The notes beneath the pieces were generated by a model that did no database searches, was not told the origin of the DNA, and worked only from the letters and a program-made list of their open reading frames with translations. The position numbers and the translations under genes are program-made. Positions 1 through 64,000 of a stretch of 64,000 nucleotides of DNA are shown here, piece by piece (position 1 is the stretch's first letter; the number at the start of each line of letters is the position of its first letter). The DNA is from Sphingomonas sp. EC-HK361 (lineage in GTDB: Bacteria > Pseudomonadota > Alphaproteobacteria > Sphingomonadales > Sphingomonadaceae): contig NZ_LR701493.1 of assembly GCF_902498785.1 (NCBI RefSeq), positions 86,372 through 150,371 of the forward strand, given 5' to 3'.

Positions 1-81
1 CTTCCCCCCTGACGAACGCCCCCGCCACCCCTATGTGTGGTCGGCAATGGCACGTCACTCACTCATCGCGGCTCGCATCCG

Positions 82-1719
82 ATGACCGATTCGTTCGATC
101 TCGGCGAACCGCCGCAGCCGGCGCGCGCGGAAACCTACCGCGTCCTCGCGCGCAAATATCGGCCGCAGACCTTTGCCGAGCTCATCGGCCAGGACGCGAT
201 GGTCACCACGCTTGGCAATGCGATCAAGCGCGACCGGCTCGCGCACGCCTTCCTGCTGACCGGCGTTCGCGGGGTGGGCAAGACCTCGACCGCGCGGCTG
301 ATCGCGAAGGCGCTCAACTGTATCGGTCCGGACGGCAATGGCGGGCCTACGATCGATCCGTGCGGGGTTTGCAGCTTCTGCACGTCGATCGCGGAGGGGC
401 GGTGCATCGATGTTTTAGAGCAGGACGCTGCGTCGAATACCAAAGTGGAGCAGATGCGCGAGCTGCTGGACAACGTCCCCTATGCGGCCGCCAGCGCGCG
501 CTACAAGATCTACATCATCGACGAAGTCCACATGCTGTCGAACAGCTCGTTCAACGCGCTCCTGAAGACGCTGGAGGAGCCGCCGGCGCATGTGAAGTTC
601 CTGTTCGCGACGACCGAGGTGAACAAGGTGCCGGTGACGGTCCTGTCGCGCTGCCAGCGTTTCGACCTGCGCCGTATTCCGGCCGATCTCCTCGCCGATC
701 ACTTCGCGAAGGTCGTGACGGCCGAGAACGTCACCGCCGAACCCGAGGCGCTGGCGCTGATCGCGCGCGCGGCGGAAGGGTCGGCGCGCGACGGGCTCTC
801 GATCCTCGATCAGGCGATCGCGCATGCCGATTCGGGCGGCGGCGGGGTGACCGCGCCCGCGGTGCGCGAGATGCTGGGCCTGTCGGATCGCAGCGCTGTG
901 CGCGATCTCATGGCGCTGCTCCTCTCGGGCGATGCGCCGGGCGCACTCTCGGCACTGCGCCGGCAATATGATTATGGCGTCGATCCGCTGGGTGTGCTGC
1001 GCGCGCTGCTGGAGGCGGTGCACGGCGTCACCCTGCTGAAGGTCGGCGCGGCGGCGGATGCGGCGCAGTCGGCCGAGGAGCGCGATGCGTTCGCCGGGTG
1101 GGCGGAGCAGCTGTCGTTTCCTGCGCTCCACCGGCTTTGGCAGTTGCTGCTCAAGGGGCATGACGAGGTCGCGCGCGCGGCGCTGCCGATCGAGGCGGCG
1201 GAGATGGCGCTGCTGCGCGTCATTCACGCCTCCAGCCTGCCCGATCCGGGGGAACTCGCGCGGCGGATCGCGAGCGGGGAAGGCGCCCCGGTTGCTCCCG
1301 TCGCGCCAGCCGCACCTGTAGCGTCGCCTTCGCCGCCAGTGGACCGGACGCCATCGGAATTCGCCGGCGTCATGGCGCTGCTCGAGGCGAAGGGGCATCA
1401 CGCGCTCTACCACCGGCTGCTCTCGGCGGCGCGGGTGGTGCGGTTTGAGACGCCCGAGATCGATTTCAGCGGCACGCGACCGATCGCGGCGGATACGCTG
1501 GCCGAACTCGCGCAGGTGTTGAAGGCCGAAACCGGGCGGGTGTGGAAGATCGCCATGGTCGATGCGCCCGGCGCGCCGACGATGAAGGAACGTGAGGACG
1601 CAGCAGCGGCCGCGGAAAGGCAGGCGGTGCTCGACAGCCCGCTCGTCCGCGCGGCGTTCGAATCCTTTCCCGAGGCCGAACTCGAAGATTGGCCCAAGAC
1701 CCTGAAACATGGAGCGTGA
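82..1719 (+). CDS. dnaX: DNA polymerase III subunit gamma/tau
   Basis: Clamp-loader ATPase of the replicative polymerase, which loads the beta clamp on DNA in the cytoplasm. The 545-residue product has a Walker A motif GVRGVGKTS near residues 61-69, a zinc cluster at Cys80/94/97/100, DEVH at 147-150 and the SRC arginine-finger motif near 189-191. The C-terminal third is Ala/Pro-rich linker and tau-like region. The start at 82 is preferred over an upstream in-frame ATG at 37 because the conserved YRVLARKYRP segment begins close after it. I see no A-rich slippery sequence, so a frameshifted gamma form is not evident. ybaB follows with its ribosome-binding site inside the dnaX stop region, a common bacterial arrangement. 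Confidence 0.97.
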   Translation: MTDSFDLGEPPQPARAETYRVLARKYRPQTFAELIGQDAMVTTLGNAIKRDRLAHAFLLTGVRGVGKTSTARLIAKALNCIGPDGNGGPTIDPCGVCSFCTSIAEGRCIDVLEQDAASNTKVEQMRELLDNVPYAAASARYKIYIIDEVHMLSNSSFNALLKTLEEPPAHVKFLFATTEVNKVPVTVLSRCQRFDLRRIPADLLADHFAKVVTAENVTAEPEALALIARAAEGSARDGLSILDQAIAHADSGGGGVTAPAVREMLGLSDRSAVRDLMALLLSGDAPGALSALRRQYDYGVDPLGVLRALLEAVHGVTLLKVGAAADAAQSAEERDAFAGWAEQLSFPALHRLWQLLLKGHDEVARAALPIEAAEMALLRVIHASSLPDPGELARRIASGEGAPVAPVAPAAPVASPSPPVDRTPSEFAGVMALLEAKGHHALYHRLLSAARVVRFETPEIDFSGTRPIAADTLAELAQVLKAETGRVWKIAMVDAPGAPTMKEREDAAAAAERQAVLDSPLVRAAFESFPEAELEDWPKTLKHGA

Positions 1720-1720
1720 C

Positions 1721-2044
1721 ATGAAAGACCTGAACGATATCATGGCGATGGCCCAGAACGTGCAGAGCGAGCTGGAAAAGGCGCAGGCCAATCTCGATTC
1801 GATCGAGGTCGAGGGCGTGGCCGGCGGCGGGCTCGTCAAGGTGAAGGCATCGGCGAAGGGCCGGATCATCGGGCTCGATATCGACGAATCGCTGCTCCAG
1901 CCGAGCGAGAAGCAGATGGTCGAGGATCTGGTGGTCGCGGCCTTCAATGACGCGCGGACCAGGGCCGATGCGGTGTCCGGCGCAGAGATGTCGAAGATGA
2001 CCAGCGGCCTGTCGCTGCCGCCGGGATTCAAGCTGCCGTTCTGA
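1721..2044 (+). CDS. ybaB: YbaB/EbfC family nucleoid-associated protein
   Basis: Small DNA-binding protein of the YbaB/EbfC family, 107 residues, matching the family's usual length of about 105-110. It begins MKDLNDIMAMAQ and carries the conserved SAKGRIIGLDID segment. An in-frame ATG at 1709 exists, but GGAG at 1711-1714 is well placed for 1721, so that start is chosen. It follows dnaX by one base, the classic dnaX-ybaB pair; the same operon often continues with recR, which is absent here. Confidence 0.93.
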   Translation: MKDLNDIMAMAQNVQSELEKAQANLDSIEVEGVAGGGLVKVKASAKGRIIGLDIDESLLQPSEKQMVEDLVVAAFNDARTRADAVSGAEMSKMTSGLSLPPGFKLPF

Positions 2045-2062
2045 GCCGGTCGATACGGTTAA

Positions 2063-2088
2063 GGAACGACTTTGCCCGTCCGTTCGTT
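2063..2088 (+). promoter_or_regulatory. candidate EcfG (general stress sigma) promoter
   Basis: GGAAC at 2063-2067 and CGTT at 2085-2088 are separated by 17 bases. This matches the GGAAC-N16/17-CGTT consensus of the alphaproteobacterial general stress sigma factor EcfG. The ATG of the small membrane protein lies 32 bases downstream. The match is seen in the sequence; the regulation is inferred. Confidence 0.5.
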
Positions 2089-2120
2089 TGCGCTCCCATC
2101 AGTAACAGGGAGTAGAAGGC

Positions 2121-2372
2121 ATGGCTGACGAACGGATCGTGGAAACCTCGACCGAGCCGCACACGACGATCATTGAGCGCCGTGGCGGCGGCGGCGGCGC
2201 CGGCATTTTCATCGGGATCGTGCTGCTGGTCGCGGTCGTGGTCGGCGCGTTTTTCCTGATGAACCAGTCGAAGAACGACAATCTGAAGACCAACGCGATC
2301 ACGTCGGCGGCGAAGGACGTCGGCGACGGCGCGCAGAAGGTCGGCGACGCGGCGCAGAAGTCGGTCGAGTAA
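2121..2372 (+). CDS. small single-pass membrane protein
   Basis: 83 residues with no family I recognise. The N-terminus is polar and followed by a glycine run (about residues 22-27). One strongly hydrophobic segment spans about residues 28-47, and the short polar tail contains the near-repeats VGDGAQK and VGDAAQK. It looks like a membrane-anchored protein with a small amphipathic domain. A GGGAG ribosome-binding site precedes ATG 2121. An EcfG-like promoter lies just upstream, suggesting stress induction. Function unknown. Confidence 0.8.
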   Translation: MADERIVETSTEPHTTIIERRGGGGGAGIFIGIVLLVAVVVGAFFLMNQSKNDNLKTNAITSAAKDVGDGAQKVGDAAQKSVE

Positions 2373-2381
2373 GTCATCCAT

Positions 2382-2459
2382 TCCGTTCGTTTCGAGCGAA
2401 GTCGAGAAACGCTGGACTGGGCTGCGAAGCGTTTATCGACCACGCGCGAAATGAACGGG
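2382..2459. repeat. dispersed palindromic element, TCGAGCGAAGTCGA type
   Basis: Starts CCGTTCGTTTCGAGCGAAG and ends with a decayed inverted copy of the same bases (GAAATGAACGG). It lies between two convergent genes. Related elements occur near 4474, 16519, 33075, 47663 and 60233. Confidence 0.6.
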
Positions 2460-2488
2460 TGGGTCAAGTTGGGTCGAAAACACTCCCG

Positions 2489-3166
2489 CTAGCGCAAGCA
2501 GGCGTCCAGGCCATCGCGCCGAACGATGCCGACCCGGGCGGCGATCGCGTTGCCGTGGCTGCGGACGAAGCCACGCGGATCGATCGCCGCCCGTTTCTTC
2601 GGCAGCGGCAGGACGGCGGCGATGCGGCCCGCTTCGGTCGCGCTCAGACGATCGGCACCGTGCCTGAAATAGCGCTCGGCGCCCGCCTGCACGCCATAGG
2701 TGCCGATCCCGGTCTCGGCGATGTTCAGATACACCTCCATGATCCGCCGCTTGCCCCACAGCGTCTCGATGAGGACGGTGAAATACGCCTCGAACGCCTT
2801 GCGCACATAGCCGCCGCCCTGAATCAGGAACGCGTTCTTCGCGGTCTGCTGGCTGATCGTCGAGCCGCCGCGGATTCGCCCACCTCGCGCGTTGCGCGCG
2901 GCGGCGCCCGCCATTGCGCGGAAATCGAAGCCGTGATGCGAGCAGAAGCGCGAATCCTCCCCCGCGATCGCCGCGCGCGCCATGTCGGGATCGATATCGG
3001 ACAGCGGGGTCCAGGCCTTCGTCACCGAATGGCCGCTCATCACGTCGCCCAGCATCGTGAAAGTGAAAGGCGGCGGAACGAAGCGATACGCGAGCACCCA
3101 GAGCGCCGTCACCACGATGAACCACAGAAGGATTTTCAGGCCCAGCCCGATGACGCGCGCGATCAT
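2489..3166 (-). CDS. mtgA: monofunctional peptidoglycan glycosyltransferase
   Basis: Polymerises lipid II into glycan strands at the outer face of the inner membrane; family GT51 without a transpeptidase domain. The 225-residue product has one N-terminal membrane segment (about 6-27). It carries the catalytic-Glu motif EDSRFCSHHGFD and the second GT51 motif GGSTISQQTAKN. Length and architecture fit MtgA. It is transcribed towards the small membrane protein and stands alone. A bifunctional PBP1A lies elsewhere in the window at 21705. Confidence 0.93.
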   Translation of the reverse strand: MIARVIGLGLKILLWFIVVTALWVLAYRFVPPPFTFTMLGDVMSGHSVTKAWTPLSDIDPDMARAAIAGEDSRFCSHHGFDFRAMAGAAARNARGGRIRGGSTISQQTAKNAFLIQGGGYVRKAFEAYFTVLIETLWGKRRIMEVYLNIAETGIGTYGVQAGAERYFRHGADRLSATEAGRIAAVLPLPKKRAAIDPRGFVRSHGNAIAARVGIVRRDGLDACLR

Positions 3167-3311
3167 CGCGCCGCGCTAGATTTTCCCGTGGGGCGTTTCA
3201 ACCGGATTAGGCGTGCCCGCGTCACTGGACCTGCCGCCCCGCGCGGCGTATCCGGCGCGGCGGCCAGCACTTCCGCTTTCACCTCCATGTTCGACAGGGA
3301 CGCCGACACTC

Positions 3312-4418
3312 GTGACCGCGCTACTTCCCGAAGGCTTTCGCGACGCGCTGCCGCCTTATGCCGATGCCGCCGCGCAGATCGAATCGGCGATCCTCGGCGT
3401 GGCGCATTCGCATGGCTATGAGCGCGTCGATCCGCCGCTCGCCGAATTCGCGGAAGGGCTGGCGAGCCGGCTGAAGGCGGGTGGTCTTCGCGACGCGGTG
3501 CGCTTCGTCGATCCGGTGAGCCAGGCGACGCTCGCGATCCGGCCCGATCTGACCGCGCAGGTCGCGCGGATCGCGGCGACGCGGATGGGGCATCATCCGC
3601 GCCCCGTCCGGCTCTCCTACGCGGGCACGACGCTGAAGCTGCGCGCGCCGCAACTCGCCCCGGCGCGTGAACGCAGACAGATCGGCTGCGAGCTTATCGG
3701 ACTCGATTCGATTGCTGCCGCGATCGAGATCGTCAGCGTCGCGGTCGAGGCGCTGGAAGCCGCCGGCGCGATGGATTTGTCGATCGACTTCACGCTGCCT
3801 GACCTCGTCGATACGCTGGCCGCGGACGCGTTGCCGGTGCCTGTCGAGGAAATCGATGCGCTGCGCGAGCGACTGGATGCGAAGGACGCCGGCGGGGTCG
3901 CCGCGCTCGCGCCCGCCTATATGCCGCTGGTCGAGGCTGCAGGGCCGTTCGACGCGGCGCTCGCGCGCCTGCGTTCGTTCGATACGCGAGGGTTGCTCGC
4001 CTCGCGGCTCGACGGGCTGGCCGCGATCGCGTCGACGCTTGCGGGGCGGGTGACGCTGACCCTCGATCCGACCGAGCGGCACGGATTCGAATATCAGAGC
4101 TGGCTCGGCTTCTCGCTGTTTGCTGGCGGCGCGAGCGGTGAGGTGGGGCGGGGCGGCACCTACACGATCGTCCATGAAGACGGCGCCGAGGAAGCGGCGA
4201 CGGGCTTCTCGCTCTTCCCGGGCGGGTTGCCCGGCGCAAGCCGCGGCGGCGCGCGGCGTCGGCTGTTCCTGCCCGTGGGTGCCGATCCGGCCGCCTCCGC
4301 GCGAATGCGGGCGGCAGGCTGGGTGACGGTCGCCGCGCTGGAGGCGGGCGATACGCCCGAGGCGCAGCTTTGCACCCATCTGCTGGTGGACGGCGAGCCG
4401 CGCCCGCTGGGCGGTTGA
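3312..4418 (+). CDS. hisZ: ATP phosphoribosyltransferase regulatory subunit
   Basis: Class II aminoacyl-tRNA-synthetase-like paralogue that joins short-form HisG to make the first enzyme of histidine synthesis. It is 368 residues from a GTG start at 3312, where the family-typical LLPEGFRD motif begins; longer in-frame starts add a proline-rich leader that looks non-coding. Motif-2-like (RPDLTAQVAR) and motif-3-like segments are visible. HisG is not in the window. It directly precedes purA; both are nucleotide/histidine-linked biosynthesis. Confidence 0.87.
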   Translation: MTALLPEGFRDALPPYADAAAQIESAILGVAHSHGYERVDPPLAEFAEGLASRLKAGGLRDAVRFVDPVSQATLAIRPDLTAQVARIAATRMGHHPRPVRLSYAGTTLKLRAPQLAPARERRQIGCELIGLDSIAAAIEIVSVAVEALEAAGAMDLSIDFTLPDLVDTLAADALPVPVEEIDALRERLDAKDAGGVAALAPAYMPLVEAAGPFDAALARLRSFDTRGLLASRLDGLAAIASTLAGRVTLTLDPTERHGFEYQSWLGFSLFAGGASGEVGRGGTYTIVHEDGAEEAATGFSLFPGGLPGASRGGARRRLFLPVGADPAASARMRAAGWVTVAALEAGDTPEAQLCTHLLVDGEPRPLGG

Positions 4419-4423
4419 CTAAC

Positions 4424-4449
4424 GGGCGCGCGACCGTCTAGGCGCGCCC
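4424..4449 (+). terminator. GC-rich hairpin after hisZ
   Basis: Arms GGGCGCGC (4424-4431) and GCGCGCCC (4442-4449) with a 10-base loop, six bases after the hisZ stop. No T tract follows, so it is a weak or factor-assisted terminator at best. Confidence 0.4.
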
Positions 4450-4473
4450 CGCATTTGAAGATCGTCTGCGTGC

Positions 4474-4495
4474 CGAGTCCTGTCGAAGGGCGCGC
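4474..4495. repeat. half copy of the CTGTCGAAGG dispersed element
   Basis: GAGTCCTGTCGAAGGG just upstream of purA resembles one arm of the CTGAGCCTGTCGAAGG family seen near 16519, 47663 and 60233. The second arm is missing. Confidence 0.45.
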
Positions 4496-4526
4496 GGATC
4501 GGACCCGGCAGGTGGAGACCTGTATC

Positions 4527-5816
<1,290 letters not shown>

Positions 5817-5817
5817 C

Positions 5818-5847
5818 AAAAAAGCGGCGGCCAACCAAGGCCGCCGC
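5818..5847 (-). terminator. rho-independent terminator of the Ala-rich secreted protein gene
   Basis: Nine-base perfect stem GCGGCGGCC (5824-5832) and GGCCGCCGC (5839-5847) with a 6-base loop. It is flanked on the left by six A residues, which read as a U run on the minus strand. It follows the minus-strand stop at 5875 and may also block read-through from purA. Confidence 0.75.
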
Positions 5848-5874
5848 TCCTTCCATCGGTCGTGATCCTGCAGA

Positions 5875-6327
5875 TCAGTGCGGCGTCACAGAGCCATTCG
5901 CGTCGGCGCTACCCGTGGCGCCGACGTTCGTGCCGCCAACCGTTGCGCCGGCCGTGGTGCCTGCGGATGCGCCGTTATCGACGGTTGCGCCGGTGGAGGT
6001 GCTCGCACTCCCATTGACGCTGGTGGCGTTGGCCGTGTCGCGGGCCTTGCGTTCTGCTTTGGCAGCAGCGCGATCGGCGCGAGCCTTGGCGCGCTCGGCG
6101 TCGCGCTGCGCACGGTCTGCCGTTGCGTTGGCGGCATTCGTGGTGCGCTGGAGCGCGTCGGTCTGCACCGTGCCGTTCACGGCCGTGCCGGCGCTGCCCA
6201 TCGTCTGGCCGAGCGGGGTGCCGGCCGAGCCGCCGAGCGTGCCGCCGGCGCCACCGCCCAGAACCTGGGCCGACGCGACGCCGGGAAGCGCGAGCGCGCC
6301 TGCGGCAAAGATCGTGATGATACGCAT
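5875..6327 (-). CDS. secreted Ala/Thr/Gly-rich protein with coiled-coil core
   Basis: 150 residues, unrecognised family. A signal peptide (MRIITIFAAG ... ASAQ, cleavage about residue 21) is followed by a Gly-rich stretch. Then comes a highly charged Ala/Arg/Lys/Glu segment (about 70-97) that should be helical, and a low-complexity Ala/Thr/Gly/Ser tail. Start 6327 is chosen over 6387 because GGAGAAAAG precedes it and a signal peptide follows. It sits behind a similar low-complexity exported gene (6423-6746) and ends at a clear terminator. Probably periplasmic. Confidence 0.7.
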   Translation of the reverse strand: MRIITIFAAGALALPGVASAQVLGGGAGGTLGGSAGTPLGQTMGSAGTAVNGTVQTDALQRTTNAANATADRAQRDAERAKARADRAAAKAERKARDTANATSVNGSASTSTGATVDNGASAGTTAGATVGGTNVGATGSADANGSVTPH

Positions 6328-6371
6328 GACTTTTCTCCTTACTAAGGCGAAATAAAACGTGGTGACGCCAA

Positions 6372-6402
6372 AGGACCCGGCGGCCAAAGGCTGCCGGGTC
6401 CT
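6372..6402 (-). terminator. long hairpin between two secreted-protein genes
   Basis: AGGACCCGGC (6372-6381) pairs with GCCGGGTCCT (6393-6402), and the inner GCC/GGC extends the stem to a 3-base loop. No strong T run follows on the minus strand, so it may be an mRNA-stabilising or attenuating hairpin downstream of the 6423-6746 gene. Confidence 0.55.
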
Positions 6403-6422
6403 GGCGTAGTCCTAACCGGTGA

Positions 6423-6746
6423 TCAGCCCTGCGGCGGAGTCGTCGGAGGCGTCGTCGACGGCGACGTCGGAGCCGGAGTGCTCGGCGTCATCGACGGATC
6501 GGCCGGCGTTGTCGGTGTCGGGCTGGTCGGCGCCGGCGTCGTGGTCGTATCGGTCGGCATGGTCGACATGTCGCCCGACTTCTTCGACTTCTTGTGCTTC
6601 TTCGACGTCGTGGTCGACTGATCGGGCGTGCCCATGCTGTCGGTCGTCGGCGTGGTCGTCTGCGTCTGATCCGTCGGCGTGGTCTGCGCCATCGCTGCGG
6701 CCGGCATCACAAGTGCGCCTGCGGCGATAATGCTGAGGAACTTCAT
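6423..6746 (-). CDS. secreted Pro/Thr-rich low-complexity protein
   Basis: 107 residues, no recognised domain. A signal peptide (MKFLSIIAAG ... AMAQ, about residues 1-21) leads into a mature part made almost only of Thr, Pro, Ser and Asp. A lysine cluster KKHKKSKK sits near the centre. It looks like a disordered periplasmic or surface protein with a polycationic patch. GGAG lies upstream of ATG 6746. Composition is unlike its neighbours. It is followed by another low-complexity exported protein, perhaps in one transcript. Confidence 0.68.
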   Translation of the reverse strand: MKFLSIIAAGALVMPAAAMAQTTPTDQTQTTTPTTDSMGTPDQSTTTSKKHKKSKKSGDMSTMPTDTTTTPAPTSPTPTTPADPSMTPSTPAPTSPSTTPPTTPPQG

Positions 6747-6808
6747 TGGAAAATCTCCTGGATTTGATCCCTGTTAGAGACTTAATATAGGAGCGCTTTC
6801 GTTGAATA

Positions 6809-7876
6809 TCACCCGCACTGACCGCGATGAAGCAACGACTGGTCGGCTAATACAAGCGCCATCATTGCTTCGACAACTGGCGCGCCGCGAATCCCTACAC
6901 AGGGGTCGTGCCTGCCCTTTGTTTGGATGTTGCTCGCTTCACCTTGCCGTGTGACCGTCTCGACGGGAATAAGGATCGAGCTGGTCGGTTTGAAGGCGAC
7001 GCGGACGCGGATCGGCTGACCCGTCGCGATTCCTCCTGCGATTCCGCCTGCGTGATTGGCGAGAAATTCGGGACCGGCCTCGCCGGGGCGCATCGGATCG
7101 GCATTCTCCTCTCCGCGCAGCGCAGCCGCTGCGAAGCCATCGCCGATCTCGACACCCTTTACCGCGTTGATCGACATCATCGCCGCGGCGAGTTCCGAAT
7201 CGAGCTTGGCATAAAGCGGCGCGCCCCAGCCGGCTGGGACCCCCGTCGCTTCGCAGGCGATTACGGCGCCGAGCGACGACCCAGCCTTGCGCGCGCTGTC
7301 GATCAGCGCCTCCCACCGGACGGCCGCGTCAGCGTCGGGGCAGAAGAAGGGATTGGCGTCGATCTGCGCGTCGTCAAAGTTCGCCGGATCGATCGCGTCG
7401 CCACCGATCGCCTCCACCCAGGCGCGGATGCGCACCTGCGGGATGACGAGCCGGGCGACGGCGCCGGCCGCCACCCGCGACGCGGTTTCCCGCGCGGACG
7501 ATCGCCCGCCCCCGCGGTAATCGCGAAACCCGTATTTCGCGTCATAGGCGTAATCGGCGTGGCCGGGACGATAGGCGTTCGCGACCTCCGAATAGTCCTT
7601 TGATCGTTGATCGACATTCTCGATCATCAGGCTGATCGGCGTGCCGGTGGTGCGCCCCTCGAAGACGCCGGAGAGAATGCGGACCTGATCCGGCTCCTGC
7701 CGCTGTGTCGTGAAGCGCGAGGTGCCCGGACGGCGCTTGTCGAGCCATGGCTGGATGTCGCCCTCGCCGAGCGCGATGCCGGGCGGGCACCCGTCGACCA
7801 CGGCGCCGATCGCCGGCCCATGGCTTTCACCCCATGTGGTGAAACGGAACAGGTGGCCGAAGCTGTTCAGGCTCAT
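6809..7876 (-). CDS. aroC: chorismate synthase
   Basis: Last step of the shikimate pathway: EPSP to chorismate, using reduced FMN. 355 residues. It begins [20 protein letters not shown], the standard N-terminal signature, and has the conserved RPGHADYAY and [16 protein letters not shown] motifs. The start at 7876 overlaps the last base of the fabI stop, so the two are co-translated from one message. Longer in-frame extension into fabI is not needed. Confidence 0.97.
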
Positions 7877-8691
7877 CAGACGAGCGCGATGTCGGGCGCG
7901 TCCTCCGCCTTCATGCCGATGACATTGTAGCCTGCATCGACATGGTGCGTCTCGCCGGTGACGCCGCTGGAAAGATCGCTCAGCAGGTAGAGTCCGGCCC
8001 CGCCGACATCCTCGATCGTGACGTTGCGCTTCAGCGGCGAGTTCAGCTCGTTCCATTTCAGGATCAGGCGGAAGTCGCCGATTCCCGAGGCGGCGAGCGT
8101 CTTGATCGGCCCGGCCGAGATCGCGTTGACGCGGATGTTATCGCGGCCGAGATCGACGGCGAGATACTGAACGCTCGTCTCGAGCGCGGCCTTTGCCACG
8201 CCCATGACGTTGTAATGCGGGATGACCTTTTCCGCGCCGTAATAGCTGAGCGTCAGCAGCGCCCCGCCGCCTTTGCCGGTTTCCGGATCGAACGGCGTCA
8301 TCATCTTCGACGCGCGCTGTGCGACCGCGACGAAGGAATAGACGCTGACGTTCATCGTCATCAGGAAATTGTCGAGGGTGGTATCGACATAGCCGCCGCG
8401 CAGCTCGTTCTTGTCCGAAAAGCCGATCGCGTGGACGACGAAGTCGATCGTCGGCCAGTCCTTCGCCAGCGCCGCGAACGTCGCATCGAGCGCCGCCATG
8501 TCGGACACGTCGCAGTCGTAAAGCCGCGCGACGCCCAGCTGCTCGGCGAGCGGGCGCACGCGCTTTTCCATGGCTTCGCCCTGATAGCTGAAGGCGAGTT
8601 CCGCGCCGGCTTCCCCCAGCTTCTTCGCAATGCCCCAGGCGAGCGATCGATCATTGGCGAGCCCCATGATGAGCCCACGCTTTCCCGCCAT
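7876..8691 (-). CDS. fabI: enoyl-[acyl-carrier-protein] reductase (NADH)
   Basis: Reduces trans-2-enoyl-ACP in the last step of each fatty-acid elongation cycle; target of triclosan-type inhibitors. 271 residues from ATG 8691 ([13 protein letters not shown]). Short-chain dehydrogenase fold with catalytic Tyr160 and Lys167 in the Tyr-x6-Lys spacing typical of FabI, plus Tyr150 corresponding to the second conserved Tyr. It is followed without a gap by aroC and preceded eight bases away by the YihY gene, so all three are probably one operon. Confidence 0.95.
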
Positions 8692-8699
8692 CAATTGGT

Positions 8700-9662
8700 T
8701 CACTTGGTCGTCCCTGCCGTTTCGGTTTTGCCTTCCTCTACTCCGGTGACGGGTGGTTCCGCCAGTGCCGCGTTCAGGTGCGCCCCGAAAACGAGACCGA
8801 GCCCGATGAGAAAGAAGAACAGCAGCATGACGACCACGCCGGCAAGGCTGCCATAGGTCAGGTCGTAGCTGCCGAGATGCGAAAGCACCCACGGCAGCGC
8901 TGCCGTGGCGCCTACCCACCATGCGGTCGTGAACAGTGCGCCCGGCCACTTGCGGCATTTTGAATAACGGTATTTCGACGGGGTCACCGAATAGAACAGC
9001 ATGTAGAGCGCGCCGAACATCACGACGCCGGGGATCACCCGCGACAAGCCGATCCATCCCGCGACGCCCTGCGCGAAGGGGACCAGTCGGTAGACGAACT
9101 GTTCCGCTGCGGTGAGGATGCCCTGGATGAGAAACGACAGCAGCGCGAGGATGACCGAGCTCACGATCACGAGCATCGACAGCAGCCGACCTTTCCAGAA
9201 GGGCGCGGTGGAACGGTAGCCATAGGCGCGCCGGAAGATGTCGCGGATCGTCTCGATGAAGCTGCCGACCGTCCACAGGCCGATCAGCCCGCCGAACCAC
9301 AGCAGCGATCCCGTGCGCGCGGCAAGCACGTCGGTGATCGGCTTGCGAAGAAGGTCCGATACGTCGGGCGGCAGGACATGCAGGAAGGAGGCGACCGCGC
9401 GCTGCGTCTCCGCGCTCTGGCCGAAGATCGAGGCGATCGCCGCCGCCACGATGAAGAACGGAAAGACCGTCATCAACGCGAGATAGGCGAGGTTGCCGGC
9501 GTGGATGAAGCCGTCGTTGAAGACGCCGATCGCCGCGCGCTTGACGATCTCGAACGCGTAGCTTCCGGGGCGGACGCGCGCGAGCTGGCGGTCCAGCCTC
9601 AGCCGTGCCGCGCTGCGGTCTCGCCCGCGATCTTCAGGTGTCAGTGCTGTGCCCTCGCTCAT
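8700..9662 (-). CDS. YihY/BrkB family membrane protein
   Basis: 320-residue inner-membrane protein of the YihY (UPF0761, formerly 'ribonuclease BN') family. It has about six hydrophobic segments, including one near residues 62-82 and a C-terminal LLFFFLIGLGLVFGAHLNA segment. Members are predicted transporters or envelope proteins of unknown substrate; the RNase BN name is a historical misassignment. It lies between the J-domain gene (6-base gap) and fabI. Confidence 0.85.
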   Translation of the reverse strand: MSEGTALTPEDRGRDRSAARLRLDRQLARVRPGSYAFEIVKRAAIGVFNDGFIHAGNLAYLALMTVFPFFIVAAAIASIFGQSAETQRAVASFLHVLPPDVSDLLRKPITDVLAARTGSLLWFGGLIGLWTVGSFIETIRDIFRRAYGYRSTAPFWKGRLLSMLVIVSSVILALLSFLIQGILTAAEQFVYRLVPFAQGVAGWIGLSRVIPGVVMFGALYMLFYSVTPSKYRYSKCRKWPGALFTTAWWVGATAALPWVLSHLGSYDLTYGSLAGVVVMLLFFFLIGLGLVFGAHLNAALAEPPVTGVEEGKTETAGTTK

Positions 9663-9668
9663 GCGAGG

Positions 9669-10607
9669 TCAGACGCCCATGTCGGCCCGGGGGTTCCGCG
9701 TGTCGATGTCTTTGTGCTCGTTGATGAATGCTTCCAGCTCGGGGCTGACCTGCGGGACGGTGACCATGATGGTAATCATCTGGTCGCCGCGCCCGCCGCC
9801 CTTCTTGTGAAAGCCCTTGCCCTTCAGGCGGAACACCTTGCCTGAGGAAGTGCCCTTCGGGATCGTCAGCATCACCGGCTTCTCCACGGTCGGCACCTTC
9901 ACGCCGCCGCCGAGCACCGCTTCGGCCAGCGTGATCGGCAGGTCGAGCCGCACGTCGTCGCCGTCACGGGTGAAATAGCGATGCGGGGTCACCTCGATCG
10001 TCACGATCGCGTCACCCGCGCCGCCGGGCCCCGGTTCGCCCTTGCCCGCGAGGCGCATCTGCGTGCCGTTCTCGACGCCGGCCGGCAGCTTCAGGTCGAC
10101 GGTCTTGCCGTCGCCCAGCATGGTCCGCTGCGGCGACAGCGCGGCGGCATCGATGAAGGGCACGCGCAGTTTGTAGGCGATGTTGGCGCCCTTGGGCGGC
10201 GGCTGACGCCGCCCGAACCCGCTGGAGAAGCCGCCACCGCCGCGATTGCCGAAAAGCCCTTCGAAGATATCGGACATGTCGGCACCTTCGCCGCCGCCGA
10301 AGCTGTAATCCTCCGGCCGGAACCCGCCGCTCTGCCCGCCCGGACGCCCGCCGCCGAATCCGCCATGGCCGAAGGGGGAGGTGGGATTGCCGTCGCCGTC
10401 GATCTCGCCGCGGTCGAAGCGTGCGCGCTTGTCCTTGTCGTTCAGCAGATCATAGGCGTTGGTTACCTGGCTGAAGCGCTCCGATGCCTTGGGATTGTCC
10501 TTGTTGCGATCCGGATGGAGTTCCTTCGCCAGCTTGCGATAGGCCTTCTTGATGTCCGCCTCGCTCGCGCCGCGCGCGACGCCGAGGGTCGAATAAGGAT
10601 CCGCCAC
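9669..10607 (-). CDS. J-domain co-chaperone, CbpA-like (no zinc finger)
   Basis: 312 residues. The N-terminal J domain (about 1-70) has the HPD motif at 32-34 (KELHPDRNK) and stimulates DnaK ATPase. A long Gly/Phe-rich linker runs about 75-140. Then come two DnaJ C-terminal beta domains ending near 300, with the FHKKGGGRGD segment. The CxxCxGxG zinc repeats of true DnaJ are missing, so this is a CbpA/DjlA-type helper. It precedes YihY by six bases and probably shares its transcript. Confidence 0.9.
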   Translation of the reverse strand: MADPYSTLGVARGASEADIKKAYRKLAKELHPDRNKDNPKASERFSQVTNAYDLLNDKDKRARFDRGEIDGDGNPTSPFGHGGFGGGRPGGQSGGFRPEDYSFGGGEGADMSDIFEGLFGNRGGGGFSSGFGRRQPPPKGANIAYKLRVPFIDAAALSPQRTMLGDGKTVDLKLPAGVENGTQMRLAGKGEPGPGGAGDAIVTIEVTPHRYFTRDGDDVRLDLPITLAEAVLGGGVKVPTVEKPVMLTIPKGTSSGKVFRLKGKGFHKKGGGRGDQMITIMVTVPQVSPELEAFINEHKDIDTRNPRADMGV

Positions 10608-10679
10608 TTAAGTCCCCGTTGAACGTGTGTTACCCGGCTATGTGGGCGCGCGCGGGGCGGAGCGCAATCGCGTTTGCGG

Positions 10680-11588
10680 TCAGGCCGCGATCGGCTCTGG
10701 CGAGGCGGGGAGATCAAGCGGGGCGACATCGACGCTGACCGCCATCGCCTGTGCACCCGAACCGAGCACGACGCCGTCCACCGGCGCGACCTCGCCATAA
10801 TCGCGCCCGATCGCGACGACTACGTGATCGCCTGCCATCCAGATGCCGTTGGTGGGATCGAAGCCGATCCAGCCGCGCGCCGGCCCGCACCACAGGAGTA
10901 CCCATGCGTGGGTGGCATCCGCGCCGACAAGTCTCGCCTGACCGGGCGGCGGAATCGTGCGAATATAGCCAGAGGCATAGGCGGCCGGCAGCCCGGCCGC
11001 GCGCAGGCCGGAAATCATGATCTGCGCGAAATCCTGGCACACGCCGCGGCGCTTCGCGAAGGCTTCGTGGGGCGGCGTGTCGACAAGGGTCGCGGTCGGA
11101 TCGAAGGCGAATTCGCGCTGGATGCGCCGCGCGAGCGCGATGCCGGCCTCCAGCGCGGGCGCGTCGGGGTGCAGATCGGCCGCGCACCACGCAGCGATAT
11201 CGGCTTCGAGCGGGATGAGCGGCGAGGGAAAGAGGTAGCTGGCGGGTCCGCTCGGCGACACATCGCGGCTGTCGCGCGCCATATTGGCGACCTGACCCAG
11301 CGTCGGATCGTCGGGTGCGGGGACGGGCACGAGGCGATCCACCGTCACCCGCGCTGCGCTTTCGATAACGAGCTGGCGCACCGGTTCCTCGACCACCAGC
11401 CTTGTGACGTGCGCCAGACCAGCCTCGGCCCGCGCCGGAAAGGTCCGCCCCGACGGGCTGACATGGAGCGCGTACTCCTCCACCCGCTGCCCCGGCCAGT
11501 CGATCGGGCGCAGCCGCAGGTTGCACCGCGCAAAGCGCACCGCGCCGCCATAATCGAACCGCGTGATGTGGCGGATGTCGTAGATCAC
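10680..11588 (-). CDS. bacterial transglutaminase-like protein, amidoligase cluster
   Basis: 302-residue transglutaminase/papain-fold protein with an N-terminal beta-domain starting IYDIRHITRFDYG. The full triad is visible: Cys184 (RGVCQDFA), His227 (ATHAWV) and Asp244 (FDPTNG). The GTG start at 11588 overlaps the upstream gene's TGA by four bases (GTGA), so translation is coupled. In many proteobacteria this enzyme sits with circularly permuted ATP-grasp and alpha-E proteins in a system predicted to make or process peptides. The proteasome-like peptidase often found there is absent. Confidence 0.9.
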   Translation of the reverse strand: MIYDIRHITRFDYGGAVRFARCNLRLRPIDWPGQRVEEYALHVSPSGRTFPARAEAGLAHVTRLVVEEPVRQLVIESAARVTVDRLVPVPAPDDPTLGQVANMARDSRDVSPSGPASYLFPSPLIPLEADIAAWCAADLHPDAPALEAGIALARRIQREFAFDPTATLVDTPPHEAFAKRRGVCQDFAQIMISGLRAAGLPAAYASGYIRTIPPPGQARLVGADATHAWVLLWCGPARGWIGFDPTNGIWMAGDHVVVAIGRDYGEVAPVDGVVLGSGAQAMAVSVDVAPLDLPASPEPIAA

Positions 11589-14071
11589 GCCAGCGTCAGC
11601 CCGCCGGCGCGCAGCGGCTCTGCGCCCTGCAGGAAATAGCGACGTGCGACCGCGTCGGAGAGCTGCCCCAACCGCCGCTCGATCTCGCCGAGCCGGTTCG
11701 CGTCGAGCGTCGCCGCCGCCGCAGTAGCGACCAGCGCATGGATCGCGGTCGCCTCCGCCTGTTGCGGCTCGGCCATGCCGTCGTCCGCCAGCACGGGGAG
11801 CGCCGACACATGCGCGGCGATGCAATCCACCTGATAGGCGAGGCTGCGCGGGTTGCCCGGATCGAGCGCGACAAGATCGACGACGGGCACCCGCGCGATT
11901 CCCGTCAGATAGCGCTGGCGGTAGCTGATCTGGCTGTCCCCCAGATCGAGCAGTGTCTGCAGATCATCGGCGGTCGCGCCCGGCATTCCGAACACCCGCG
12001 TCGCCCGTGCGATTGCCACGGCGCGCTCGATCCGGCGCCCCAGATCGTGGAACCGCCACGCGCTCGTCCGTCCCATATGCTCGGCGGACAATCCGGCGAT
12101 CGCGGCATAGCGCCGCTGGAGCGATCCCGCGCGGTCGAGCAACCCGCGGTGGGTCGGGAAGGGCGCATCGAGAAGGCGCATCATGTCCGCGGACAGCCGG
12201 TCGCGCGATCCGTCGCCGATGGCACGGGCATGGCGGTTGATCTCCGCGACCGACTGCCAGCCCTCGCCAAGCGACTCCATCGCGGTGCGTGCGGTGTGGG
12301 TCAGATCGGCGCGGCGAAGCGTGTGCGGGTGTGGGGCGGCACCGGAGGACACGATCTGCCCGACGAGTCGCCCAACGGTTTCGGACGCGAGCGCGGCGCC
12401 GGCATCGGCGTCGATCGAATTGCCGAGCATCACGCGGATCGCGCTGAGCAGCGCCTCGCCACGCTCGAGATAGCGGCCGAGCCAGTAGAAATTATCCGCA
12501 ACGCGGCTGGGCAGCGTGCCGGGGTTGCGGCGGATGCCGGCGGAATCTGCTGCGGGAAGAAGCGATACGGGCGCGACCACCTCTCCACCGAAGACGCAGA
12601 CGTCGGCGGACCACAGCCCTTCGCCCATCACGGTCGCGCGGTCGTCGGCATGCTCGCCGATCCGCGCGAAGCCGCCCGCCATGACCGACCATTCGCCCTT
12701 GCCGTCGCGCGCCGCGAAGACCCTGAGCGTGAACGGACGCGCGACCATCGTGTCACCGACGACGACCGGCATGGTGGAAAGCCGGACGATCTCCTGCCCG
12801 ACATAATCCTGCGGGCGGCGCGCGATATCGTCCAGCAGGTCGGCGCGTTGTTGCGGAGAAAGATCGGCCCCCGTGACTGCGTCCTTGCCCGGCAGGCCGA
12901 GCGTCGGCTGGCCGAACGCCGGCGCGACGATCAGGCGGTCGAGGTCCTCTTCCGCCCGCGCGCGCTCGCGTGGCTGGCCGCACCACCACGTCGCGATATT
13001 CGGCAGGCGCAGCCCCTCGCCGGTCAGCCGGGTCGCGAGCTGCGGCAGGAAGGCGGCGAACGCCGGCGATTCGAGGACGCCGACGCCGGGGGCGTTGGCC
13101 AGGACGACATTGCCCGCGGCATAGCTGTCGATCAGCCCCGGCACGCCGATCTGCGAATGGCTGTCGAACGCCAGCGGATCGAGCAGCCGCGGGTCGAGCC
13201 GCCGCCAGAGCGCATCGATCCGTTTCAGCCCGTCGATCGTGCGGACATAGACGCGGTCCTCAAGCGCTGCGAGGTCCGCGCCCTCGACCAGCAGCAGCCC
13301 GAGATAACGCGCAAGATGCGCCTGCTCGGCATAGCTCGGGTTGAAACGGCCCGGGGTCAGCAGCCCGATGCGGGGCTCCGCTCGCTTGCACGCGGCAGCG
13401 AGTCCGGCACGGAAGGCGGCGAAGAAAGGCGCATGACGGCGCACGTTCAGCCGGTCCTGCAATCCGCCCAGCGTCCGGCTGACCGCCAGCCGGTTTTCCA
13501 GCGCGTAACCGGCGCCCGCGGGCGCGCGCAGGTGATCGGCCAGCACGCGCCATTCGCCGGTCGGCCCGCGACCGAGATCGAAGGCGACGAAGTTCAAATG
13601 GTGGCCGCCCGGCGGCTCCATGCCGACCAGCGGTCGCAGGAAATAGGGGCTGCCGGTGACAAGCGTCGCGGGGATCATGCCGCGATCGACAAGCCGTCCG
13701 GGTCCGTAGATATCGGCGACGATCGTTTCGAACAGCGCCGCGCGTTGCACGATCCCGCGCTCGATCTCGGTCCATTCGTCGGCGCCGATCATCAGTGGCA
13801 CCGGGGAGACGGGCCATGGCCGCTCGTCCGCCTCGCCGATCACCCGAAAGCCCGTGCCGATATCGGCGGCGTGGCGCTGCACCCGCTCGCGCGCATGACC
13901 CAGATCGTCGCCGGCGACCGCCGCCAGCTCCTCGAACATCGCGGCCCAGGCGTCCGCCGCCCCCTGCGCCAGCGCATCGCCGCGCGTCGCGCGGGCGCCG
14001 TAATCCTCCATCCAGCGCTTCGCGTGGGTGCCCGCGTCGAACAGCGGGGCGGGGGTTGGGCTTATCGCCAT
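11585..14071 (-). CDS. circularly permuted ATP-grasp / alpha-E fusion protein
   Basis: 828 residues joining two proteins that are often separate genes. About 1-500 is a circularly permuted type 2 ATP-grasp domain (DUF404/407; EDRVYVRTIDGLKRID, NAPGVGVLESPAF). About 520-820 is an all-helical alpha-E domain (DUF403; VADNFYWLGRYLERGE near its start). ATP-grasp enzymes form amide bonds; the predicted product is a small peptide or modified amino acid, but none is proven. The transglutaminase overlaps the 3' end. It reads from ATG 14071, 90 bases after ligD. Confidence 0.88.
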   Translation of the reverse strand: MAISPTPAPLFDAGTHAKRWMEDYGARATRGDALAQGAADAWAAMFEELAAVAGDDLGHARERVQRHAADIGTGFRVIGEADERPWPVSPVPLMIGADEWTEIERGIVQRAALFETIVADIYGPGRLVDRGMIPATLVTGSPYFLRPLVGMEPPGGHHLNFVAFDLGRGPTGEWRVLADHLRAPAGAGYALENRLAVSRTLGGLQDRLNVRRHAPFFAAFRAGLAAACKRAEPRIGLLTPGRFNPSYAEQAHLARYLGLLLVEGADLAALEDRVYVRTIDGLKRIDALWRRLDPRLLDPLAFDSHSQIGVPGLIDSYAAGNVVLANAPGVGVLESPAFAAFLPQLATRLTGEGLRLPNIATWWCGQPRERARAEEDLDRLIVAPAFGQPTLGLPGKDAVTGADLSPQQRADLLDDIARRPQDYVGQEIVRLSTMPVVVGDTMVARPFTLRVFAARDGKGEWSVMAGGFARIGEHADDRATVMGEGLWSADVCVFGGEVVAPVSLLPAADSAGIRRNPGTLPSRVADNFYWLGRYLERGEALLSAIRVMLGNSIDADAGAALASETVGRLVGQIVSSGAAPHPHTLRRADLTHTARTAMESLGEGWQSVAEINRHARAIGDGSRDRLSADMMRLLDAPFPTHRGLLDRAGSLQRRYAAIAGLSAEHMGRTSAWRFHDLGRRIERAVAIARATRVFGMPGATADDLQTLLDLGDSQISYRQRYLTGIARVPVVDLVALDPGNPRSLAYQVDCIAAHVSALPVLADDGMAEPQQAEATAIHALVATAAAATLDANRLGEIERRLGQLSDAVARRYFLQGAEPLRAGGLTLA

Positions 14072-14161
14072 CAGCGCCTGCTTGGACCTCGTCGCGGTTG
14101 CCGGACGCGGCCTTTGGTGACGCCCCCCTTGCTGCGACGCAAGGTGAAATCGCGGCTGGTG

Positions 14162-16627
14162 CTAAAGATCGGGCAGCGCCTGTCGCGCCGATCCCCAGCC
14201 GGCGAGCGCGCGCGACGCCGCGCGCTCGATCAGCGTATCGCGGTCGGTGACGGCGAAGATGTTCGCCGCGTCGATATCGCGCAGCTCGCTCCACGATACC
14301 GGCGCCGCGACCGGCGCGCCGCTGCGCGCGCGGGCGGAATAGGGCATGACCGCGGTCGCGCCCCGCTGGTTGCGCAGCCAGTCGATGAAGATGCGGCCCT
14401 TGCGCTTCGCCTTCGACATCGTGGCGACGAAGCGGTCCGGCTCGGCCTGCGCCAGGGCTTGCGCGAAACGGCTCGCGAAGTCCTTGACCGCCGGCCACTC
14501 CGCCTCCGGCGTCAGCGGCACGACGACATGGACGCCCTTGCCCCCCGACAGCATCGGGAAGCTCGTCAGGCCCAGTTCCGCCAGCTGCGCCTTCAGATGC
14601 TCGGCGGCCTTCTTGGTATCGCCGAAATCAAGGCCTTCGTCGGGATCGAGATCGAAGATCATGCGGTCGGGCTTTTCCAGGGCTGCGACCGACGATCCCC
14701 ATCCGTGAAATTCGATCGTCCCCATCTGCACGCACGCGACCAGCCCGTCGGCGTCATCGACGTAAAGATAGTTCTCGGTGCTGCCGTCCTTTTTGCGGAT
14801 CGGCACATGATGGACGTGATCGCCGAACGATCCGGCATCGTGCTTCTGGAAGAAGCAGGCCTTGCCGCGGCCTTGCGGGCATCGGACGAGACTGACCGGG
14901 CGGTTCGCGGTCCACGGCAGCATGATCGGTGCGACGGCCGCGTAATAATCGGCGAGGTCGCCCTTCGTGACCTTGCTGTCAGGGAAGACCAGGCGGTCGC
15001 TGCTGGAGACCTTGACGTGGATTTCGGGGCGCGCGGCGGCAGGCGCAGGTGTTTCCAGCCGCACCTCGTCGGCTGGCTGGTCCTCGCGCAGTCCGAGGAA
15101 ACTCGGATGACGCAGTACGCCATCGGGCGTCGTCTCGGTATAGGCGATCTCTGCAACGAGTTTCGGCGTCACCCAGCGCGCGCCGCGAACCGCCGCGCGC
15201 GGGGCTTCGACGGTGGCCGTCTTGCGGGCCAGCCGCGCGAGCTTCGCCGACAGCGCGTCCATCGACGCTTGGTCGAACCCGGTGCCGACCTTGCCCGCAT
15301 AGATCAGGCCGTCCTCGGCATGCGTGCCGAGCAGCAGCGAGCGAAACCCGCGTTTCTTGTCCGACGGCAGCCACCCGACGATCACGAATTCCTGCCGCCG
15401 CGTGCATTTGACCTTGAGCCAGGCGCGCGTCCGCCGTCCGCGATAGGGCGCGTCGGCGAGTTTCGACACGATGCCCTCGAACCCCTCGCGGCACATCGTC
15501 TCGAACAGCGCTTCGCCCGATCCGGTGACATGCTCGGCATATTGGATCGCGCCGTTTTCGGGCAGGACGGCGCGCAGCCGCTCCTTGCGCTGGACGTTGG
15601 GAAGATCGCTCAGATCCTCGCCATCGAGGGTCAGCAGGTCGAACGCGAAACACGTCATTGCGCGACCTTCGCTGATGGCCACCTTGAGCGTCGAGAAGTC
15701 CGGGCGCCCGTCCTTGAACGCGACGATCTCGCCGTCGATCAGCGCGGACGAGACGGGCAGCGCGGCGGCGGCGTCGGCGATACCCTGAAACTTGTCGGTC
15801 CAGTCGAGTCCGCTCCGGGTGAACACTTTCGCCTTGCCGCCATTCACCGCGATGAGCGCGCGGTAGCCATCATACTTGACCTCGTGAATCCAGCTGGAGC
15901 CTGTGGGGACGGTGTCGACGAGGGTGCAGAGCTGGGGTGAGGTAAACGAAGCAAGCGCCTCCGCCGCCTTTGTGCTCCCGCGAAGGCGGGAGCCCAGTCT
16001 GGATCCCCGCCTTCGCGGGGATACATTGTCAGGGGGCCTGCCCTCCGCAATTTCCTGCATCGTCAGCCCGGTTGCCACGCTCGTCAGCGCCGTTTCGGTG
16101 AGCACATCGGTGCCTCCCGCGTCCGCATCGTCGATCTTTCTCAGCAGCCAGTTCTCGCGCTTCTCCTTGTCCCGCGGCTTCAGGCGAATGAGCAGCCACT
16201 CGCCCTTCATCCGCTCGCCATCGAGCACGAAATGCAGGTGGCCCTTCTCCAGATCCTTCGCGCTCTTGCCCTCGATCGGCGCCCATGTGCCGCGATCCCA
16301 CAACATCACCGTGCCGCCGCCATATTCGCCTTTCGGGATCGTCCCTTCGAAAGTGGCGTAACTGAGCGGATGATCCTCGGTGCGCACCGCGAGCCGCTTT
16401 TCGTCGGGGTCCAGGCTCGGCCCGCGCGTGACCGCCCAGCTTTTCAGGACGCCGTCGAGCTCCAGCCGGAAGTCCCAGTGGAGCCGGGTGGCGTCGTGCT
16501 TCTGCACCATGAAGCGCGCACGTCCTGAGCCTGTCGAAGGGTTCTGGCCGGGCGCTAGCGTGCCGGCCGGTTCGGCGGTCTTCGCAAAGTCGCGCTTGGC
16601 GTTGTAGGTGGAGAGGGGATCTTTCAC
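14162..16627 (-). CDS. ligD: ATP-dependent DNA ligase D, NHEJ
   Basis: 821-residue end-joining enzyme with three domains. The 3'-phosphoesterase (about 1-190) has His44, His50, Asp52 and His86. The ligase has adenylated Lys251 in EVKYDGYR. The C-terminal polymerase/primase domain has an Asp pair in DLDPDEGLDFGD. The start is GTG 16627, with a GGGAGGGGAG ribosome-binding site lying inside a palindromic repeat. Two dispersed repeats are read in frame: about residues 29-38, and about 201-220 in the linker between phosphoesterase and ligase. Ku is the next gene upstream. Confidence 0.95.
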   Translation of the reverse strand: MKDPLSTYNAKRDFAKTAEPAGTLAPGQNPSTGSGRARFMVQKHDATRLHWDFRLELDGVLKSWAVTRGPSLDPDEKRLAVRTEDHPLSYATFEGTIPKGEYGGGTVMLWDRGTWAPIEGKSAKDLEKGHLHFVLDGERMKGEWLLIRLKPRDKEKRENWLLRKIDDADAGGTDVLTETALTSVATGLTMQEIAEGRPPDNVSPRRRGSRLGSRLRGSTKAAEALASFTSPQLCTLVDTVPTGSSWIHEVKYDGYRALIAVNGGKAKVFTRSGLDWTDKFQGIADAAAALPVSSALIDGEIVAFKDGRPDFSTLKVAISEGRAMTCFAFDLLTLDGEDLSDLPNVQRKERLRAVLPENGAIQYAEHVTGSGEALFETMCREGFEGIVSKLADAPYRGRRTRAWLKVKCTRRQEFVIVGWLPSDKKRGFRSLLLGTHAEDGLIYAGKVGTGFDQASMDALSAKLARLARKTATVEAPRAAVRGARWVTPKLVAEIAYTETTPDGVLRHPSFLGLREDQPADEVRLETPAPAAARPEIHVKVSSSDRLVFPDSKVTKGDLADYYAAVAPIMLPWTANRPVSLVRCPQGRGKACFFQKHDAGSFGDHVHHVPIRKKDGSTENYLYVDDADGLVACVQMGTIEFHGWGSSVAALEKPDRMIFDLDPDEGLDFGDTKKAAEHLKAQLAELGLTSFPMLSGGKGVHVVVPLTPEAEWPAVKDFASRFAQALAQAEPDRFVATMSKAKRKGRIFIDWLRNQRGATAVMPYSARARSGAPVAAPVSWSELRDIDAANIFAVTDRDTLIERAASRALAGWGSARQALPDL
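15971..16027. repeat. CCGCGAAGGCGGG palindrome, in frame inside ligD
   Basis: CTCCCGCGAAGGCGGGAG and CCCCGCCTTCGCGGGG flank a short AGTCTGGAT core. It is read on the minus strand as an Arg/Ser/Gly-rich stretch (about LigD residues 201-220) without stop or frameshift. Near-identical intergenic copies lie at 27892, 52581 and 61602. Confidence 0.85.
16519..16546. repeat. CCTGAGCCTGTCGAAGG element, in frame inside ligD
   Basis: CCTGAGCCTGTCGAAGGG is the arm sequence of the elements at 47663 and 60233. Here it is translated as part of NPSTGSGRAR near LigD residue 30, before the phosphoesterase core. Confidence 0.75.
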
Positions 16628-16735
16628 GCTCTCCCCTCCCTGGAAGGGAGGGGCCGGGGGTGGGTGGCCCCGGACGACGCGCTCGCGTGGAGGTCGACCC
16701 ACCCCCAACCCCTCCCTTCCAGGGAGGGGAGCAGA
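16628..16735. repeat. long CTCCCCTCCCTGGAAGGGAG palindrome
   Basis: The left arm (CTCCCCTCCCTGGAAGGGAG) and right arm (CTCCCTTCCAGGGAGGGGAG) are inverted copies, with GGGTGGG/CCCACCC sub-arms. It fills the ku-ligD gap and contributes the ligD ribosome-binding site. Confidence 0.8.
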
Positions 16736-16741
16736 CCGGAC

Positions 16742-17605
16742 TCAAGCACGCTTGTTCGCCGCCGGTTTCCGAGGCGGTGTCGCCTTCTTCGCGGGCCCCT
16801 TCGCTGCCTCGCCGCTCTTCGCCATCGACTTCTTGAGCGCCGCCATCAGATCGACGACATTGCCGCTCGCCCGTCCGTCATCGTCACCCTTGTCCTCGAT
16901 GATCTTGCGGTTCGACTTGGCCTTTCGCTTGCGCTCCACCAGCGCCTTCAGCGCATCGACGTAGCGATCGTGAAACTCGCCCGCGTCGAACTTGCCCGAT
17001 TTCTTCGCGATCAGCGCCTCGGCGAGGTCGAGCAGCTCGGTGTCCGGCTTCGTGTCGGGGATGTCGCGAAAATAGCCCTGCGCCTTGTTCACCTCGTCGG
17101 CGTAGCGCAGCGTCTCCAGCACCATGCCGCGCCCGCACGGTTTCAGGCTCACGACATATTCGCGACCGCGCATCGCGAGCTGGCCGAGCCCGACTTTCTT
17201 CGTGCGTTTGAGCGCCTCGCGCAGGACGATGAAGGCTTCTTCCGCCAGATCGTCGGCGGGCACGACGAAATAGGGCTTCTCGTAATAGAGGACGTCGATC
17301 TCGTCCGCATCGACGAACTGGGTGAGCTCCAGCGTCTTCTTCGATTCCAGCTTCACCGCATCGATCTCATCCTGATCGAGCAGGACATATTCGCCCTTTT
17401 CGATCTGGTAGCCCTTCATGATCTCGTCGGCATCGACCGGACCGACCCCGGTCACGACCTTGTCGTAATGGATCGGCTTGCCGGTCGGTTCGTGGATCTG
17501 GCGGAACGAGATGGAGGCGCCCGATTTCGTCGCCGAATAGATCTCGACCGGGATCGAGACGAGCGCGAGGCGGATCTGGCCTTGCCAGTAAGCGCGAGCG
17601 GGCAC
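16742..17605 (-). CDS. ku: Ku protein, non-homologous end joining
   Basis: Homodimeric DNA-end-binding ring that recruits LigD. 287 residues from GTG 17605 (PARAYWQGQIRLALVSIPVEIY, the usual start). The Ku core spans about 1-255 and includes YYEKPYFVVP and KCG-like GRGMVLETLRYADEV segments. The C-terminal tail is rich in Lys, Ala and Pro, as in Ku proteins whose basic tail aids DNA binding and LigD stimulation. ligD follows across a palindromic repeat, so this is a complete two-component bacterial NHEJ locus. Confidence 0.95.
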   Translation of the reverse strand: MPARAYWQGQIRLALVSIPVEIYSATKSGASISFRQIHEPTGKPIHYDKVVTGVGPVDADEIMKGYQIEKGEYVLLDQDEIDAVKLESKKTLELTQFVDADEIDVLYYEKPYFVVPADDLAEEAFIVLREALKRTKKVGLGQLAMRGREYVVSLKPCGRGMVLETLRYADEVNKAQGYFRDIPDTKPDTELLDLAEALIAKKSGKFDAGEFHDRYVDALKALVERKRKAKSNRKIIEDKGDDDGRASGNVVDLMAALKKSMAKSGEAAKGPAKKATPPRKPAANKRA

Positions 17606-17706
17606 GGGCGACGTTCCTTCGTTGCGGAGCCGATTCAATCGCTGAGAAACGGAGTCGTTCCCCAACGACGGTTTCGCTGATGCGGAAGCTCGGCTAAGGC
17701 GCGGAG

Positions 17707-18285
17707 ATGGCCGACGATCCTCTCGCGCTGTTCGACGCCTGGTATGCCGAGGCAAGGGCGAGCGAACCCAACGACCCCAACGCCGTGGCGCTCGCGACTG
17801 CGGATGGCGCGGGGCGCCCGTCCGTTCGCATGGTGTTGCTGAAGGGGCACGGTCCCGACGGTTTCGTGTTCTACACCAACCGCGAAGGTCGCAAGGCGGC
17901 GGAGCTTGCCGACAATCCAAATGCGGCGCTGCTGTTCCACTGGAAATCGCTGCGCCGGCAAATCCGGATCGAAGGCCCCGTCACGCTGGCGAGCGACGCC
18001 GAAAGCGACGCCTATTTTGCCTCGCGCAGCCGCGATTCGCAGCTTGGCGCCTGGGCTTCCGATCAGTCCCGCCCGCTCGCCGACCGTGCGACGTTCGAGG
18101 CGCGGTTCGAGGCGATGACGACGCGCTTCGCGGGCGGCGACGTGCCGCGCCCGCCGCACTGGGGCGGTTACCGCATCGCGCCGCGCTCGATCGAATTCTG
18201 GCAGGATCGCGCGCACCGGCTTCACGAACGCCGTGTGTTCACGCGCGCCGGCGACGGCTGGACGGAGGGGATGCTCTACCCATGA
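17707..18285 (+). CDS. pdxH: pyridoxamine 5'-phosphate oxidase
   Basis: FMN enzyme oxidising pyridoxine/pyridoxamine phosphate to pyridoxal phosphate. 192 residues, slightly short of E. coli PdxH because the extended N-terminus is missing. RMVLLKG, FYTNREGRKA, SRDSQLGAWAS and the C-terminal PPHWGGYRIAP, EFWQ and RLHER motifs are all visible. The start at 17707 follows GCGGAG. The stop overlaps the ATG of the CDF transporter by four bases. Confidence 0.95.
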   Translation: MADDPLALFDAWYAEARASEPNDPNAVALATADGAGRPSVRMVLLKGHGPDGFVFYTNREGRKAAELADNPNAALLFHWKSLRRQIRIEGPVTLASDAESDAYFASRSRDSQLGAWASDQSRPLADRATFEARFEAMTTRFAGGDVPRPPHWGGYRIAPRSIEFWQDRAHRLHERRVFTRAGDGWTEGMLYP

Positions 18286-19229
18286 CTCGCGACGAACGCC
18301 GCCGGATCATCCCGCTCGCGATGCGCGCCGCGCTCGCCAGCGTCGCGATGGCGTGCTTCCTGCTGGCGCTGAAGGGATTTGCGGCGTGGCACACGGGATC
18401 GGTCGCGATGCTCGGTTCGCTCGCCGACACCGCGCTCGATCTGCTGGCGAGCCTCGTCACCCTCTACGGCGTGAAGCTGGCGGCGGAGCCGGCGGATCAC
18501 GACCACCGCTTCGGTCACGGCAAGGCGGAGGCGCTGGCGGCGCTGTTCCAGGTCGCGCTCATCACCGCGTCGGCGGCGGGTATCGCCTGGCGCGCGATTC
18601 TGGCGTTCGGCAACCCCAATGCGACTGCGGATGCCGAATTCGGCGTTGGCGTATCGATCGTCGCGATCCTCGCCACCCTGGTGTTGCTGGCCTATCAGCG
18701 CAGCGTCATCCGCAAGACCGGATCGGTCGCCATCCTCGCCGATAACGTCCACTACCAGTCGGACGTTCTGCTCAACGGCTCGGTCATCGTCGCGCTCGTG
18801 CTCGACCAGTATTTCGCCTGGCGCTGGGCCGATCCGCTGTTCGGCATCGCGATCGCCGCCTGGCTGGCGTGGAATGCGTTCGGCGCGTCGTCGAACGCGA
18901 TCGACCAGCTGATGGACAAGGAATGGCCTGAGGATCAGCGCGCCGCCTTCCTTGACGTCGCCGCGCGCCAGCCGGGGCTGAAGGGCATCCACGATTTCCG
19001 CACCCGCCGATCTGGCAGCCACGATTTCGCGCAGTTCCACATGGAGGTGGAGCGTGAGCTGACGGTCGCGCAGGCGCACGATATCGTCGAAGGGGTCGAG
19101 CGCAACCTGCGCGACGTTTTCCCCAAGGTCGAGGTGCTGATCCATCTCGATCCCGAAGGGCATGTCGATACCGACAATCCGCTCGTCGAAGCGGACGTGA
19201 CCCCGCATTGGTTCGGGAAGCGGCTATGA
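18282..19229 (+). CDS. cation diffusion facilitator transporter (FieF-type)
   Basis: Inner-membrane divalent metal/proton antiporter of the CDF family, exporting Zn, Fe or similar ions. 315 residues with about six membrane helices and a cytoplasmic C-terminal domain (about 215-300). Metal-site residues are visible as ADTALD (helix 2) and HYQSD (helix 5), plus the DHDHRFGHGKAE loop. This pattern fits FieF/YiiP; the metal cannot be assigned. Overlaps pdxH by four bases and is followed by phzF at a duplicated junction. Confidence 0.9.
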   Translation: MTRDERRRIIPLAMRAALASVAMACFLLALKGFAAWHTGSVAMLGSLADTALDLLASLVTLYGVKLAAEPADHDHRFGHGKAEALAALFQVALITASAAGIAWRAILAFGNPNATADAEFGVGVSIVAILATLVLLAYQRSVIRKTGSVAILADNVHYQSDVLLNGSVIVALVLDQYFAWRWADPLFGIAIAAWLAWNAFGASSNAIDQLMDKEWPEDQRAAFLDVAARQPGLKGIHDFRTRRSGSHDFAQFHMEVERELTVAQAHDIVEGVERNLRDVFPKVEVLIHLDPEGHVDTDNPLVEADVTPHWFGKRL

Positions 19230-19259
19230 GCCGCATAGGGTTCGGAAAACGGCTATGAG
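19205..19259. repeat. 29-base tandem duplication at the CDF/PhzF junction
   Basis: Copy 1 (19205-19230) ends TTCGGGAAGCGGCTATGAG and contains the CDF stop. Copy 2 (19233-19259) ends TTCGGAAAACGGCTATGAG and contains the PhzF start. The copies differ at only a few bases. Confidence 0.75.
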
Positions 19260-20052
19260 AATCCCCTTCGCCCAGATTGATGCCTTTGCCGACGCCGCGT
19301 TCACCGGCAATCCCGCGGCGGTGATGCCGCTTTCATCCTGGCTCGACGATGACGTGCTCCAGCGGATCGCGGCCGAGAACAAGCTCTCCGAAACCGCGTT
19401 TATCCTGCCCGACGAAAGCGGCGAGGCGGATTTCGAGCTGCGATGGTTCACCCCGACTGCCGAGGTGGTGTTGTGCGGCCATGCGACGCTCGCGAGCGGG
19501 CACTTCGTCCTGTCGTCCGACACGACGCGTGACGCGGTCCGCTTCCGCACCCGCAAGGCCGGCGTGCTTGCCGTCGAGCGGGACGGCGCCGGCTATGCGC
19601 TGGCGCTGCCGGCGTGGGGGCCTTCGCCCAAGCCGCTGCCGGAGATCGTCGCGGCGCTCGGACTCGATACGGTCGTGGAGACGCTGTGGCATCCGCATCG
19701 CTACGGCCTGATCGTGGTCGAGAACGCCGCGGTGGTGCGTGGTCTCGACCCCGACTTTAGAGCGTTGGCGCGGGAAGGCGACGTGCTGACGATCGTGACG
19801 GCGCCCGGCGACGATACCGATATCGTCAGCCGCGTCTTCGCGCCCGGCGCAGGGATCGACGAGGATCCCGTGACCGGCTCCGCTCACGCGGTGATGGTGC
19901 CCTATTGGACGAACCGGCTCGGCCGTGACCGCTTCACCGCGTTCCAGGCGAGCGCGCGGGGCGGGCGGCTGACGTGCCGGCTGGATGGGGAGCGCGTTGT
20001 GCTTGGCGGTGCGTGCGTGACCGTGATCGAGGGGACGTTCCTGCTGCCCTGA
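19255..20052 (+). CDS. PhzF-family isomerase/epimerase-like protein
   Basis: 265 residues of the PhzF/diaminopimelate-epimerase fold. DAFADAAFTGNPAAV at the N-terminus, the conserved Glu in LSETAF, CGHATLASGHF and the second-half GIDEDPVTGSAH motif are present. Family members isomerise small acids; the substrate is unknown. No phenazine genes surround it, so a phenazine role is not supported. The start lies in the second copy of a tandem duplication, 25 bases after the CDF stop. Confidence 0.88.
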   Translation: MRIPFAQIDAFADAAFTGNPAAVMPLSSWLDDDVLQRIAAENKLSETAFILPDESGEADFELRWFTPTAEVVLCGHATLASGHFVLSSDTTRDAVRFRTRKAGVLAVERDGAGYALALPAWGPSPKPLPEIVAALGLDTVVETLWHPHRYGLIVVENAAVVRGLDPDFRALAREGDVLTIVTAPGDDTDIVSRVFAPGAGIDEDPVTGSAHAVMVPYWTNRLGRDRFTAFQASARGGRLTCRLDGERVVLGGACVTVIEGTFLLP

Positions 20053-20061
20053 CCTGATCCT

Positions 20062-20183
20062 CCGCGGCACGGGGAGGGGGACCAGCGAAGCTGGTGGAGG
20101 GGGCGTTCCTCAAACGATGTCGCTGGAGGAAACCCCCCTCCGTCAGCGCTGTGCGCTGCCACCTCCCCGCGCCGGGGAGGACT
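20062..20183. repeat. composite palindromic element overlapping the serine hydrolase 3' end
   Basis: Contains GGGGAGGGGGACCAGCGAAG and the opposed CCCCCCTCCGTCAGCG, plus CACCTCCCCGCGCCGGGGAGG. Its right part encodes the last dozen codons and the stop of the minus-strand serine hydrolase. A related element lies at 46298. Confidence 0.7.
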
Positions 20184-21288
20184 TTTTTGCGCTGCCGATC
20201 ACCCCGAAAACATCGCCCATCGTTTCGACGACCGGGTGCATCTTCCCCTCGTCGGTGTGGCCCAACCGGATCAGCACCGTCCCGCGCCCGGGACCTACCG
20301 ACGGACTCGCCATCACGAACTGGCCGAGATGCCCTTCCATCGCCGCGAGGTCCGCCGGCCCCTTCGACGGAAACAGTGACGGGGTCCCATCGGCACCGCC
20401 CGCCCGGTTGAGCCATGTCTGCCCGCCATATTCGGCATTGGTCGGAGACGGCGTCTTCATGAACGCGAGCCACTCGGGCGGCACAACCTGCCGCCCGTTT
20501 GCGGCTTTTCCATCGAGCAGCAGCATCCCCATCCGCCCCCAGTCATCGAGGGTCATCCGGATGATCGACCCGCCGATCTGGGTGCCGGCGCCGTCGAATT
20601 CCAGCGCGGCACTCGTCACGCCCGCAGGGCCGAAGAGCCGCGCCTGCGCGAAGTCGCGATAGGCCGTGGCCCGCACACGCGGATCGCGCGACGGCGTGAG
20701 CGCGCGGGTCACGATCTCCGCGAGGATGACCGTCGTCAGCGAGCTGTATTCGAACGTCGCACCCGGCGCTGCCTCGAGCGGCTGGGCGATCGCGCGTGCG
20801 GCCATGTCCTGCGTGCCGCCGACGAACAGGACCTGGTTGGTGTCCGATTTCTCGACCGGATCGCCGACCTCGGTATGCCGCAATCCGGAGCGCATCTGGA
20901 GCAGCATGCGCAAGCTGATCGTCGCGCGGCGGTCGCCCGGCCGGCGCCACTCCGCGATCGGTGCGGGCGCGTCGAGCGACAGCTTGCCGTCAGTGACAAG
21001 CATCCCGACGAGCATCGCGGTCACCGTCTTGGCCATCGACCAGCTGATGAAGCGGTTCGCGTCCGAATAGCCGGGTTCGTACATCTTCGCCGCGACGCAG
21101 CCATTGCTGAGCAACAGCACGGCGCGGGTTTCCGGGCGCTGCGTGAACAGCGCATCGAGGTTCGGCTGGACCGCCGACAGGTCGATCCCCGCACAACCGC
21201 CATGCTGCGCGATCGGCGCGCGGACCGGCGCCGCGGTCGTCGCCAGCAGCAGCGGCAACAGAACGGCGAGGATCGGCTTGCGCGGCAT
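20143..21288 (-). CDS. exported serine hydrolase, beta-lactamase (class C/PBP) fold
   Basis: 381 residues. The signal peptide is MPRKPILAVLLPLLLATTAA. The nucleophile motif is Ser84-Met-Ala-Lys87 (SWSMAKT), with the family's LLQMRSGL segment following. This is the beta-lactamase/esterase-like serine hydrolase family, probably an esterase or peptidase in the periplasm; the substrate is unknown. Start 21288 is chosen because the signal peptide begins there. The last residues (about SSPARGGGSAQR) and the stop come from a dispersed repeat, so the original C-terminus has been replaced. Divergent to the small gene at 21314. Confidence 0.85.
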   Translation of the reverse strand: MPRKPILAVLLPLLLATTAAPVRAPIAQHGGCAGIDLSAVQPNLDALFTQRPETRAVLLLSNGCVAAKMYEPGYSDANRFISWSMAKTVTAMLVGMLVTDGKLSLDAPAPIAEWRRPGDRRATISLRMLLQMRSGLRHTEVGDPVEKSDTNQVLFVGGTQDMAARAIAQPLEAAPGATFEYSSLTTVILAEIVTRALTPSRDPRVRATAYRDFAQARLFGPAGVTSAALEFDGAGTQIGGSIIRMTLDDWGRMGMLLLDGKAANGRQVVPPEWLAFMKTPSPTNAEYGGQTWLNRAGGADGTPSLFPSKGPADLAAMEGHLGQFVMASPSVGPGRGTVLIRLGHTDEGKMHPVVETMGDVFGVIGSAKKSSPARGGGSAQR

Positions 21289-21313
21289 GATGCCGACGAT
21301 ACGATGCGCGCCC

Positions 21314-21652
21314 ATGAAGGCAAGGCGCATCGCGGTCGCAATCGCAGTTCTGATCGTCGCGATGCTTGCGGGCGGGTGGCTCTATGTCCGCAGCATCACG
21401 CCGCAGCTCGAACTCGGCGTCGGCTATGCCGCGCGGGTCGCCTGCGGATGCCGCTTCGTCGAGGGACGGACGCTCGCGAGTTGCCGCACCGATTTCGAGG
21501 CCGGGATGGAACCCATCCGCCTGAAAGAGGATGCTGCCGCAAAGAGCGTCACGGCATATGTGCCGCTGATCGCGAGCCGCACGGCGCGGCTCGATCCCGT
21601 CCTGGGCTGCCAGCCCGCGCCGTTCACCGGAACGCCGATCGCGGTGCATTGA
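21314..21652 (+). CDS. small membrane-anchored protein with four cysteines
   Basis: 112 residues, family not recognised. One N-terminal membrane segment (about 5-23, AVAIAVLIVAMLAGGWLYV) is followed by a short extracytoplasmic domain. It has Cys in ACGCRF, LASCRTD and LGCQPAP, which could form disulfides. The start is ATG 21314. It is divergently arranged with the serine hydrolase, 25 bases between starts, suggesting shared control and perhaps a common role in the envelope. Confidence 0.72.
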   Translation: MKARRIAVAIAVLIVAMLAGGWLYVRSITPQLELGVGYAARVACGCRFVEGRTLASCRTDFEAGMEPIRLKEDAAAKSVTAYVPLIASRTARLDPVLGCQPAPFTGTPIAVH

Positions 21653-21704
21653 GCGAAGCTGCACTGGCAACGCCCGCGATATTTGCTAGAGCCTCGTCCG
21701 GTTT

Positions 21705-24215
21705 ATGGCGTCCAATCCCCCAGAAGACGTGAATTTCACGCTCCACCGCGACGGCGGCACCGTGCGCGATCGGCTCGGCCGTGCGTGGGCGCGCCGCTGG
21801 GTCAAGGCGCTTGCGGTGCTGTTAGGCCTGTTCCTGCTCGGCATTCTCGCCTTCTGGCTGATCTTCGCGCGCGACCTGCCATCGGTGTCGCAGCTCAGGA
21901 CCTACGAGCCGCCGCTGCCGACGAACGTGCGCAGCAATGACGGCACGCCGATCTATTCCTACGCCCGCGAGCGACGGGTCGAGCTGTCCTTTGCGGAATA
22001 TCCCCCGCTGCTGGTGAAAGCGTTCCTGTCGGCCGAGGACAAGACCTTTTTCGAGCATCACGGCCTCGATTATCCTGGCCTCGTCCGTGCGGCGTTCCAG
22101 GGCATCACGACGGGCAAGACCCCGCGTGGCACCTCGACGATCACGCAGCAGGTCGCGAAGAACCTGCTCGTCGGCAACGAGGCGAGCTACCGGCGCAAGA
22201 TCCGCGAGGCGATCCTTGCCTACAAGATCGAGGATACGCTCACCAAGCCGCAGATTCTCGAGCTCTATCTCAACCAGATCGCGCTCGGCCGGAACGCGTT
22301 CGGTGTGGAAGCGGCGGCGCACGCCTATTTCGACAAGGAGCTGGACGAGCTGACGCTCGCGCAGATGGCGTATCTCGCGATTCTTCCGAAAGGCCCGTCC
22401 AACTACGATCCGTTCCGCCACACCGACCGCGCGCTGGAACGCCGGGGCTATGTGCTGGGCGAGATGCTGAAGAACGGGTTCATCACCCAGCCGCAATATC
22501 AGGAAGCGATGGCCGAACCGCTCGGCGCGATCATCCGCCGCACGCCCAAGTTCGAGCGGGTGGGCGGCTATTTCGTCGAGGAGGTCCGCCGCCAGCTGAT
22601 CGCGAAGTTCGGCGAGAACGAGAAAGACGGCCCTTTCAGCGTCTATTCGGGCGGGCTGTGGGTGCGCACCTCGCTCGATCCGCGCATTCAGGATTATGCC
22701 GCGAACGCGCTGCGCGAGGGATTGCTGCGCTATGACGCCGGGCGCGGCTGGGCGGGGCCGCTGCGCCATGTCGATATCGATGGCGACAAGTGGCTGGGCG
22801 CGCTGCTCAACACCAACATCAGCCTCGACTACAAGGACTGGCGCGCCGCTATCGTGACCGCGACCGGTGGCAGCATCGCGACGATCGGTTTTGCCGATGG
22901 CAGGACCGGCGACCTGCCGCGCTACGGCGCGCAGATGCCGGTGCGCGGCAAGGGCGGCACCGCGTTCGCGGCGCTGAAGGTCGGCGACATCGTCGCGGTC
23001 GCTCCTGACGGCGGCAATTTCGCATTGAAGGCCGTGCCCAAGATTTCGGGCGCCTTCGTGGTCGAGGAGCCGGCAACGGGTCGTGTTCTCGCGATGCAGG
23101 GCGGGTTCGATTCCACCCTCCAGGCGTTCAACCGCGCAACGCAGGCGGAGCGCCAGCCGGGTTCGACGATCAAGCCGATCGTCTATGCCGCCGCGCTGGA
23201 ACACGGGATGACGCCGTCGTCGATCGTCGTCGACGGGCCGTTCTGCGTCTATCAGGGCGCAGCGCTCGGCCAGAAGTGCTTCCGCAACTTCGGCAACATG
23301 CGCGGCGCCGGCCCGCATACGATGCGCTGGGGCCTCGAACAGTCGCGCAACCTGATGACCGTCCAGATCGCCAACAAGACCGGCATGACCAACGTCGTGG
23401 CGCTGATGAAGGCGATGAACGTCGGCGACTATCAGCCCTATCTCTCCTATTCGCTGGGCGCCGGCGAGACGACGGTCAGCCGTATGGTCAATGCCTATGC
23501 GGTGCTGGCGAACAACGGCAAATGGCACCCGCCGAGCCTCGTCGATTTCGTCCAGGATCGCCACGGCAAGGTCATCTGGCCGGAAAACTGGCGCGCGTGC
23601 GATGGCTGCAACGCGCCCGACTGGAACGGCAGGCCGATGCCGCGGCCGGGCATGCGCGGGCGCCAGGTGCTCGACGCGATGAGCGCGTATCAGATGGTGC
23701 ATATCGCGGAAGGCGTGATCCAGCGCGGCACCGCGACGGTGCTGCGCGATCTCGACCGGCCGATGTTCGGCAAGACCGGCACCAATACCGGGCCGAAGGA
23801 CGTGTGGTTCATCGGCGGCACCCCGCAGATGATCGGCGGCGTCTATATCGGCTATGACAGCCCGGTGAACCTCGGCGGCTATGCACAGGGCGGCACGCTG
23901 GCCGCACCGATCTTCAAGTCCTTTGCGGTGAAGGCGTATGAGGGGATGGAGAAGCTGCCGTTCCGCGCGCCACCGGGCATCCGCATGGTGCGCGTCGACC
24001 GCGCGAGCGGGCGGCCGGTCTATGGCGCCTGGCCGAACATGGACGATCCGAAGCCTGCGGTGATCTGGGAAGCGTTCAAGCCCCTCGCCGAGGCGCGCCG
24101 GGCCGCGCGGCGTCCGGGTGCCGCGCCCACGGCCGCCCCGACCGCGACCGTCCAGCCGCGCGCCACCCAGCAGTCGGACAGCGATTTCTTGCAAAGAGAA
24201 GGCGGAATCTACTAG
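21705..24215 (+). CDS. mrcA: penicillin-binding protein 1A, bifunctional
   Basis: 836-residue class A PBP that both polymerises glycan and crosslinks peptides in the periplasm. The N-terminal anchor is about residues 33-55. The GT51 domain has EDKTFFEHHGLD and GTSTITQQVAKN. An OB-like insert follows. The transpeptidase has the catalytic Ser in QPGSTIKP, SRN (EQSRNLM) and KTGT near the C-terminus. The tail is Ala/Pro/Thr-rich and ends SDFLQREGGIY. It is followed by prfB after 63 bases. Confidence 0.95.
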   Translation: MASNPPEDVNFTLHRDGGTVRDRLGRAWARRWVKALAVLLGLFLLGILAFWLIFARDLPSVSQLRTYEPPLPTNVRSNDGTPIYSYARERRVELSFAEYPPLLVKAFLSAEDKTFFEHHGLDYPGLVRAAFQGITTGKTPRGTSTITQQVAKNLLVGNEASYRRKIREAILAYKIEDTLTKPQILELYLNQIALGRNAFGVEAAAHAYFDKELDELTLAQMAYLAILPKGPSNYDPFRHTDRALERRGYVLGEMLKNGFITQPQYQEAMAEPLGAIIRRTPKFERVGGYFVEEVRRQLIAKFGENEKDGPFSVYSGGLWVRTSLDPRIQDYAANALREGLLRYDAGRGWAGPLRHVDIDGDKWLGALLNTNISLDYKDWRAAIVTATGGSIATIGFADGRTGDLPRYGAQMPVRGKGGTAFAALKVGDIVAVAPDGGNFALKAVPKISGAFVVEEPATGRVLAMQGGFDSTLQAFNRATQAERQPGSTIKPIVYAAALEHGMTPSSIVVDGPFCVYQGAALGQKCFRNFGNMRGAGPHTMRWGLEQSRNLMTVQIANKTGMTNVVALMKAMNVGDYQPYLSYSLGAGETTVSRMVNAYAVLANNGKWHPPSLVDFVQDRHGKVIWPENWRACDGCNAPDWNGRPMPRPGMRGRQVLDAMSAYQMVHIAEGVIQRGTATVLRDLDRPMFGKTGTNTGPKDVWFIGGTPQMIGGVYIGYDSPVNLGGYAQGGTLAAPIFKSFAVKAYEGMEKLPFRAPPGIRMVRVDRASGRPVYGAWPNMDDPKPAVIWEAFKPLAEARRAARRPGAAPTAAPTATVQPRATQQSDSDFLQREGGIY

Positions 24216-24278
24216 CCCGCCACCCTATATCGTGACGGCGGCATCCCCGTTGTCCTTCGAATTATCTGGAGTTTCCCT

Positions 24279-25406
24279 ATGCGCGCCGAAGCGCAGGCCC
24301 ATGTCGACAGCATCAACGAGGCGCTGGCGCTGCTGCGCCGGTTCCTCGATTGGGACCGCGCGCTGCGCCGGCTTGACGAGCTCAACGCGCGCGTTGAGGA
24401 CCAGGCACTGTGGAACGATCCGAAGGCGGCGCAGGCGGTGATGCGCGAGCGTCGGCGCCTGGATGAAGCGATCACCGCGACCCGCAAGATCGAGAGCGAG
24501 CTTTCGGACACCATCGAACTCATCGAAATGGCGGAAGCCGAAGGCGACAGCGAGATGGAGACCGAAGCGGTCGCCAGCCTCGGCGAACTATCGAAGCGCG
24601 CGCAGGGCGACAAGGTGAAGGCGCTGCTGGCCGGCGAGGCCGACGCCAACGACACCTATATCGAGGTGAATGCCGGTGCCGGCGGGACGGAAAGCCAGGA
24701 CTGGGCGGGCATGCTCAGCCGCATGTATTCGCGCTGGGGCGAGCGTCACGGGCTGAAGGTCGAGCTGATCGACCAGCATTCGGGCGAGCAGGCGGGGATC
24801 AAGTCTGCGACGATGCTGCTCAAGGGCGAGAACGCGTACGGCTATGCCAAGACCGAGAGCGGCGTTCACCGCCTCGTCCGCATCAGCCCCTATGACAGCG
24901 CGGCGCGGCGGCACACCTCGTTCGCCAGCGTGTGGGTCTATCCGGTCATCGACGACAATATCGATATCGAGATCAACGAAAGCGATCTGCGCATCGACAC
25001 CTACCGCGCATCGGGCGCCGGCGGGCAGCACATCAACACGACCGATTCGGCGGTGCGCATCACCCATCTGCCGACCAACATCGTCGTGCAGTGTCAGAAC
25101 CAGCGATCGCAGCACAAGAACAAGGCGGAAGCCTATAACCAGCTGCGCGCGCGCCTCTACGAGCGCGAGCTGGCCGAGCGCGAAGCCGTGGCGAACGCGG
25201 AAAATGCCGCCAAGACCGATATCGGCTGGGGCCACCAGATCCGGTCCTACGTCCTCCAGCCCTATCAGCTGGTGAAGGACCTGCGCACCGGCGTGACCTC
25301 CACCAGCCCGTCCGACGTGCTCGACGGCGACCTCGACGAATTCATGGCCGCCGCGCTATCGCAGCGCGTGACCGGCGAGAAGGTCGAGGTGGAGGACGTG
25401 GATTGA
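24279..25406 (+). CDS. prfB: peptide chain release factor 2
   Basis: Releases finished peptides at UGA and UAA codons. 375 residues. GGQ is at 248-250 ([17 protein letters not shown]). The codon-recognition tripeptide, SPF in E. coli RF2, reads SPY at 203-205 ([12 protein letters not shown]). The gene is one uninterrupted frame; the autoregulatory frameshift at an early UGA seen in many prfB genes is absent. GGAG precedes the ATG. The stop overlaps the next gene's TTG start (TTGA). Confidence 0.96.
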
Positions 25407-26173
25407 GACGAGCGGGGGTTTGGCTGGCGCTGATTGCGCTCACGTCCGGCGTGGCGGCGTGCGACGGCGCGACCCCGCTCATCAAGAAGCATGAAGACGC
25501 GCCGGGTCCGTTCCCGGCGGCCGACCGCCCCGTCGCCAGCATCGTGTCGGCACGCTGGTCGACCGAGGAGGAGCGCGACCGGCTGAACGAATCGGGCGAG
25601 GTGATGGCGGGCGCCGCGATGAAGCGCGGGATGACCGTCGCCGATATCGGCGCGGGCGAGGGCTATTACACCATCCGCCTGGCGCAGCGGGTCGGCGCGA
25701 AGGGCAGGGTGCTGGCGGAGGATATCGTGCCCGCGGTGCGCGACGCGCTGGCCGAACGCGTCGCGCGCGAGCGGCTGGACAATGTCAGCGTGCGGCTTGG
25801 TGAGCCTGCCGATCCGAAGCTGCCCGAAGACAGTTTCGACCGCGTATTCCTGGTCCATATGTATCACGAGATCGCGCAGCCCTACGAGTTCCTGTGGCGG
25901 CTGCGGCCTGCGTTGAAACCCGACGGGCTGGTCGTCGTCGTCGATGCCAACCGAATCACCCGCAACCACGGCACCCCGCCGGCGCTGCTGAAATGCGAGT
26001 TCGCCGCGGTCGGCTACCGGCAGATCGAGATGAAGGACATGCCATCCGCCGGCGGCTATCTGGCGACCTTCCAGGCGGTCGGCCCGCGTCCCGCGCCGGC
26101 GGATATCCGCGCCTGCCGGATGCGTGCCAACACGCCCCTGGCCCCTAAAGCAGCCCCGCCGCCCGAAAGCTGA
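25403..26173 (+). CDS. predicted lipoprotein with SAM-methyltransferase fold
   Basis: 256 residues from a TTG start that overlaps the prfB stop; GGTGGAGG lies upstream. The N-terminus is a lipoprotein signal with lipobox VAAC (Cys20). A Rossmann methyltransferase core then has [11 protein letters not shown] (about 75-85), an acidic end to strand 2 and a [15 protein letters not shown] segment. SAM is normally cytoplasmic, so an exported member is odd. Either it binds another ligand or the signal is not cleaved. The C-terminus is Pro/Ala-rich. Confidence 0.75.
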
Positions 26174-26525
26174 ACCGGCTGCCGGCGGCCATGATGAGAT
26201 GGTCGTGCAGATGCGCATCGATCGCCGCGAGCGCCTGCGACAGCCGCCGGGTCAGCGCGAGATCGGCCTCGCTCGGCCGCGGATCGCCGCTGGGGTGGTT
26301 GTGCGCGAGCACGACCTCGCGGGCGCCGAAGGCGAGCGTATCGATGGTGATGCTACGGAACGGCAGCTCGACCGTACTTGCGTCGCCTGCGCCGCAATGC
26401 CGCAGGCCGAGCAGCGCGCCGCGACGGTCGAAATAGGCGGCTGCGCACAATTCCCTCGGCGCCTTGGCGAGCGGTTCGAACAGTGCAGCAATGGGATCGT
26501 CTCGCCCCTCCATTCGGCCAAACAT
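26145..26525 (-). CDS. JAB/MPN-domain protein, RadC relative without helix-hairpin-helix
   Basis: 126 residues made up only of the JAB metalloprotease-like domain of RadC. The metal motif HNHPSGDPRPSEAD (His-x-His-x7-Ser-x2-Asp) is intact, and a Glu in VELPF may be the catalytic acid. The N-terminal DNA-binding part of full-length RadC (about 100 residues) is absent. Convergent with the methyltransferase gene, overlapping it by 29 bases. Function of RadC proteins is unproven; a nuclease or DNA-repair role should not be assumed. Confidence 0.8.
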   Translation of the reverse strand: MFGRMEGRDDPIAALFEPLAKAPRELCAAAYFDRRGALLGLRHCGAGDASTVELPFRSITIDTLAFGAREVVLAHNHPSGDPRPSEADLALTRRLSQALAAIDAHLHDHLIMAAGSRFSFRAAGLL

Positions 26526-26623
26526 GACGCGCGGCGACTTCCCGTCACGCGTCGACTGATCCGTTTCGGTGCGACCGGCATCGCGGCTTGGCGACTCGCC
26601 GCGGCTTCGCTACGCCTCCGGTC

Positions 26624-27418
26624 ATGCGCCAATATCTCGATCTGATGTCCCGCGTGCTGAACGAGGGCGCGCGGCAGGACGACCGTACCGGGACCGGCAC
26701 GCTCTCGATCTTCGGGCACCAGATGCGCTTCGATCTGGCGCAGGGCTTCCCGATGCTCACGACGAAGAAGCTCCATTTCCGATCTATCGCCATCGAATTG
26801 CTGTGGTTTTTGCGCGGCGACACGAACGTGCGCTGGCTGCAGGAGCGCAAGGTCAGCATCTGGGACGAATGGGCGGACGAGGGCGGCGATCTCGGCCCCG
26901 TCTATGGCAAGCAGTGGCGCGACTGGGAGACGGCGGACGGGCGCCGTATCGACCAGATCAGCGATCTGATCGGGCAGATCCGCACCCAGCCGGCCTCGCG
27001 CCGCCAGATCGTGACCGCGTGGAACCCCGGTGAACTCCACGCGATGGCGCTCGCGCCGTGCCACTGCCTGTTCCAGACGCATGTCGCGAACGGACGGCTG
27101 TCGCTTCAGCTCTATCAGCGTTCAGCCGACATCTTTCTCGGCGTGCCGTTCAACATCGCGAGCTACGCGCTGCTGACGGTGATGCTGGCGCAGCAATGCG
27201 GGCTTGAGCCGGGCGACTTCATCTGGACCGGCGGCGACTGCCATCTCTACGCCAACCATCTGGATCAGGCGCGTGAGCAACTGACGCGCACCCCGACAGC
27301 GCTGCCGCGGCTGGAGATCGTCCGCAAGCCGCCGGCGATCGATGGCTATGAATATGAGGATTTCGTGCTCCACGATTACGTCGCGCAGGCGCATATCAAG
27401 GCGCCGGTCGCGGTCTGA
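26624..27418 (+). CDS. thyA: thymidylate synthase
   Basis: Methylates dUMP to dTMP using methylenetetrahydrofolate. 264 residues, identical in length to E. coli ThyA, with the catalytic Cys146 in [18 protein letters not shown] and the [10 protein letters not shown] region are conserved. Start 26624 gives MRQYLDLM; a longer frame from 26588 adds unrelated residues. folA begins two bases after the stop, so dihydrofolate made here is recycled by its operon partner. Confidence 0.97.
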
Positions 27419-27419
27419 C

Positions 27420-27890
27420 GTGCCGGTCACGCTTCACCTCGCGCGCGCCGCCAATGGCGTCATCGGCGTCGACGGACGCCTGCCCTGGCATATCCCGGCG
27501 GACCTGAAGCGCTTCAAGGCGCAGACGATGGGCCGCGCGATGGTGATGGGGCGCAAGACGTTCGAGAGCTTTCCCGCACCACTGCCGGGGCGGCGCCACA
27601 TCGTGCTGACCCGCGATCCAGACTGGACCGCGGCGGGGGCCGAGGTGGCGCACAGCCTCGACGCCGCGCTGGCGCTCGCCGGTCCCGATGCGGCGGTGAT
27701 CGGCGGGGCCGAGGTGTTCGCGCTGGCGCTGCCGCATGCCGAACGGATCGAGCTGACCGAGGTGCACCGCGATTACCCGGGGGATGCGGTCGTGCCGCCC
27801 TTCGCGGGGTGGCGCGAGGTCGCGCGCGAGGACTTTGCGGCGCAGGGCGATCGGCCCGCCTACAGCTTCGCAACGCTGATCCGGGAGTGA
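27420..27890 (+). CDS. folA: dihydrofolate reductase
   Basis: Reduces dihydrofolate to tetrahydrofolate with NADPH. 156 residues from GTG 27420, one base after the thyA stop, so translation is likely coupled. ARAANGVIGVDGRLPWHIPADLK, the MGRKTFES motif and the IGGAEVFALAL segment identify it. It is the trimethoprim target. A palindromic repeat follows its stop directly. Confidence 0.95.
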   Translation: MPVTLHLARAANGVIGVDGRLPWHIPADLKRFKAQTMGRAMVMGRKTFESFPAPLPGRRHIVLTRDPDWTAAGAEVAHSLDAALALAGPDAAVIGGAEVFALALPHAERIELTEVHRDYPGDAVVPPFAGWREVAREDFAAQGDRPAYSFATLIRE

Positions 27891-27891
27891 G

Positions 27892-27948
27892 CGTATCCCC
27901 GCGAAGGCGGGAATCTAGACTGGGTTCCCGCCTTCGCGGGAACACATC
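27892..27948. repeat. CCGCGAAGGCGGG palindrome after folA
   Basis: TCCCCGCGAAGGCGGGAAT and its inverse TTCCCGCCTTCGCGGGAA flank CTAGACTGGG. It follows the folA stop and could act as a transcript-end hairpin. Confidence 0.85.
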
Positions 27949-27992
27949 GGGACGCACTAGCACCGCGCTGTTGCCCCCTCTATAGCCGCGTC

Positions 27993-28928
27993 ATGCAGCG
28001 GCTGGACGGCGGCGCAGCGGTTCCCGACGCCCTTGCCGGCGGGATCGTCGCGCTGGGCAATTTCGACGGATTTCATATCGGGCATCAGGCCGTCATCGGC
28101 CAGGCCGTCGGATGGGCGCGGCGCGAGGGGCGACCCGCGATCGTCGCGACGTTCGATCCGCACCCCGTCCGCCACTTCCGCCCGGACGCGCCACCTTTCC
28201 GCCTGACCACCCTCGATCAACGCGAGCGGCTGTTCGCGAGTGCGGGTGCCGATGCGATGGCGGTGTTCCACTTCGACGCGGGGCTGGCGGCCCTGACCGC
28301 AGAGGCATTCGTCAGCGAACGGCTCGTGGGCGCGCTCCACATCGCAGGCGTGGTGACGGGGTCGGACTTCACCTTCGGCAATCGCAAGGGCGGCACTGTC
28401 GCGACACTCGCCGCGGCAGGTCAGGCGTATGGCTTCGGCGTGGAGACGGTGGGGCCGGTCGCCTTCGATGGCGAGGTCGTCTCCTCGACGCGCATCCGCG
28501 ATGCGCTGAAGGCAGGTGACATGGCGACCGCGGCGAAGCTGCTGACGCGGCCGTTCGCGATCGAAGGAGTTGTCCAGCACGGCGACAAGATCGGCCGCAC
28601 GATCGGCTATCCGACCGCCAATATCGACATGGGCAAGTATCTGCGCCCCGCCTACGGCATCTATGCGGTGCGCGGGCGGCTCCCCGACGGGCGCGTGCTG
28701 GACGGCGCCGCGAACCTCGGCATCCGCCCCAGCTTCGATCCCCCGCGCGAGATGCTGGAGTCGTACTTCTTCGATTTTACCGGCGATCTCTACGGCCAGA
28801 CGATCGCGGTCGAACTGGTGGCGTATCTGCGTCCCGAGGCAAAGTTCGATACGCTGGACGCGCTCACGGCGCAGATGGACGCGGATTGCGCGCAGGCGCG
28901 GCGCGCCTTAAGCGCTCAGCACCCATGA
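27993..28928 (+). CDS. ribF: bifunctional riboflavin kinase / FAD synthetase
   Basis: Makes FMN and then FAD. 311 residues. The N-terminal FAD synthetase domain has GNFDGFHIGHQAVI (a nucleotidyltransferase HIGH-like motif) and GSDFTFGN. The C-terminal riboflavin kinase domain has GRTIGYPTANI and the terminal RPEAKFD segment. The stop overlaps the ileS ATG by four bases, the usual ribF-ileS-lspA order. Confidence 0.95.
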   Translation: MQRLDGGAAVPDALAGGIVALGNFDGFHIGHQAVIGQAVGWARREGRPAIVATFDPHPVRHFRPDAPPFRLTTLDQRERLFASAGADAMAVFHFDAGLAALTAEAFVSERLVGALHIAGVVTGSDFTFGNRKGGTVATLAAAGQAYGFGVETVGPVAFDGEVVSSTRIRDALKAGDMATAAKLLTRPFAIEGVVQHGDKIGRTIGYPTANIDMGKYLRPAYGIYAVRGRLPDGRVLDGAANLGIRPSFDPPREMLESYFFDFTGDLYGQTIAVELVAYLRPEAKFDTLDALTAQMDADCAQARRALSAQHP

Positions 28929-31900
28929 CCGACACCACCGACACCCCTCAGCGCGACTGGCGCGATACCGTCTTCCTGCCGAAGACCGACTTTCCGATGA
29001 AGGCGGGGCTGCCGCAGAAGGAGCCTGCGATCCTCGCCAAGTGGCAGGCGGCGAACCTCTACGACCGGCTGCGCGACGCGCGGCGCGGGCGCGAGAAGTT
29101 CATCCTCCACGACGGCCCGCCCTATGCCAATGGCGACATGCATATCGGGCATGCGCTGAACCATATCCTGAAGGACATGGTGGTTCGCACCCAGTCGCTG
29201 CTGGGCAAGGACGCGCCCTATGTGCCCGGCTGGGACTGCCACGGCCTGCCGATCGAATGGAAGGTCGAGGAGGAGTATCGCAAGAAGAAGCGCAGCAAAG
29301 ATGACGTGCCCGCTGACGAGTTCCGCGCGGAATGCCGGGCCTATGCGCAGAAATGGGTCGATATCCAGCGCGAGCAGCTGAAGCGGCTGGGGATCAATGG
29401 CGACTGGGACCATCCGTATCTGACGATGGATTTTCAGGCGGAGGCGACGATCGTCACCGAGCTGATGAAGTTCGCCGAGAGCGACCAACTTTATCGCGGG
29501 GCGAAGCCGGTGATGTGGTCGCCGGTGGAAAAGACCGCGCTGGCCGAGGCCGAGGTCGAGTATGAGGACATCACGTCGACGCAGATCGATGTGGCGTTCG
29601 AGATCGTCGAGGCGCCGAATGCGCCGGAGCTGGTCGGCGCGCATGCGGTGATCTGGACGACGACGCCGTGGACGATTCCGGTGAACCAGGCGCTCGCTTA
29701 TGGGCCGGAGATTGAGTACCGTCTTTGCCGCAAACGCCAGGATGACGGGCGGCAATATTTAATCGCGCTGGACCTCATTGGTGTGACGGAAGCGCGTGTC
29801 GGCAATCTTGTGCCGATACAGGCGATCAAGGGCTCGCAACTTGCCGGCGCCGTTGCCCGCCACCCGATTTACAACTTCCTCCGTCACCCCGGCGAAGGCC
29901 GGGGTCCCGCTTCTTCTTCTGGCGCGGGCGAAGGCAGCGGGAGCCCAGATCAAGTCCGGAGTGAAGGGGAGTGGGAGCGGGCGCTCGCGTTCTTCGCCAA
30001 GCCTCGCCCATTCCTTCCCGGCGATTTCGTCACCACCGATGCCGGCACCGGCCTCGTCCATATGGCGCCCGATCACGGCGAGGACGATTTTGAGCTTTGC
30101 AAGGCGTACGGCATCGATCCGGTCTTCGCGGTCGAGGCGGACGGGAAATACCGTGCGGACTGGGCGTGGCTCGGCGGGCAGGGGAGCGTCATCAATACCA
30201 GGTTCGTCGCGTCGGACGGGCCGATTTGCTCCGATCTGCGCGCGGCGGGCGGGTTGCTCGCTGCGAGCGACGATTTCCGGCACAGCTATCCGCATAGTTG
30301 GCGGTCGAAGGCGAAGGTGATCTTCCGCTGCACGCCGCAGTGGTTCGTGTCGATGGATCGGCCCCTCTCCCAGCGGGAGAGGGAGGGAGCGGCGGAGCCG
30401 CGGAAGGGTGAGGGCGGCACGGCTGACGTCGCGCACTCGCCCTCACCCCGCGCTGCTGCGCAGCTTGCCCCTCTCCCGCCGGGAGAGGGGATCGACACGC
30501 TGCGCACCCGCGCCATTGCCGCCATCGCCGACACGAAATTCTACCCCGAAAAGGGCCGCAACCGGATCGGGGCGATGGTCGAGGGGCGGCCCGATTGGGT
30601 GCTCTCGCGCCAGCGCGCGTGGGGCGTGCCGATCACGCTGTTCGTCGATCGCAAGACGGGTAAGTATCTGAAGGACCCGGCGGTCAACGCGCGGATTATC
30701 GCGGCTGTGCGTGCGGGCGGGGTGGATGCCTGGTCCGACGCGCGGGCGCAGGAGTATCTGGGCGAGGCCTACCGCGCAGAGGATTTCGAGCGCGTCACCG
30801 ACATTCTCGACGTGTGGTTTGATTCGGGGTGCACCCATGCCTTCGTGCTGGAAAGCGGGCGGTGGCCGGATTTGACGTGGCCGGCGAACCTGTATCTCGA
30901 AGGCTCCGACCAGCATCGCGGGTGGTTCCAGTCGTCGCTCCTCGAAAGCTGCGGGACGCGGGGGCGGGCGCCGTATGATGCAGTGCTGACCCACGGGTTC
31001 ACGATGGATTCGAAGGGCATGAAGATGTCCAAGAGCCTCGGCAACACGATCAATCCGCTCGACCTGATGCGCGATTACGGGGCGGATATCCTGCGGCTGT
31101 GGGCGCTGTCGGTCGATTTCACCGAGGATCACCGGATCGGGAAGGAAATCCTGGCCGGGGTCGCGGACCAGTATCGCAAGCTGCGCAATACATTCCGCTA
31201 TCTGCTGGGGGCGCTTGACGGGTTCAGCAAGGCGGAGCGGGTCGCGCCGGCGGACATGCCGGAGCTGGAGCGGTATGTGCTGCATTTGCTCCGCGCGCTG
31301 GACGTGGAGATGAAGGCGGCGGTCGAGGGGTATGACTTCAACCGCTACGTCCGCGCGCTGACCGATTTCGCGAACGAGGACCTGTCGGCCTTCTTCTTCG
31401 ATATCCGCAAGGATTCGCTCTATTGCGACGCGGCGGACGATCCGAAGCGGCGCGCGTATCGGACGGTGCTCGACACGCTGTTCCACGCGCTGGTGCGCTA
31501 TGCGGCACCGGTGCTCGTCTTCACCGCGGAAGAGGTGTGGCAGACACGCTATCCCGATGCGGAGTCGGTGCATTTGCTGGAGTGGCCGGAGTTGCCCGCT
31601 GCCACGGCGGATGACAATGCCGTCGCCCAGCGCTGGCTCGCCGTGCGCGCGTTGCGGGAACGGGTGACCGAATCGATCGAGCCCTTACGTCGGGAGAAAA
31701 CGGTGCGGTCGAGCCTCGAAGCCGAGGTTGTCGTGCCAGACATGCCGCTGGACGCCGATGCGCTGGCGGAGGCATTCATCGTGGCGAAGGTGTCGGCGGG
31801 CGATAGCGTCGATGTGATCCGCACCGACTTCCTCAAATGCGGCCGCTGCTGGCGGCATCTGCCCGAAGTGAGCGAGGACGGCGCGCTGTGTGCCCGGTGC

Positions 31901-31930
31901 GAGAGCGTCGTGAGCGAGGTGGTCGCGTGA
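28925..31930 (+). CDS. ileS: isoleucyl-tRNA synthetase carrying two repeat-encoded insertions
   Basis: Charges tRNA-Ile and edits misactivated valine. 1001 residues (E. coli IleS has 938). HIGH at 73-76, KMSKS at 700-704 and C-terminal zinc cysteines (CGRCW and CARCE) are intact, so the enzyme should be functional. Two dispersed palindromes are translated in frame. One is about residues 320-348 inside the editing domain; the other is residues 480-522, just before the GRNRIGAMVEGRPDWVLSRQRAWG catalytic segment. Both leave the frame unbroken. The start overlaps ribF, and lspA overlaps the end (GTGA). Confidence 0.96.
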   Translation: MTDTTDTPQRDWRDTVFLPKTDFPMKAGLPQKEPAILAKWQAANLYDRLRDARRGREKFILHDGPPYANGDMHIGHALNHILKDMVVRTQSLLGKDAPYVPGWDCHGLPIEWKVEEEYRKKKRSKDDVPADEFRAECRAYAQKWVDIQREQLKRLGINGDWDHPYLTMDFQAEATIVTELMKFAESDQLYRGAKPVMWSPVEKTALAEAEVEYEDITSTQIDVAFEIVEAPNAPELVGAHAVIWTTTPWTIPVNQALAYGPEIEYRLCRKRQDDGRQYLIALDLIGVTEARVGNLVPIQAIKGSQLAGAVARHPIYNFLRHPGEGRGPASSSGAGEGSGSPDQVRSEGEWERALAFFAKPRPFLPGDFVTTDAGTGLVHMAPDHGEDDFELCKAYGIDPVFAVEADGKYRADWAWLGGQGSVINTRFVASDGPICSDLRAAGGLLAASDDFRHSYPHSWRSKAKVIFRCTPQWFVSMDRPLSQREREGAAEPRKGEGGTADVAHSPSPRAAAQLAPLPPGEGIDTLRTRAIAAIADTKFYPEKGRNRIGAMVEGRPDWVLSRQRAWGVPITLFVDRKTGKYLKDPAVNARIIAAVRAGGVDAWSDARAQEYLGEAYRAEDFERVTDILDVWFDSGCTHAFVLESGRWPDLTWPANLYLEGSDQHRGWFQSSLLESCGTRGRAPYDAVLTHGFTMDSKGMKMSKSLGNTINPLDLMRDYGADILRLWALSVDFTEDHRIGKEILAGVADQYRKLRNTFRYLLGALDGFSKAERVAPADMPELERYVLHLLRALDVEMKAAVEGYDFNRYVRALTDFANEDLSAFFFDIRKDSLYCDAADDPKRRAYRTVLDTLFHALVRYAAPVLVFTAEEVWQTRYPDAESVHLLEWPELPAATADDNAVAQRWLAVRALRERVTESIEPLRREKTVRSSLEAEVVVPDMPLDADALAEAFIVAKVSAGDSVDVIRTDFLKCGRCWRHLPEVSEDGALCARCESVVSEVVA
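29882..29966. repeat. CGTCACCCCGGCGAAGGCCGG palindrome, in frame inside ileS
   Basis: CACCCCGGCGAAGGCCGGGG is a clear hairpin arm, here read as RHPGEGRGP from IleS residue 320. The second half is decayed and continues as a Ser/Gly/Glu-rich stretch. The exact right boundary is uncertain. Confidence 0.8.
30362..30490. repeat. CCCTCTCCC...GGGAGAGGG palindrome, in frame inside ileS
   Basis: CCCCTCTCCCAGCGGGAGAG at the left and CCCCTCTCCCGCCGGGAGAG at the right enclose GGGTGAGGGC and GCCCTCACCC sub-arms. It is 129 bases, exactly 43 codons, and adds IleS residues 480-522. Confidence 0.88.
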
Positions 31931-32439
31931 CCCGCGCGATGCCCCGCCTCGGCCTGATGCTCGCGGGCGCCATCTTCGTGCTCGATCAGCTGGTGAAGTG
32001 GATCGTCACCGGGCCGCTCGGCATCGCCACGCTGGGTGATGCGAAGACGCTGCTGCCGATCTTCGACCTGCGTTTCGTCCCCAATATCGGCGTCTCGCTC
32101 GGGCTGATTCGGGCGGACAGCGACGCGATGCGCTGGGCGCTCGTGGTGCTCACCGCGGCGATTGCCATCGGCGTGGCGGTGTGGATGTTCCGTGAGCCGC
32201 GGCGCGGCGATCAGGTCGCGCTCGGGCTGGTGCTCGGCGGGGCGCTCGGCAATATCGTCGACCGGGTTCGGTTCGGCTATGTCGTCGATTTCGCCGACCT
32301 GCACTTCGGCGAATGGCGCCCGTTTCTCGTCTTCAACCTGGCCGATGCGGCGATTACCATCGGCGTGCTCATCCTGCTTGCGCGCGCGCTTCTGATCCGC
32401 GACAAGCCGCGTGCCCCTTCGGAGAATGTGAATGCGTAA
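31927..32439 (+). CDS. lspA: lipoprotein signal peptidase II
   Basis: Inner-membrane aspartyl protease that removes signal peptides from lipidated prolipoproteins. 170 residues from GTG 31927, which overlaps the ileS stop. Four membrane segments are visible. The catalytic Asp residues lie in GNIVDRVRFG and FNLADAAI. It is followed, with eight bases of overlap, by a lipoprotein gene that is itself a likely substrate. Confidence 0.94.
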   Translation: MTRAMPRLGLMLAGAIFVLDQLVKWIVTGPLGIATLGDAKTLLPIFDLRFVPNIGVSLGLIRADSDAMRWALVVLTAAIAIGVAVWMFREPRRGDQVALGLVLGGALGNIVDRVRFGYVVDFADLHFGEWRPFLVFNLADAAITIGVLILLARALLIRDKPRAPSENVNA

Positions 32440-32911
32440 GACCGTCCTCATCGCAACCGGCCTCGCCGCCGCGGCGCTGCTCTCCGGTTGCGGCAAGCGC
32501 GGCTACGACCGTGCGCGCCCCGACGAGTTCGCGGTCGCGCGGCAGGCGCCGCTCATCATCCCGCCCGATTTCGCGCTGGTCCCGCCGCAGCCGGGCGCCG
32601 CGCGCGTGCAGGCTGGCAACCCGCAGCAGGATGCGCTGAGCGCGCTCTTCGGCGACAATACAGGCCGCTCGGGCGCCGAGCGTGCGACGCTGAACGAGGC
32701 GGGCGACGCCGATGCGGGCATCCGCTCCGATGTGGGCGATCCGGGCACCAATGTCGTCGACAAGGGCCAGACGACGCGCGACATCATCGCAGCGCCGCAG
32801 GGCGACGGTCAGGATGCCCGCGCGGCGGTGCCGCAGGCTGGGGCGGCGCCTACGCCAGCTCCCACGCCTGCTCCGACGCCCACGCCTGCCCCAACAACGA
32901 CGCCGCAATAA
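32432..32911 (+). CDS. DUF3035 family lipoprotein
   Basis: 159 residues. The lipoprotein signal MRKTVLIATGLAAAALLSGC has Cys20 in LSGC. RPDEFAVARQAPLIIPPDF and PPQPGA are the DUF3035 hallmark. A polar middle and a Pro/Ala/Thr tail (APTPAPTPAPT) follow, which could span the periplasm or cell wall. The family is typical of alphaproteobacteria and of unknown function, and is often found beside lspA and ileS. Confidence 0.85.
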   Translation: MRKTVLIATGLAAAALLSGCGKRGYDRARPDEFAVARQAPLIIPPDFALVPPQPGAARVQAGNPQQDALSALFGDNTGRSGAERATLNEAGDADAGIRSDVGDPGTNVVDKGQTTRDIIAAPQGDGQDARAAVPQAGAAPTPAPTPAPTPTPAPTTTPQ

Positions 32912-32958
32912 GCTCGCGTCTGTCGGACGATGGTTCGGACAGCTGAATAGAGCGCCAC

Positions 32959-33042
32959 CGTGCTCCCGCGCACGCGGGAGCCCAGAGTTTCAAACGGTGG
33001 CGCCTGTTGCCCTGGACTCCCGCCTGCGCGGGAGTACAATTG
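32959..33042. repeat. TGCTCCCGCGCACGCGGGAG palindrome pair
   Basis: CTCCCGCGCACGCGGGAG and CTCCCGCCTGCGCGGGAG, 40 bases apart, form a variant of the CCGCGAAGGCGGG family. It sits after the DUF3035 gene, in the 251-base gap before the porin. Confidence 0.75.
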
Positions 33043-33074
33043 CTGTAACGCCGCGCTGGGCGAAATACGCCCAT

Positions 33075-33147
33075 CCGTTCGCCCTGAGCGAAGTCGAAGG
33101 GCAAGCGCCAGGCACAGTGCTTCGACTTCGCTCAGCACAAACGGGAA
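33075..33147. repeat. CCGTTCGCCCTGAGCGAAGTCGAAGG element
   Basis: GCCCTGAGCGAAGTCGAAGG and its inverse CTTCGACTTCGCTCAGCA surround a 20-base core. It lies beside the previous repeat; together they fill most of the convergent 32912-33162 gap, in which I see no gene. Confidence 0.8.
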
Positions 33148-33162
33148 ATTGCGCTGGCTTCC

Positions 33163-34002
33163 TTAAAACGCCGCGCTGAGCGAGAACACGACCGTCGGAT
33201 CGGTGATCGAAGACCCATCCGTCGTCTTCGCCAGGTTCGGCTTGAGATACGCCGATTCGCGGTCGCCGATATCGGTATCGACATACGATACGCTGAGCGT
33301 CAGGTTCTTGTAGACCGCCCAGTCTGCGCCGAGGTTCCAGTCGACATAGTTGCCGGTGGGCGCGAGGCTGGTGCCGTTCGGGCCGAGGCCGGGATTGCCC
33401 TTCGACGCGCCGATATGCGCGCGCAGCGTCACCGGTGTATTGGGAATGCCCGCGGTCGCATCGCCGGTGATGTAGAGATTGTCCCACCGCTTCGGATCGC
33501 GCTGGATGCCGGCGGCATAGTCGGCGGCGCTGTCATAGATGCGGCCGAGCGAGGTCTGGGTCGGCGCGTAATAGACCCCGGCGGTCAGCGTCGCGGGGCC
33601 GGCGGTGCCCGACAGCCGGCCGAAGAACTCGACGACATCGCTTTCGGAATAGCCGCCCGGATAGGTGTACCACGTTACCCCGGTATCGATCGTCGCGCTG
33701 CCGAAGGTGTGCTTGTAGCCGCCAATCGCATCGAGCTCCATGTTCGCGCCGCCGAACGTGCCCCAGCCGGACAGGTTGGATGCGAAGGTGCCGATATAGA
33801 AGCCGCTCTCATGCGCGATCGTCAGCGATCCCTGGACCGCGGCATGCTTGTCGGTCTGGGAAATGCCGCGCAGGCGATAATCGCTGTAGACGCCGACCGT
33901 GCCGCTGACGGTGACGGGCGGCGGCGGTGCCGTATCCTGCGCGAATGCAGGCGTGGCGGCGGCGAGCAAAAGCCCGCTGAGAAGTGAGTGGGAGAAGCGC
34001 AT
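33163..34002 (-). CDS. TorF-family outer-membrane porin-like protein
   Basis: 279 residues. The signal peptide is MRFSHSLLSGLLLAAATPAFAQ. A beta-barrel follows, starting with VSGTVGVYSDYRLRGISQT, the TorF family signature, and ending in Phe (FSLSAAF), the C-terminal residue favoured for outer-membrane insertion. Start 34002 is set by the signal peptide. Substrate unknown. Upstream lie two inverted repeats and a weak EcfG-like promoter. Confidence 0.85.
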   Translation of the reverse strand: MRFSHSLLSGLLLAAATPAFAQDTAPPPPVTVSGTVGVYSDYRLRGISQTDKHAAVQGSLTIAHESGFYIGTFASNLSGWGTFGGANMELDAIGGYKHTFGSATIDTGVTWYTYPGGYSESDVVEFFGRLSGTAGPATLTAGVYYAPTQTSLGRIYDSAADYAAGIQRDPKRWDNLYITGDATAGIPNTPVTLRAHIGASKGNPGLGPNGTSLAPTGNYVDWNLGADWAVYKNLTLSVSYVDTDIGDRESAYLKPNLAKTTDGSSITDPTVVFSLSAAF

Positions 34003-34017
34003 CGGTGTCCTTTCGGA

Positions 34018-34042
34018 AACGAAGAATGAGGGCCGATGTCCC
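34018..34042 (-). promoter_or_regulatory. weak EcfG-like promoter before the TorF gene
   Basis: On the minus strand GGGAC is followed after 16 bases by CGTT. This differs by one base from GGAAC-N16/17-CGTT, in the highly conserved -35 part, so the call is weak. Confidence 0.25.
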
Positions 34043-34151
34043 CGCCTGCCTGTCGCCGGCGCCGCATCTGTCGGGCTGAAAGCCCCGCGCGGTCTTGCAA
34101 CGACCCCCGGATAGTGCGCGTCTCTGCTGCGGCGCACAAGAGATTTGTTAC

Positions 34152-34193
34152 GTCCCGGTTGCATCTCGGGACAGATCGTTGCGCGAGTGCAAC
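34152..34193. promoter_or_regulatory. two inverted repeats upstream of the TorF gene
   Basis: GTCCCG-N9-CGGGAC (34152-34172) and GTTGC-N6-GCAAC (34178-34193) stand side by side, 150-190 bases upstream of the porin start. They could be a repressor operator or mRNA hairpins. Confidence 0.35.
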
Positions 34194-34243
34194 ACTCCCG
34201 CATCACCCCGGCCTCGCTTCAAGGTGACGATCGGCGCTGGCCT

Positions 34244-35452
34244 CTACATGGCTGCCGAAAACCGCCGCAACCCCGCTGCAAGATCGGCGATCAGGTCGTC
34301 GGTGTCCTCCAGTCCGATCTGGAGCCGGACGAGCGGGCCTGCGAAGTCGGGCGCTGTCGCCGTGCGATGCCGGGCGGGATCGATCGGCAGCGCGAGGCTT
34401 TCAAACCCGCCCCAGCTGTAACCGATCCCGAAGAGGTCGAGCCCGTCGATCAGCGCCGCACGCGCCGCCTCGTCTCCGCCATTCAGGGCGAAGGCGAAGA
34501 GACCGGACGACCCGAGAAAATCGCGCTTCCAATAGTCGTGCCCGGGGCAGGACGGGAGCGCGGGGTGAAGCACGGTCGCGATTTCGGGCCGCGCGGCGAG
34601 CCACTGCGCGATGCGCAGCGCGGAGGCTTCGTGATGCTTCAGCCGCACCGCCATTGTGCGCAGCCCGCGGCTGCCGAGCCAGGCGTCGTCGGGGCTCGCG
34701 ACCTGGCCGAGCTGAAAGCTGGTCTCGCGCAGCCGCGCGAAATGGCCCGGCGCGGCAGTCACCGAACCCAGCATCACGTCGGAATGCCCGACGACATATT
34801 TGGTGCAGGCGAGGATCGACAGGTCGATTCCGTGTTCGATCGCCGGAAAGAGCAGGGGGGTCGCCCAGGTGTTGTCGAGGATCGTCACCACGCCGCGCGC
34901 CTTTGCTGCGGCGACGATCGCGGGCACATCCTGCACCTCGAAGGTCAGGCTGCCGGGACTCTCGATCAGGACCGCGCGGGTGCGTTCGCCGATCAGGTCG
35001 GCGATGCCCGCACCGATCATCGGATCGTAGAAGCGGGTCGTGATGCCCATCCGCTTGAGCAGCCCGTTCGCGATGCCGCGCGTCGGGTCATAGGCCGAAT
35101 CGACGCAGAGCAGTTCGTCGCCGGGCGCCAACACTGACAGCAAGGCGGCTGCGATCGCCGCCACGCCCGACGGATAGAGGAACGTCCCCTCGGCACCCGG
35201 TTCCAGCTCGGTCAGCGCATCGGCGAGCGTCCACTGGGTCGGCGTGCCGCGCCGGCCGTAGAACAGGCGGTGGTGCGTGTCGCGCGCGCCCGACGCGCGC
35301 AGGTCCGCGACACTGTCGTAGAGGATCGTTGAGGCGCGCCAGACCGGCGTGTTGACGATGCCAGCCGTCCATTCCTTGCGGCGGCCTGCGCCGACGACGC
35401 GCGTGGAATTGCCGGTCTTCGCCCTGATATCGCTCACGCCGCTATCGCTCAC
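34244..35452 (-). CDS. metC: cystathionine beta-lyase (PLP Cys/Met metabolism family)
   Basis: Cleaves cystathionine to homocysteine, pyruvate and ammonia. 402 residues from GTG 35452, which overlaps the sseA stop (GTGA). A second in-frame GTG five codons later, at 35437, arises from a 15-base tandem duplication and could also be used. The PLP lysine is in TKYVVGHSD; GVAAIAAALL and the FGIGYSWGGFESL C-terminal motif suit the MetC branch rather than MetB. The exact cystathionine substrate is by family. Confidence 0.88.
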   Translation of the reverse strand: MSDSGVSDIRAKTGNSTRVVGAGRRKEWTAGIVNTPVWRASTILYDSVADLRASGARDTHHRLFYGRRGTPTQWTLADALTELEPGAEGTFLYPSGVAAIAAALLSVLAPGDELLCVDSAYDPTRGIANGLLKRMGITTRFYDPMIGAGIADLIGERTRAVLIESPGSLTFEVQDVPAIVAAAKARGVVTILDNTWATPLLFPAIEHGIDLSILACTKYVVGHSDVMLGSVTAAPGHFARLRETSFQLGQVASPDDAWLGSRGLRTMAVRLKHHEASALRIAQWLAARPEIATVLHPALPSCPGHDYWKRDFLGSSGLFAFALNGGDEAARAALIDGLDLFGIGYSWGGFESLALPIDPARHRTATAPDFAGPLVRLQIGLEDTDDLIADLAAGLRRFSAAM

Positions 35453-35458
35453 GCCGCG
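35429..35458. repeat. 15-base tandem duplication at the sseA/metC junction
   Basis: ATCGCTCACGCCGCT is followed by ATCGCTCACGCCGCG. The duplication copies the GTGA stop/start overlap and gives metC two possible GTG starts in frame. Confidence 0.7.
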
Positions 35459-36288
35459 CCCATCGCCTTTTGCGTCGTGCGGTCGGCGCCCCATTCGGAC
35501 CAGCTGCCGTCATAGACCGCCGCGTCATTGCCGAGCAGGTGCGCGCCAAAGGCGAGGACCGAGGCGGTAATGCCCGAGCCGCAGGTGGTGACGAGCGGCT
35601 TCGACAGGTCGATGCCGGCACCCTCGAAGGCGGCCTTAAGCGCATCGCCCTGTTTCCAGGTGCCGTCCGGGTCGAACAGATCAGCATAATACAGGTTCTT
35701 CGATCCCGGAATATGGCCGGCATGGGTGGCAGGCCGGGGATCGGGCTCCTCGCCGGTGAAGCGCGCTTCGCTGCGGGCGTCGAGCACTTGCTCCGCGCCG
35801 CTTTCGACATTGGCCTTCATCTGCGCGAGATCGCGCACGCCCGTGGTGTCCGACCACACGGTGAAGTGCCGGTGGCGATGCTGCTCGCGTCCGCTCGCGA
35901 CCTCGCGGCCCTCCGCCTGCCACTTGGCGAACCCGCCATCGAGGATCGCGACGTCGTGCGCGCCGAACGTCCGGAGCATGAACCAGGCCCGCGCCGCGGT
36001 GTGGAGCGGCGAGTTGTCGTAGAGGACGATCCGGCTGCCGTCGCCCAGACCCAGCGACTGCATCCGGCTGGCGAACTTTTCGGCCGGGGGCAGCATCATC
36101 GGCAGGTCGGACGACGTATCGACGATCTCGCCCAGGTCCATGAAGACCGCGCCGGGAATATGCGCGGCTTCGTGCTCGGCAGCGCCGCTGCGCTTGTGCT
36201 CGGGCAGGAACCAGCTCGCATCGACGACGCGCAGGTCGTTCGCGCCAAGCTCGCCCGCGAGCCATTCGGTCGTCACCAACGCGTCCAT
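35449..36288 (-). CDS. sseA: 3-mercaptopyruvate sulfurtransferase
   Basis: Transfers sulfur from mercaptopyruvate to thiols or cyanide. 279 residues forming two rhodanese domains. The active-site Cys is in TTCGSGITAS (about residue 233), with the CGSGxTA loop that separates mercaptopyruvate from thiosulfate enzymes. It is co-translated with metC. Both genes sit downstream of the photolyase gene on the minus strand. Confidence 0.93.
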   Translation of the reverse strand: MDALVTTEWLAGELGANDLRVVDASWFLPEHKRSGAAEHEAAHIPGAVFMDLGEIVDTSSDLPMMLPPAEKFASRMQSLGLGDGSRIVLYDNSPLHTAARAWFMLRTFGAHDVAILDGGFAKWQAEGREVASGREQHRHRHFTVWSDTTGVRDLAQMKANVESGAEQVLDARSEARFTGEEPDPRPATHAGHIPGSKNLYYADLFDPDGTWKQGDALKAAFEGAGIDLSKPLVTTCGSGITASVLAFGAHLLGNDAAVYDGSWSEWGADRTTQKAMGAA

Positions 36289-36323
36289 CGCTTCGCCTCC
36301 TCGCCCGATTTGGTGCGCGAAGC

Positions 36324-37877
36324 CTAATCCCTCCCGCTTTCGGCGTCGAGGGAGGACAGGAACTCGGCCGCTCGGCCACGCACCGCTTCGCGGTCGCCCG
36401 CATCCATTCGCTGCCAGTTGCGATAGGGCATGGCGAGGCGCGGGTTGCGCGCCAGCTTCGCCTCGTTGCGCGCGAGAAAGTCCCAGTAGAGCGCGTTGAA
36501 CGGGCAGGCATCCTCGCCCACCCGCGCCTTCACGTCATAGCGGCACTGCCCGCAATAATCCGACATGCGGTTGATATAGGCGCCGGACGCCGCATAGGGC
36601 TTCGACCCCAGCAACCCGCCATCGGCGAACTGGCTCATGCCGAGCGTGTTGGGCAACTCCACCCATTCATAGGCATCGGCATAGACCTCAAGATACCATT
36701 CATGCACCTGTTTCGGGTCTGCGCCGATGAGCAGCGCGAAGTTCCCGGTCACCATCAGTCGCTGGATGTGATGGGCATAGGCATGGGTCAGCGTCTGCCC
36801 GATCGCGTCTGCCAGGCAACGCATGTCGGTGTCGCCGGTCCAGTAGAAGCCGGGCAGATCGCGCGTCGCGTTCAGGAAATTGCGATCGACATAGTCCGGC
36901 CCCTCGCGCCAGTAGATGCCGCGGACATATTCGCGCCACCCGATGATCTGGCGGATGAAGCCTTCCGCCGCGTTGATCGGCACCTTTCCCTTATCGTGTG
37001 CGGCCGCGACCTTGCGACAGAGGTCGAGCGGATCGAGCAGCCCGACATTGATGTAGGGGGAAAGGACGGCATGCCAGAGGAACGGCTCCCCGGTCAGCAT
37101 CGCGTCCTGATAGTCGCCGAACCGGGCGAAGGCATGGGTGAGGAAATGCCGCTGCTGCTTCAGAGCATCGGCGCGCGTCACCGCGAAGTCGAAGCCGTCG
37201 AGCGTGCCCGGATGGTCGCCGAAACGTCTCGCGACGAGCGCGAGAACGTCGCGAGTCATATCGTCCGGCGCAAAGGATAGCGGGCGCGGCATAAGGAGAT
37301 CGGCCTGCGCCGGCTTGCGGTTCTCGGCATCGAAGTTCCACCGCCCGCCGACGGGTTCGTCGCCGTCCATCAGCAGCCCGGTCTTGCGGCGCATCTCGCG
37401 GTAGAAATATTCCATCCTGAGCGCCTTGCGACCCTCCGCCCACGCCTCGAACTCGGCATGGCTCGCGATGAAGCGGGTGTCGGGGGCGATCGTCACCGGG
37501 GTGCCGAACAGCGTCTCCCAGCTTTCGATCGCGGCGCGCACCCGCCATTCGCCGGGTTCGGTGACGACGATCCGATCCGGCGCGTGCCGTTCGACCGCGC
37601 GGGCGACCTCCCCGGTAAAACTGCCGCTATTGTCGGGGCCGTCGAGCGCGACGTAATCGACCGTCCATCCCGCGTCGCGCAGCGCCGCTGCGTGGTGGCG
37701 CATCGCGGATAGGATGAAGGCGATCTTCTTCTTGTGGTGGCGGACATAGGTCGTCTCCTCCGCCACCTCCATCATCAGGATCGTCGTGGAATCCGGGGAG
37801 GCCTTCGCCAGCGACCAAAGGTCGAGCGACAATTGATCGCCGAGCACCGGGATCAGCGTTCTTTGCTTTGCCGTCAC
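36324..37877 (-). CDS. iron-sulfur photolyase/cryptochrome (PhrB/CryB class)
   Basis: 517 residues of the FeS bacterial cryptochrome-photolyase class, whose characterised member PhrB repairs (6-4) photoproducts with FAD, a lumazine antenna and a 4Fe-4S cluster. Cysteines 354, 442, 445 and 458 have exactly the spacing of the Agrobacterium PhrB cluster (88, 3 and 13 residues). The N-terminal [13 protein letters not shown] and [17 protein letters not shown] motifs are also typical. Divergent from queF. Confidence 0.9.
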
Positions 37878-37897
37878 CGCGCCCTACATCCCCGCGC

Positions 37898-38359
37898 ATG
37901 AACCCGTCCGACCTTCAGCCGAAGCATCTCGGCCAGACCAGCAGCCTCCCCGCATCGCCAGAAGCCGCGATACTCGATTACGTTCCGAACCCGAGGGTCG
38001 GGCGCACCTATCTCGTTCGCTTTGCGGTGCCCGAGTTTACATCGCTCTGCCCGGTGACCGGTCAGCCCGACTTCGCGCATCTCGTCATCGATTATGTGCC
38101 GGGCGATACCATCGTCGAGTCGAAGTCGCTGAAGCTGTTCCTCGGCGCCTTTCGCAACCATGCCGCCTTTCACGAGGATTGCACGGTCGGAATAGGAGAA
38201 CGGCTCGTCGCGGAGATGGCGCCGCAGTGGCTGCGCATCGGTGGCTATTGGTATCCCCGCGGTGGTATTCCCATCGACATATTCTGGCAGTCGGGTGCGC
38301 CACCCGCAGACCTGTGGCTGCCGGATCAGGGCGTGGCGAGTTACCGCGGCCGGGGCTGA
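37898..38359 (+). CDS. queF: preQ0 reductase (7-cyano-7-deazaguanine reductase)
   Basis: Reduces preQ0 to preQ1 with NADPH on the way to queuosine in tRNA. 153 residues, the short unimodular form. The catalytic Cys is in [11 protein letters not shown] and the family motif ESKSLKLFL is present. Start 37898 gives [12 protein letters not shown]. The divergent photolyase starts 20 bases away. Confidence 0.94.
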
Positions 38360-38486
38360 AAAATTGATGAAGATCATGCGCTTTCAGCGCTTCTGCAGTG
38401 CAGCATAAACGCAACCAAAGTCCGTGTCGCCCGTTTGGCAATCGAACCCTCGCCCTGCGCGCGGGACAGCGACAAAAGGCACGAGG

Positions 38487-40754
38487 ATGACGACGTTCGA
38501 GTCTGGACGGAAAATCGGGCGCATCGCGCTCATCGGAAACTTCCTGCCGCGCAAATGCGGTCTGGCGACTTACACCACCGATACCTATCAGGCCTTGCGC
38601 GCGCGTTTTCCGGACATGGCCGTCGACGTCTATGCGATGGACGACCATCCGGGGCGTTACGACTATCCGCCAGCCGTCGTGTCGGCGATCCCCCAGCAGG
38701 AACGCGCCGCCTACATCGCCGCGGCCCGTCAGATCGAAGCGAGTGGCGCGGAAGCGATCTGGCTCCAGCACGAATACGGGATATTCGGCGGATCGGCGGG
38801 CGAGCATATCCTCGCATTGCTCGACCGGACGTCGCTGCCGCTGATCGTCACGCTGCACACCATCCTCGAAAAGCCGAGTGCCGAAGAGCGTGCGGTCATG
38901 GAAGGGCTGCTTCGGCGCGCCGCGCGGGTCGTCGTGATGGCGGAGCGCGGGCGCGAAATCCTCCAGCGGGTCTATGGTGCGAATGCGAAATCGGTGGTGA
39001 TGATCCCGCACGGCGTGCCGGACCGGGAACTCGCTGATCCGGACACCCTCAAACCGCGTTTCGGCTGGTCGGGGCGCAAGGTCATCCTGACCTTCGGCCT
39101 TCTGGCACCGGGCAAGGGGATCGAAACGCTGATCGATGCCATGCCCGCCGTGGTCGAACAGAATCCCGACGCGATGTATGTCGTGCTCGGCGCGACGCAC
39201 CCCAATCTGGTGGCGCATGAGGGGGAGAAATATCGCAACGGCCTGAAGGCACAGGCCGCGGCGCTTGGCGTGGCGGACAATGTCTCGTTCATCGATGCGT
39301 TCGTCGATTATGAGGATTTGCTCGACTATCTGCAGGCGGCGGACATCTACGCCACGCCTTATCTCAACCCGGCGCAGATCACCTCCGGTACGCTCAGCTA
39401 CGCGGTGGGCGTCGGCAAGCCGGTAATTTCCACGCCCTATGTCCACGCCACCGAGATTCTGGCCGACGGTCACGGCGTGCTCGTCGATTTCCGCGACAGC
39501 GCGGCCTTCGCGCGCGAGATCAACACGCTGCTCGGCAACGCGCGCAATCGCCAGCGCTTGTCGGAGCGTGCCTATGCTCGCGGCCGGACGATGATCTGGC
39601 CCAAACTGGTTGAAACAGCGATGACCGAAATCGAACAGATCGTCGCCGCGCGCCCGCAGCGCCTCGCGAAGCCGGCCAAGCCATCGACGCTTGCTCCTGA
39701 TCTGAGTGCTGTCGTCCGGATGAGCGACTCCACCGGCATGTTCCAGCACGCGATCTTCTCGATCCCCGATCGTCGCCACGGCTATTGTATCGATGACAAC
39801 GCGCGTGCGCTGATGCTGATGACGGCGATGCCCGATCTCGATGACGAGACGCGGGATCGCTGGACGACGACCTACGCGTCGTTCGTCCAATATGCCTGGA
39901 ACCCGGACAAAAGGCGGTTCCGGAACTTCATGAATTTCGACCGGACCTGGTGCGAGGACGAGGGGTCGGAAGATTCGAACGGTCGAACGCTGTGGTCGCT
40001 CGGCGTCACCGCGCGCGATGCGCAGGCGCGCAAGCACCGCGATTGGGCGACGGCCATGTTCGACACGACCGCGAGCATCGCGTTCGACATTCAAAGCCCG
40101 CGCGCGCAGGCGTTCGCGATGCTCGGCGCCGCCGCGATGCTGGAAGCCTCGCCCGGGCACCAGCTGGCGAAATCGATCCTGGAGCGTTTCCCCGATCAGC
40201 ATCTCGCGCTCCTTGATGAGGCGCGCCGCCCGGAATGGCAGTGGTTCGAGATCGTGCTGGCCTATGACAATGCGCGCCTGCCCGAGGCGATGCTGCGCGC
40301 TGGCACGGCACTCGGACGCGCTGACCTCGTCGCGTGCGGGCTCAAGACGCTCGACTGGATCATCGGCAAGCAGACCTCGCCCGATGGCCGTTTCCGCGCC
40401 ATCGGCAGCGAGAGCTTCGGCCGCGCCTATGCCGAGCCGCTGCCATTCGATCAGCAGCCGCTCGAGGCGCAAGCGTCGATCGACGCCTGTCGCGCGGCGT
40501 TTGACGCGACCGGCGACCGGCGGTGGTTCGACGAGGCGGAGCGCGCCTATCACTGGTTCCTCGGCGTGAACGACCTCGATCTGCCGCTCGCCACCGCGCA
40601 GGACGGCGGCTGTTTCGACGGGTTGATGCCGCACGGCCTGAACCGCAATCAGGGCGCTGAGTCGATTATCGCGCTCCAATTGGCGTCCTGCGGCATTTCT
40701 GCCCTTTCAAAGCAGGTCGAAAGCATGGCAGGCCCCGCCCGGGTCGTCGCATAG
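38487..40754 (+). CDS. GT4 glycosyltransferase fused to a helical (alpha/alpha) barrel-like domain
   Basis: 755 residues. About 1-390 is a GT-B fold family 4 glycosyltransferase: GNFLPRKCGLATYT at the donor loop, VYGANAKSVVMIPHGV, GLLAPGKGIETLI and the C-terminal NPAQITSGTLSYAVGVGKPVI. About 400-755 has HGYCIDDNARALMLM and long amphipathic helices typical of six-hairpin glycosidase-like folds. Start 38487 follows GAGG. The GH130 gene is next, so both likely act on one mannose- or glucose-containing glycan. Sugar and acceptor unknown. Confidence 0.85.
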   Translation: MTTFESGRKIGRIALIGNFLPRKCGLATYTTDTYQALRARFPDMAVDVYAMDDHPGRYDYPPAVVSAIPQQERAAYIAAARQIEASGAEAIWLQHEYGIFGGSAGEHILALLDRTSLPLIVTLHTILEKPSAEERAVMEGLLRRAARVVVMAERGREILQRVYGANAKSVVMIPHGVPDRELADPDTLKPRFGWSGRKVILTFGLLAPGKGIETLIDAMPAVVEQNPDAMYVVLGATHPNLVAHEGEKYRNGLKAQAAALGVADNVSFIDAFVDYEDLLDYLQAADIYATPYLNPAQITSGTLSYAVGVGKPVISTPYVHATEILADGHGVLVDFRDSAAFAREINTLLGNARNRQRLSERAYARGRTMIWPKLVETAMTEIEQIVAARPQRLAKPAKPSTLAPDLSAVVRMSDSTGMFQHAIFSIPDRRHGYCIDDNARALMLMTAMPDLDDETRDRWTTTYASFVQYAWNPDKRRFRNFMNFDRTWCEDEGSEDSNGRTLWSLGVTARDAQARKHRDWATAMFDTTASIAFDIQSPRAQAFAMLGAAAMLEASPGHQLAKSILERFPDQHLALLDEARRPEWQWFEIVLAYDNARLPEAMLRAGTALGRADLVACGLKTLDWIIGKQTSPDGRFRAIGSESFGRAYAEPLPFDQQPLEAQASIDACRAAFDATGDRRWFDEAERAYHWFLGVNDLDLPLATAQDGGCFDGLMPHGLNRNQGAESIIALQLASCGISALSKQVESMAGPARVVA

Positions 40755-40809
40755 CAGCAAGGCTACGCGGCGGCGCGTATGGAAAACGGGTACGCGAGGC
40801 ACGCCGGTC

Positions 40810-42090
40810 TTGGAGCTTTTCAATCATTCGTTGCGGTTGCACGCCGATCCCTCGCGAGTCGTCGTCCGGCCGTTCCATCTCGCGTGGCAGGCCAATGGTC
40901 ACGGGGTCAGCCGGTCGGAGCGGATCATCCGCGAGGTGCTCGACCTTAGCCCGGCCGAGGCGCATGCGCAGCTCGAGGTAGTGCTGAAGGACTTCGAGGC
41001 ACGCCACTGGCAGACCCGCCGCGTGTTCATGACCCGCTATGACGAGATCGAGGCGAAGCACGGCCTCGACGGCGCCAACATCTCGGACGAGAAGCGCCAG
41101 CTGATCGGCGCCTATTTCTGTCACGAGTACAGCTACGCCGCCGCCGCGCTGATGAACCCCAGCGCCGTGGCGCATTTCGACCAGTCGGGCATGCCGCACG
41201 GATCGCAGCGCATCCTGATGTCGCTGCGCGCGGTGGGCGAGGGGCATATCTCGTCGGTTGCGTTTCGCGAAGGCATCATCACCGAGGACAACGAGCTGAA
41301 GCTCGCGCCCGAGCCGCCGTTCGCGACCGCGACCGATATGCTGGGCAGCGAAGAGGACGAGGCGCCGACCGGCCCCGTCACCGTCCACCGCCACCGCGAT
41401 TCGACTCTGTCGGGCACGGTGATCTTCCCGATCACGGCGGCGCAGTCGAAGGGGCTGGAGGATCTGCGTCTCGTCCAGTTCCGGCATGACGACGGCAGCA
41501 TGGAGTGGCTCGGCACCTACACCGCCTATAACGGCTCGACGATCCAGTCGGAGCTCTTGCGCACGCGCGATTTCCGGGCGTTCGATCTCGTTCCCATGAC
41601 GGGGACGGCGGCGCGCAACAAGGGCATTGCTCTGTTTCCGCGCAAGGTCGGCGGCGAGTATCTGGCGATCGGGCGGCAGGACGGAGAGAACCTCTATCTG
41701 CTGCGCACCGATGATCTGACCCATTGGGACGACGGCGACCTGATCCTGACGCCGGAACAGCCCTGGGAGTTCGTCCAGATCGGCAATTGCGGCCCGCCGA
41801 TCGAGATCGACGAGGGCTGGCTGCTGCTGACCCACGGTGTCGGCGCGATGCGCAAATATTCGATCGGGGCCGCGTTGCTCGATAAGCGCGATCCGTCGAA
41901 GGTCATCGGGCGGACGCAGCAGCCGATCCTGGCCGCGAAGGATCAGGACCGCGAGGGCTATGTTCCCAACGTCGTCTACACCTGCGGCGCGATGCGGCAC
42001 GGCGACAAGCTGTTCATGCCGTATGGCATCGCCGACAGCTCGGTCGGCTTCGCCTTTGTCGAGATCAAGGAACTGCTGGCAGCGATGTGA
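40810..42090 (+). CDS. GH130-family glycoside phosphorylase
   Basis: 426 residues from a TTG start; the in-phase frame has no nearby ATG. The five-bladed beta-propeller of GH130 begins after an N-terminal helical extension of about 150 residues. ISSVAFREGII, WLGTYTAYNG and GNCGPPIEIDEGWLLLTHGVG are recognisable. Known GH130 enzymes are mostly beta-mannoside phosphorylases. Its partner GT suggests a make-and-recycle pair for a mannan-like glycan. The 3' end overlaps the OPT gene by 26 bases. Confidence 0.85.
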   Translation: MELFNHSLRLHADPSRVVVRPFHLAWQANGHGVSRSERIIREVLDLSPAEAHAQLEVVLKDFEARHWQTRRVFMTRYDEIEAKHGLDGANISDEKRQLIGAYFCHEYSYAAAALMNPSAVAHFDQSGMPHGSQRILMSLRAVGEGHISSVAFREGIITEDNELKLAPEPPFATATDMLGSEEDEAPTGPVTVHRHRDSTLSGTVIFPITAAQSKGLEDLRLVQFRHDDGSMEWLGTYTAYNGSTIQSELLRTRDFRAFDLVPMTGTAARNKGIALFPRKVGGEYLAIGRQDGENLYLLRTDDLTHWDDGDLILTPEQPWEFVQIGNCGPPIEIDEGWLLLTHGVGAMRKYSIGAALLDKRDPSKVIGRTQQPILAAKDQDREGYVPNVVYTCGAMRHGDKLFMPYGIADSSVGFAFVEIKELLAAM

Positions 42091-44044
42091 CCGCGCGGCG
42101 GGTGGTGGCGTAGAGCCACCAGACCGCTGCAAGGAACAGGACCGTCCCGCCGATCAGCGCCGGGCCGGCGAAGCCAGCATCGACGATCGCGATCGGCGAA
42201 TCGCTGCCTGATGCCGCCACGATCCCCGCAAAGGCGACGCCCCACAGGCTCTCGCCCACGATCATGCCGGTCGCGGTCAGCACGCCGAGGCGGTGCGCGA
42301 AGTCGGGGTTCGCGGTCTTGCCTGCCCAGCGATCGTAGAACCAGCCGACCACCGATCCGATCGTGACCGGCAGAATGACCGCCATCGGCAGGTAGATGCC
42401 GATGCCGACCGCGAGCGGCGGCAGGCGCAGCTTGCCCGCACGGCCAAGCACTTCGTCGAGCAGGATGAAGCCGACACCGGCGGCGGCGCCATAGGCCAGC
42501 ATCGGCCAGTTGAGGCTCCCGCCCAGCACGCCCGTCGCAAGCGCGGAGATCAATCCCGCCTGCGGGGCGGCGAGCGCGTTTGGGCCGGCGCCCGGCGCGC
42601 CCGCGAACCCGAAGGCGGTGTTGAGCAGGTCGAGCACCGGCGGCACGACGAGCGAGCCGAAGACCACGCCGATGATAAGCGCGACCTGCTGCTTCCACGG
42701 CGTCGCGCCGACGAGCTGCCCGGTCTTCAGATCCTGGAGGTTGTCGTTCGAGATGGTCGCCACGCCGAAGACGATGCCGGTGACGATCAGCGCATAGGCG
42801 ACCATCGCCTGCGTCGTGCCCGCGGCGTTCTCGCGCCCGAACAGCCCGGCGAGCATCAGCGACGCGGCGAGGACGGAGAGAATGCCGATCGCGGAGACGG
42901 GCGAGTTGGATGCGCCGATGAGCCCCGCCATATAGCCGCATACCGCGGCGATCATCAGCCCGATGACGATGACGAAGATCAGCGACCCCGCGATGAGCAA
43001 CGCCGCCGACCCCGCAAGCGGACCGCCGGACAGCACGCTCCACAGCAGCCAGGCGATCGGCAGCAGAATCGCCAGCGAGCCGCCGAAGACGATGCCGATC
43101 GGCAGGTCGCGTTCCTCCAGCGCCAGCGTCTCGCCGGCGTCGCGCGCGCGCGCGGCTGCCATCGCGGAGGTGACGCCGCCGACGACCGGCCGCGCGATCT
43201 TGATAAGCGTCCACACCGCCGCGACGCCGATGACGCCCGCGCCGAAGAAGCGCACGTCGCGGCTGAACACCGCGCCCGCCCAGGCTTCCGCGCCGCCCGG
43301 CATCGGGCTCGCCGCGGTCAGGATCGGCAGGAGAATCCACCAGCCGGTGACGAGCCCGAGGAGCTGCGCCAGCCCGACCGACAGGCCGACGAGGTGCCCG
43401 ACGCCAAAGAGCGCGAAGGAGAGCCCGCCCGAAATGCCGGTGGCGCCGGCGCCCGCGCGGAACCACACCGCTGCCTCCGCCGCCGCGACCTTCATCTGGG
43501 TGAGGACGGCGAACCCGGCGGAAACGATGCTGCCACGGACGAGCACCGCGAGACCACGGCGGCTTTCCTCCGCGCCTTCCGCGGTCGTGGAGCCCACGCG
43601 CAAGACCTCGGCTGCGGCGCGGCCTTCGGGGTAGGGCAGGTCGGTATCGACGACGAGCGCGCGTCGCAGCGGGACCGAGAACATCACGCCAAGGATGCCG
43701 CCCGTCGCGGTGATCGCGGCGGTGGTGATGTACGGAAAGCCGGTCCACCAGCCGATCATCACGAGGCCGGGCAACACGAAGATGATCGCCGCCAGCGTCC
43801 CCGCCGCGCTCGCGATCGTCTGGACGATGTTGTTTTCCAGGATCGTCGAATCCTTGAACGCGCGCAGGATCGCCATCGATATGACCGCGGCGGGGATAGA
43901 TGTCGCAAAGGTCAGCCCCACCTTCAGCCCGAGATAGACGTTCGCCGCGGTGAACAGGATCGTGATGAGCCCGCCGAGCAGGATGCCGCGCAGCGTCAGT
44001 TCGGCGACCCCGGTGGTGCGCGGAGCGGAGGTAGCGGCGGTCAT
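42065..44044 (-). CDS. OPT-family oligopeptide/metal-chelate transporter
   Basis: 659-residue inner-membrane carrier of the oligopeptide transporter family, with about 14-16 membrane helices. LTLRGILLGGLITILFTAANVYLGLK opens the first segment, and PYPEGRAAAEVLR and NDNLQDLKTGQLVGATPWKQQ are typical of bacterial OPT proteins. Substrate (small peptide or metal chelate) cannot be read. Start 44044 follows from the family N-terminus. Convergent with the GH130 gene and divergent from hrcA. Confidence 0.9.
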   Translation of the reverse strand: MTAATSAPRTTGVAELTLRGILLGGLITILFTAANVYLGLKVGLTFATSIPAAVISMAILRAFKDSTILENNIVQTIASAAGTLAAIIFVLPGLVMIGWWTGFPYITTAAITATGGILGVMFSVPLRRALVVDTDLPYPEGRAAAEVLRVGSTTAEGAEESRRGLAVLVRGSIVSAGFAVLTQMKVAAAEAAVWFRAGAGATGISGGLSFALFGVGHLVGLSVGLAQLLGLVTGWWILLPILTAASPMPGGAEAWAGAVFSRDVRFFGAGVIGVAAVWTLIKIARPVVGGVTSAMAAARARDAGETLALEERDLPIGIVFGGSLAILLPIAWLLWSVLSGGPLAGSAALLIAGSLIFVIVIGLMIAAVCGYMAGLIGASNSPVSAIGILSVLAASLMLAGLFGRENAAGTTQAMVAYALIVTGIVFGVATISNDNLQDLKTGQLVGATPWKQQVALIIGVVFGSLVVPPVLDLLNTAFGFAGAPGAGPNALAAPQAGLISALATGVLGGSLNWPMLAYGAAAGVGFILLDEVLGRAGKLRLPPLAVGIGIYLPMAVILPVTIGSVVGWFYDRWAGKTANPDFAHRLGVLTATGMIVGESLWGVAFAGIVAASGSDSPIAIVDAGFAGPALIGGTVLFLAAVWWLYATTRRAVTSLPAVP

Positions 44045-44235
44045 GCGCCAGCCGCCCCGCGGGTGGCGAAACAGGGCGGTAGGTCGCGCATGGCGGCAGG
44101 CTTGAAGATCGACATGCGACAAGCGTGGCAGAAAGCGGCGGTCGAGGACAAGGATTTTACCCGAACGCGGCTGGGCACCGCGGCGAAGCGAAACGATCCG
44201 TTGCCGCGGCCTGCACCGCATCCTAGATCGAGGGC

Positions 44236-45279
44236 ATGAGCCACGCGCCCCCAATCGCCGAGATGAGCGACCGCGCGCGCGACATCTTCCGCCGGGTCGT
44301 CGATGGCTATCTGCTCAGCGGCGTGCCGGTGGGGTCGAAGACGCTGGCGCAGGGCGGGCTGAACCTCTCGCCCGCCTCGATCCGCATGGTGTTGCAGGAA
44401 CTCGAGGAGCGCGGGCTGCTGTCCGCGCCGCACACCTCGGCGGGGCGGATGCCGACCGATCTGGGCCTCAGGCTTTTCGTCGATGGCATGATGCAGGCGC
44501 ACGAGCCGTCCCCGCAGGAGCGCGCGGAGATCGAGGCGCGGGCGCGCGGCGGCGGCCCCGTCGAGGATGCGATCGCGGCGACGACGGCGGCGCTGTCCGG
44601 CCTTTCCGCCTGCGCCGGCCTCGTCATGGTGCCAAAGCGCGAGCAGGTGCTGCGCTCGATCGGGTTCGTCTCGCTTTCTCAGGGGCAGGCGCTCGCCGTG
44701 CTCGTGAGCGAAGACGGATCGGTCGAGAACCGGGTCGTCGATCTGCCGCGGGGCATGGGGCCGTCGACCCTGGTCGAGGCGGGCAACTACATGACCGCGG
44801 CGCTGGCCGGGCTGACCCTGGCGCAGGCGCGCGTGCGCGTCGAAACCGAGCTTACGGAAGGACTCGCGGCGGTCGATGAAGCGGCGCGCGCCTTGATCGA
44901 GCGCGGCCTCGCGGTGTGGAGCGAGGATGGCGAGCGGCGACCGGTGCTGATCGTGCGCGGGCAGGGGCGGCTGCTCGACGATGCGGCGACGGCCGATCTG
45001 GAGCGGGTGCGCGATCTGCTCGACGATCTCGACGGCAAGCAGGAGATCGCGGCGCTGCTCGATTCGGCGCGCGCGGGCGATGCGACACGGATTTTCATCG
45101 GCGCGGAGACGAAATTGTTCGCGCTGTCTGGATCGTCGGTCATCGCCCGACCGTTTCGCGGTGGCGACGGGCGCGTCGTCGGCGTCGTCGGCGTGATCGG
45201 CCCCACCCGCTTGAACTACGCGCGGGTGGTGCCAATAGTGGACTTCACGGCCGCGACGCTCGCCCGGCTCATGGGTTGA
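44236..45279 (+). CDS. hrcA: heat-inducible transcription repressor HrcA
   Basis: Represses groE/dnaK genes by binding CIRCE operators; GroEL keeps it folded. 347 residues. The N-terminal winged helix has VDGYLLSGVPVGSKTLAQ and LSPASIRMVLQELEERGLL. A GAF-like domain follows, and the C-terminus has RFNYARVVP-like TRLNYARVVPIVD. No CIRCE site is seen in this window, so its targets lie elsewhere. grpE follows after 44 bases. Confidence 0.95.
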   Translation: MSHAPPIAEMSDRARDIFRRVVDGYLLSGVPVGSKTLAQGGLNLSPASIRMVLQELEERGLLSAPHTSAGRMPTDLGLRLFVDGMMQAHEPSPQERAEIEARARGGGPVEDAIAATTAALSGLSACAGLVMVPKREQVLRSIGFVSLSQGQALAVLVSEDGSVENRVVDLPRGMGPSTLVEAGNYMTAALAGLTLAQARVRVETELTEGLAAVDEAARALIERGLAVWSEDGERRPVLIVRGQGRLLDDAATADLERVRDLLDDLDGKQEIAALLDSARAGDATRIFIGAETKLFALSGSSVIARPFRGGDGRVVGVVGVIGPTRLNYARVVPIVDFTAATLARLMG

Positions 45280-45323
45280 GCGTCGCGCAACATTTACGAC
45301 AGAATTTCAGAACTGGGATGTGC

Positions 45324-45872
45324 ATGACCGAGACCAACGACCCCACCGACCTGCGCGAGGAAACCGCGGACGCCGCACCCGAAGTCGCCGAGCACGACGC
45401 ATCGGCGGAGCGGATCGCGGAGCTGGAGGCGCAGCTTGCCGAGGCCAAGCAGGGCACGCTCTACGCGCAGGCCGAAGTGCAGAATGTGCGCCGCCGCGCG
45501 GAAAAGGATGCCGCGGACGCGCGCACCTATGCCGCGACCAGCTTCGCGCGCGACGTGCTGTCGGTGGCCGACAATCTCGAGCGCGGGCTCGCCGCGATTC
45601 CCGACGATCTGCGCGCTGACGAGAAGATGAAGGGCCTCGTCACCGGCTTGGAGGCGACCGGCCGCGAGATCCAGAACGTGTTCCAGCGCCACGGCATCAC
45701 CCGCATCGCCGCGATGGGCGAGACGCTCGACCCCAATCGCCACCAGGCGATGATGGAGATGCCGAGCGACGCGGCACCGGGCACGATCGTGCAAGAAATG
45801 CAGTCGGGCTGGATGATCAAGGACCGCCTGCTGCGCCCTGCGCTCGTGGCGGTCGCGAAGAAGGCGGATTGA
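45324..45872 (+). CDS. grpE: GrpE nucleotide-exchange factor
   Basis: Exchanges ADP for ATP on DnaK. 182 residues: an acidic N-terminal segment, a long coiled coil (about 25-90) and a C-terminal beta domain with MGETLDPNRHQAM and LLRPALVAVAKK. A second ATG at 45318 is possible; 45324 is better spaced from GGGA. Downstream of hrcA, the common hrcA-grpE arrangement. Confidence 0.95.
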   Translation: MTETNDPTDLREETADAAPEVAEHDASAERIAELEAQLAEAKQGTLYAQAEVQNVRRRAEKDAADARTYAATSFARDVLSVADNLERGLAAIPDDLRADEKMKGLVTGLEATGREIQNVFQRHGITRIAAMGETLDPNRHQAMMEMPSDAAPGTIVQEMQSGWMIKDRLLRPALVAVAKKAD

Positions 45873-45874
45873 CG

Positions 45875-46093
45875 ATGCCGACGCACGATCTCGGGCCACG
45901 ACGATCGCCGGCCGGGAGCGTGCGACGCGAACGTCGCGAGGCGCTGCTCGCGCGGATTGCCGAGCAAGCCCAGTCGCGCAAGCGCAAGCGCCCGGGCAAG
46001 GACGGCGCGGGCGGCTATCCCGTGCCGGTCGAGCCGAACCGCCCGAACAACCTCACCGGCGGCGCCGCCGCCGCGCTGGAGTTCGATGACTGA
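45875..46093 (+). CDS. small basic protein downstream of grpE
   Basis: 72 residues, family not recognised. The first two thirds are rich in Arg/Lys with one amphipathic run RRERREALLARIAEQA. The end, PNRPNNLTGGAAAALEFD, looks conserved in style. ATG 45875 is three bases from the grpE stop, so it should be expressed with grpE. Could be a DnaK-system accessory or an unrelated small protein. Confidence 0.6.
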   Translation: MPTHDLGPRRSPAGSVRRERREALLARIAEQAQSRKRKRPGKDGAGGYPVPVEPNRPNNLTGGAAAALEFDD

Positions 46094-46100
46094 CGCACAC

Positions 46101-46138
46101 GCTTGCCCCTCCCTGGCAGGGAGGGGTTGGGGTGGGTC
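46101..46138. repeat. CCCCTCCCTGGCAGGGAGGGG palindrome
   Basis: CCCTCCCTGGCAGGGAGGG is a near-perfect hairpin followed by GGGGTGGGT. It is the same family as 16628-16735. It begins the 320-base gap 46094-46413, which holds this element, a possible decayed minus-strand reading frame (46150-46221) and another repeat. Confidence 0.75.
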
Positions 46139-46297
46139 GGCCTGTGAGGCACGGTGCCGCCCAGCGACAAACCATCGAACATCGACGCTTGCAGCACCGC
46201 AAGCGCGCCGCCTAACATCAACCCCCAGACGAGGCCCGCACTCCACTAATTTACGCCGCGAGATGCGCCAAATGATCTGACGACGGACAGCACGCGA

Positions 46298-46391
46298 AGC
46301 GTGACGGAGGGGGCGGACTCCCCACGCACGGCATCGCGTCCTCCCCCTCCGTCAGCTTCGCTGACACCTCCCCCTGGCGGGGGAGGATCGT
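46298..46391. repeat. composite CCCCCTCCGTCAGC element
   Basis: GTGACGGAGGGGGCGGACTC and the inverse CCCCCTCCGTCAGC, followed by CACCTCCCCCTGGCGGGGGAGG. Same family as 20062-20183. It lies just past the ilvA stop. Confidence 0.75.
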
Positions 46392-46413
46392 TCACAGCGA
46401 CGGCTTTCGATCC

Positions 46414-47655
46414 TCAAGCCAATTCCACGGTGCTCGTCTCATACCCCGCGGCCTTGAGTGCCGCGATCAGCCGGTCGAGATGCGCCTTGTCGCGCGCCTC
46501 GCACTCGATATCGGTGATGAGGCCCTTGGCGGGAAGCGTGGTGAATACGCGCTGGTGATACACCTCGATGATGTTGATGCGTTCCTGATCGAAGATGCGC
46601 GCCACGTTGAACAGCGCGCCGGGCTGATCCTGGAGTCGGATACGCAGGCGCGCGAGCCGCCCCGACCGCGCGAGATCGCGCAGCAGCACGTTCGCCAGCA
46701 GGCGGGTGTCGATATTGCCGCCGCAAAGCACGACGCCGACGGTCTTGCCCATGAACCGCTCCGGATGCTGCATCAGCGCCGCAAGCCCTGCCGCACCCGC
46801 GCCCTCTACGACGGTCTTTTCGATCTGGAGCAGCAGACTTACTGCCTCCTCAAGGCTTCGCTCGGAGACGAGAACGATGTCGTCGACAAGTTCGCGGACC
46901 ATCGCGGAAGTGATCGCGCCCGGCTCCTTCACCGCGATGCCCTCTGCCAGCGTGTCACCTTCACACGGCATCTTCAGGCCGCGGATGCGCGCATACATCG
47001 ACGGGAAGAGTTCGGCCTCCACACCGATGACCTCGATCCGCTTGCCGGCCGCGCGCGCGACGGTCGCCATCCCTGAGATCAGTCCGCCGCCGCCGATCGG
47101 CGTCACGATCGTGTCGATGTCGGGCACGTCCTCCAGCATCTCGATTGCGGTCGTGCCTGCCCCGGCGATGATCCGCGGATCATCGAAGGGGTGGACGAAG
47201 GTGTAGCCCCGCTCCGCCTCCAGCACGCGGGCGTGGGCATAGGCGGCGTCGAATGTGCTGCCTTCCAGCACGACGGTGGCGCCGTGCCCTTCGGTCTGCA
47301 CGACCTTCACCGTCGGCGTATTGGTCGGCATGACGATCGTCGCGGGAATGCCGAGCCGCTTTGCGTGATAGGCAAGGCCCTGCGCATGGTTGCCCGCCGA
47401 GGCTGCGATCACGCCCTTGGCGCGCGCTTCGGGGGTCAGCTGGAGCAGCGTGTTGAGCGCGCCGCGCTCCTTGTAGGCGGCGGTGAACTGGAGGTTCTCG
47501 AACTTCAGATAGACGGTCGCGCCGGTCAGTTCGGAGAGCGTGCGGCTGATGAGCGTGGGCGTCCGCACGACCGCGTCGCGAATGCGCGCATGCGCGGCGC
47601 GGATATCATCGATCGAGACGGGGAGGGCGGTGTCGGTCTTTGTCTGGGTTGCCAT
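46414..47655 (-). CDS. ilvA: threonine ammonia-lyase (dehydratase) with ACT domain
   Basis: PLP enzyme deaminating threonine to 2-oxobutyrate, entry to isoleucine. 413 residues. The PLP lysine is in FTAAYKERGA, the phosphate loop is GGGGLISG, and a single C-terminal ACT domain (about 335-410; QDQPGALFNVARIF) is present. This is the shorter, single-ACT form. The gene stands alone between repeats; sequence alone does not say if isoleucine inhibits it. Confidence 0.92.
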   Translation of the reverse strand: MATQTKTDTALPVSIDDIRAAHARIRDAVVRTPTLISRTLSELTGATVYLKFENLQFTAAYKERGALNTLLQLTPEARAKGVIAASAGNHAQGLAYHAKRLGIPATIVMPTNTPTVKVVQTEGHGATVVLEGSTFDAAYAHARVLEAERGYTFVHPFDDPRIIAGAGTTAIEMLEDVPDIDTIVTPIGGGGLISGMATVARAAGKRIEVIGVEAELFPSMYARIRGLKMPCEGDTLAEGIAVKEPGAITSAMVRELVDDIVLVSERSLEEAVSLLLQIEKTVVEGAGAAGLAALMQHPERFMGKTVGVVLCGGNIDTRLLANVLLRDLARSGRLARLRIRLQDQPGALFNVARIFDQERINIIEVYHQRVFTTLPAKGLITDIECEARDKAHLDRLIAALKAAGYETSTVELA

Positions 47656-47662
47656 ATCTTCT

Positions 47663-47741
47663 TCCGTTCGCCCTGAGCTTGTCGAAGGGCGGCCTGCACG
47701 GCGCCCGGCGGGCGGGCTTCGACAGGCTCAGCCCGAACGGG
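47663..47741. repeat. CCTGAGCTTGTCGAAGGGCG element
   Basis: TTCGCCCTGAGCTTGTCGAAGG and the inverse CTTCGACAGGCTCAGCCCGAA flank a GC-rich core, immediately upstream of ilvA. Transcripts of ilvA must start within or beyond it. Confidence 0.8.
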
Positions 47742-47807
47742 TCAGAGGTTCGGGCACGCGCCTAGACCATCTGGCGCGGCGGGGGAACAGGCCCTATCGC
47801 GAGCTCC

Positions 47808-48647
47808 ATGAAGATCGCTTTCATCGGAACCGGCGTGATGGGCGCGCCGATGGCGGGGCACCTCGCCGCGGCGGGGCACGACCTCACCGTCTATAATCGC
47901 ACGCGCGCCAAGGCCGAGGCGACTGGCTTGCGCGTCGCGGCCACGCCCGCCGAGGCAGCGAGCGACAAGGACGTCGTCATCACCTGCGTCGGGAACGATA
48001 GCGATCTGGAAGCCGTAACGCTCGGCCCCGACGGTGCGTTTGCCGCCATGCGCGACGATGCGGTTTTCATCGATCATACGACGGTGTCGGCCGATATCGC
48101 GCGAAGGCTAGCGGGCGCACGATCGATGGTTGTCGATGCGCCCGTGTCCGGGGGGCAGGCGGGCGCGGAGGCCGGCAAGCTGTCGATCATGTGTGGCGGC
48201 ACGGCAGAAGCCATGGCGAAGGCGGAGCCGATCATGCGGGCCTATGCTGCGCGGATCGTCCATGTCGGCGCGGCGGGCGCGGGCCAGCAGACCAAGATGG
48301 TCAACCAGATCTGTATTGCAGGCGTCCTGCAGGGTGTCGCCGAGGGTCTGCGTTTCGCCCAGAAGAGCGACCTCGATCTCGACAAGGTGCTGGAGGCGAT
48401 CTCGGGCGGCGCTGCGCAAAGCTGGCAGATGGTGAACCGCTGGCAGTCGATGGCGGAGGACCGCTTCGACTTCGGCTTCGCAATCGACTGGATGCGCAAG
48501 GACCTTGGCCTCGCGCTGGACGAGGCGACGCGTAACGGCGCGGTGTTGCCTCTGGCGGCGCTGGTGGATCAATTCTACGCCGAGGTTCAGGGGATGGGCG
48601 GCGCGCGACAGGATACGAGTGCGCTGGTGAGAAGGCTTCCGAGATAA
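47808..48647 (+). CDS. beta-hydroxyacid dehydrogenase (HIBADH family)
   Basis: 279-residue NAD(P)-dependent oxidoreductase. The Rossmann motif is GTGVMGAPMAGHL (7-19), substrate loop DAPVSGGQAGAE, and the catalytic Lys lies in GAGQQTKMVNQI. The family includes 3-hydroxyisobutyrate, tartronate-semialdehyde and glyoxylate/succinic-semialdehyde reductases. The GQQTKMVNQ pattern leans to the glyoxylate/semialdehyde reductase group, but substrate is not certain. Confidence 0.85.
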   Translation: MKIAFIGTGVMGAPMAGHLAAAGHDLTVYNRTRAKAEATGLRVAATPAEAASDKDVVITCVGNDSDLEAVTLGPDGAFAAMRDDAVFIDHTTVSADIARRLAGARSMVVDAPVSGGQAGAEAGKLSIMCGGTAEAMAKAEPIMRAYAARIVHVGAAGAGQQTKMVNQICIAGVLQGVAEGLRFAQKSDLDLDKVLEAISGGAAQSWQMVNRWQSMAEDRFDFGFAIDWMRKDLGLALDEATRNGAVLPLAALVDQFYAEVQGMGGARQDTSALVRRLPR

Positions 48648-48648
48648 C

Positions 48649-48746
48649 CGTCGCCCCTGCGCAGGCAGGGGCCTATGGCTCTCACCTTCAAGTGCTAAGT
48701 TCAATAACGGATAGACATAGGCCCCTGCCTGCGCAGGGGCGACGGA
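48649..48746. repeat. CGTCGCCCCTGCGCAGGCAGGGG inverted pair
   Basis: CGTCGCCCCTGCGCAGGCAG and its exact inverse CTGCCTGCGCAGGGGCGACG are 40 bases apart. The right arm ends two bases before the amidohydrolase ribosome-binding site ends, so the element contributes to it. Confidence 0.85.
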
Positions 48747-48754
48747 GTAAGTGG

Positions 48755-50437
48755 ATGCGTCGTTCCCTCATCGCCTTTTTCGCTTTCGCGCTCTCCACCC
48801 CCGCGTTCGCCGATGGTATTATCGACAACGTCAACGGCATCGCGCTCGATTCGCGCGGGCAGGTGGTGCATTTCAAGGCGCTGCTGATCGACAAGGAGGG
48901 GCGCGTTACGCGCCTCGTGCCCCCGGGCGAGGAACCACCCAAGCTCAGCCGTAAGGAATTGAAGAAGAACGCCGGCAAGCCGCTCTACGACTGGCGCGCA
49001 GACATGGGCGGCAAGACGCTGATTCCCGGCTTTATCGATGCGCACGGTCATGTCACCGAACTCGGCTTCCGCGCCGGCGCGCTCGATCTTTCCGACACGA
49101 AGTCGCTCGACGAGGCAAAGGCGAAGATCGCGGCCTATGTCGCGGCGAATCCGGAGAAGCGCTGGATCCTGGGTGGCGGCTGGAACCAGGAGCAGTGGGG
49201 CCTTGGCCGCTTCCCGACAGCCGCGGACCTCGAGGGCGTGGCGGGCGATCATCCGATCTGGCTGTCACGCGCGGACGGCCATGCCAGTTGGGCGAACGCC
49301 GCTGCGATGCGCGAAGCTGGCATTACGGCGGCGAGCGTCGCCCCGGCTGGCGGGCGGATCGAAAAGGCGGGATCGCAGCCATCGGGCGTCTTCGTCGATG
49401 CGGCGCAATCGCTCGTCGAAAAGGTCGTGCCGCAGCCGCTCCCCAAGGAGCGCGATGCCGCGTTCCTGACGGCGCAGCAGATCCTGCTCGGTTATGGTGT
49501 CACCGCGGTGGCCGACATGGGCACGACGCTGGACGACTGGCTGACCTATCGCAGGATGGGCGATATCGGCGCGCTGCGCGTGCGGGTGATGAGCTATGGC
49601 CTGGGCGTCGAAACCGCGATCCGCGTCGGGGGCAAGGGACCGACGCCGTGGCTCTACGGCGATCATCTGCGCATGGGTGGGGTGAAGCTCTACGCCGACG
49701 GTGCGCTTGGTTCGCGCGGGGCGTGGCTGAAACAGCCTTATAGCGATGCACCGGGGCAGCGCGGCGCCGGTTTCCTGACCGATACCCAGCTCCAGAACTC
49801 GATGAGCCGGGCTGCGATGGATGGCTGGCAGGTCGCGGTCCATGCCATCGGCGACAAGGCGAACGAGGAGGTCCTCGACGCCATCGATGTGCTGTCGCAG
49901 ACCTACAAGGGTGATCGCCGCTGGCGTGTCGAGCATGCGCAGATCGTCGATCCCGCCGACCTGCCGCGCTTCGGGCGTAACACGACGATCGCATCGATGC
50001 AGCCGACCCACGAGACGAGCGACCGGCTGATGGCGGAAGCGCGTCTCGGTCCGCAGCGACTTGCGGGCGCCTATGCGTGGAAATCGATGCTTGCCAATGG
50101 ATCGAAGCTTGCCTTCGGGTCGGACTTTCCGGTGGAGCGGCCGGACCCGTTCGCGGGCTGGGCTTCCGCCTTCACGCGGCAAGGTGCCGATGGTTTGCCG
50201 CCCGGCGGGTGGCAACCGCAGGAGATCGTGACGCGCGAGCAGGCGTGGTGGGCATTCACTGGCGGTGCCGCCTATGCCGGCTTTGCGGAAGGCAAGTTCG
50301 GCAGCCTGCAGCCGGGTCAGCGTGCGGACTTCATCATCGTCGACCGGGACCCCACGATCGTCAATGCCGGCGATCTGCGCAGGACCGTGGTGCAGCAGAC
50401 CTGGGTGGGCGGCGAAAAGGTCTTCGAGCGCAAATAG
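48755..50437 (+). CDS. exported metal-dependent amidohydrolase (amidohydrolase 3 family)
   Basis: 560 residues. The signal peptide is MRRSLIAFFAFALSTPAFAD. TIM-barrel hydrolase with the first metal motif PGFIDAHGHV, later HAIGDKAN and EHAQIVDP, and FGSDFPVERPDP near the C-terminus, all typical of the YtcJ/AepA-like family. Periplasmic; substrate unknown. GGAG is seven bases before ATG 48755 and lies at the edge of a palindromic repeat. Confidence 0.9.
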   Translation: MRRSLIAFFAFALSTPAFADGIIDNVNGIALDSRGQVVHFKALLIDKEGRVTRLVPPGEEPPKLSRKELKKNAGKPLYDWRADMGGKTLIPGFIDAHGHVTELGFRAGALDLSDTKSLDEAKAKIAAYVAANPEKRWILGGGWNQEQWGLGRFPTAADLEGVAGDHPIWLSRADGHASWANAAAMREAGITAASVAPAGGRIEKAGSQPSGVFVDAAQSLVEKVVPQPLPKERDAAFLTAQQILLGYGVTAVADMGTTLDDWLTYRRMGDIGALRVRVMSYGLGVETAIRVGGKGPTPWLYGDHLRMGGVKLYADGALGSRGAWLKQPYSDAPGQRGAGFLTDTQLQNSMSRAAMDGWQVAVHAIGDKANEEVLDAIDVLSQTYKGDRRWRVEHAQIVDPADLPRFGRNTTIASMQPTHETSDRLMAEARLGPQRLAGAYAWKSMLANGSKLAFGSDFPVERPDPFAGWASAFTRQGADGLPPGGWQPQEIVTREQAWWAFTGGAAYAGFAEGKFGSLQPGQRADFIIVDRDPTIVNAGDLRRTVVQQTWVGGEKVFERK

Positions 50438-50460
50438 GTCCGAAACGGATTTTGCCTACG

Positions 50461-50475
50461 TTAACCAGTGCTTAG
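50461..50475 (+). promoter_or_regulatory. CtrA-like box upstream of the PilZ gene
   Basis: TTAA-N7-TTAG, one base away from the TTAA-N7-TTAA site of the alphaproteobacterial cell-cycle regulator CtrA. It is 80 bases before the GTG start. TTAA is rare in this GC-rich sequence, but a chance match is possible. Confidence 0.35.
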
Positions 50476-50554
50476 CGCGATGACGATAGGATTTAGGCAA
50501 GGGCAGGCCGGGGATCGGCACATGTCTTGTACTTGGTCGTGACGGAGTCTGCCG

Positions 50555-51058
50555 GTGAAAGAACGCGAGCCGCGCCGACGCGTATTGGTGAAGGCACGGA
50601 TGCGGCTGGGCAATGATTGGTCGGACGTGTCGATCCAGAATGTCTCGTCACGCGGGCTCATGGCGCGCGCGGGCGGGGCAGCACCGCAGCAGGGCGCCTA
50701 TATCGAAATCCGCAAGGCGACCATCGTCATCGTTGCGCGGGCGGTGTGGGTGAAGGGGCAGATGTTCGGCGTCCGCACACAGGACAGCCTCGATATCGAA
50801 GGGTTGCTGCAAAGCGCAGCCGACCAGAACAAGCAGGTTGCGAACCGCGGCGCCGGGAAAGTGGAACGCCGCGATCCGCAGCGCCTTGCCAGCGATATCG
50901 CCGCGCGAACAGAACGCAGCCGCGCGCTTGCCCGGTCGATGCAGTTCATCGTTTTCGTCGGCGTGATCGGCGTCGCCGGCTGGCTGCTCGTCGATGCGCT
51001 GAGCGGCGCGCTGGCCAGCCCGCTCGCTGTTGTGCGAAGCGCGCTCGCCGGCGGCTGA
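50555..51058 (+). CDS. PilZ-domain protein with C-terminal membrane segment
   Basis: 167 residues from GTG 50555. The N-terminal PilZ domain (about 1-90) has the RRR arginine motif (EPRRRVLVKAR) and the NVSSRG motif (NxSxxG-like), the two halves of the cyclic-di-GMP binding site. A membrane helix spans about 130-148. It therefore probably senses cyclic-di-GMP at the inner membrane, with unknown partner. Confidence 0.85.
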   Translation: MKEREPRRRVLVKARMRLGNDWSDVSIQNVSSRGLMARAGGAAPQQGAYIEIRKATIVIVARAVWVKGQMFGVRTQDSLDIEGLLQSAADQNKQVANRGAGKVERRDPQRLASDIAARTERSRALARSMQFIVFVGVIGVAGWLLVDALSGALASPLAVVRSALAGG

Positions 51059-51065
51059 TCGGGCG

Positions 51066-52469
51066 TCAGTCGCCGGTCAGGATGCGATCGACGAGCTGCT
51101 TCACGGTTGGCACGAAGCCGTTGGAATAGAATGGGTCGCGCTTGAAGTTGAAGGCGGAATGGCCCGCGAACATCAGGTTCTGCTCGGTATCGCCGCCGTG
51201 CGCGATGTCCTGGAGCGTCTTCTGGATGCAGAAGCTGCGCGGGTCGGCGAGGCGGCCCGTGGAATTGGTTTCGCTGTCCATCCATGACGAGAAGGCGCAC
51301 TGGCTGAGGCAGCCCATGCAATCGGCCTGATCCTTGCGGATTTCCGTCTTTTCGGAAGGGGTCACGAAGACAAGTGTGTTGTCCGGGGTCTTCAGCGCGT
51401 CGGTGAAGCCGTGGCCGAACCATTCGCGTGCGCGCAGCAGATCGTTGCGGGTCACCCAGAAGTTCTTGCCCTTTACGCCGACATCGAGCTGGAAGATGTG
51501 GTCGCCGGCCTCCTGCGTGGAAAAGGCGATCTGCCTTTCGCTGCGCGCTTCGAGATTGCGCAGGAACGGGTTGCGCACCGCGGAGGAATAGAAGCCGGTC
51601 GGCGAGAAGCGGTGGAGGAGGACATCGCCCTCCTCGATCGTCATCAGCCGCTCTTTCCACCCCTCGGGGATCGGGCTTTCCTTGGTCAGCAGCGGCCGGG
51701 TGCCGAACTGGAAGGCGATCTTGCCGAGCTCGGGATTGTCGATCCAGTCGTTCCAGTCACGCAGATACCAGACGCCGCCCGCCATCACGATCGGGGTGGA
51801 ATCGGGAATGCCGCCTTCGCGCATCGTCTCCCGCAGCGCCTTCACGCGTGGATAGGGGTCTTGCGGCGCAAGAGGGTCCTCGGCGTTCGACAGGCCGTTA
51901 TGCCCCCCCGCGAGCCAGGGGTCTTCATAGACCACGGCCGCCAGCCATTCGGACGCTTTCGAATAGGCGCGCTTCCACAGCGCGCGGAAGGCGCGGCCGG
52001 AGCTGACGATGGGAAGGTAGGAGACGTTGTAGGACGCCGCGATCTCGCTGAGCTTGTAGGGCATGCCGGCGCCGCAGGTCACGCCCGCGACAAGGCCCTT
52101 GGTACGCTCCAGCACGCCGTGCAACACACGCTGCGCGCCGCCCATTTCCCACAGCACGTTGATGTTGATCGCGCCCTTGCCACCGGCGATGTCGAACGCG
52201 CGGCGGACCTGCTGGACGGCGCCCTCGATCGCGTATTCGATCAGTTCCTCATGCCGGGCGCGGCGGGTGAGGGCGTTGTAGACCTGCGGGATGATCTTGC
52301 CTTCGGGATCGTAGCTGTCGGCGTTAACCGCAGAGACCGTACCGATTCCGCCAGCCGCCGCCCAGGCGCCAGCGGATGCATGGTTGGTCGCCGCCACGCC
52401 CTTGCCGCCCTCGACGAGCGGCCACACTTCGTGGCCGCCATAGATGATCGGCGTCAGTCCCTTGAACAC
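51066..52469 (-). CDS. nitronate monooxygenase-like flavoprotein with C-terminal Cys motif
   Basis: 467 residues of the NAD(P)H-dependent flavin oxidoreductase (2-nitropropane dioxygenase) TIM-barrel family. GGIGTVSAVNA, VAGVTCGAGMP, PIVSSGRAF and IVMAGGVW mark FMN-binding loops. The C-terminus (about 384-414) has C-x2-C-x3-C-x22-C at Cys384, 387, 391 and 414, absent from standard nitronate monooxygenases of 320-380 residues. It may bind a metal or iron-sulfur cluster. Substrate unknown. Confidence 0.8.
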   Translation of the reverse strand: MFKGLTPIIYGGHEVWPLVEGGKGVAATNHASAGAWAAAGGIGTVSAVNADSYDPEGKIIPQVYNALTRRARHEELIEYAIEGAVQQVRRAFDIAGGKGAININVLWEMGGAQRVLHGVLERTKGLVAGVTCGAGMPYKLSEIAASYNVSYLPIVSSGRAFRALWKRAYSKASEWLAAVVYEDPWLAGGHNGLSNAEDPLAPQDPYPRVKALRETMREGGIPDSTPIVMAGGVWYLRDWNDWIDNPELGKIAFQFGTRPLLTKESPIPEGWKERLMTIEEGDVLLHRFSPTGFYSSAVRNPFLRNLEARSERQIAFSTQEAGDHIFQLDVGVKGKNFWVTRNDLLRAREWFGHGFTDALKTPDNTLVFVTPSEKTEIRKDQADCMGCLSQCAFSSWMDSETNSTGRLADPRSFCIQKTLQDIAHGGDTEQNLMFAGHSAFNFKRDPFYSNGFVPTVKQLVDRILTGD

Positions 52470-52580
52470 GTCTCTTCGTCACCTTTTCGACACAATGCGT
52501 GGCCTCCCTATAGCGAAAGGCAGCGCGGACGCGAGGAAATACGTTTGGGGCGCGGGGTTGGATGCGGGAGCGACAGCCGA

Positions 52581-52637
52581 TGTGCTCCCGCGAAGGCGGG
52601 GACCCAGGCTGGGCTCCCGCCTTCGCGGGAGCACAAT
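52581..52637. repeat. CCGCGAAGGCGGG palindrome between lpdA and the flavoprotein gene
   Basis: GTGCTCCCGCGAAGGCGGGG and CTCCCGCCTTCGCGGGAGCAC form a long inverted pair after the lpdA stop (minus strand). It probably ends or stabilises that transcript. Confidence 0.85.
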
Positions 52638-52641
52638 AAAC

Positions 52642-54039
52642 TCAGATATGAATCGCCCGCCCATATGCTCCCAGCACGCTCTCATGCATCATTTCGGAGA
52701 GCGTCGGGTGCGGGAAGACGGTTTCCATGAACTCCGCCTCGGTCAGCTCGCCCGTCTTGCCGACGGTGTAGCCCTGGATCAGCTCGGTCACTTCCGCGCC
52801 GACCATGTGCGCCCCGAGCAACTCGCCGGTCTTCGCATCGAACACCGTCTTCACAAAGCCCTCGGCTTCGCCCAGCGCGATCGCCTTGCCGTTGCCGATG
52901 AAGGGGAAGTTGCCGACCTTCACCTCATAGCCGGCTTCCTTCGCCTTCGCCTCGGTCAGCCCGACGCTCGCGACCTGCGGGTGGCAGTAGGTGCAGCCGG
53001 GAATGTTGAGCGGGTCCATCGCGTGCGGGTGCTTGCCCGCAATGGCCTCGGCCGCGATGACGCCCTCGTGGCTCGCCTTGTGCGCGAGCCAGGGCGGGGC
53101 GGTGATGTCGCCGATCGCGTAGATGCCGTCGACATTGGTCTTGCACATCGCATCGGTCTTCAGGAACCCGCGATCGGTCTCGACCCCCAGTGCCTCCAGG
53201 CCGATATCTGCGGTGTTCGGCACGATCCCTATCGCGACGATGACATGGCTGAAATCGGTCGTCGCAACCTTGCCGTCCTTGTCCTTGATCGTCGCCTTGA
53301 CCCCCGACGCGCCGACCTCGATCTTGTCCACCCCAGCCTTGGTCATGATCGTCATGCCCTGCTTGGTAAGCGCCTTCTCCAGGAAGGCGGAGACGTCGGC
53401 ATCCTCGACCGGCACGATCCGGTCGAGCATCTCGACCACGGTCACCTCGGCGCCCATGTCGTTGTAGAAGCTGGCGAACTCGATCCCGATCGCCCCGGAG
53501 CCGATGACGAGCAACTTCTTCGGCATTTCGGGCGGGGTCATCGCGTGGCGATACGTCCACACGCGCTTGCCGTCAGCGGGCACGCCCGGGAAGTCACGCG
53601 CCCGCGCGCCGGTCGCGACGATGATGTTCTTGGCCGAAAGCTCGGTCGTCTTGCCGTCCTTGTCGGTGACGGTCAGCTTGCCTTTGCCCGTCAGTTTGCC
53701 GGTGCCCATATGCACGACGATCTTGTTCTTCTTCATCAGGTGCGTGACGCCCTGATTGAGCTGCTTCGCCACCCCGCGCGACCGCTTCACGACAGCATCG
53801 ATATCCGCGCTGATCTTCTCGGCGGCGAGGCCGTAGTCCTTGGCGTGGCGCATATAATGGAAAATCTCGGCCGATCGCAGCAGCGCCTTGGTCGGGATGC
53901 ACCCCCAGTTGAGGCAGATCCCGCCAAGCAGCTCCCGCTCGACGATCGCGACCTTGAGGCCGAGCTGCGCCGCCCGGATCGCCGCGACATAGCCGCCGGG
54001 GCCCGAGCCGAGCACGATGAGGTCGTAGGTGTCTGCCAC
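52642..54039 (-). CDS. lpdA: dihydrolipoyl dehydrogenase
   Basis: E3 of 2-oxoacid dehydrogenase complexes; reoxidises dihydrolipoamide with NAD. 465 residues. The FAD motif is GSGPGGYVAA, the redox disulfide CLNWGC (GGICLNWGCIPTK), and the C-terminal His/Glu pair is in HPTLSEMMHE. It closes a minus-strand operon pdhC, small membrane protein, thioesterase, lpdA. Confidence 0.96.
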   Translation of the reverse strand: MADTYDLIVLGSGPGGYVAAIRAAQLGLKVAIVERELLGGICLNWGCIPTKALLRSAEIFHYMRHAKDYGLAAEKISADIDAVVKRSRGVAKQLNQGVTHLMKKNKIVVHMGTGKLTGKGKLTVTDKDGKTTELSAKNIIVATGARARDFPGVPADGKRVWTYRHAMTPPEMPKKLLVIGSGAIGIEFASFYNDMGAEVTVVEMLDRIVPVEDADVSAFLEKALTKQGMTIMTKAGVDKIEVGASGVKATIKDKDGKVATTDFSHVIVAIGIVPNTADIGLEALGVETDRGFLKTDAMCKTNVDGIYAIGDITAPPWLAHKASHEGVIAAEAIAGKHPHAMDPLNIPGCTYCHPQVASVGLTEAKAKEAGYEVKVGNFPFIGNGKAIALGEAEGFVKTVFDAKTGELLGAHMVGAEVTELIQGYTVGKTGELTEAEFMETVFPHPTLSEMMHESVLGAYGRAIHI

Positions 54040-54089
54040 TGTGTCCGTCCTTGTTCGCGTGGCCCGCTCAAGGGCCGCATATTCGAAAA

Positions 54090-54476
54090 CTACGCCGCCA
54101 TTCCCGGCACCTTGCGCGGCTGGCGGTCCTCGCCGATCGCGACGAAGACGAAGCGCGCCTGCGTCACGTTATAGGCTTCCTCGCTGTGGCGGCTGCGGCG
54201 CCACGCCTCGACCTCGATCGTCATCGACGTGCGGCCGGTCGCGACAAGCGTCGCGTAGACCGACAGCTCGTCGCCGACGATGACGGGGCGGTGGAACTTC
54301 ATCCCCTCGACCGCGATCGTGACTGCGCGGCCGCCGCAATGCCGCGACGCGACCGACCCGGCCGCCAAATCCATATGGCCCATCAGCCAGCCGCCGAAGA
54401 TGTCGCCGTAGGGGTTGGCGTCGGCGGGCATTGCCGTGACGCGGATGATGGGGGAGCCTTGCGGCAACATCGTCAT
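54090..54476 (-). CDS. acyl-CoA thioesterase, hotdog fold
   Basis: 128 residues from ATG 54476. The hotdog signature is NPYGDIFGGWLMGHMDLAAG with a catalytic Asp, followed by VAVEGMKFHRPV-like VEGMKFHRPVIVGDEL. Similar to YciA-type enzymes. It overlaps the preceding small gene (ATGA) and lies in the pyruvate dehydrogenase operon, where it could recover CoA from acyl-CoA. Confidence 0.88.
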   Translation of the reverse strand: MTMLPQGSPIIRVTAMPADANPYGDIFGGWLMGHMDLAAGSVASRHCGGRAVTIAVEGMKFHRPVIVGDELSVYATLVATGRTSMTIEVEAWRRSRHSEEAYNVTQARFVFVAIGEDRQPRKVPGMAA

Positions 54477-54664
54477 GCGCGACGCCCCGCGCGCAGGATC
54501 GGCGGCACCTGGAGCAGTGCGGCAATCGCGACCGTCACGCCGCCGACCGCCCAGATCGTCGCTGCGCCGGGCGGATAGCTCCACGCAAACGCCCAGAAGA
54601 CGAGGAAGACGACCGCGACGGCGATCACCAGATGCGCGACTTCGATGACAAGCGCGGGCCGCAC
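54473..54664 (-). CDS. small two-helix membrane protein in the pdh operon
   Basis: 63 residues from GTG 54664, one base after the pdhC stop, and overlapping the thioesterase start by four bases. Two hydrophobic segments (about 8-28 and 35-52) with a basic end RAGRRA. No family recognised. Tight coupling on both sides supports it as real. Confidence 0.7.
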   Translation of the reverse strand: MRPALVIEVAHLVIAVAVVFLVFWAFAWSYPPGAATIWAVGGVTVAIAALLQVPPILRAGRRA

Positions 54665-54665
54665 C

Positions 54666-55964
54666 TCAGGCCAGCATCGCCAGCGGAGATTCGACGAGCG
54701 TCTTCAGCGCCTGCATCAGTTCGGCGCCGTCCGCGCCGTCGATCGCGCGGTGATCGAAGCTGCCGGTCGCCGACATGATCGTCGCGACGCCGAGCGTGCC
54801 GTCCTCCATGACCCACGGCCGCTTCTCGCCCGCGCCGACCGCAAGGATCATGCCCTGGGGCGGGTTGATGACCGCCTCGAACTGCTTGATCCCGTACATG
54901 CCCATGTTCGAGATCGACGCGGTGCCACCCTGATATTCCTCGGGCTTCAGCTTGTTGTCGCGGGCGCGGGCGGCGAGGTCCTTCATCCGGGTCGAGATCG
55001 ACGAGAGCGATGCGCTGTCCGCCTCGGTGATGACCGGCGTGATGAGCCCGGACGGTGTGGACACTGCGACCGAGATGTCGGCGCGCTTGAAGCTGATGAG
55101 CTGATCTGGCGTGTACATCGCGTTGCACTTCGGCACCTGGACGAGGGCCGCTGCGAGCGCCTTGATCATCAGGTCGTTGACGCTCAGCTTCACGCCGCGC
55201 GCTTCCAACCCCTTGTTGAGATCGGCGCGCAGCTTGAGGAGCGCGTCGAGGCGGATATCGACCGTCAGATAGATGTGCGGGACCTGCTGCTTCGATTCGG
55301 TGAGGCGGCGCGCGATCGTCTTGCGGACGTTGGAGAGCTTGGTCGCCTCGTGCGGGATGTCGGGGACGGTCGCCGGCCTGGGTGCGGGGGCGGACGCCGC
55401 CGTTTCCGCTGCCGCTGTCGTCGGGGCGGGCGCAGGCGCCGCACCTGTCTTCGCGCCTTCGAGGTCAGCCTTTACGATGCGACCGTTCGGGCCGGAGCCC
55501 GTGAGGCTCGCAAGGTCGATGCCTTTCTCCGCCGCGATACGGCGGGCGAGCGGGCTCGCCTTCACGCGTGTGCCGTGATCGGACTTTGCAGCGGCGGAGG
55601 GCGTTGCATTCTGGGCCTCCACCTTTGGTTCCTCGGCCTTGGCAGGCGCGGGTTCGGGCTTTGCCTCGGGCGCCTTGGCCTCCGACTTGGCAGGCGCAGC
55701 CTCCGCCTCGCCAGCGTCCTCGCCATCCGCCGCCAGCACCGCGATGACCGCGCCGACCTTCACCCCGTCGGTGCCCTCGGGCACGACGATCTTCGCGATG
55801 GTGCCCTCATCGACCGCTTCGAACTCCATCGTCGCCTTGTCGGTTTCGATCTCCGCCATCAGGTCGCCCGACTTCACGACGTCGCCTTCCTTCACCAGCC
55901 ATTTCGCCAGCGTGCCTTCCTCCATCGTGGGCGAGAGGGCGGGCATCTTGATTTCGATCGGCAT
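54666..55964 (-). CDS. pdhC: dihydrolipoamide acetyltransferase, pyruvate dehydrogenase E2
   Basis: Transfers the acetyl group to CoA in the pyruvate dehydrogenase complex. 432 residues: one lipoyl domain (about 1-80) with Lys in [10 protein letters not shown], an Ala/Pro/Lys linker, a peripheral-subunit-binding domain (about 133-168, [15 protein letters not shown]) and the catalytic domain ending in [12 protein letters not shown]. Start 55964 gives [14 protein letters not shown]. The E1 genes are not in the window. Confidence 0.95.
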
Positions 55965-56103
55965 GAAGCGTCCTTGCGGGGCAGAGATTCCGTAGGGGCG
56001 TCTCTTGCGCCCGCTTGGCGTCGGGTCAACCCCAACGCCCGACGCATGCGCTTGCACGACCGCATTCTTCGCGCCACCTATCGCGCGAGAGAGGGGCCGC
56101 AAC

Positions 56104-56556
56104 ATGCGCATGTATCTGGTGGTGATCGATGACAGTCCGGAGGCGGAAGCCGCGCTCCGCTTCGCCGCCCGGCGCGCGGTGAAGACCGGCGGCGGAGTGG
56201 AAATTCTCGCCATGCTGCCGGAACAGGAGTTCATCGCGTTCGGCGGCGTGCAGGCGACGATCGAGGAGGAGGCGCGTCTTCATGCCGAGGGGGTGGTTGC
56301 GAAGGCGGCGGGGACGCTGATCGAGGAATCGGGGCTACGCCCGTCGATCACCGTCCGCCAGGGCGACAGCGTGAAGATCGTTCACGAGGTGATCGACGCG
56401 AACCCGCAAATCGCGGCGCTGGTGCTGGGCGTGGCAGCCAGCGGCGCGCCGGGGCCGCTCGTTGCGCACTTCGCGGCGGAGGCGGGGGCGCTGAGAGTGC
56501 CGGTGATGCTGGTGCCGGGCAGGCTGGACCGCGAGGCGATCGACCGGTTGAGTTGA
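56104..56556 (+). CDS. universal stress protein, UspA family
   Basis: 150 residues. Starts [21 protein letters not shown] and ends [10 protein letters not shown], a single Usp domain. The ATP-binding G-x2-G-x9-G(S/T) pattern is imperfect ([10 protein letters not shown]...), so nucleotide binding is uncertain. Stands alone; function in stress survival is by family. Confidence 0.87.
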
Positions 56557-56569
56557 GGATTACCGGCGG

Positions 56570-56827
56570 TCAGTCCCGGTCGCGTTCCATCTTCGTCACA
56601 CGTCCCGAATGCGGATCGACATGAAAGTCGTATTTGCGGCCACCCCGTGTCGCCTCGCCCTCCCAATGACCGTCGTCCGCCTCGATCTTGATGACGCGGT
56701 AGCCCTGTTTGGCGAGAGTGCGCGACACCTTCGCGCTGCTCATCCAGCCGCGGCCCGGCACATCGGCGTTCGCCGCGACCGGCAGGCAGAGCGTGATCGC
56801 GGCGGCGATCATAAGGGGTTTGGGCAT
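56570..56827 (-). CDS. PepSY-domain periplasmic protein
   Basis: 85 residues. The signal peptide is MPKPLMIAAAITLCLPVAANA (about 1-21), then one PepSY-like domain with KQGYRVIKIEADDGHWEGEA and DFHVDPHSGRVT. Such domains are thought to inhibit or regulate proteases or bind ligands; none is known here. GGGATACCG is not a strong ribosome-binding site. Confidence 0.8.
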   Translation of the reverse strand: MPKPLMIAAAITLCLPVAANADVPGRGWMSSAKVSRTLAKQGYRVIKIEADDGHWEGEATRGGRKYDFHVDPHSGRVTKMERDRD

Positions 56828-56898
56828 GACGGTATCCCGGAGTTGATCTCGGACAACCCGCCGCGTCGCGAATGTTTCCCGCGGATGGCGTGCGTATC

Positions 56899-57789
56899 TT
56901 ACCCCCGCGCCCGACCCTGCCGGTATGTCCCCAGCAACCGCACATATTTGGAATGGAACCCCAGTTCCGCCAGCGCCCGGTCGAATGGCGCGTCTCCTGG
57001 CTTGCCCTCGACATCGGCGTAGAATTCGGTCGCGGCGAAGCTGCCGCCCTGCTGGTAGCTTTCGAGCTTCGTCATGTTGACGCCGTTGGTCGCAAAGCCG
57101 CCCATCGCCTTGTAAAGCGCGGCGGGGACGTTCTTCACTTCGAAGATCAGCGTCGTCATCCACGGGCCGTCGCCCGCGGGCTCGATGCCTTCCCGCGACA
57201 GGATCACGAAACGGGTCATATTATGGTCGGCGTCCGCGATATCGGTGCCGAGCAGGTCCAGGCCGTAAATCTCCGCCGCCTTTGGCGGGGCGAGCGCCGC
57301 GATTGCCGGGTCCTGCAACTCCGCGACCAATGCGGCGGCGCCCGCGGTGTCGGGATAGTTCACCGGGTGGATGCCTTGCGCGCGTAGCCAGTGGCGGCAT
57401 TGGCCCAGCGCCTGCGGGTGGCTCATCGCCTGCCGCACGCCGTCACGCGGACCGACGCCCATCAGCGCGTGGCGGATGGGCAGGAAATACTCGCCGGTGA
57501 TGACCAGCCCCGACTCGGGCAGCAGGAAATGGATGTCGGCGACGCGGCCGTGGAGCGAATTCTCGATCGGGATGATCGCGCGGGTTGCGGTGCCGTCCTT
57601 CACGGCGTCGATCGCGTCGGCGAAATCGAAGCAGGGAACGGGCAGGCCATCCGGGCAAGCCTCGATCGCGGCGACATGGCTGTTGGCGCCCGGCGCGCCC
57701 TGAAACGCGACCGCGCGCGCCGGATCGGCGGCGGCCGCATCTATCATGGCGGCGACGAGCGGGCGGGCGGGGGCGGCATATTGGTCCAT
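56899..57789 (-). CDS. pheA: prephenate dehydratase
   Basis: Converts prephenate to phenylpyruvate in phenylalanine synthesis. 296 residues, monofunctional, without chorismate mutase. The catalytic domain has AFQGAPGANSH, IENSLHGRV and NMTRFVIL (the TRF motif). The C-terminal ACT domain has ESYQQGGSF where E. coli has ESRP. Start 57789 follows a short leader. Confidence 0.93.
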   Translation of the reverse strand: MDQYAAPARPLVAAMIDAAAADPARAVAFQGAPGANSHVAAIEACPDGLPVPCFDFADAIDAVKDGTATRAIIPIENSLHGRVADIHFLLPESGLVITGEYFLPIRHALMGVGPRDGVRQAMSHPQALGQCRHWLRAQGIHPVNYPDTAGAAALVAELQDPAIAALAPPKAAEIYGLDLLGTDIADADHNMTRFVILSREGIEPAGDGPWMTTLIFEVKNVPAALYKAMGGFATNGVNMTKLESYQQGGSFAATEFYADVEGKPGDAPFDRALAELGFHSKYVRLLGTYRQGRARG

Positions 57790-57895
57790 ATCGCAGCGCG
57801 GGTTAGGCGCGGAACCGTCGCTGCTCAAGCGCGCTTGCGCGGCCATGCCCGCTTTGTCTATGGGACGCGCAATTCCTGGAGGGGCGACAACACAC

Positions 57896-58600
57896 ATGGA
57901 TGATCGGTCGAATACCATCGCGGGCTGGGTGCTGGCAGCGTGCGGCGCTGCGCTGGGCCTGTCGATTGCCGGCGGCATGATCTTCCATTCGGAAAAGCCC
58001 GAGAAGGAAGGCTATCCCGTCCAGGCGGCCGAGGAAGCCGGTGGCGGTGGCGCAGCCGAAGTGCCGATCGCAGCGCTGTTGCCGACCGCCGATGCCGCCA
58101 AAGGCGCCGAGGTTTTCAAGAAGTGCGGCGCGTGCCACACGATCAACCAGGGCGGAGCGAACGGTATCGGGCCGAACCTCTATGGCACGCTCGGCGAACC
58201 GATCGGCGCGGGCAAGGGCGGCTTCGCGTTCTCCGACGCGCTGAAATCGGTCGGCGGTAACTGGGATTTCGAGAAGATGAACGCGTGGCTCACGAGCCCA
58301 CGCAAGTTCGCCAACGGCACGAAGATGACCTTTGCCGGCCTTTCCAATCCGCAGGACCGCGCGAACATCCTGCTCTACATCAACCAGCAGGGGTCGAACC
58401 TGCCGCTGCCGGCTGCTCCTGCCGCCGCACCCGCCGGCGGCGACAACGCTGCGGCGCCTGCCGAGGGCGGAAACGCGGCGGCTGCGGTCGCGAACGCGAC
58501 GGGCGCGGAAACGGGCAACATCGCGAACACCGGCACCCCCGCATCGGGCGCGCCGTCGGTTGATCCCAATGCGGCCAAGGAAGCGGCGAAGAAGCAGTAA
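57896..58600 (+). CDS. membrane-anchored c-type cytochrome
   Basis: 234 residues. An N-terminal membrane segment (about 8-28) acts as an uncleaved anchor; then an acidic/Gly linker and one cytochrome c domain with CGACH (KKCGACHTI) and the axial Met in GTKMTFAGL. The tail (about 165-234) is Ala/Pro/Asn-rich and probably disordered. It resembles CycM-type cytochromes that carry electrons to terminal oxidases. RBS GGAGGGG lies upstream. Confidence 0.9.
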   Translation: MDDRSNTIAGWVLAACGAALGLSIAGGMIFHSEKPEKEGYPVQAAEEAGGGGAAEVPIAALLPTADAAKGAEVFKKCGACHTINQGGANGIGPNLYGTLGEPIGAGKGGFAFSDALKSVGGNWDFEKMNAWLTSPRKFANGTKMTFAGLSNPQDRANILLYINQQGSNLPLPAAPAAAPAGGDNAAAPAEGGNAAAAVANATGAETGNIANTGTPASGAPSVDPNAAKEAAKKQ

Positions 58601-58617
58601 GGGAGCTTCCGGCCCTT

Positions 58618-58649
58618 GCGTCATCCCAGCTGTCGCCGGGATGACGCGC
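58618..58649. repeat. GCGTCATCCC...GGGATGACGC hairpin
   Basis: GCGTCATCCC (58619-58628) pairs with GGGATGACGC (58639-58648) across AGCTGTCGCC, right after the cytochrome stop. It is related to the CGTCACCCCGGCG element found inside ileS and may also work as a terminator between convergent genes. Confidence 0.75.
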
Positions 58650-58658
58650 CCTTCTTGT

Positions 58659-59546
58659 TCAGGCAGCGATGTCGCCCTGTTCGCCTTCGGCTTTCTCATA
58701 GAACTTCTGGACGACGGCCCAGCCTTCGGCCGCGGTTTCCACGAAGGTGAAGATGCCGAGGTCCTTCTCGCTCACCACGCCTTCTTCCACCAGCGCATCG
58801 AAATTCACGACGCGCTCCCAGAATTCGCGGCCGAATAGCAGCACCGGAATCGGCGCGATCTTGCCCGTCTGGATCAGCGTCAGCAGCTCGAAGAGCTCGT
58901 CGAACGTCCCGAATCCGCCGGGGAAAGCGGCGAGCGCGCGGGCGTGGAGCAGGAAGTGCATCTTGCGCAGCGCGAAATAGTGGAACTGCAGGCTGAGCGA
59001 CGGGGTGACGTAGGGATTCGGCGCCTGTTCGTGCGGGAGCACGATATTGAGTCCCAGCGATTCGGCATGCACATCAGTCGCGCCTCGGTTCGCGGCTTCC
59101 ATGATCGACGGGCCGCCGCCCGAACACACGACGAAATGCCGCCGCCCGGCCTCGTCCCGCGGGAAATTCGAGCAAAGGCGGGCGAGTTCGCGCGCCATGT
59201 CGTAATATTTTGACTTCGCGACCAGGCTCTCGGCGACCTTTTTCGCCTTAGCGTCGGTTGCCATGTCGAGCATCGCTTGTGCCTTGGCCGGCTCGGGGAT
59301 GCGGGCCGAACCGTAGAAGACGAAGGTCGATCCGATATGCGCCTCTTCCATCAGGAGCTGCGGTTTGAGCAGTTCGAGCTGGAAGCGCACCGGGCGCAGG
59401 TCTTCGCGCAGCAGGAAGTCCATGTCCTGGAAGGCGAGCCGATAGGCGGAATTTTCGGTCTGCGGCGTGGAGACGCCGCCCTTGGCGGTCTCGGCGTCCT
59501 GCTTTGCGCGTGCGAAGACGCGGCTTGGTACTCGTGTTTCGGTCAT
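58659..59546 (-). CDS. LOG-family protein, TIGR00730-like
   Basis: 295 residues. GGGPSIMEAANRGA and PGGFGTFDELFELLT are the two LOG signatures (PGGxGTxxE). Plant and some bacterial LOGs release cytokinin bases from nucleotides; most bacterial members have unknown substrates, often nucleotide monophosphates. It has an N-terminal extension of about 70 residues before the core. No start-site conflict. Confidence 0.83.
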   Translation of the reverse strand: MTETRVPSRVFARAKQDAETAKGGVSTPQTENSAYRLAFQDMDFLLREDLRPVRFQLELLKPQLLMEEAHIGSTFVFYGSARIPEPAKAQAMLDMATDAKAKKVAESLVAKSKYYDMARELARLCSNFPRDEAGRRHFVVCSGGGPSIMEAANRGATDVHAESLGLNIVLPHEQAPNPYVTPSLSLQFHYFALRKMHFLLHARALAAFPGGFGTFDELFELLTLIQTGKIAPIPVLLFGREFWERVVNFDALVEEGVVSEKDLGIFTFVETAAEGWAVVQKFYEKAEGEQGDIAA

Positions 59547-59578
59547 CGGCGGGGGTTAGAGCAAAGTTCGCGCGCGCG

Positions 59579-60223
59579 CTAGCGGCAGAAATTCGCGCTG
59601 TCGTCCTCAAGGTGGAGGTGATTCTGGTGCGCCGCGTTGTAGTCAGGGCTGAGCACCGTGCCGAAGCGCTTGCAGGCAGAAGTGTGGATCGCGCGCCAGA
59701 ACGCGGCGACCTGCGGATCGACCGACCGATAGTCGGTCAGGACGCTGATCCGTCGTCCGTCCTTCAGCACGAAGCCGCCGACGTCGATCGCATTGGCGAT
59801 CGCGTGGCCCGATCGGCGCGCCGGCCCCGCGGTGCCGACGGTATTGCGGCACGCATAGCTGCCCATCGAATCGACCCGGGCGAGCTCGCTGCCGAGGATC
59901 TGATAGGCCGCCGGAGCAACCGCGTTCCTGATCCAGCCGACAAAGGCGCGCGCTTCGCCGCATCGCACCGCGGTGAGGTTGTTCACCGGGACGCCAATCT
60001 CGACCAGCTGCGCCGTGCCGACAAGGCCGCAGCCCGGCCCTGTCTCCTTGTCGGGCAGAACACGGTAGGCGACGCCGATTTCGCGCAGGTCGGCCAGGCA
60101 CTGCGCGGTTTCTCGCACGCTTGGGCCGACGAGTGGGCGGGAGGGCGTGGGTTGCGCGGGGCGTTCGGTGCGGCCGTAGGCGGCGAGCAGCGCGAGGACC
60201 AACACAGAAACAATGATACGCAA
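59579..60223 (-). CDS. extensin-like metallopeptidase-fold protein, exported
   Basis: 214 residues from TTG 60223, preceded by GGGGAAG; an ATG at 60259 lies inside a repeat and is rejected. N-terminal hydrophobic signal (about 1-15). The extensin-like C-terminal domain has RSGHAIANAIDVGGF and HQNHLHLE, metal ligands as in D-Ala-D-Ala carboxypeptidase/LAS peptidases. Likely acts on the envelope or peptidoglycan. Confidence 0.82.
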   Translation of the reverse strand: MRIIVSVLVLALLAAYGRTERPAQPTPSRPLVGPSVRETAQCLADLREIGVAYRVLPDKETGPGCGLVGTAQLVEIGVPVNNLTAVRCGEARAFVGWIRNAVAPAAYQILGSELARVDSMGSYACRNTVGTAGPARRSGHAIANAIDVGGFVLKDGRRISVLTDYRSVDPQVAAFWRAIHTSACKRFGTVLSPDYNAAHQNHLHLEDDSANFCR

Positions 60224-60232
60224 CGCACTTCC

Positions 60233-60331
60233 CCGTTCGTGCTGAGCCTGTCGAAGCACCGTCCTGTCTTCTTCCTGAATTCGGCGGAAGAAGAAAGCAG
60301 CCCTTCGACAGGCTCAGGGCAAACGGAATGG
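60233..60331. repeat. CGTTCGTGCTGAGCCTGTCGAAGC element
   Basis: GTTCGTGCTGAGCCTGTCGA and the inverse CCCTTCGACAGGCTCAGGGC flank a 50-base core. It lies between the divergent extensin and serC genes. The rest of the 60224-60435 gap holds only the candidate serC hairpin. Confidence 0.8.
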
Positions 60332-60390
60332 GGAGCGGGACAAACGACGCTTGCGCTCCATCCGCCGCCTCGCTACCGCCGTCGACGGGC

Positions 60391-60430
60391 CACGCGGTCC
60401 CAACGCCGCGCGTGCTCTCTGTGAGGAGAG
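60391..60430 (+). ncRNA. candidate serC-motif hairpin in the serC leader
   Basis: CACGCGG...CCGCGCGTG (60391-60414) forms one stem. CTCTC (60415-60419) pairs with GAGAG (60426-60430) across UGUGAG, covering the GAGGAGAG ribosome-binding site six bases before the serC ATG. A small conserved RNA is known before serC in alphaproteobacteria; I judge this by position and shape only. Confidence 0.45.
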
Positions 60431-60435
60431 TTGAC

Positions 60436-61593
60436 ATGACTGATACGACCGTTGCCGACGCCGCCATTGCGTCCGTTGCAAAGCCTGCCACAAGGCCGGC
60501 GCGCCCCTTTTTCTCTTCCGGTCCCTGCGCGAAGCCGCCCGGCTGGTCCCCTGACAAGCTCGCCACCGAATCGCTTGGTCGCTCGCACCGGTCGAAGGTC
60601 GGCAAGACGCGGCTGCAATACGCGATCGACCTGATGCGCGAGCTGCTCCAGCTTCCCGACACGCACCGCATCGGCATCGTCCCCGGTTCGGATACCGGCG
60701 CATTCGAGATGGCGATGTGGACGATGCTGGGCGGGCGGCCGGTGACGACGCTTGCCTGGGAAAGCTTCGGCGAGGGCTGGGTGACCGATGCGGTCAAGCA
60801 GCTGAAGATCGACCCCAATGTGATCCGCGCCGACTACGGCCAGCTGCCCGATCTGCACGCGGTCGACTGGTCGAACGACGTGCTCTTCACCTGGAACGGC
60901 ACGACCTCGGGCGTTCGCGTGCCCGACGCCGACTGGATTCCCGACGACCGGGAGGGGCTGTCATTCGCCGACGCGACCTCCGGGGTGTTTGCCTACGACA
61001 TCGACTGGGCGAAGATCGATGTCGCGACCTTTTCCTGGCAGAAGGTGCTGGGCGGCGAGGGCGCACACGGCGTCCTGATCCTTGGCCCGCGCGCGGTCGA
61101 GCGGCTGGAAAGCTACACCCCCGCCTGGCCGTTGCCCAAGGTCTTTAGGCTCGTCTCGAAAGGCAAGCTGACCGAGGGCATCTTCAAGGGCGAGACGATC
61201 AACACGCCGTCGATGCTCGCGGTCGAGGATGCGATCTTTAGCCTCGAATGGGCGAAGGCGCTGGGTCCGCGCGGCCTGATCGCGCGGTCCGACGCCAATG
61301 CGGCGGCGCTCGACCGGATCGTCGCGGAGCGCGACTGGCTCGGCCACCTCGCCGCCGACCTGGCCTCGCGGTCGAAGACAAGCGTGTGCCTGACGGTCGA
61401 GGGCGCGGACGAGGCGTTCATCAAGGCGATGGCCTCGGCGCTCGAGAAGGAGGGCGCCGCGTTCGATATCGCCGGCTACCGCGACGCGCCGCCGGGCCTG
61501 CGCATCTGGTGCGGCGCGACTGTCGATACCGCTGACATCGAAGCGCTCGGTCCGTGGCTCGACTGGTCCTACGCGATGGCGAAAGCCGCCTGA
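60436..61593 (+). CDS. serC: phosphoserine aminotransferase
   Basis: Second step of serine synthesis: transaminates 3-phosphohydroxypyruvate. 385 residues, the longer form common in alphaproteobacteria, with RPFFSSGPCAKPPGW near the start and the PLP lysine in TFSWQKVLGGEGAHG. Start 60436 follows GAGGAGAG. serA follows after a palindromic repeat. Confidence 0.95.
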   Translation: MTDTTVADAAIASVAKPATRPARPFFSSGPCAKPPGWSPDKLATESLGRSHRSKVGKTRLQYAIDLMRELLQLPDTHRIGIVPGSDTGAFEMAMWTMLGGRPVTTLAWESFGEGWVTDAVKQLKIDPNVIRADYGQLPDLHAVDWSNDVLFTWNGTTSGVRVPDADWIPDDREGLSFADATSGVFAYDIDWAKIDVATFSWQKVLGGEGAHGVLILGPRAVERLESYTPAWPLPKVFRLVSKGKLTEGIFKGETINTPSMLAVEDAIFSLEWAKALGPRGLIARSDANAAALDRIVAERDWLGHLAADLASRSKTSVCLTVEGADEAFIKAMASALEKEGAAFDIAGYRDAPPGLRIWCGATVDTADIEALGPWLDWSYAMAKAA

Positions 61594-61601
61594 CCACGTC
61601 A

Positions 61602-61663
61602 TTTGTGCTCCCGCGAAGGCGGGAGCCCAGTCTGGATCCCCGCCGTCGCGGGGATACATTTCT
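61602..61663. repeat. CCGCGAAGGCGGG palindrome between serC and serA
   Basis: GTGCTCCCGCGAAGGCGGGAG and CCCCGCCGTCGCGGGG flank AGTCTGGAT. It fills most of the serC-serA gap and may alter expression of serA relative to serC. Confidence 0.85.
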
Positions 61664-61682
61664 TCTCAAGAAAGGCATCCAC

Positions 61683-63260
61683 ATGCCCAAAGTCCTCATC
61701 AGTGACAAAATGGACCCGAAAGCCGCGCAGATTTTTCGCGAGCGCGGCGTCGAGGTGGACGAGATCACCGGCAAGACGCCCGACGAACTGAAAACGATCA
61801 TCGGCGCCTATGACGGCCTCGCCATCCGCTCCTCGACCAAGGTTACCAAGGATATCCTGAGCGCCGCGACCAATCTGAAGGTCATCGGTCGTGCCGGGAT
61901 TGGCGTCGACAATGTCGATATCCCCGCGGCCAGCGCGCAGGGCGTCGTCGTGATGAATACGCCCTTCGGAAACTCGATCACCACGGCGGAACACGCGATT
62001 GCACTCATGTTCGCGCTCGCCCGCCAATTGCCCGAGGCGGATGCGTCCACCCAGGCGGGGAAGTGGGAGAAGAACCGCTTCATGGGGGTCGAGCTGACCT
62101 CGAAGACGCTGGGGCTGATCGGCGCGGGGAATATCGGCTCGATCGTCGCCGACCGGGCGCGCGGACTCAAGATGAAGGTCGTCGCGTTCGATCCCTTTCT
62201 TACCCCCGAACGCGCGGTCGAGATGGGCGTCGAGAAAGTGGACATCGACACGCTGCTCGCGCGCGCCGATTTCATCACGCTCCACACGCCGCTCACTGAC
62301 CAGACCCGCAACATCCTGTCGGCGGAAAATCTCGCCAAGACCAAGAAGGGCGTGCGCATCATCAACTGCGCGCGCGGCGGGCTGATCGACGAGGCTGCGC
62401 TGAAGGCGGGACTCGATTCGGGGCATATCGCGGGCGCCGCGCTTGACGTTTTCGTGACCGAGCCGGCGAAGGAATCGCCGCTGTTCGGCACGCCCGGCTT
62501 CGTCTCCACCCCGCATCTCGGTGCATCGACGACCGAAGCACAGGTCAACGTCGCGATCCAGGTCGCCGAGCAGATGGCCGACTTCCTCGTTTCCGGCGGG
62601 GTTACCAACGCGCTCAACATGCCGAGCCTGTCGGCGGAGGAAGCGCCCAAGCTGAAACCCTACATGGCGCTTGCGGAAAAGCTCGGCTCACTCGTCGGCC
62701 AACTCGCGCACGGTGCGCTCTCGGGGATTTCGGTCGAGGTGGAAGGCGCAGCGGCGAGCCTCAACCAGAAGCCGATCACGGGCGCCGTGCTCGCCGGCCT
62801 GATGCGGGTGCATTCGGACACGGTGAACATGGTCAACGCGCCGTTCCTCGCCAAGGAACGGGGCCTCGACGTGCGCGAGGTGCGGCATGATCGCGAGGGC
62901 GATTACCACACGCTCGTCCGCGTGACGGTGAAGACCGAAGCCGGCGATCGCTCAGTCGCGGGCACGCTGTTCGGCGATGCGGCGCCGCGCCTGGTCGAGT
63001 TGTTCGGGATCAAGGTCGAAGCCGATCTCGTCGGGCACATGCTGTATGTCGTCAACGAGGATGCGCCGGGGTTCATCGGCCGGCTCGGCACGACGCTTGG
63101 CGAGGCGGGGGTCAATATCGGCACCTTCCATCTCGGACGGAGAGCGGCAGGCGGTGAGGCGGTGCTGCTGCTGTCGGTCGACGAGCCGGTGACCGCTGAC
63201 CTGTTGACCAAGGTGAAGGCGCTGCCCGGCGTGAAGACCGCGATGGGCCTCGCCTTCTGA
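61683..63260 (+). CDS. serA: D-3-phosphoglycerate dehydrogenase
   Basis: First step of serine synthesis. 525 residues, long form. NAD-binding domain with GLIGAGNIGSIVADRARG (about 147-164), catalytic Arg/Glu/His set with ARGGLIDE and TPHLGASTTEA, an intervening (ASB) domain, and a C-terminal ACT domain (LYVVNEDAPGFIGRLG). The ATG at 61683 is preceded by AAAGGC; the frame continues upstream into a repeat, which is not coding. Confidence 0.97.
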   Translation: MPKVLISDKMDPKAAQIFRERGVEVDEITGKTPDELKTIIGAYDGLAIRSSTKVTKDILSAATNLKVIGRAGIGVDNVDIPAASAQGVVVMNTPFGNSITTAEHAIALMFALARQLPEADASTQAGKWEKNRFMGVELTSKTLGLIGAGNIGSIVADRARGLKMKVVAFDPFLTPERAVEMGVEKVDIDTLLARADFITLHTPLTDQTRNILSAENLAKTKKGVRIINCARGGLIDEAALKAGLDSGHIAGAALDVFVTEPAKESPLFGTPGFVSTPHLGASTTEAQVNVAIQVAEQMADFLVSGGVTNALNMPSLSAEEAPKLKPYMALAEKLGSLVGQLAHGALSGISVEVEGAAASLNQKPITGAVLAGLMRVHSDTVNMVNAPFLAKERGLDVREVRHDREGDYHTLVRVTVKTEAGDRSVAGTLFGDAAPRLVELFGIKVEADLVGHMLYVVNEDAPGFIGRLGTTLGEAGVNIGTFHLGRRAAGGEAVLLLSVDEPVTADLLTKVKALPGVKTAMGLAF

Positions 63261-63269
63261 TCGTATGAC

Positions 63270-63303
63270 GCCGGCCGCGGGGATGAAGTCTCCCGCGGCC
63301 GGC
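63270..63303 (+). terminator. strong GC hairpin after serA
   Basis: Perfect 12-base stem GCCGGCCGCGGG (63270-63281) and CCCGCGGCCGGC (63292-63303) with a 10-base loop, nine bases after the serA stop. No T run follows, so it may be weakly terminating or protective. Confidence 0.6.
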
Positions 63304-63392
63304 TATGCCGTCCCGGCATGGGCGTCGCAAAGCCGCGTCATGGACAGGCGACGGCCAACCTCGGTATCGCGCGCATGTCTGGAGACGCGCGC

Positions 63393-64000
63393 ATGGCTTA
63401 TTTTCTCGGAATCGACGCGGGCGGTAGCCATTGTCGCAGTCGGTTGATCGACGCAGCGGGCGGGGTCATCGGCACAGGTCAGACCGGACCCGCGAATGCG
63501 CGGATCGGGATGGACAAGCTCTATGCGACGCTGGGCGACGCGATCGGGCAGGCGGTCGATGCGGCAGGGCTCGAGGGCGCACAAATTGCCACGATCCGCG
63601 CCGGGATGGGGATTGCGGGGATATCGCGGCCGGGCGTCCGTGATGCGCTGACACAACTCGATTTCCCCTTTGCCGCCATTCGCTACGAAACCGATGCGGT
63701 GATCGCGAACCTTGGCGCGCATGGCGGGCAGGACGGTGCGACGCTCATCATCGGCACCGGCAGCATCGCGCAGGTGCGGTTCGAGGGGAAGGATTTCAGC
63801 ATCGGTGGCTACGGCTTTCCGATTTCCGACGAAGGCAGCGGCGCGGCACTGGGGCTGAGCGCGATGCGCCATGCGCTGCGGGCGCTCGACGGGCGGACGC
63901 AGCCGACGCCCTTAAGCAGCGCGGTCACCGCGCGGTTCGGACACGAAACGGCTCGGGCGATCGCGTGGATGGATCAGGCGACGCCGCGTGACTATGCCGC
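63393..64000 (+). CDS. BadF/BadG-type ATPase, N-acetylglucosamine-kinase-like (partial, runs off window)
   Basis: At least 202 residues of an actin-fold sugar kinase, cut by the window end. MAYFLGIDAGGSHCRSRLIDAAG holds the phosphate-1 DxGGS motif, followed by AGMGIAGISRPG, the phosphate-2 segment LIIGTGSIAQV and GYGFPISDEGSGAALG. Start 63393 follows GGAG. Substrate is probably N-acetylglucosamine or a related sugar, by family only. Confidence 0.85.
   Translation, partial: MAYFLGIDAGGSHCRSRLIDAAGGVIGTGQTGPANARIGMDKLYATLGDAIGQAVDAAGLEGAQIATIRAGMGIAGISRPGVRDALTQLDFPFAAIRYETDAVIANLGAHGGQDGATLIIGTGSIAQVRFEGKDFSIGGYGFPISDEGSGAALGLSAMRHALRALDGRTQPTPLSSAVTARFGHETARAIAWMDQATPRDYA

Follow-up and report, generated by a model that had tools for sequence, protein, structure and literature searches.

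The window, a stretch of 64,000 nucleotides from Sphingomonas sp. EC-HK361, carries an isoleucyl-tRNA synthetase gene, ileS, whose frame is intact and which contains two palindromic inserts, termed here site 1 and site 2, together with a hypervariable slot in the editing domain. The features are as follows.

28925..31930, + strand: ileS, isoleucyl-tRNA synthetase, 1001 aa, frame intact
29720..29833, + strand: slot for a hypervariable cassette in the editing domain (IleS residues 266-303), directly ahead of site 1
29882..29966, + strand: site 1, two CGTC-type palindromes placed head to head, the second of them worn, at codons 320-348 in the editing (CP1) domain
29882..29908, + strand: first CGTC unit of site 1, with tag, 8-bp stem, GAAG loop and CCC tail (read from the sequence; class definition from PMC3733652)
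29939..29966, - strand: second unit of site 1, inverted and worn, CGTC-type (by eye against relatives L043 and L071)
30362..30490, + strand: site 2, an inverted-repeat element of 129 bp at codons 480-522, lying after the editing domain and ahead of the second half of the catalytic domain
30362..30383, + strand: left terminal hairpin of site 2, CCCCTCTCCCAGCGGGAGAGGG (inverted repeat)
30469..30490, + strand: right terminal hairpin of site 2, CCCTCTCCCGCCGGGAGAGGGG (inverted repeat)

Counted from the first base of codon 320, site 1 measures 85 nt. Its first unit consists of the tag CGTC (29882-29885), an 8-bp stem, ACCCCGGC/GCCGGGGT, at 29886-29893/29898-29905, a 4-nt loop, GAAG, and the tail CCC; the motif CACCCCGGCGAAGGCCGGGG matches site 1 with 0 mismatches, where 0.01 chance matches are expected in 64 kb. 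The second unit differs from the intact unit of L043 and L071 at 4 of 28 positions (by eye). An RNA fold of site 1 together with its flanks (29870-30000) has a z-score of -0.9, and 30 of 200 shuffles are equally stable. Site 2 has arms of 22 nt each that are 95% complementary and a predicted RNA fold of -113.7 kcal/mol (z -8.9), which none of 200 shuffles equalled. Its terminal motif is matched 4 times, at 2 places on both strands, where 0.09 matches would be expected. Both inserts are in frame and free of stop codons. The initial annotation had described two dispersed-type palindromes in frame inside ileS, the second of exactly 129 bp over codons 480-522, in a gene with intact signature residues, and the sequence bears out this anatomy: the arms delimit the second stretch as stated, and the IleS motifs HIGH, KMSKS and the C-terminal CxxC (zinc) cysteines are all found in the translation.

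In the solved IleRS 8c9e, the aligned stretches are separated by 6 and 3 residues, against 47 and 49 in the window protein. An AlphaFold model of the latter (mean pLDDT 79.3, pTM 0.70, 51 sequences) falls below a pLDDT of 50 over most of each insert (residues 324-344 and 490-521); this would agree with flexible loops, as weak evidence, because the conserved IleS stretches 195-217 and 452-470 are equally low (also below 50).

The gene was compared with those of 80 sphingomonad loci. A scan of genome contigs had confirmed 589 stretches, of which these are the best 80; with the window they give 81 ileS genes (loci are numbered L and genomes G below). A gene was accepted when its frame exceeded 700 aa and held a KMSKS motif, and each of the 80 loci has one. 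The frame is open in all 80 relatives (best 80 of 589), including every repeat-bearing gene, that is, 27 labelled at site 2 and 7 with long site-1 loops, window included. These seven of the 81 (window plus best 80 of 589) are the window, L004, L013, L020, L043, L071 and L073; L043 and L071 hold a homologous pair at site 1. The gap in relatives that the initial annotation had proposed to look for is present, as 74 of the 81 proteins (window plus best 80 of 589) show 11-14 aa between the bounds of site 1, compared with 46 in the window, and the opposite possibility that it named, residues common to all sphingomonad IleS, did not hold in the same 81-gene alignment.

Site 2 varies far more. Between conserved anchors it spans 3-55 aa, with 32 distinct lengths in the 81 genes (window plus best 80 of 589). 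Its occupants, labelled by eye from the DNA, are palindromic repeats of three unrelated superfamilies in 27 of the 81 (same set) and 13 non-repeat types in 39, one of which (L060) may hold a remnant palindrome, while 15 are empty. Superfamily S occupies 17 genes, with CCCTCTCC, CTCCCGC and CTCCCC hairpin pairs and including a worn element in L042 and a one-sided one in L068; superfamily D, of TCGAC/GCTCAG type, occupies nine; and superfamily E, a CGTC pair, is found in L079 alone. On a quick IleS tree with SH-aLRT support only, built from 781 core columns that exclude the hot loops, site 2 changes 9 times when scored as repeat or none, 15 times as S, D, E or none, and 36 times over all 17 occupant types. 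Among the labelled rows, S and D show no clustering beyond that of shuffled labels, since 105 (S) and 175 (D) of 500 shuffles scored as low. The single pair of insertions envisaged by the initial annotation thus gives way, at site 2, to a slot refilled repeatedly across sphingomonads. Mainly in Novosphingobium and Erythrobacteraceae loci, the same position is taken by conserved non-repeat loop types, which also change often; type 0, for instance, comprises 17 rows with 10 tree changes.

Comparison of sister species brings the turnover into focus. L050 (S) and L076 (D) are 98% identical in DNA on the left and 98% on the right of site 2; the corresponding values are 100% and 96% for L061 (D) and L063 (S), 94% and 94% for L055 (D) and L063 (S), 94% and 96% for L055 (D) and L074 (S), and 91% and 84% for L068 (S) and L079 (E). 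In L006 an S pair fills the slot that is empty in L004 and L012; here the left flank is 96-98% identical and the right flank 78%. Swaps between such similar flanks indicate that the content of site 2 turns over and its surroundings largely stay. Elements also decay, as seen in L042 against L046, where the site-2 element is worn down. Further inverted repeats occur in the ileS frame of L043, L054, L063 and L073 at about codons 4, 878, 298 and 932, respectively, counted from the trimmed frame start, so that the one in L043 may precede the true start.

Repeats related to the two elements lie scattered through the genomes of several relatives, though not of every one. The 129-bp element gives 44 rows, both strands counted, in Sphingomonas changbaiensis (G001), with 15 near-full-length places, one of them its own ileS; G002 gives 5 rows (2 in its own ileS) and G003 gives 2 rows at one place. 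Two of the five relatives' genomes searched, G004 and G375, gave 0 matches, and G375 is the genome of L020, whose IleS is nearest to that of the window. The site-1 pair of L043 gives 15, 18 and 27 rows in the three relatives' genomes searched, counts to which the ileS copy, partial units and hits to one place on both strands contribute. For the core palindrome of site 2, four genomes have 124, 37, 55 and 6 places, and a reversed-pattern control has 0. How these repeats move was approached through candidate enzymes and insertion scars. A Y1/RAYT-type transposase gene (Y1_Tnp, PF01797) was found in 2 of 12 relatives' genomes, which makes RAYT a doubtful mover. A candidate direct repeat of at least 4 nt (ATCG) flanks the element of the window and none of the other 13 examined, compared with 6% of random positions. 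In 55 copies outside genes, the stretches between the outer motifs have on average 4.2 of the 6 frames open, and a single copy has no open frame, which helps explain survival in frame.

Other repeats were noted in passing. The window itself holds four copies of a 59-nt hairpin pair of CTCCCGCGAAGGCGGGAG type (15969-16027, 27890-27948, 52579-52637 and 61602-61660), the other three being 75-98% identical to the first. It also holds an inverted pair, CTCCCCTCCCTGGAAGGGAGGGG, at 16631-16731 with a related copy at 46106-46132, assigned by eye to superfamily S, as is site 2, as well as TCGAC/GCTCAG-type repeats, by eye of superfamily D, at 16525-16555, 47701-47741 and 60232-60317. In a plasmid collection, the 129-bp element matched 17 records, all from Deinococcus; among the 15 matches listed, these stretches are 81-87% identical to its first 40-48%, a likeness that may be due to chance, convergence or kinship.

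Comparable insertions are found in other genes. Palindromic pairs of types S and D (by eye) occupy one loop of ValS in 7 of 18 sister genomes (L004, L006, L050, L055, L061, L074 and L076), and pairs of CGTC, S-like and D types (by eye) occupy one loop of TruB in 9 of 17 (loci L215-L231); L220 and L228 are two further, doubtful cases, and six are short. In IleS, ValS and TruB alike, unrelated families recur at a single loop. LeuS, judged by match spans only, measures 2469-2538 bp in 15 of 18 genomes, with two longer (G010, 2646; G018, 2565) and one partial (G004). In samples of G008, G010 and G017, with a coding fraction of 83-86%, 16 doublets lie inside called genes and 55 outside, and ten in-gene doublets within 400 kb of G010 make it clear that IleS is not the sole host. 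Hosts besides IleS include HrpB (in G010 and G017), LigA, PyrD, GlyS and a PDH-E2-like gene, and in other samples DnaE and GspE-like and FabK-like genes; the GspE-, FabK- and PDH-E2-like matches fall below curated cut-offs. Doublets ahead of GroES and HisH were discarded as lying outside the matched domain, probably upstream of the true start, and the doublet-bearing proteins of L093, L101 and L132, along with L189:17720-19027, have no NCBIfam match and may be miscalled. The overlap with the host list in PMC3733652 is notable, covering DNA ligase, RNA helicases, tRNA synthetases, TruB and DnaE.

Several counts bear on whether IleS is favoured. With family patterns partly learned from IleS itself, all 19 in-gene doublets at the 80 loci (best 80 of 589) fall in IleS (16 flagged by script; L045, L068 and L079 by coordinates), and 25 doublets lie outside genes. 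A family-blind count of inverted repeats with arms of at least 13 finds 13, spread over 10 genes, in the 240 kb of IleS; the other genes of these loci, 684 kb in all, have 4, which makes a 9.3-fold excess in IleS. With arms of at least 14 the counts are 10 and 2, and with arms of at least 12 they are 19 and 19, or 2.9-fold. With cruder gene calls, which include many doubtful ORFs, the counts are 15 for 238 kb of IleS and 31 for 743 kb of other genes. In the genome samples, 17 repeats with arms of at least 13 were counted in 1246 kb, one in IleS and one in TruB of G008. Among 58 genomes of the class of G008, an IleS profile match split at 272-286 is limited to G008 and G115, both of the sphingomonad family; IleS of the same class is split elsewhere in G320, G328 and G352, that of G363 is partial, and G369 yields only a ValS-like match. 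A strict-rule scan of sister genomes flagged IleS (twice) and TruB in G010/G017, and TruB with four weak segments (inside identity 0.30-0.33), IleS remaining unflagged, in G008/G017; nothing was flagged in the 41 ortholog pairs of G008/G010. The excess of in-gene repeats in IleS is real but not exclusive.

Immediately before site 1, residues 266-303 look like a cassette subject to exchange. In the window and L001-L080 (best 80 of 589), 86 IleS pairs share a core identity of at least 0.93, and their cassette identity is below 0.4 in 81 and at least 0.7 in 5. Core and cassette identity correlate at 0.08, against 0.46 for two core parts with each other. At the DNA level, the cassette matches over 70% of its length in 28 of 3240 pairs and at all in 104, against 3165 for the flank, and 15 of 16 hand-picked sister pairs are without a cassette match. 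Close pairs that keep it are L015/L018, L023/L037, L027/L059 and L038/L053. Its mean GC3 is 0.66, compared with 0.85-0.86 around it, and is below both flanks in 65 of 81 genes; in L051 and L064 the cassette is 100% identical in protein and 95% in DNA, so it seems constrained while retained. The L006 cassette is matched in 11 of 298 family genomes, at 75% identity or less. Cassette types also recur in less related species (L042/L079, L006/L058 and L043/L077/L078). ValS (loci L157-L174) shows mutually unrelated replacements at about residues 437-466, in two loops, in 7 of 18 genes, with lower GC (by eye), the segment being conserved in the others. Inversion was rejected as the cause of the cassette differences, 1 of 104 hits being on the minus strand. 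In searches for silent copies, tblastn of the L063, L074 and L055 cassettes against own-genome samples of 0.4-0.8 Mb returned ileS and weak hits (for L063, where a CGTC repeat pair lies within the cassette, E 3.6e-5 or worse; for L074, E 0.29). The L076 cassette, the only one sought in its own whole genome, was run with its flanks against five whole genomes and returned its own ileS, three other ileS genes and one 30% hit with E 0.42. Our guess is that the cassette is exchanged with distant IleS alleles, perhaps under diversifying selection. An unlikely but wider reading is that sphingomonad IleRS, and ValRS, are pressed to alter surface patches, for example by a binding phage protein, toxin or inhibitor; if so, swaps to unrelated cassettes, most of them lower in GC, would go together with refilling of the loops at 320-348 and 478-525 by cheap palindromic filler, and selfish repeats would be raw material in an arms race over an essential enzyme.

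Several explanations compete with repeated insertion of selfish repeats. The inserts could have spread through exchange of ileS segments between species, which we regard as possible though somewhat doubtful. It would account for a window site-1 insert that is 86 and 83% identical in DNA to those of Sphingobium L043 and L071, spacer included, where residues 526-990 reach 63-72%, for the clear exchange of residues 266-303, and for the rejection of the site-1 CGTC rows as one clade (AU p 3e-102, the group having been named after the tree was seen). However, over residues 30-264 the window likewise reaches 78-88% identity with L043 and L071, which points to a modest mosaic, and at site 2 the flanks of the swapped sisters mostly match gene-wide similarity, with the exception of the right flank of L006 (78%), so that exchange would have to be limited to the loop. 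Nearly even weight, falling just short of it, is given to the idea that the loop is simply permissive, IleS being untargeted and any long loop of a long essential gene faring alike at such repeat density. The doublets in HrpB, LigA, PyrD, GlyS, DnaE and the GspE-, FabK- and PDH-E2-like genes fit this, as does the variation of insertion points inside the loop by several codons between ileS genes, but the 9.3-fold excess in IleS, the nearly constant length of LeuS and the split at 272-286 in just 2 of 58 genomes of the class, both of the sphingomonad family, do not.

Two further readings concern what becomes of the transcript. Site 2 could be a selected mRNA hairpin, a signal for pausing or stability at the point where the editing domain gives way to the remainder; its very stable predicted fold (-113.7 kcal/mol, z -8.9) and its position at a domain boundary are in keeping with such a role. 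A selected signal is nonetheless improbable in our view, given that site 2 is empty in 15 and non-repeat in 39 of the 81 genes (window plus best 80 of 589), that elements wear down (L042 against L046), that site 1 folds no better than shuffles, and that Rfam has no match at 27500-33000 of the window. Least credible of all is that the insert is spliced out or bypassed by the ribosome and so is absent from the protein: supporting observations were not found, and self-complementary ends could in principle join the flanks, but every insert has an open frame and the loops of L055 and L061 differ in length by one codon, neither of which removal would need.

E. litoralis and S. alaskensis, which bear on the relation to known repeat systems, are sphingomonads. 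Intragenic REPs were reported in 2013 in tRNA synthetases and TruB of these two species, in a paper (PMC3733652) which also assigns RPE-6 and RPE-4 of R. conorii to CGTC-1 and CGTC-4, names DnaE and TruB as R. conorii RPE hosts, reports no dedicated transposase for CGTC REPs, and describes one case of different REPs at about one site, recB of two Xanthomonas. RPE are in-frame selfish palindromic DNA in protein genes (PMC10969869). The initial annotation had likened the inserts to these Rickettsia elements in a different lineage and with different repeats. Its likeness stands, in that palindromes lie in frame in an intact essential gene and most relatives have no counterpart there, as in published descriptions of RPE; its two qualifications fare less well, since site 1 has the CGTC-1 form to which RPE-6 belongs and intragenic REPs were already on record in sphingomonads (PMC3733652). 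Its interpretation is thus partly supported. Going by the descriptions of RPE, the two systems share palindromes of about 100-150 bp in frame in alphaproteobacterial genes, and recurring hosts, whereas here the bearers are free-living sphingomonads, three unrelated superfamilies are involved and one loop is refilled between sister species.

The first unit of site 1 resembles a CGTC-1 REP, by the class description in PMC3733652, in its unpaired CGTC tag, 8-bp stem and 4-nt loop and in a 3-nt unpaired tail, although this is CCC and not the usual CCA; the head-to-head dimer is likewise shared, its inverted unit (29939-29966) being worn in the window and intact in L043 and L071. Stem pairs 1 and 2, almost invariably A-T in that description, are A-T then C-G in the window and both A-T in L043 and L071. 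Site 2, in contrast, is without a CGTC tag, and against the one recB case in the CGTC REP paper stand one loop in each of three genes and replacement between sister species. GTAG REP/RAYT systems (REPtrons) are similar as short, dispersed, mostly extragenic hairpins in inverted pairs, but GTAG is absent from the ends of both window elements. Site 2 is also MITE-like in its size of about 130 bp, its 22-nt terminal inverted repeats (95% complementary) and its near-full-length relatives dispersed in S. changbaiensis G001, and differs in that a consistent target-site duplication was not seen in the 14 elements examined; the search for a parent transposon covered PF01797.

On the sequence evidence, the likely explanation is that two palindromic repeats, both non-autonomous and belonging to families dispersed among several sphingomonads, were inserted in frame in ileS and are translated. 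The repeats would be moved in trans by a transposase acting on their hairpin ends, which is suggested because neither a self-encoded gene nor a clear target duplication was seen. A GC-rich, mostly stop-free element of suitable length could then become a flexible linker rich in G, E, R and P; placed in a surface loop, it would leave folding undisturbed and be retained, and later wear or overwriting would produce slot turnover between sister species. Site 1 may be a fresh insertion here or may have arrived with a recombined ileS segment. The inserts are most likely tolerated selfish DNA that has become protein, and not a new function.

The presence of selfish palindromes in frame in an essential enzyme is confirmed in its anatomy and is of a kind already known; one slot refilled by unrelated families is, as far as found, new. 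Among the titles and abstract openings that the literature search returned, neither recurrent repeats at one IleS loop nor a hypervariable IleRS editing domain was found, and the turnover at a fixed slot, together with the exchanged neighbouring cassette, goes beyond the Rickettsia literature found. In a culturable, free-living lineage, selfish palindromes have joined an essential enzyme many times, with at least nine gains or losses at site 2, and the empty sites and sister swaps make an old question testable: whether such repeats build new protein or are merely tolerated.
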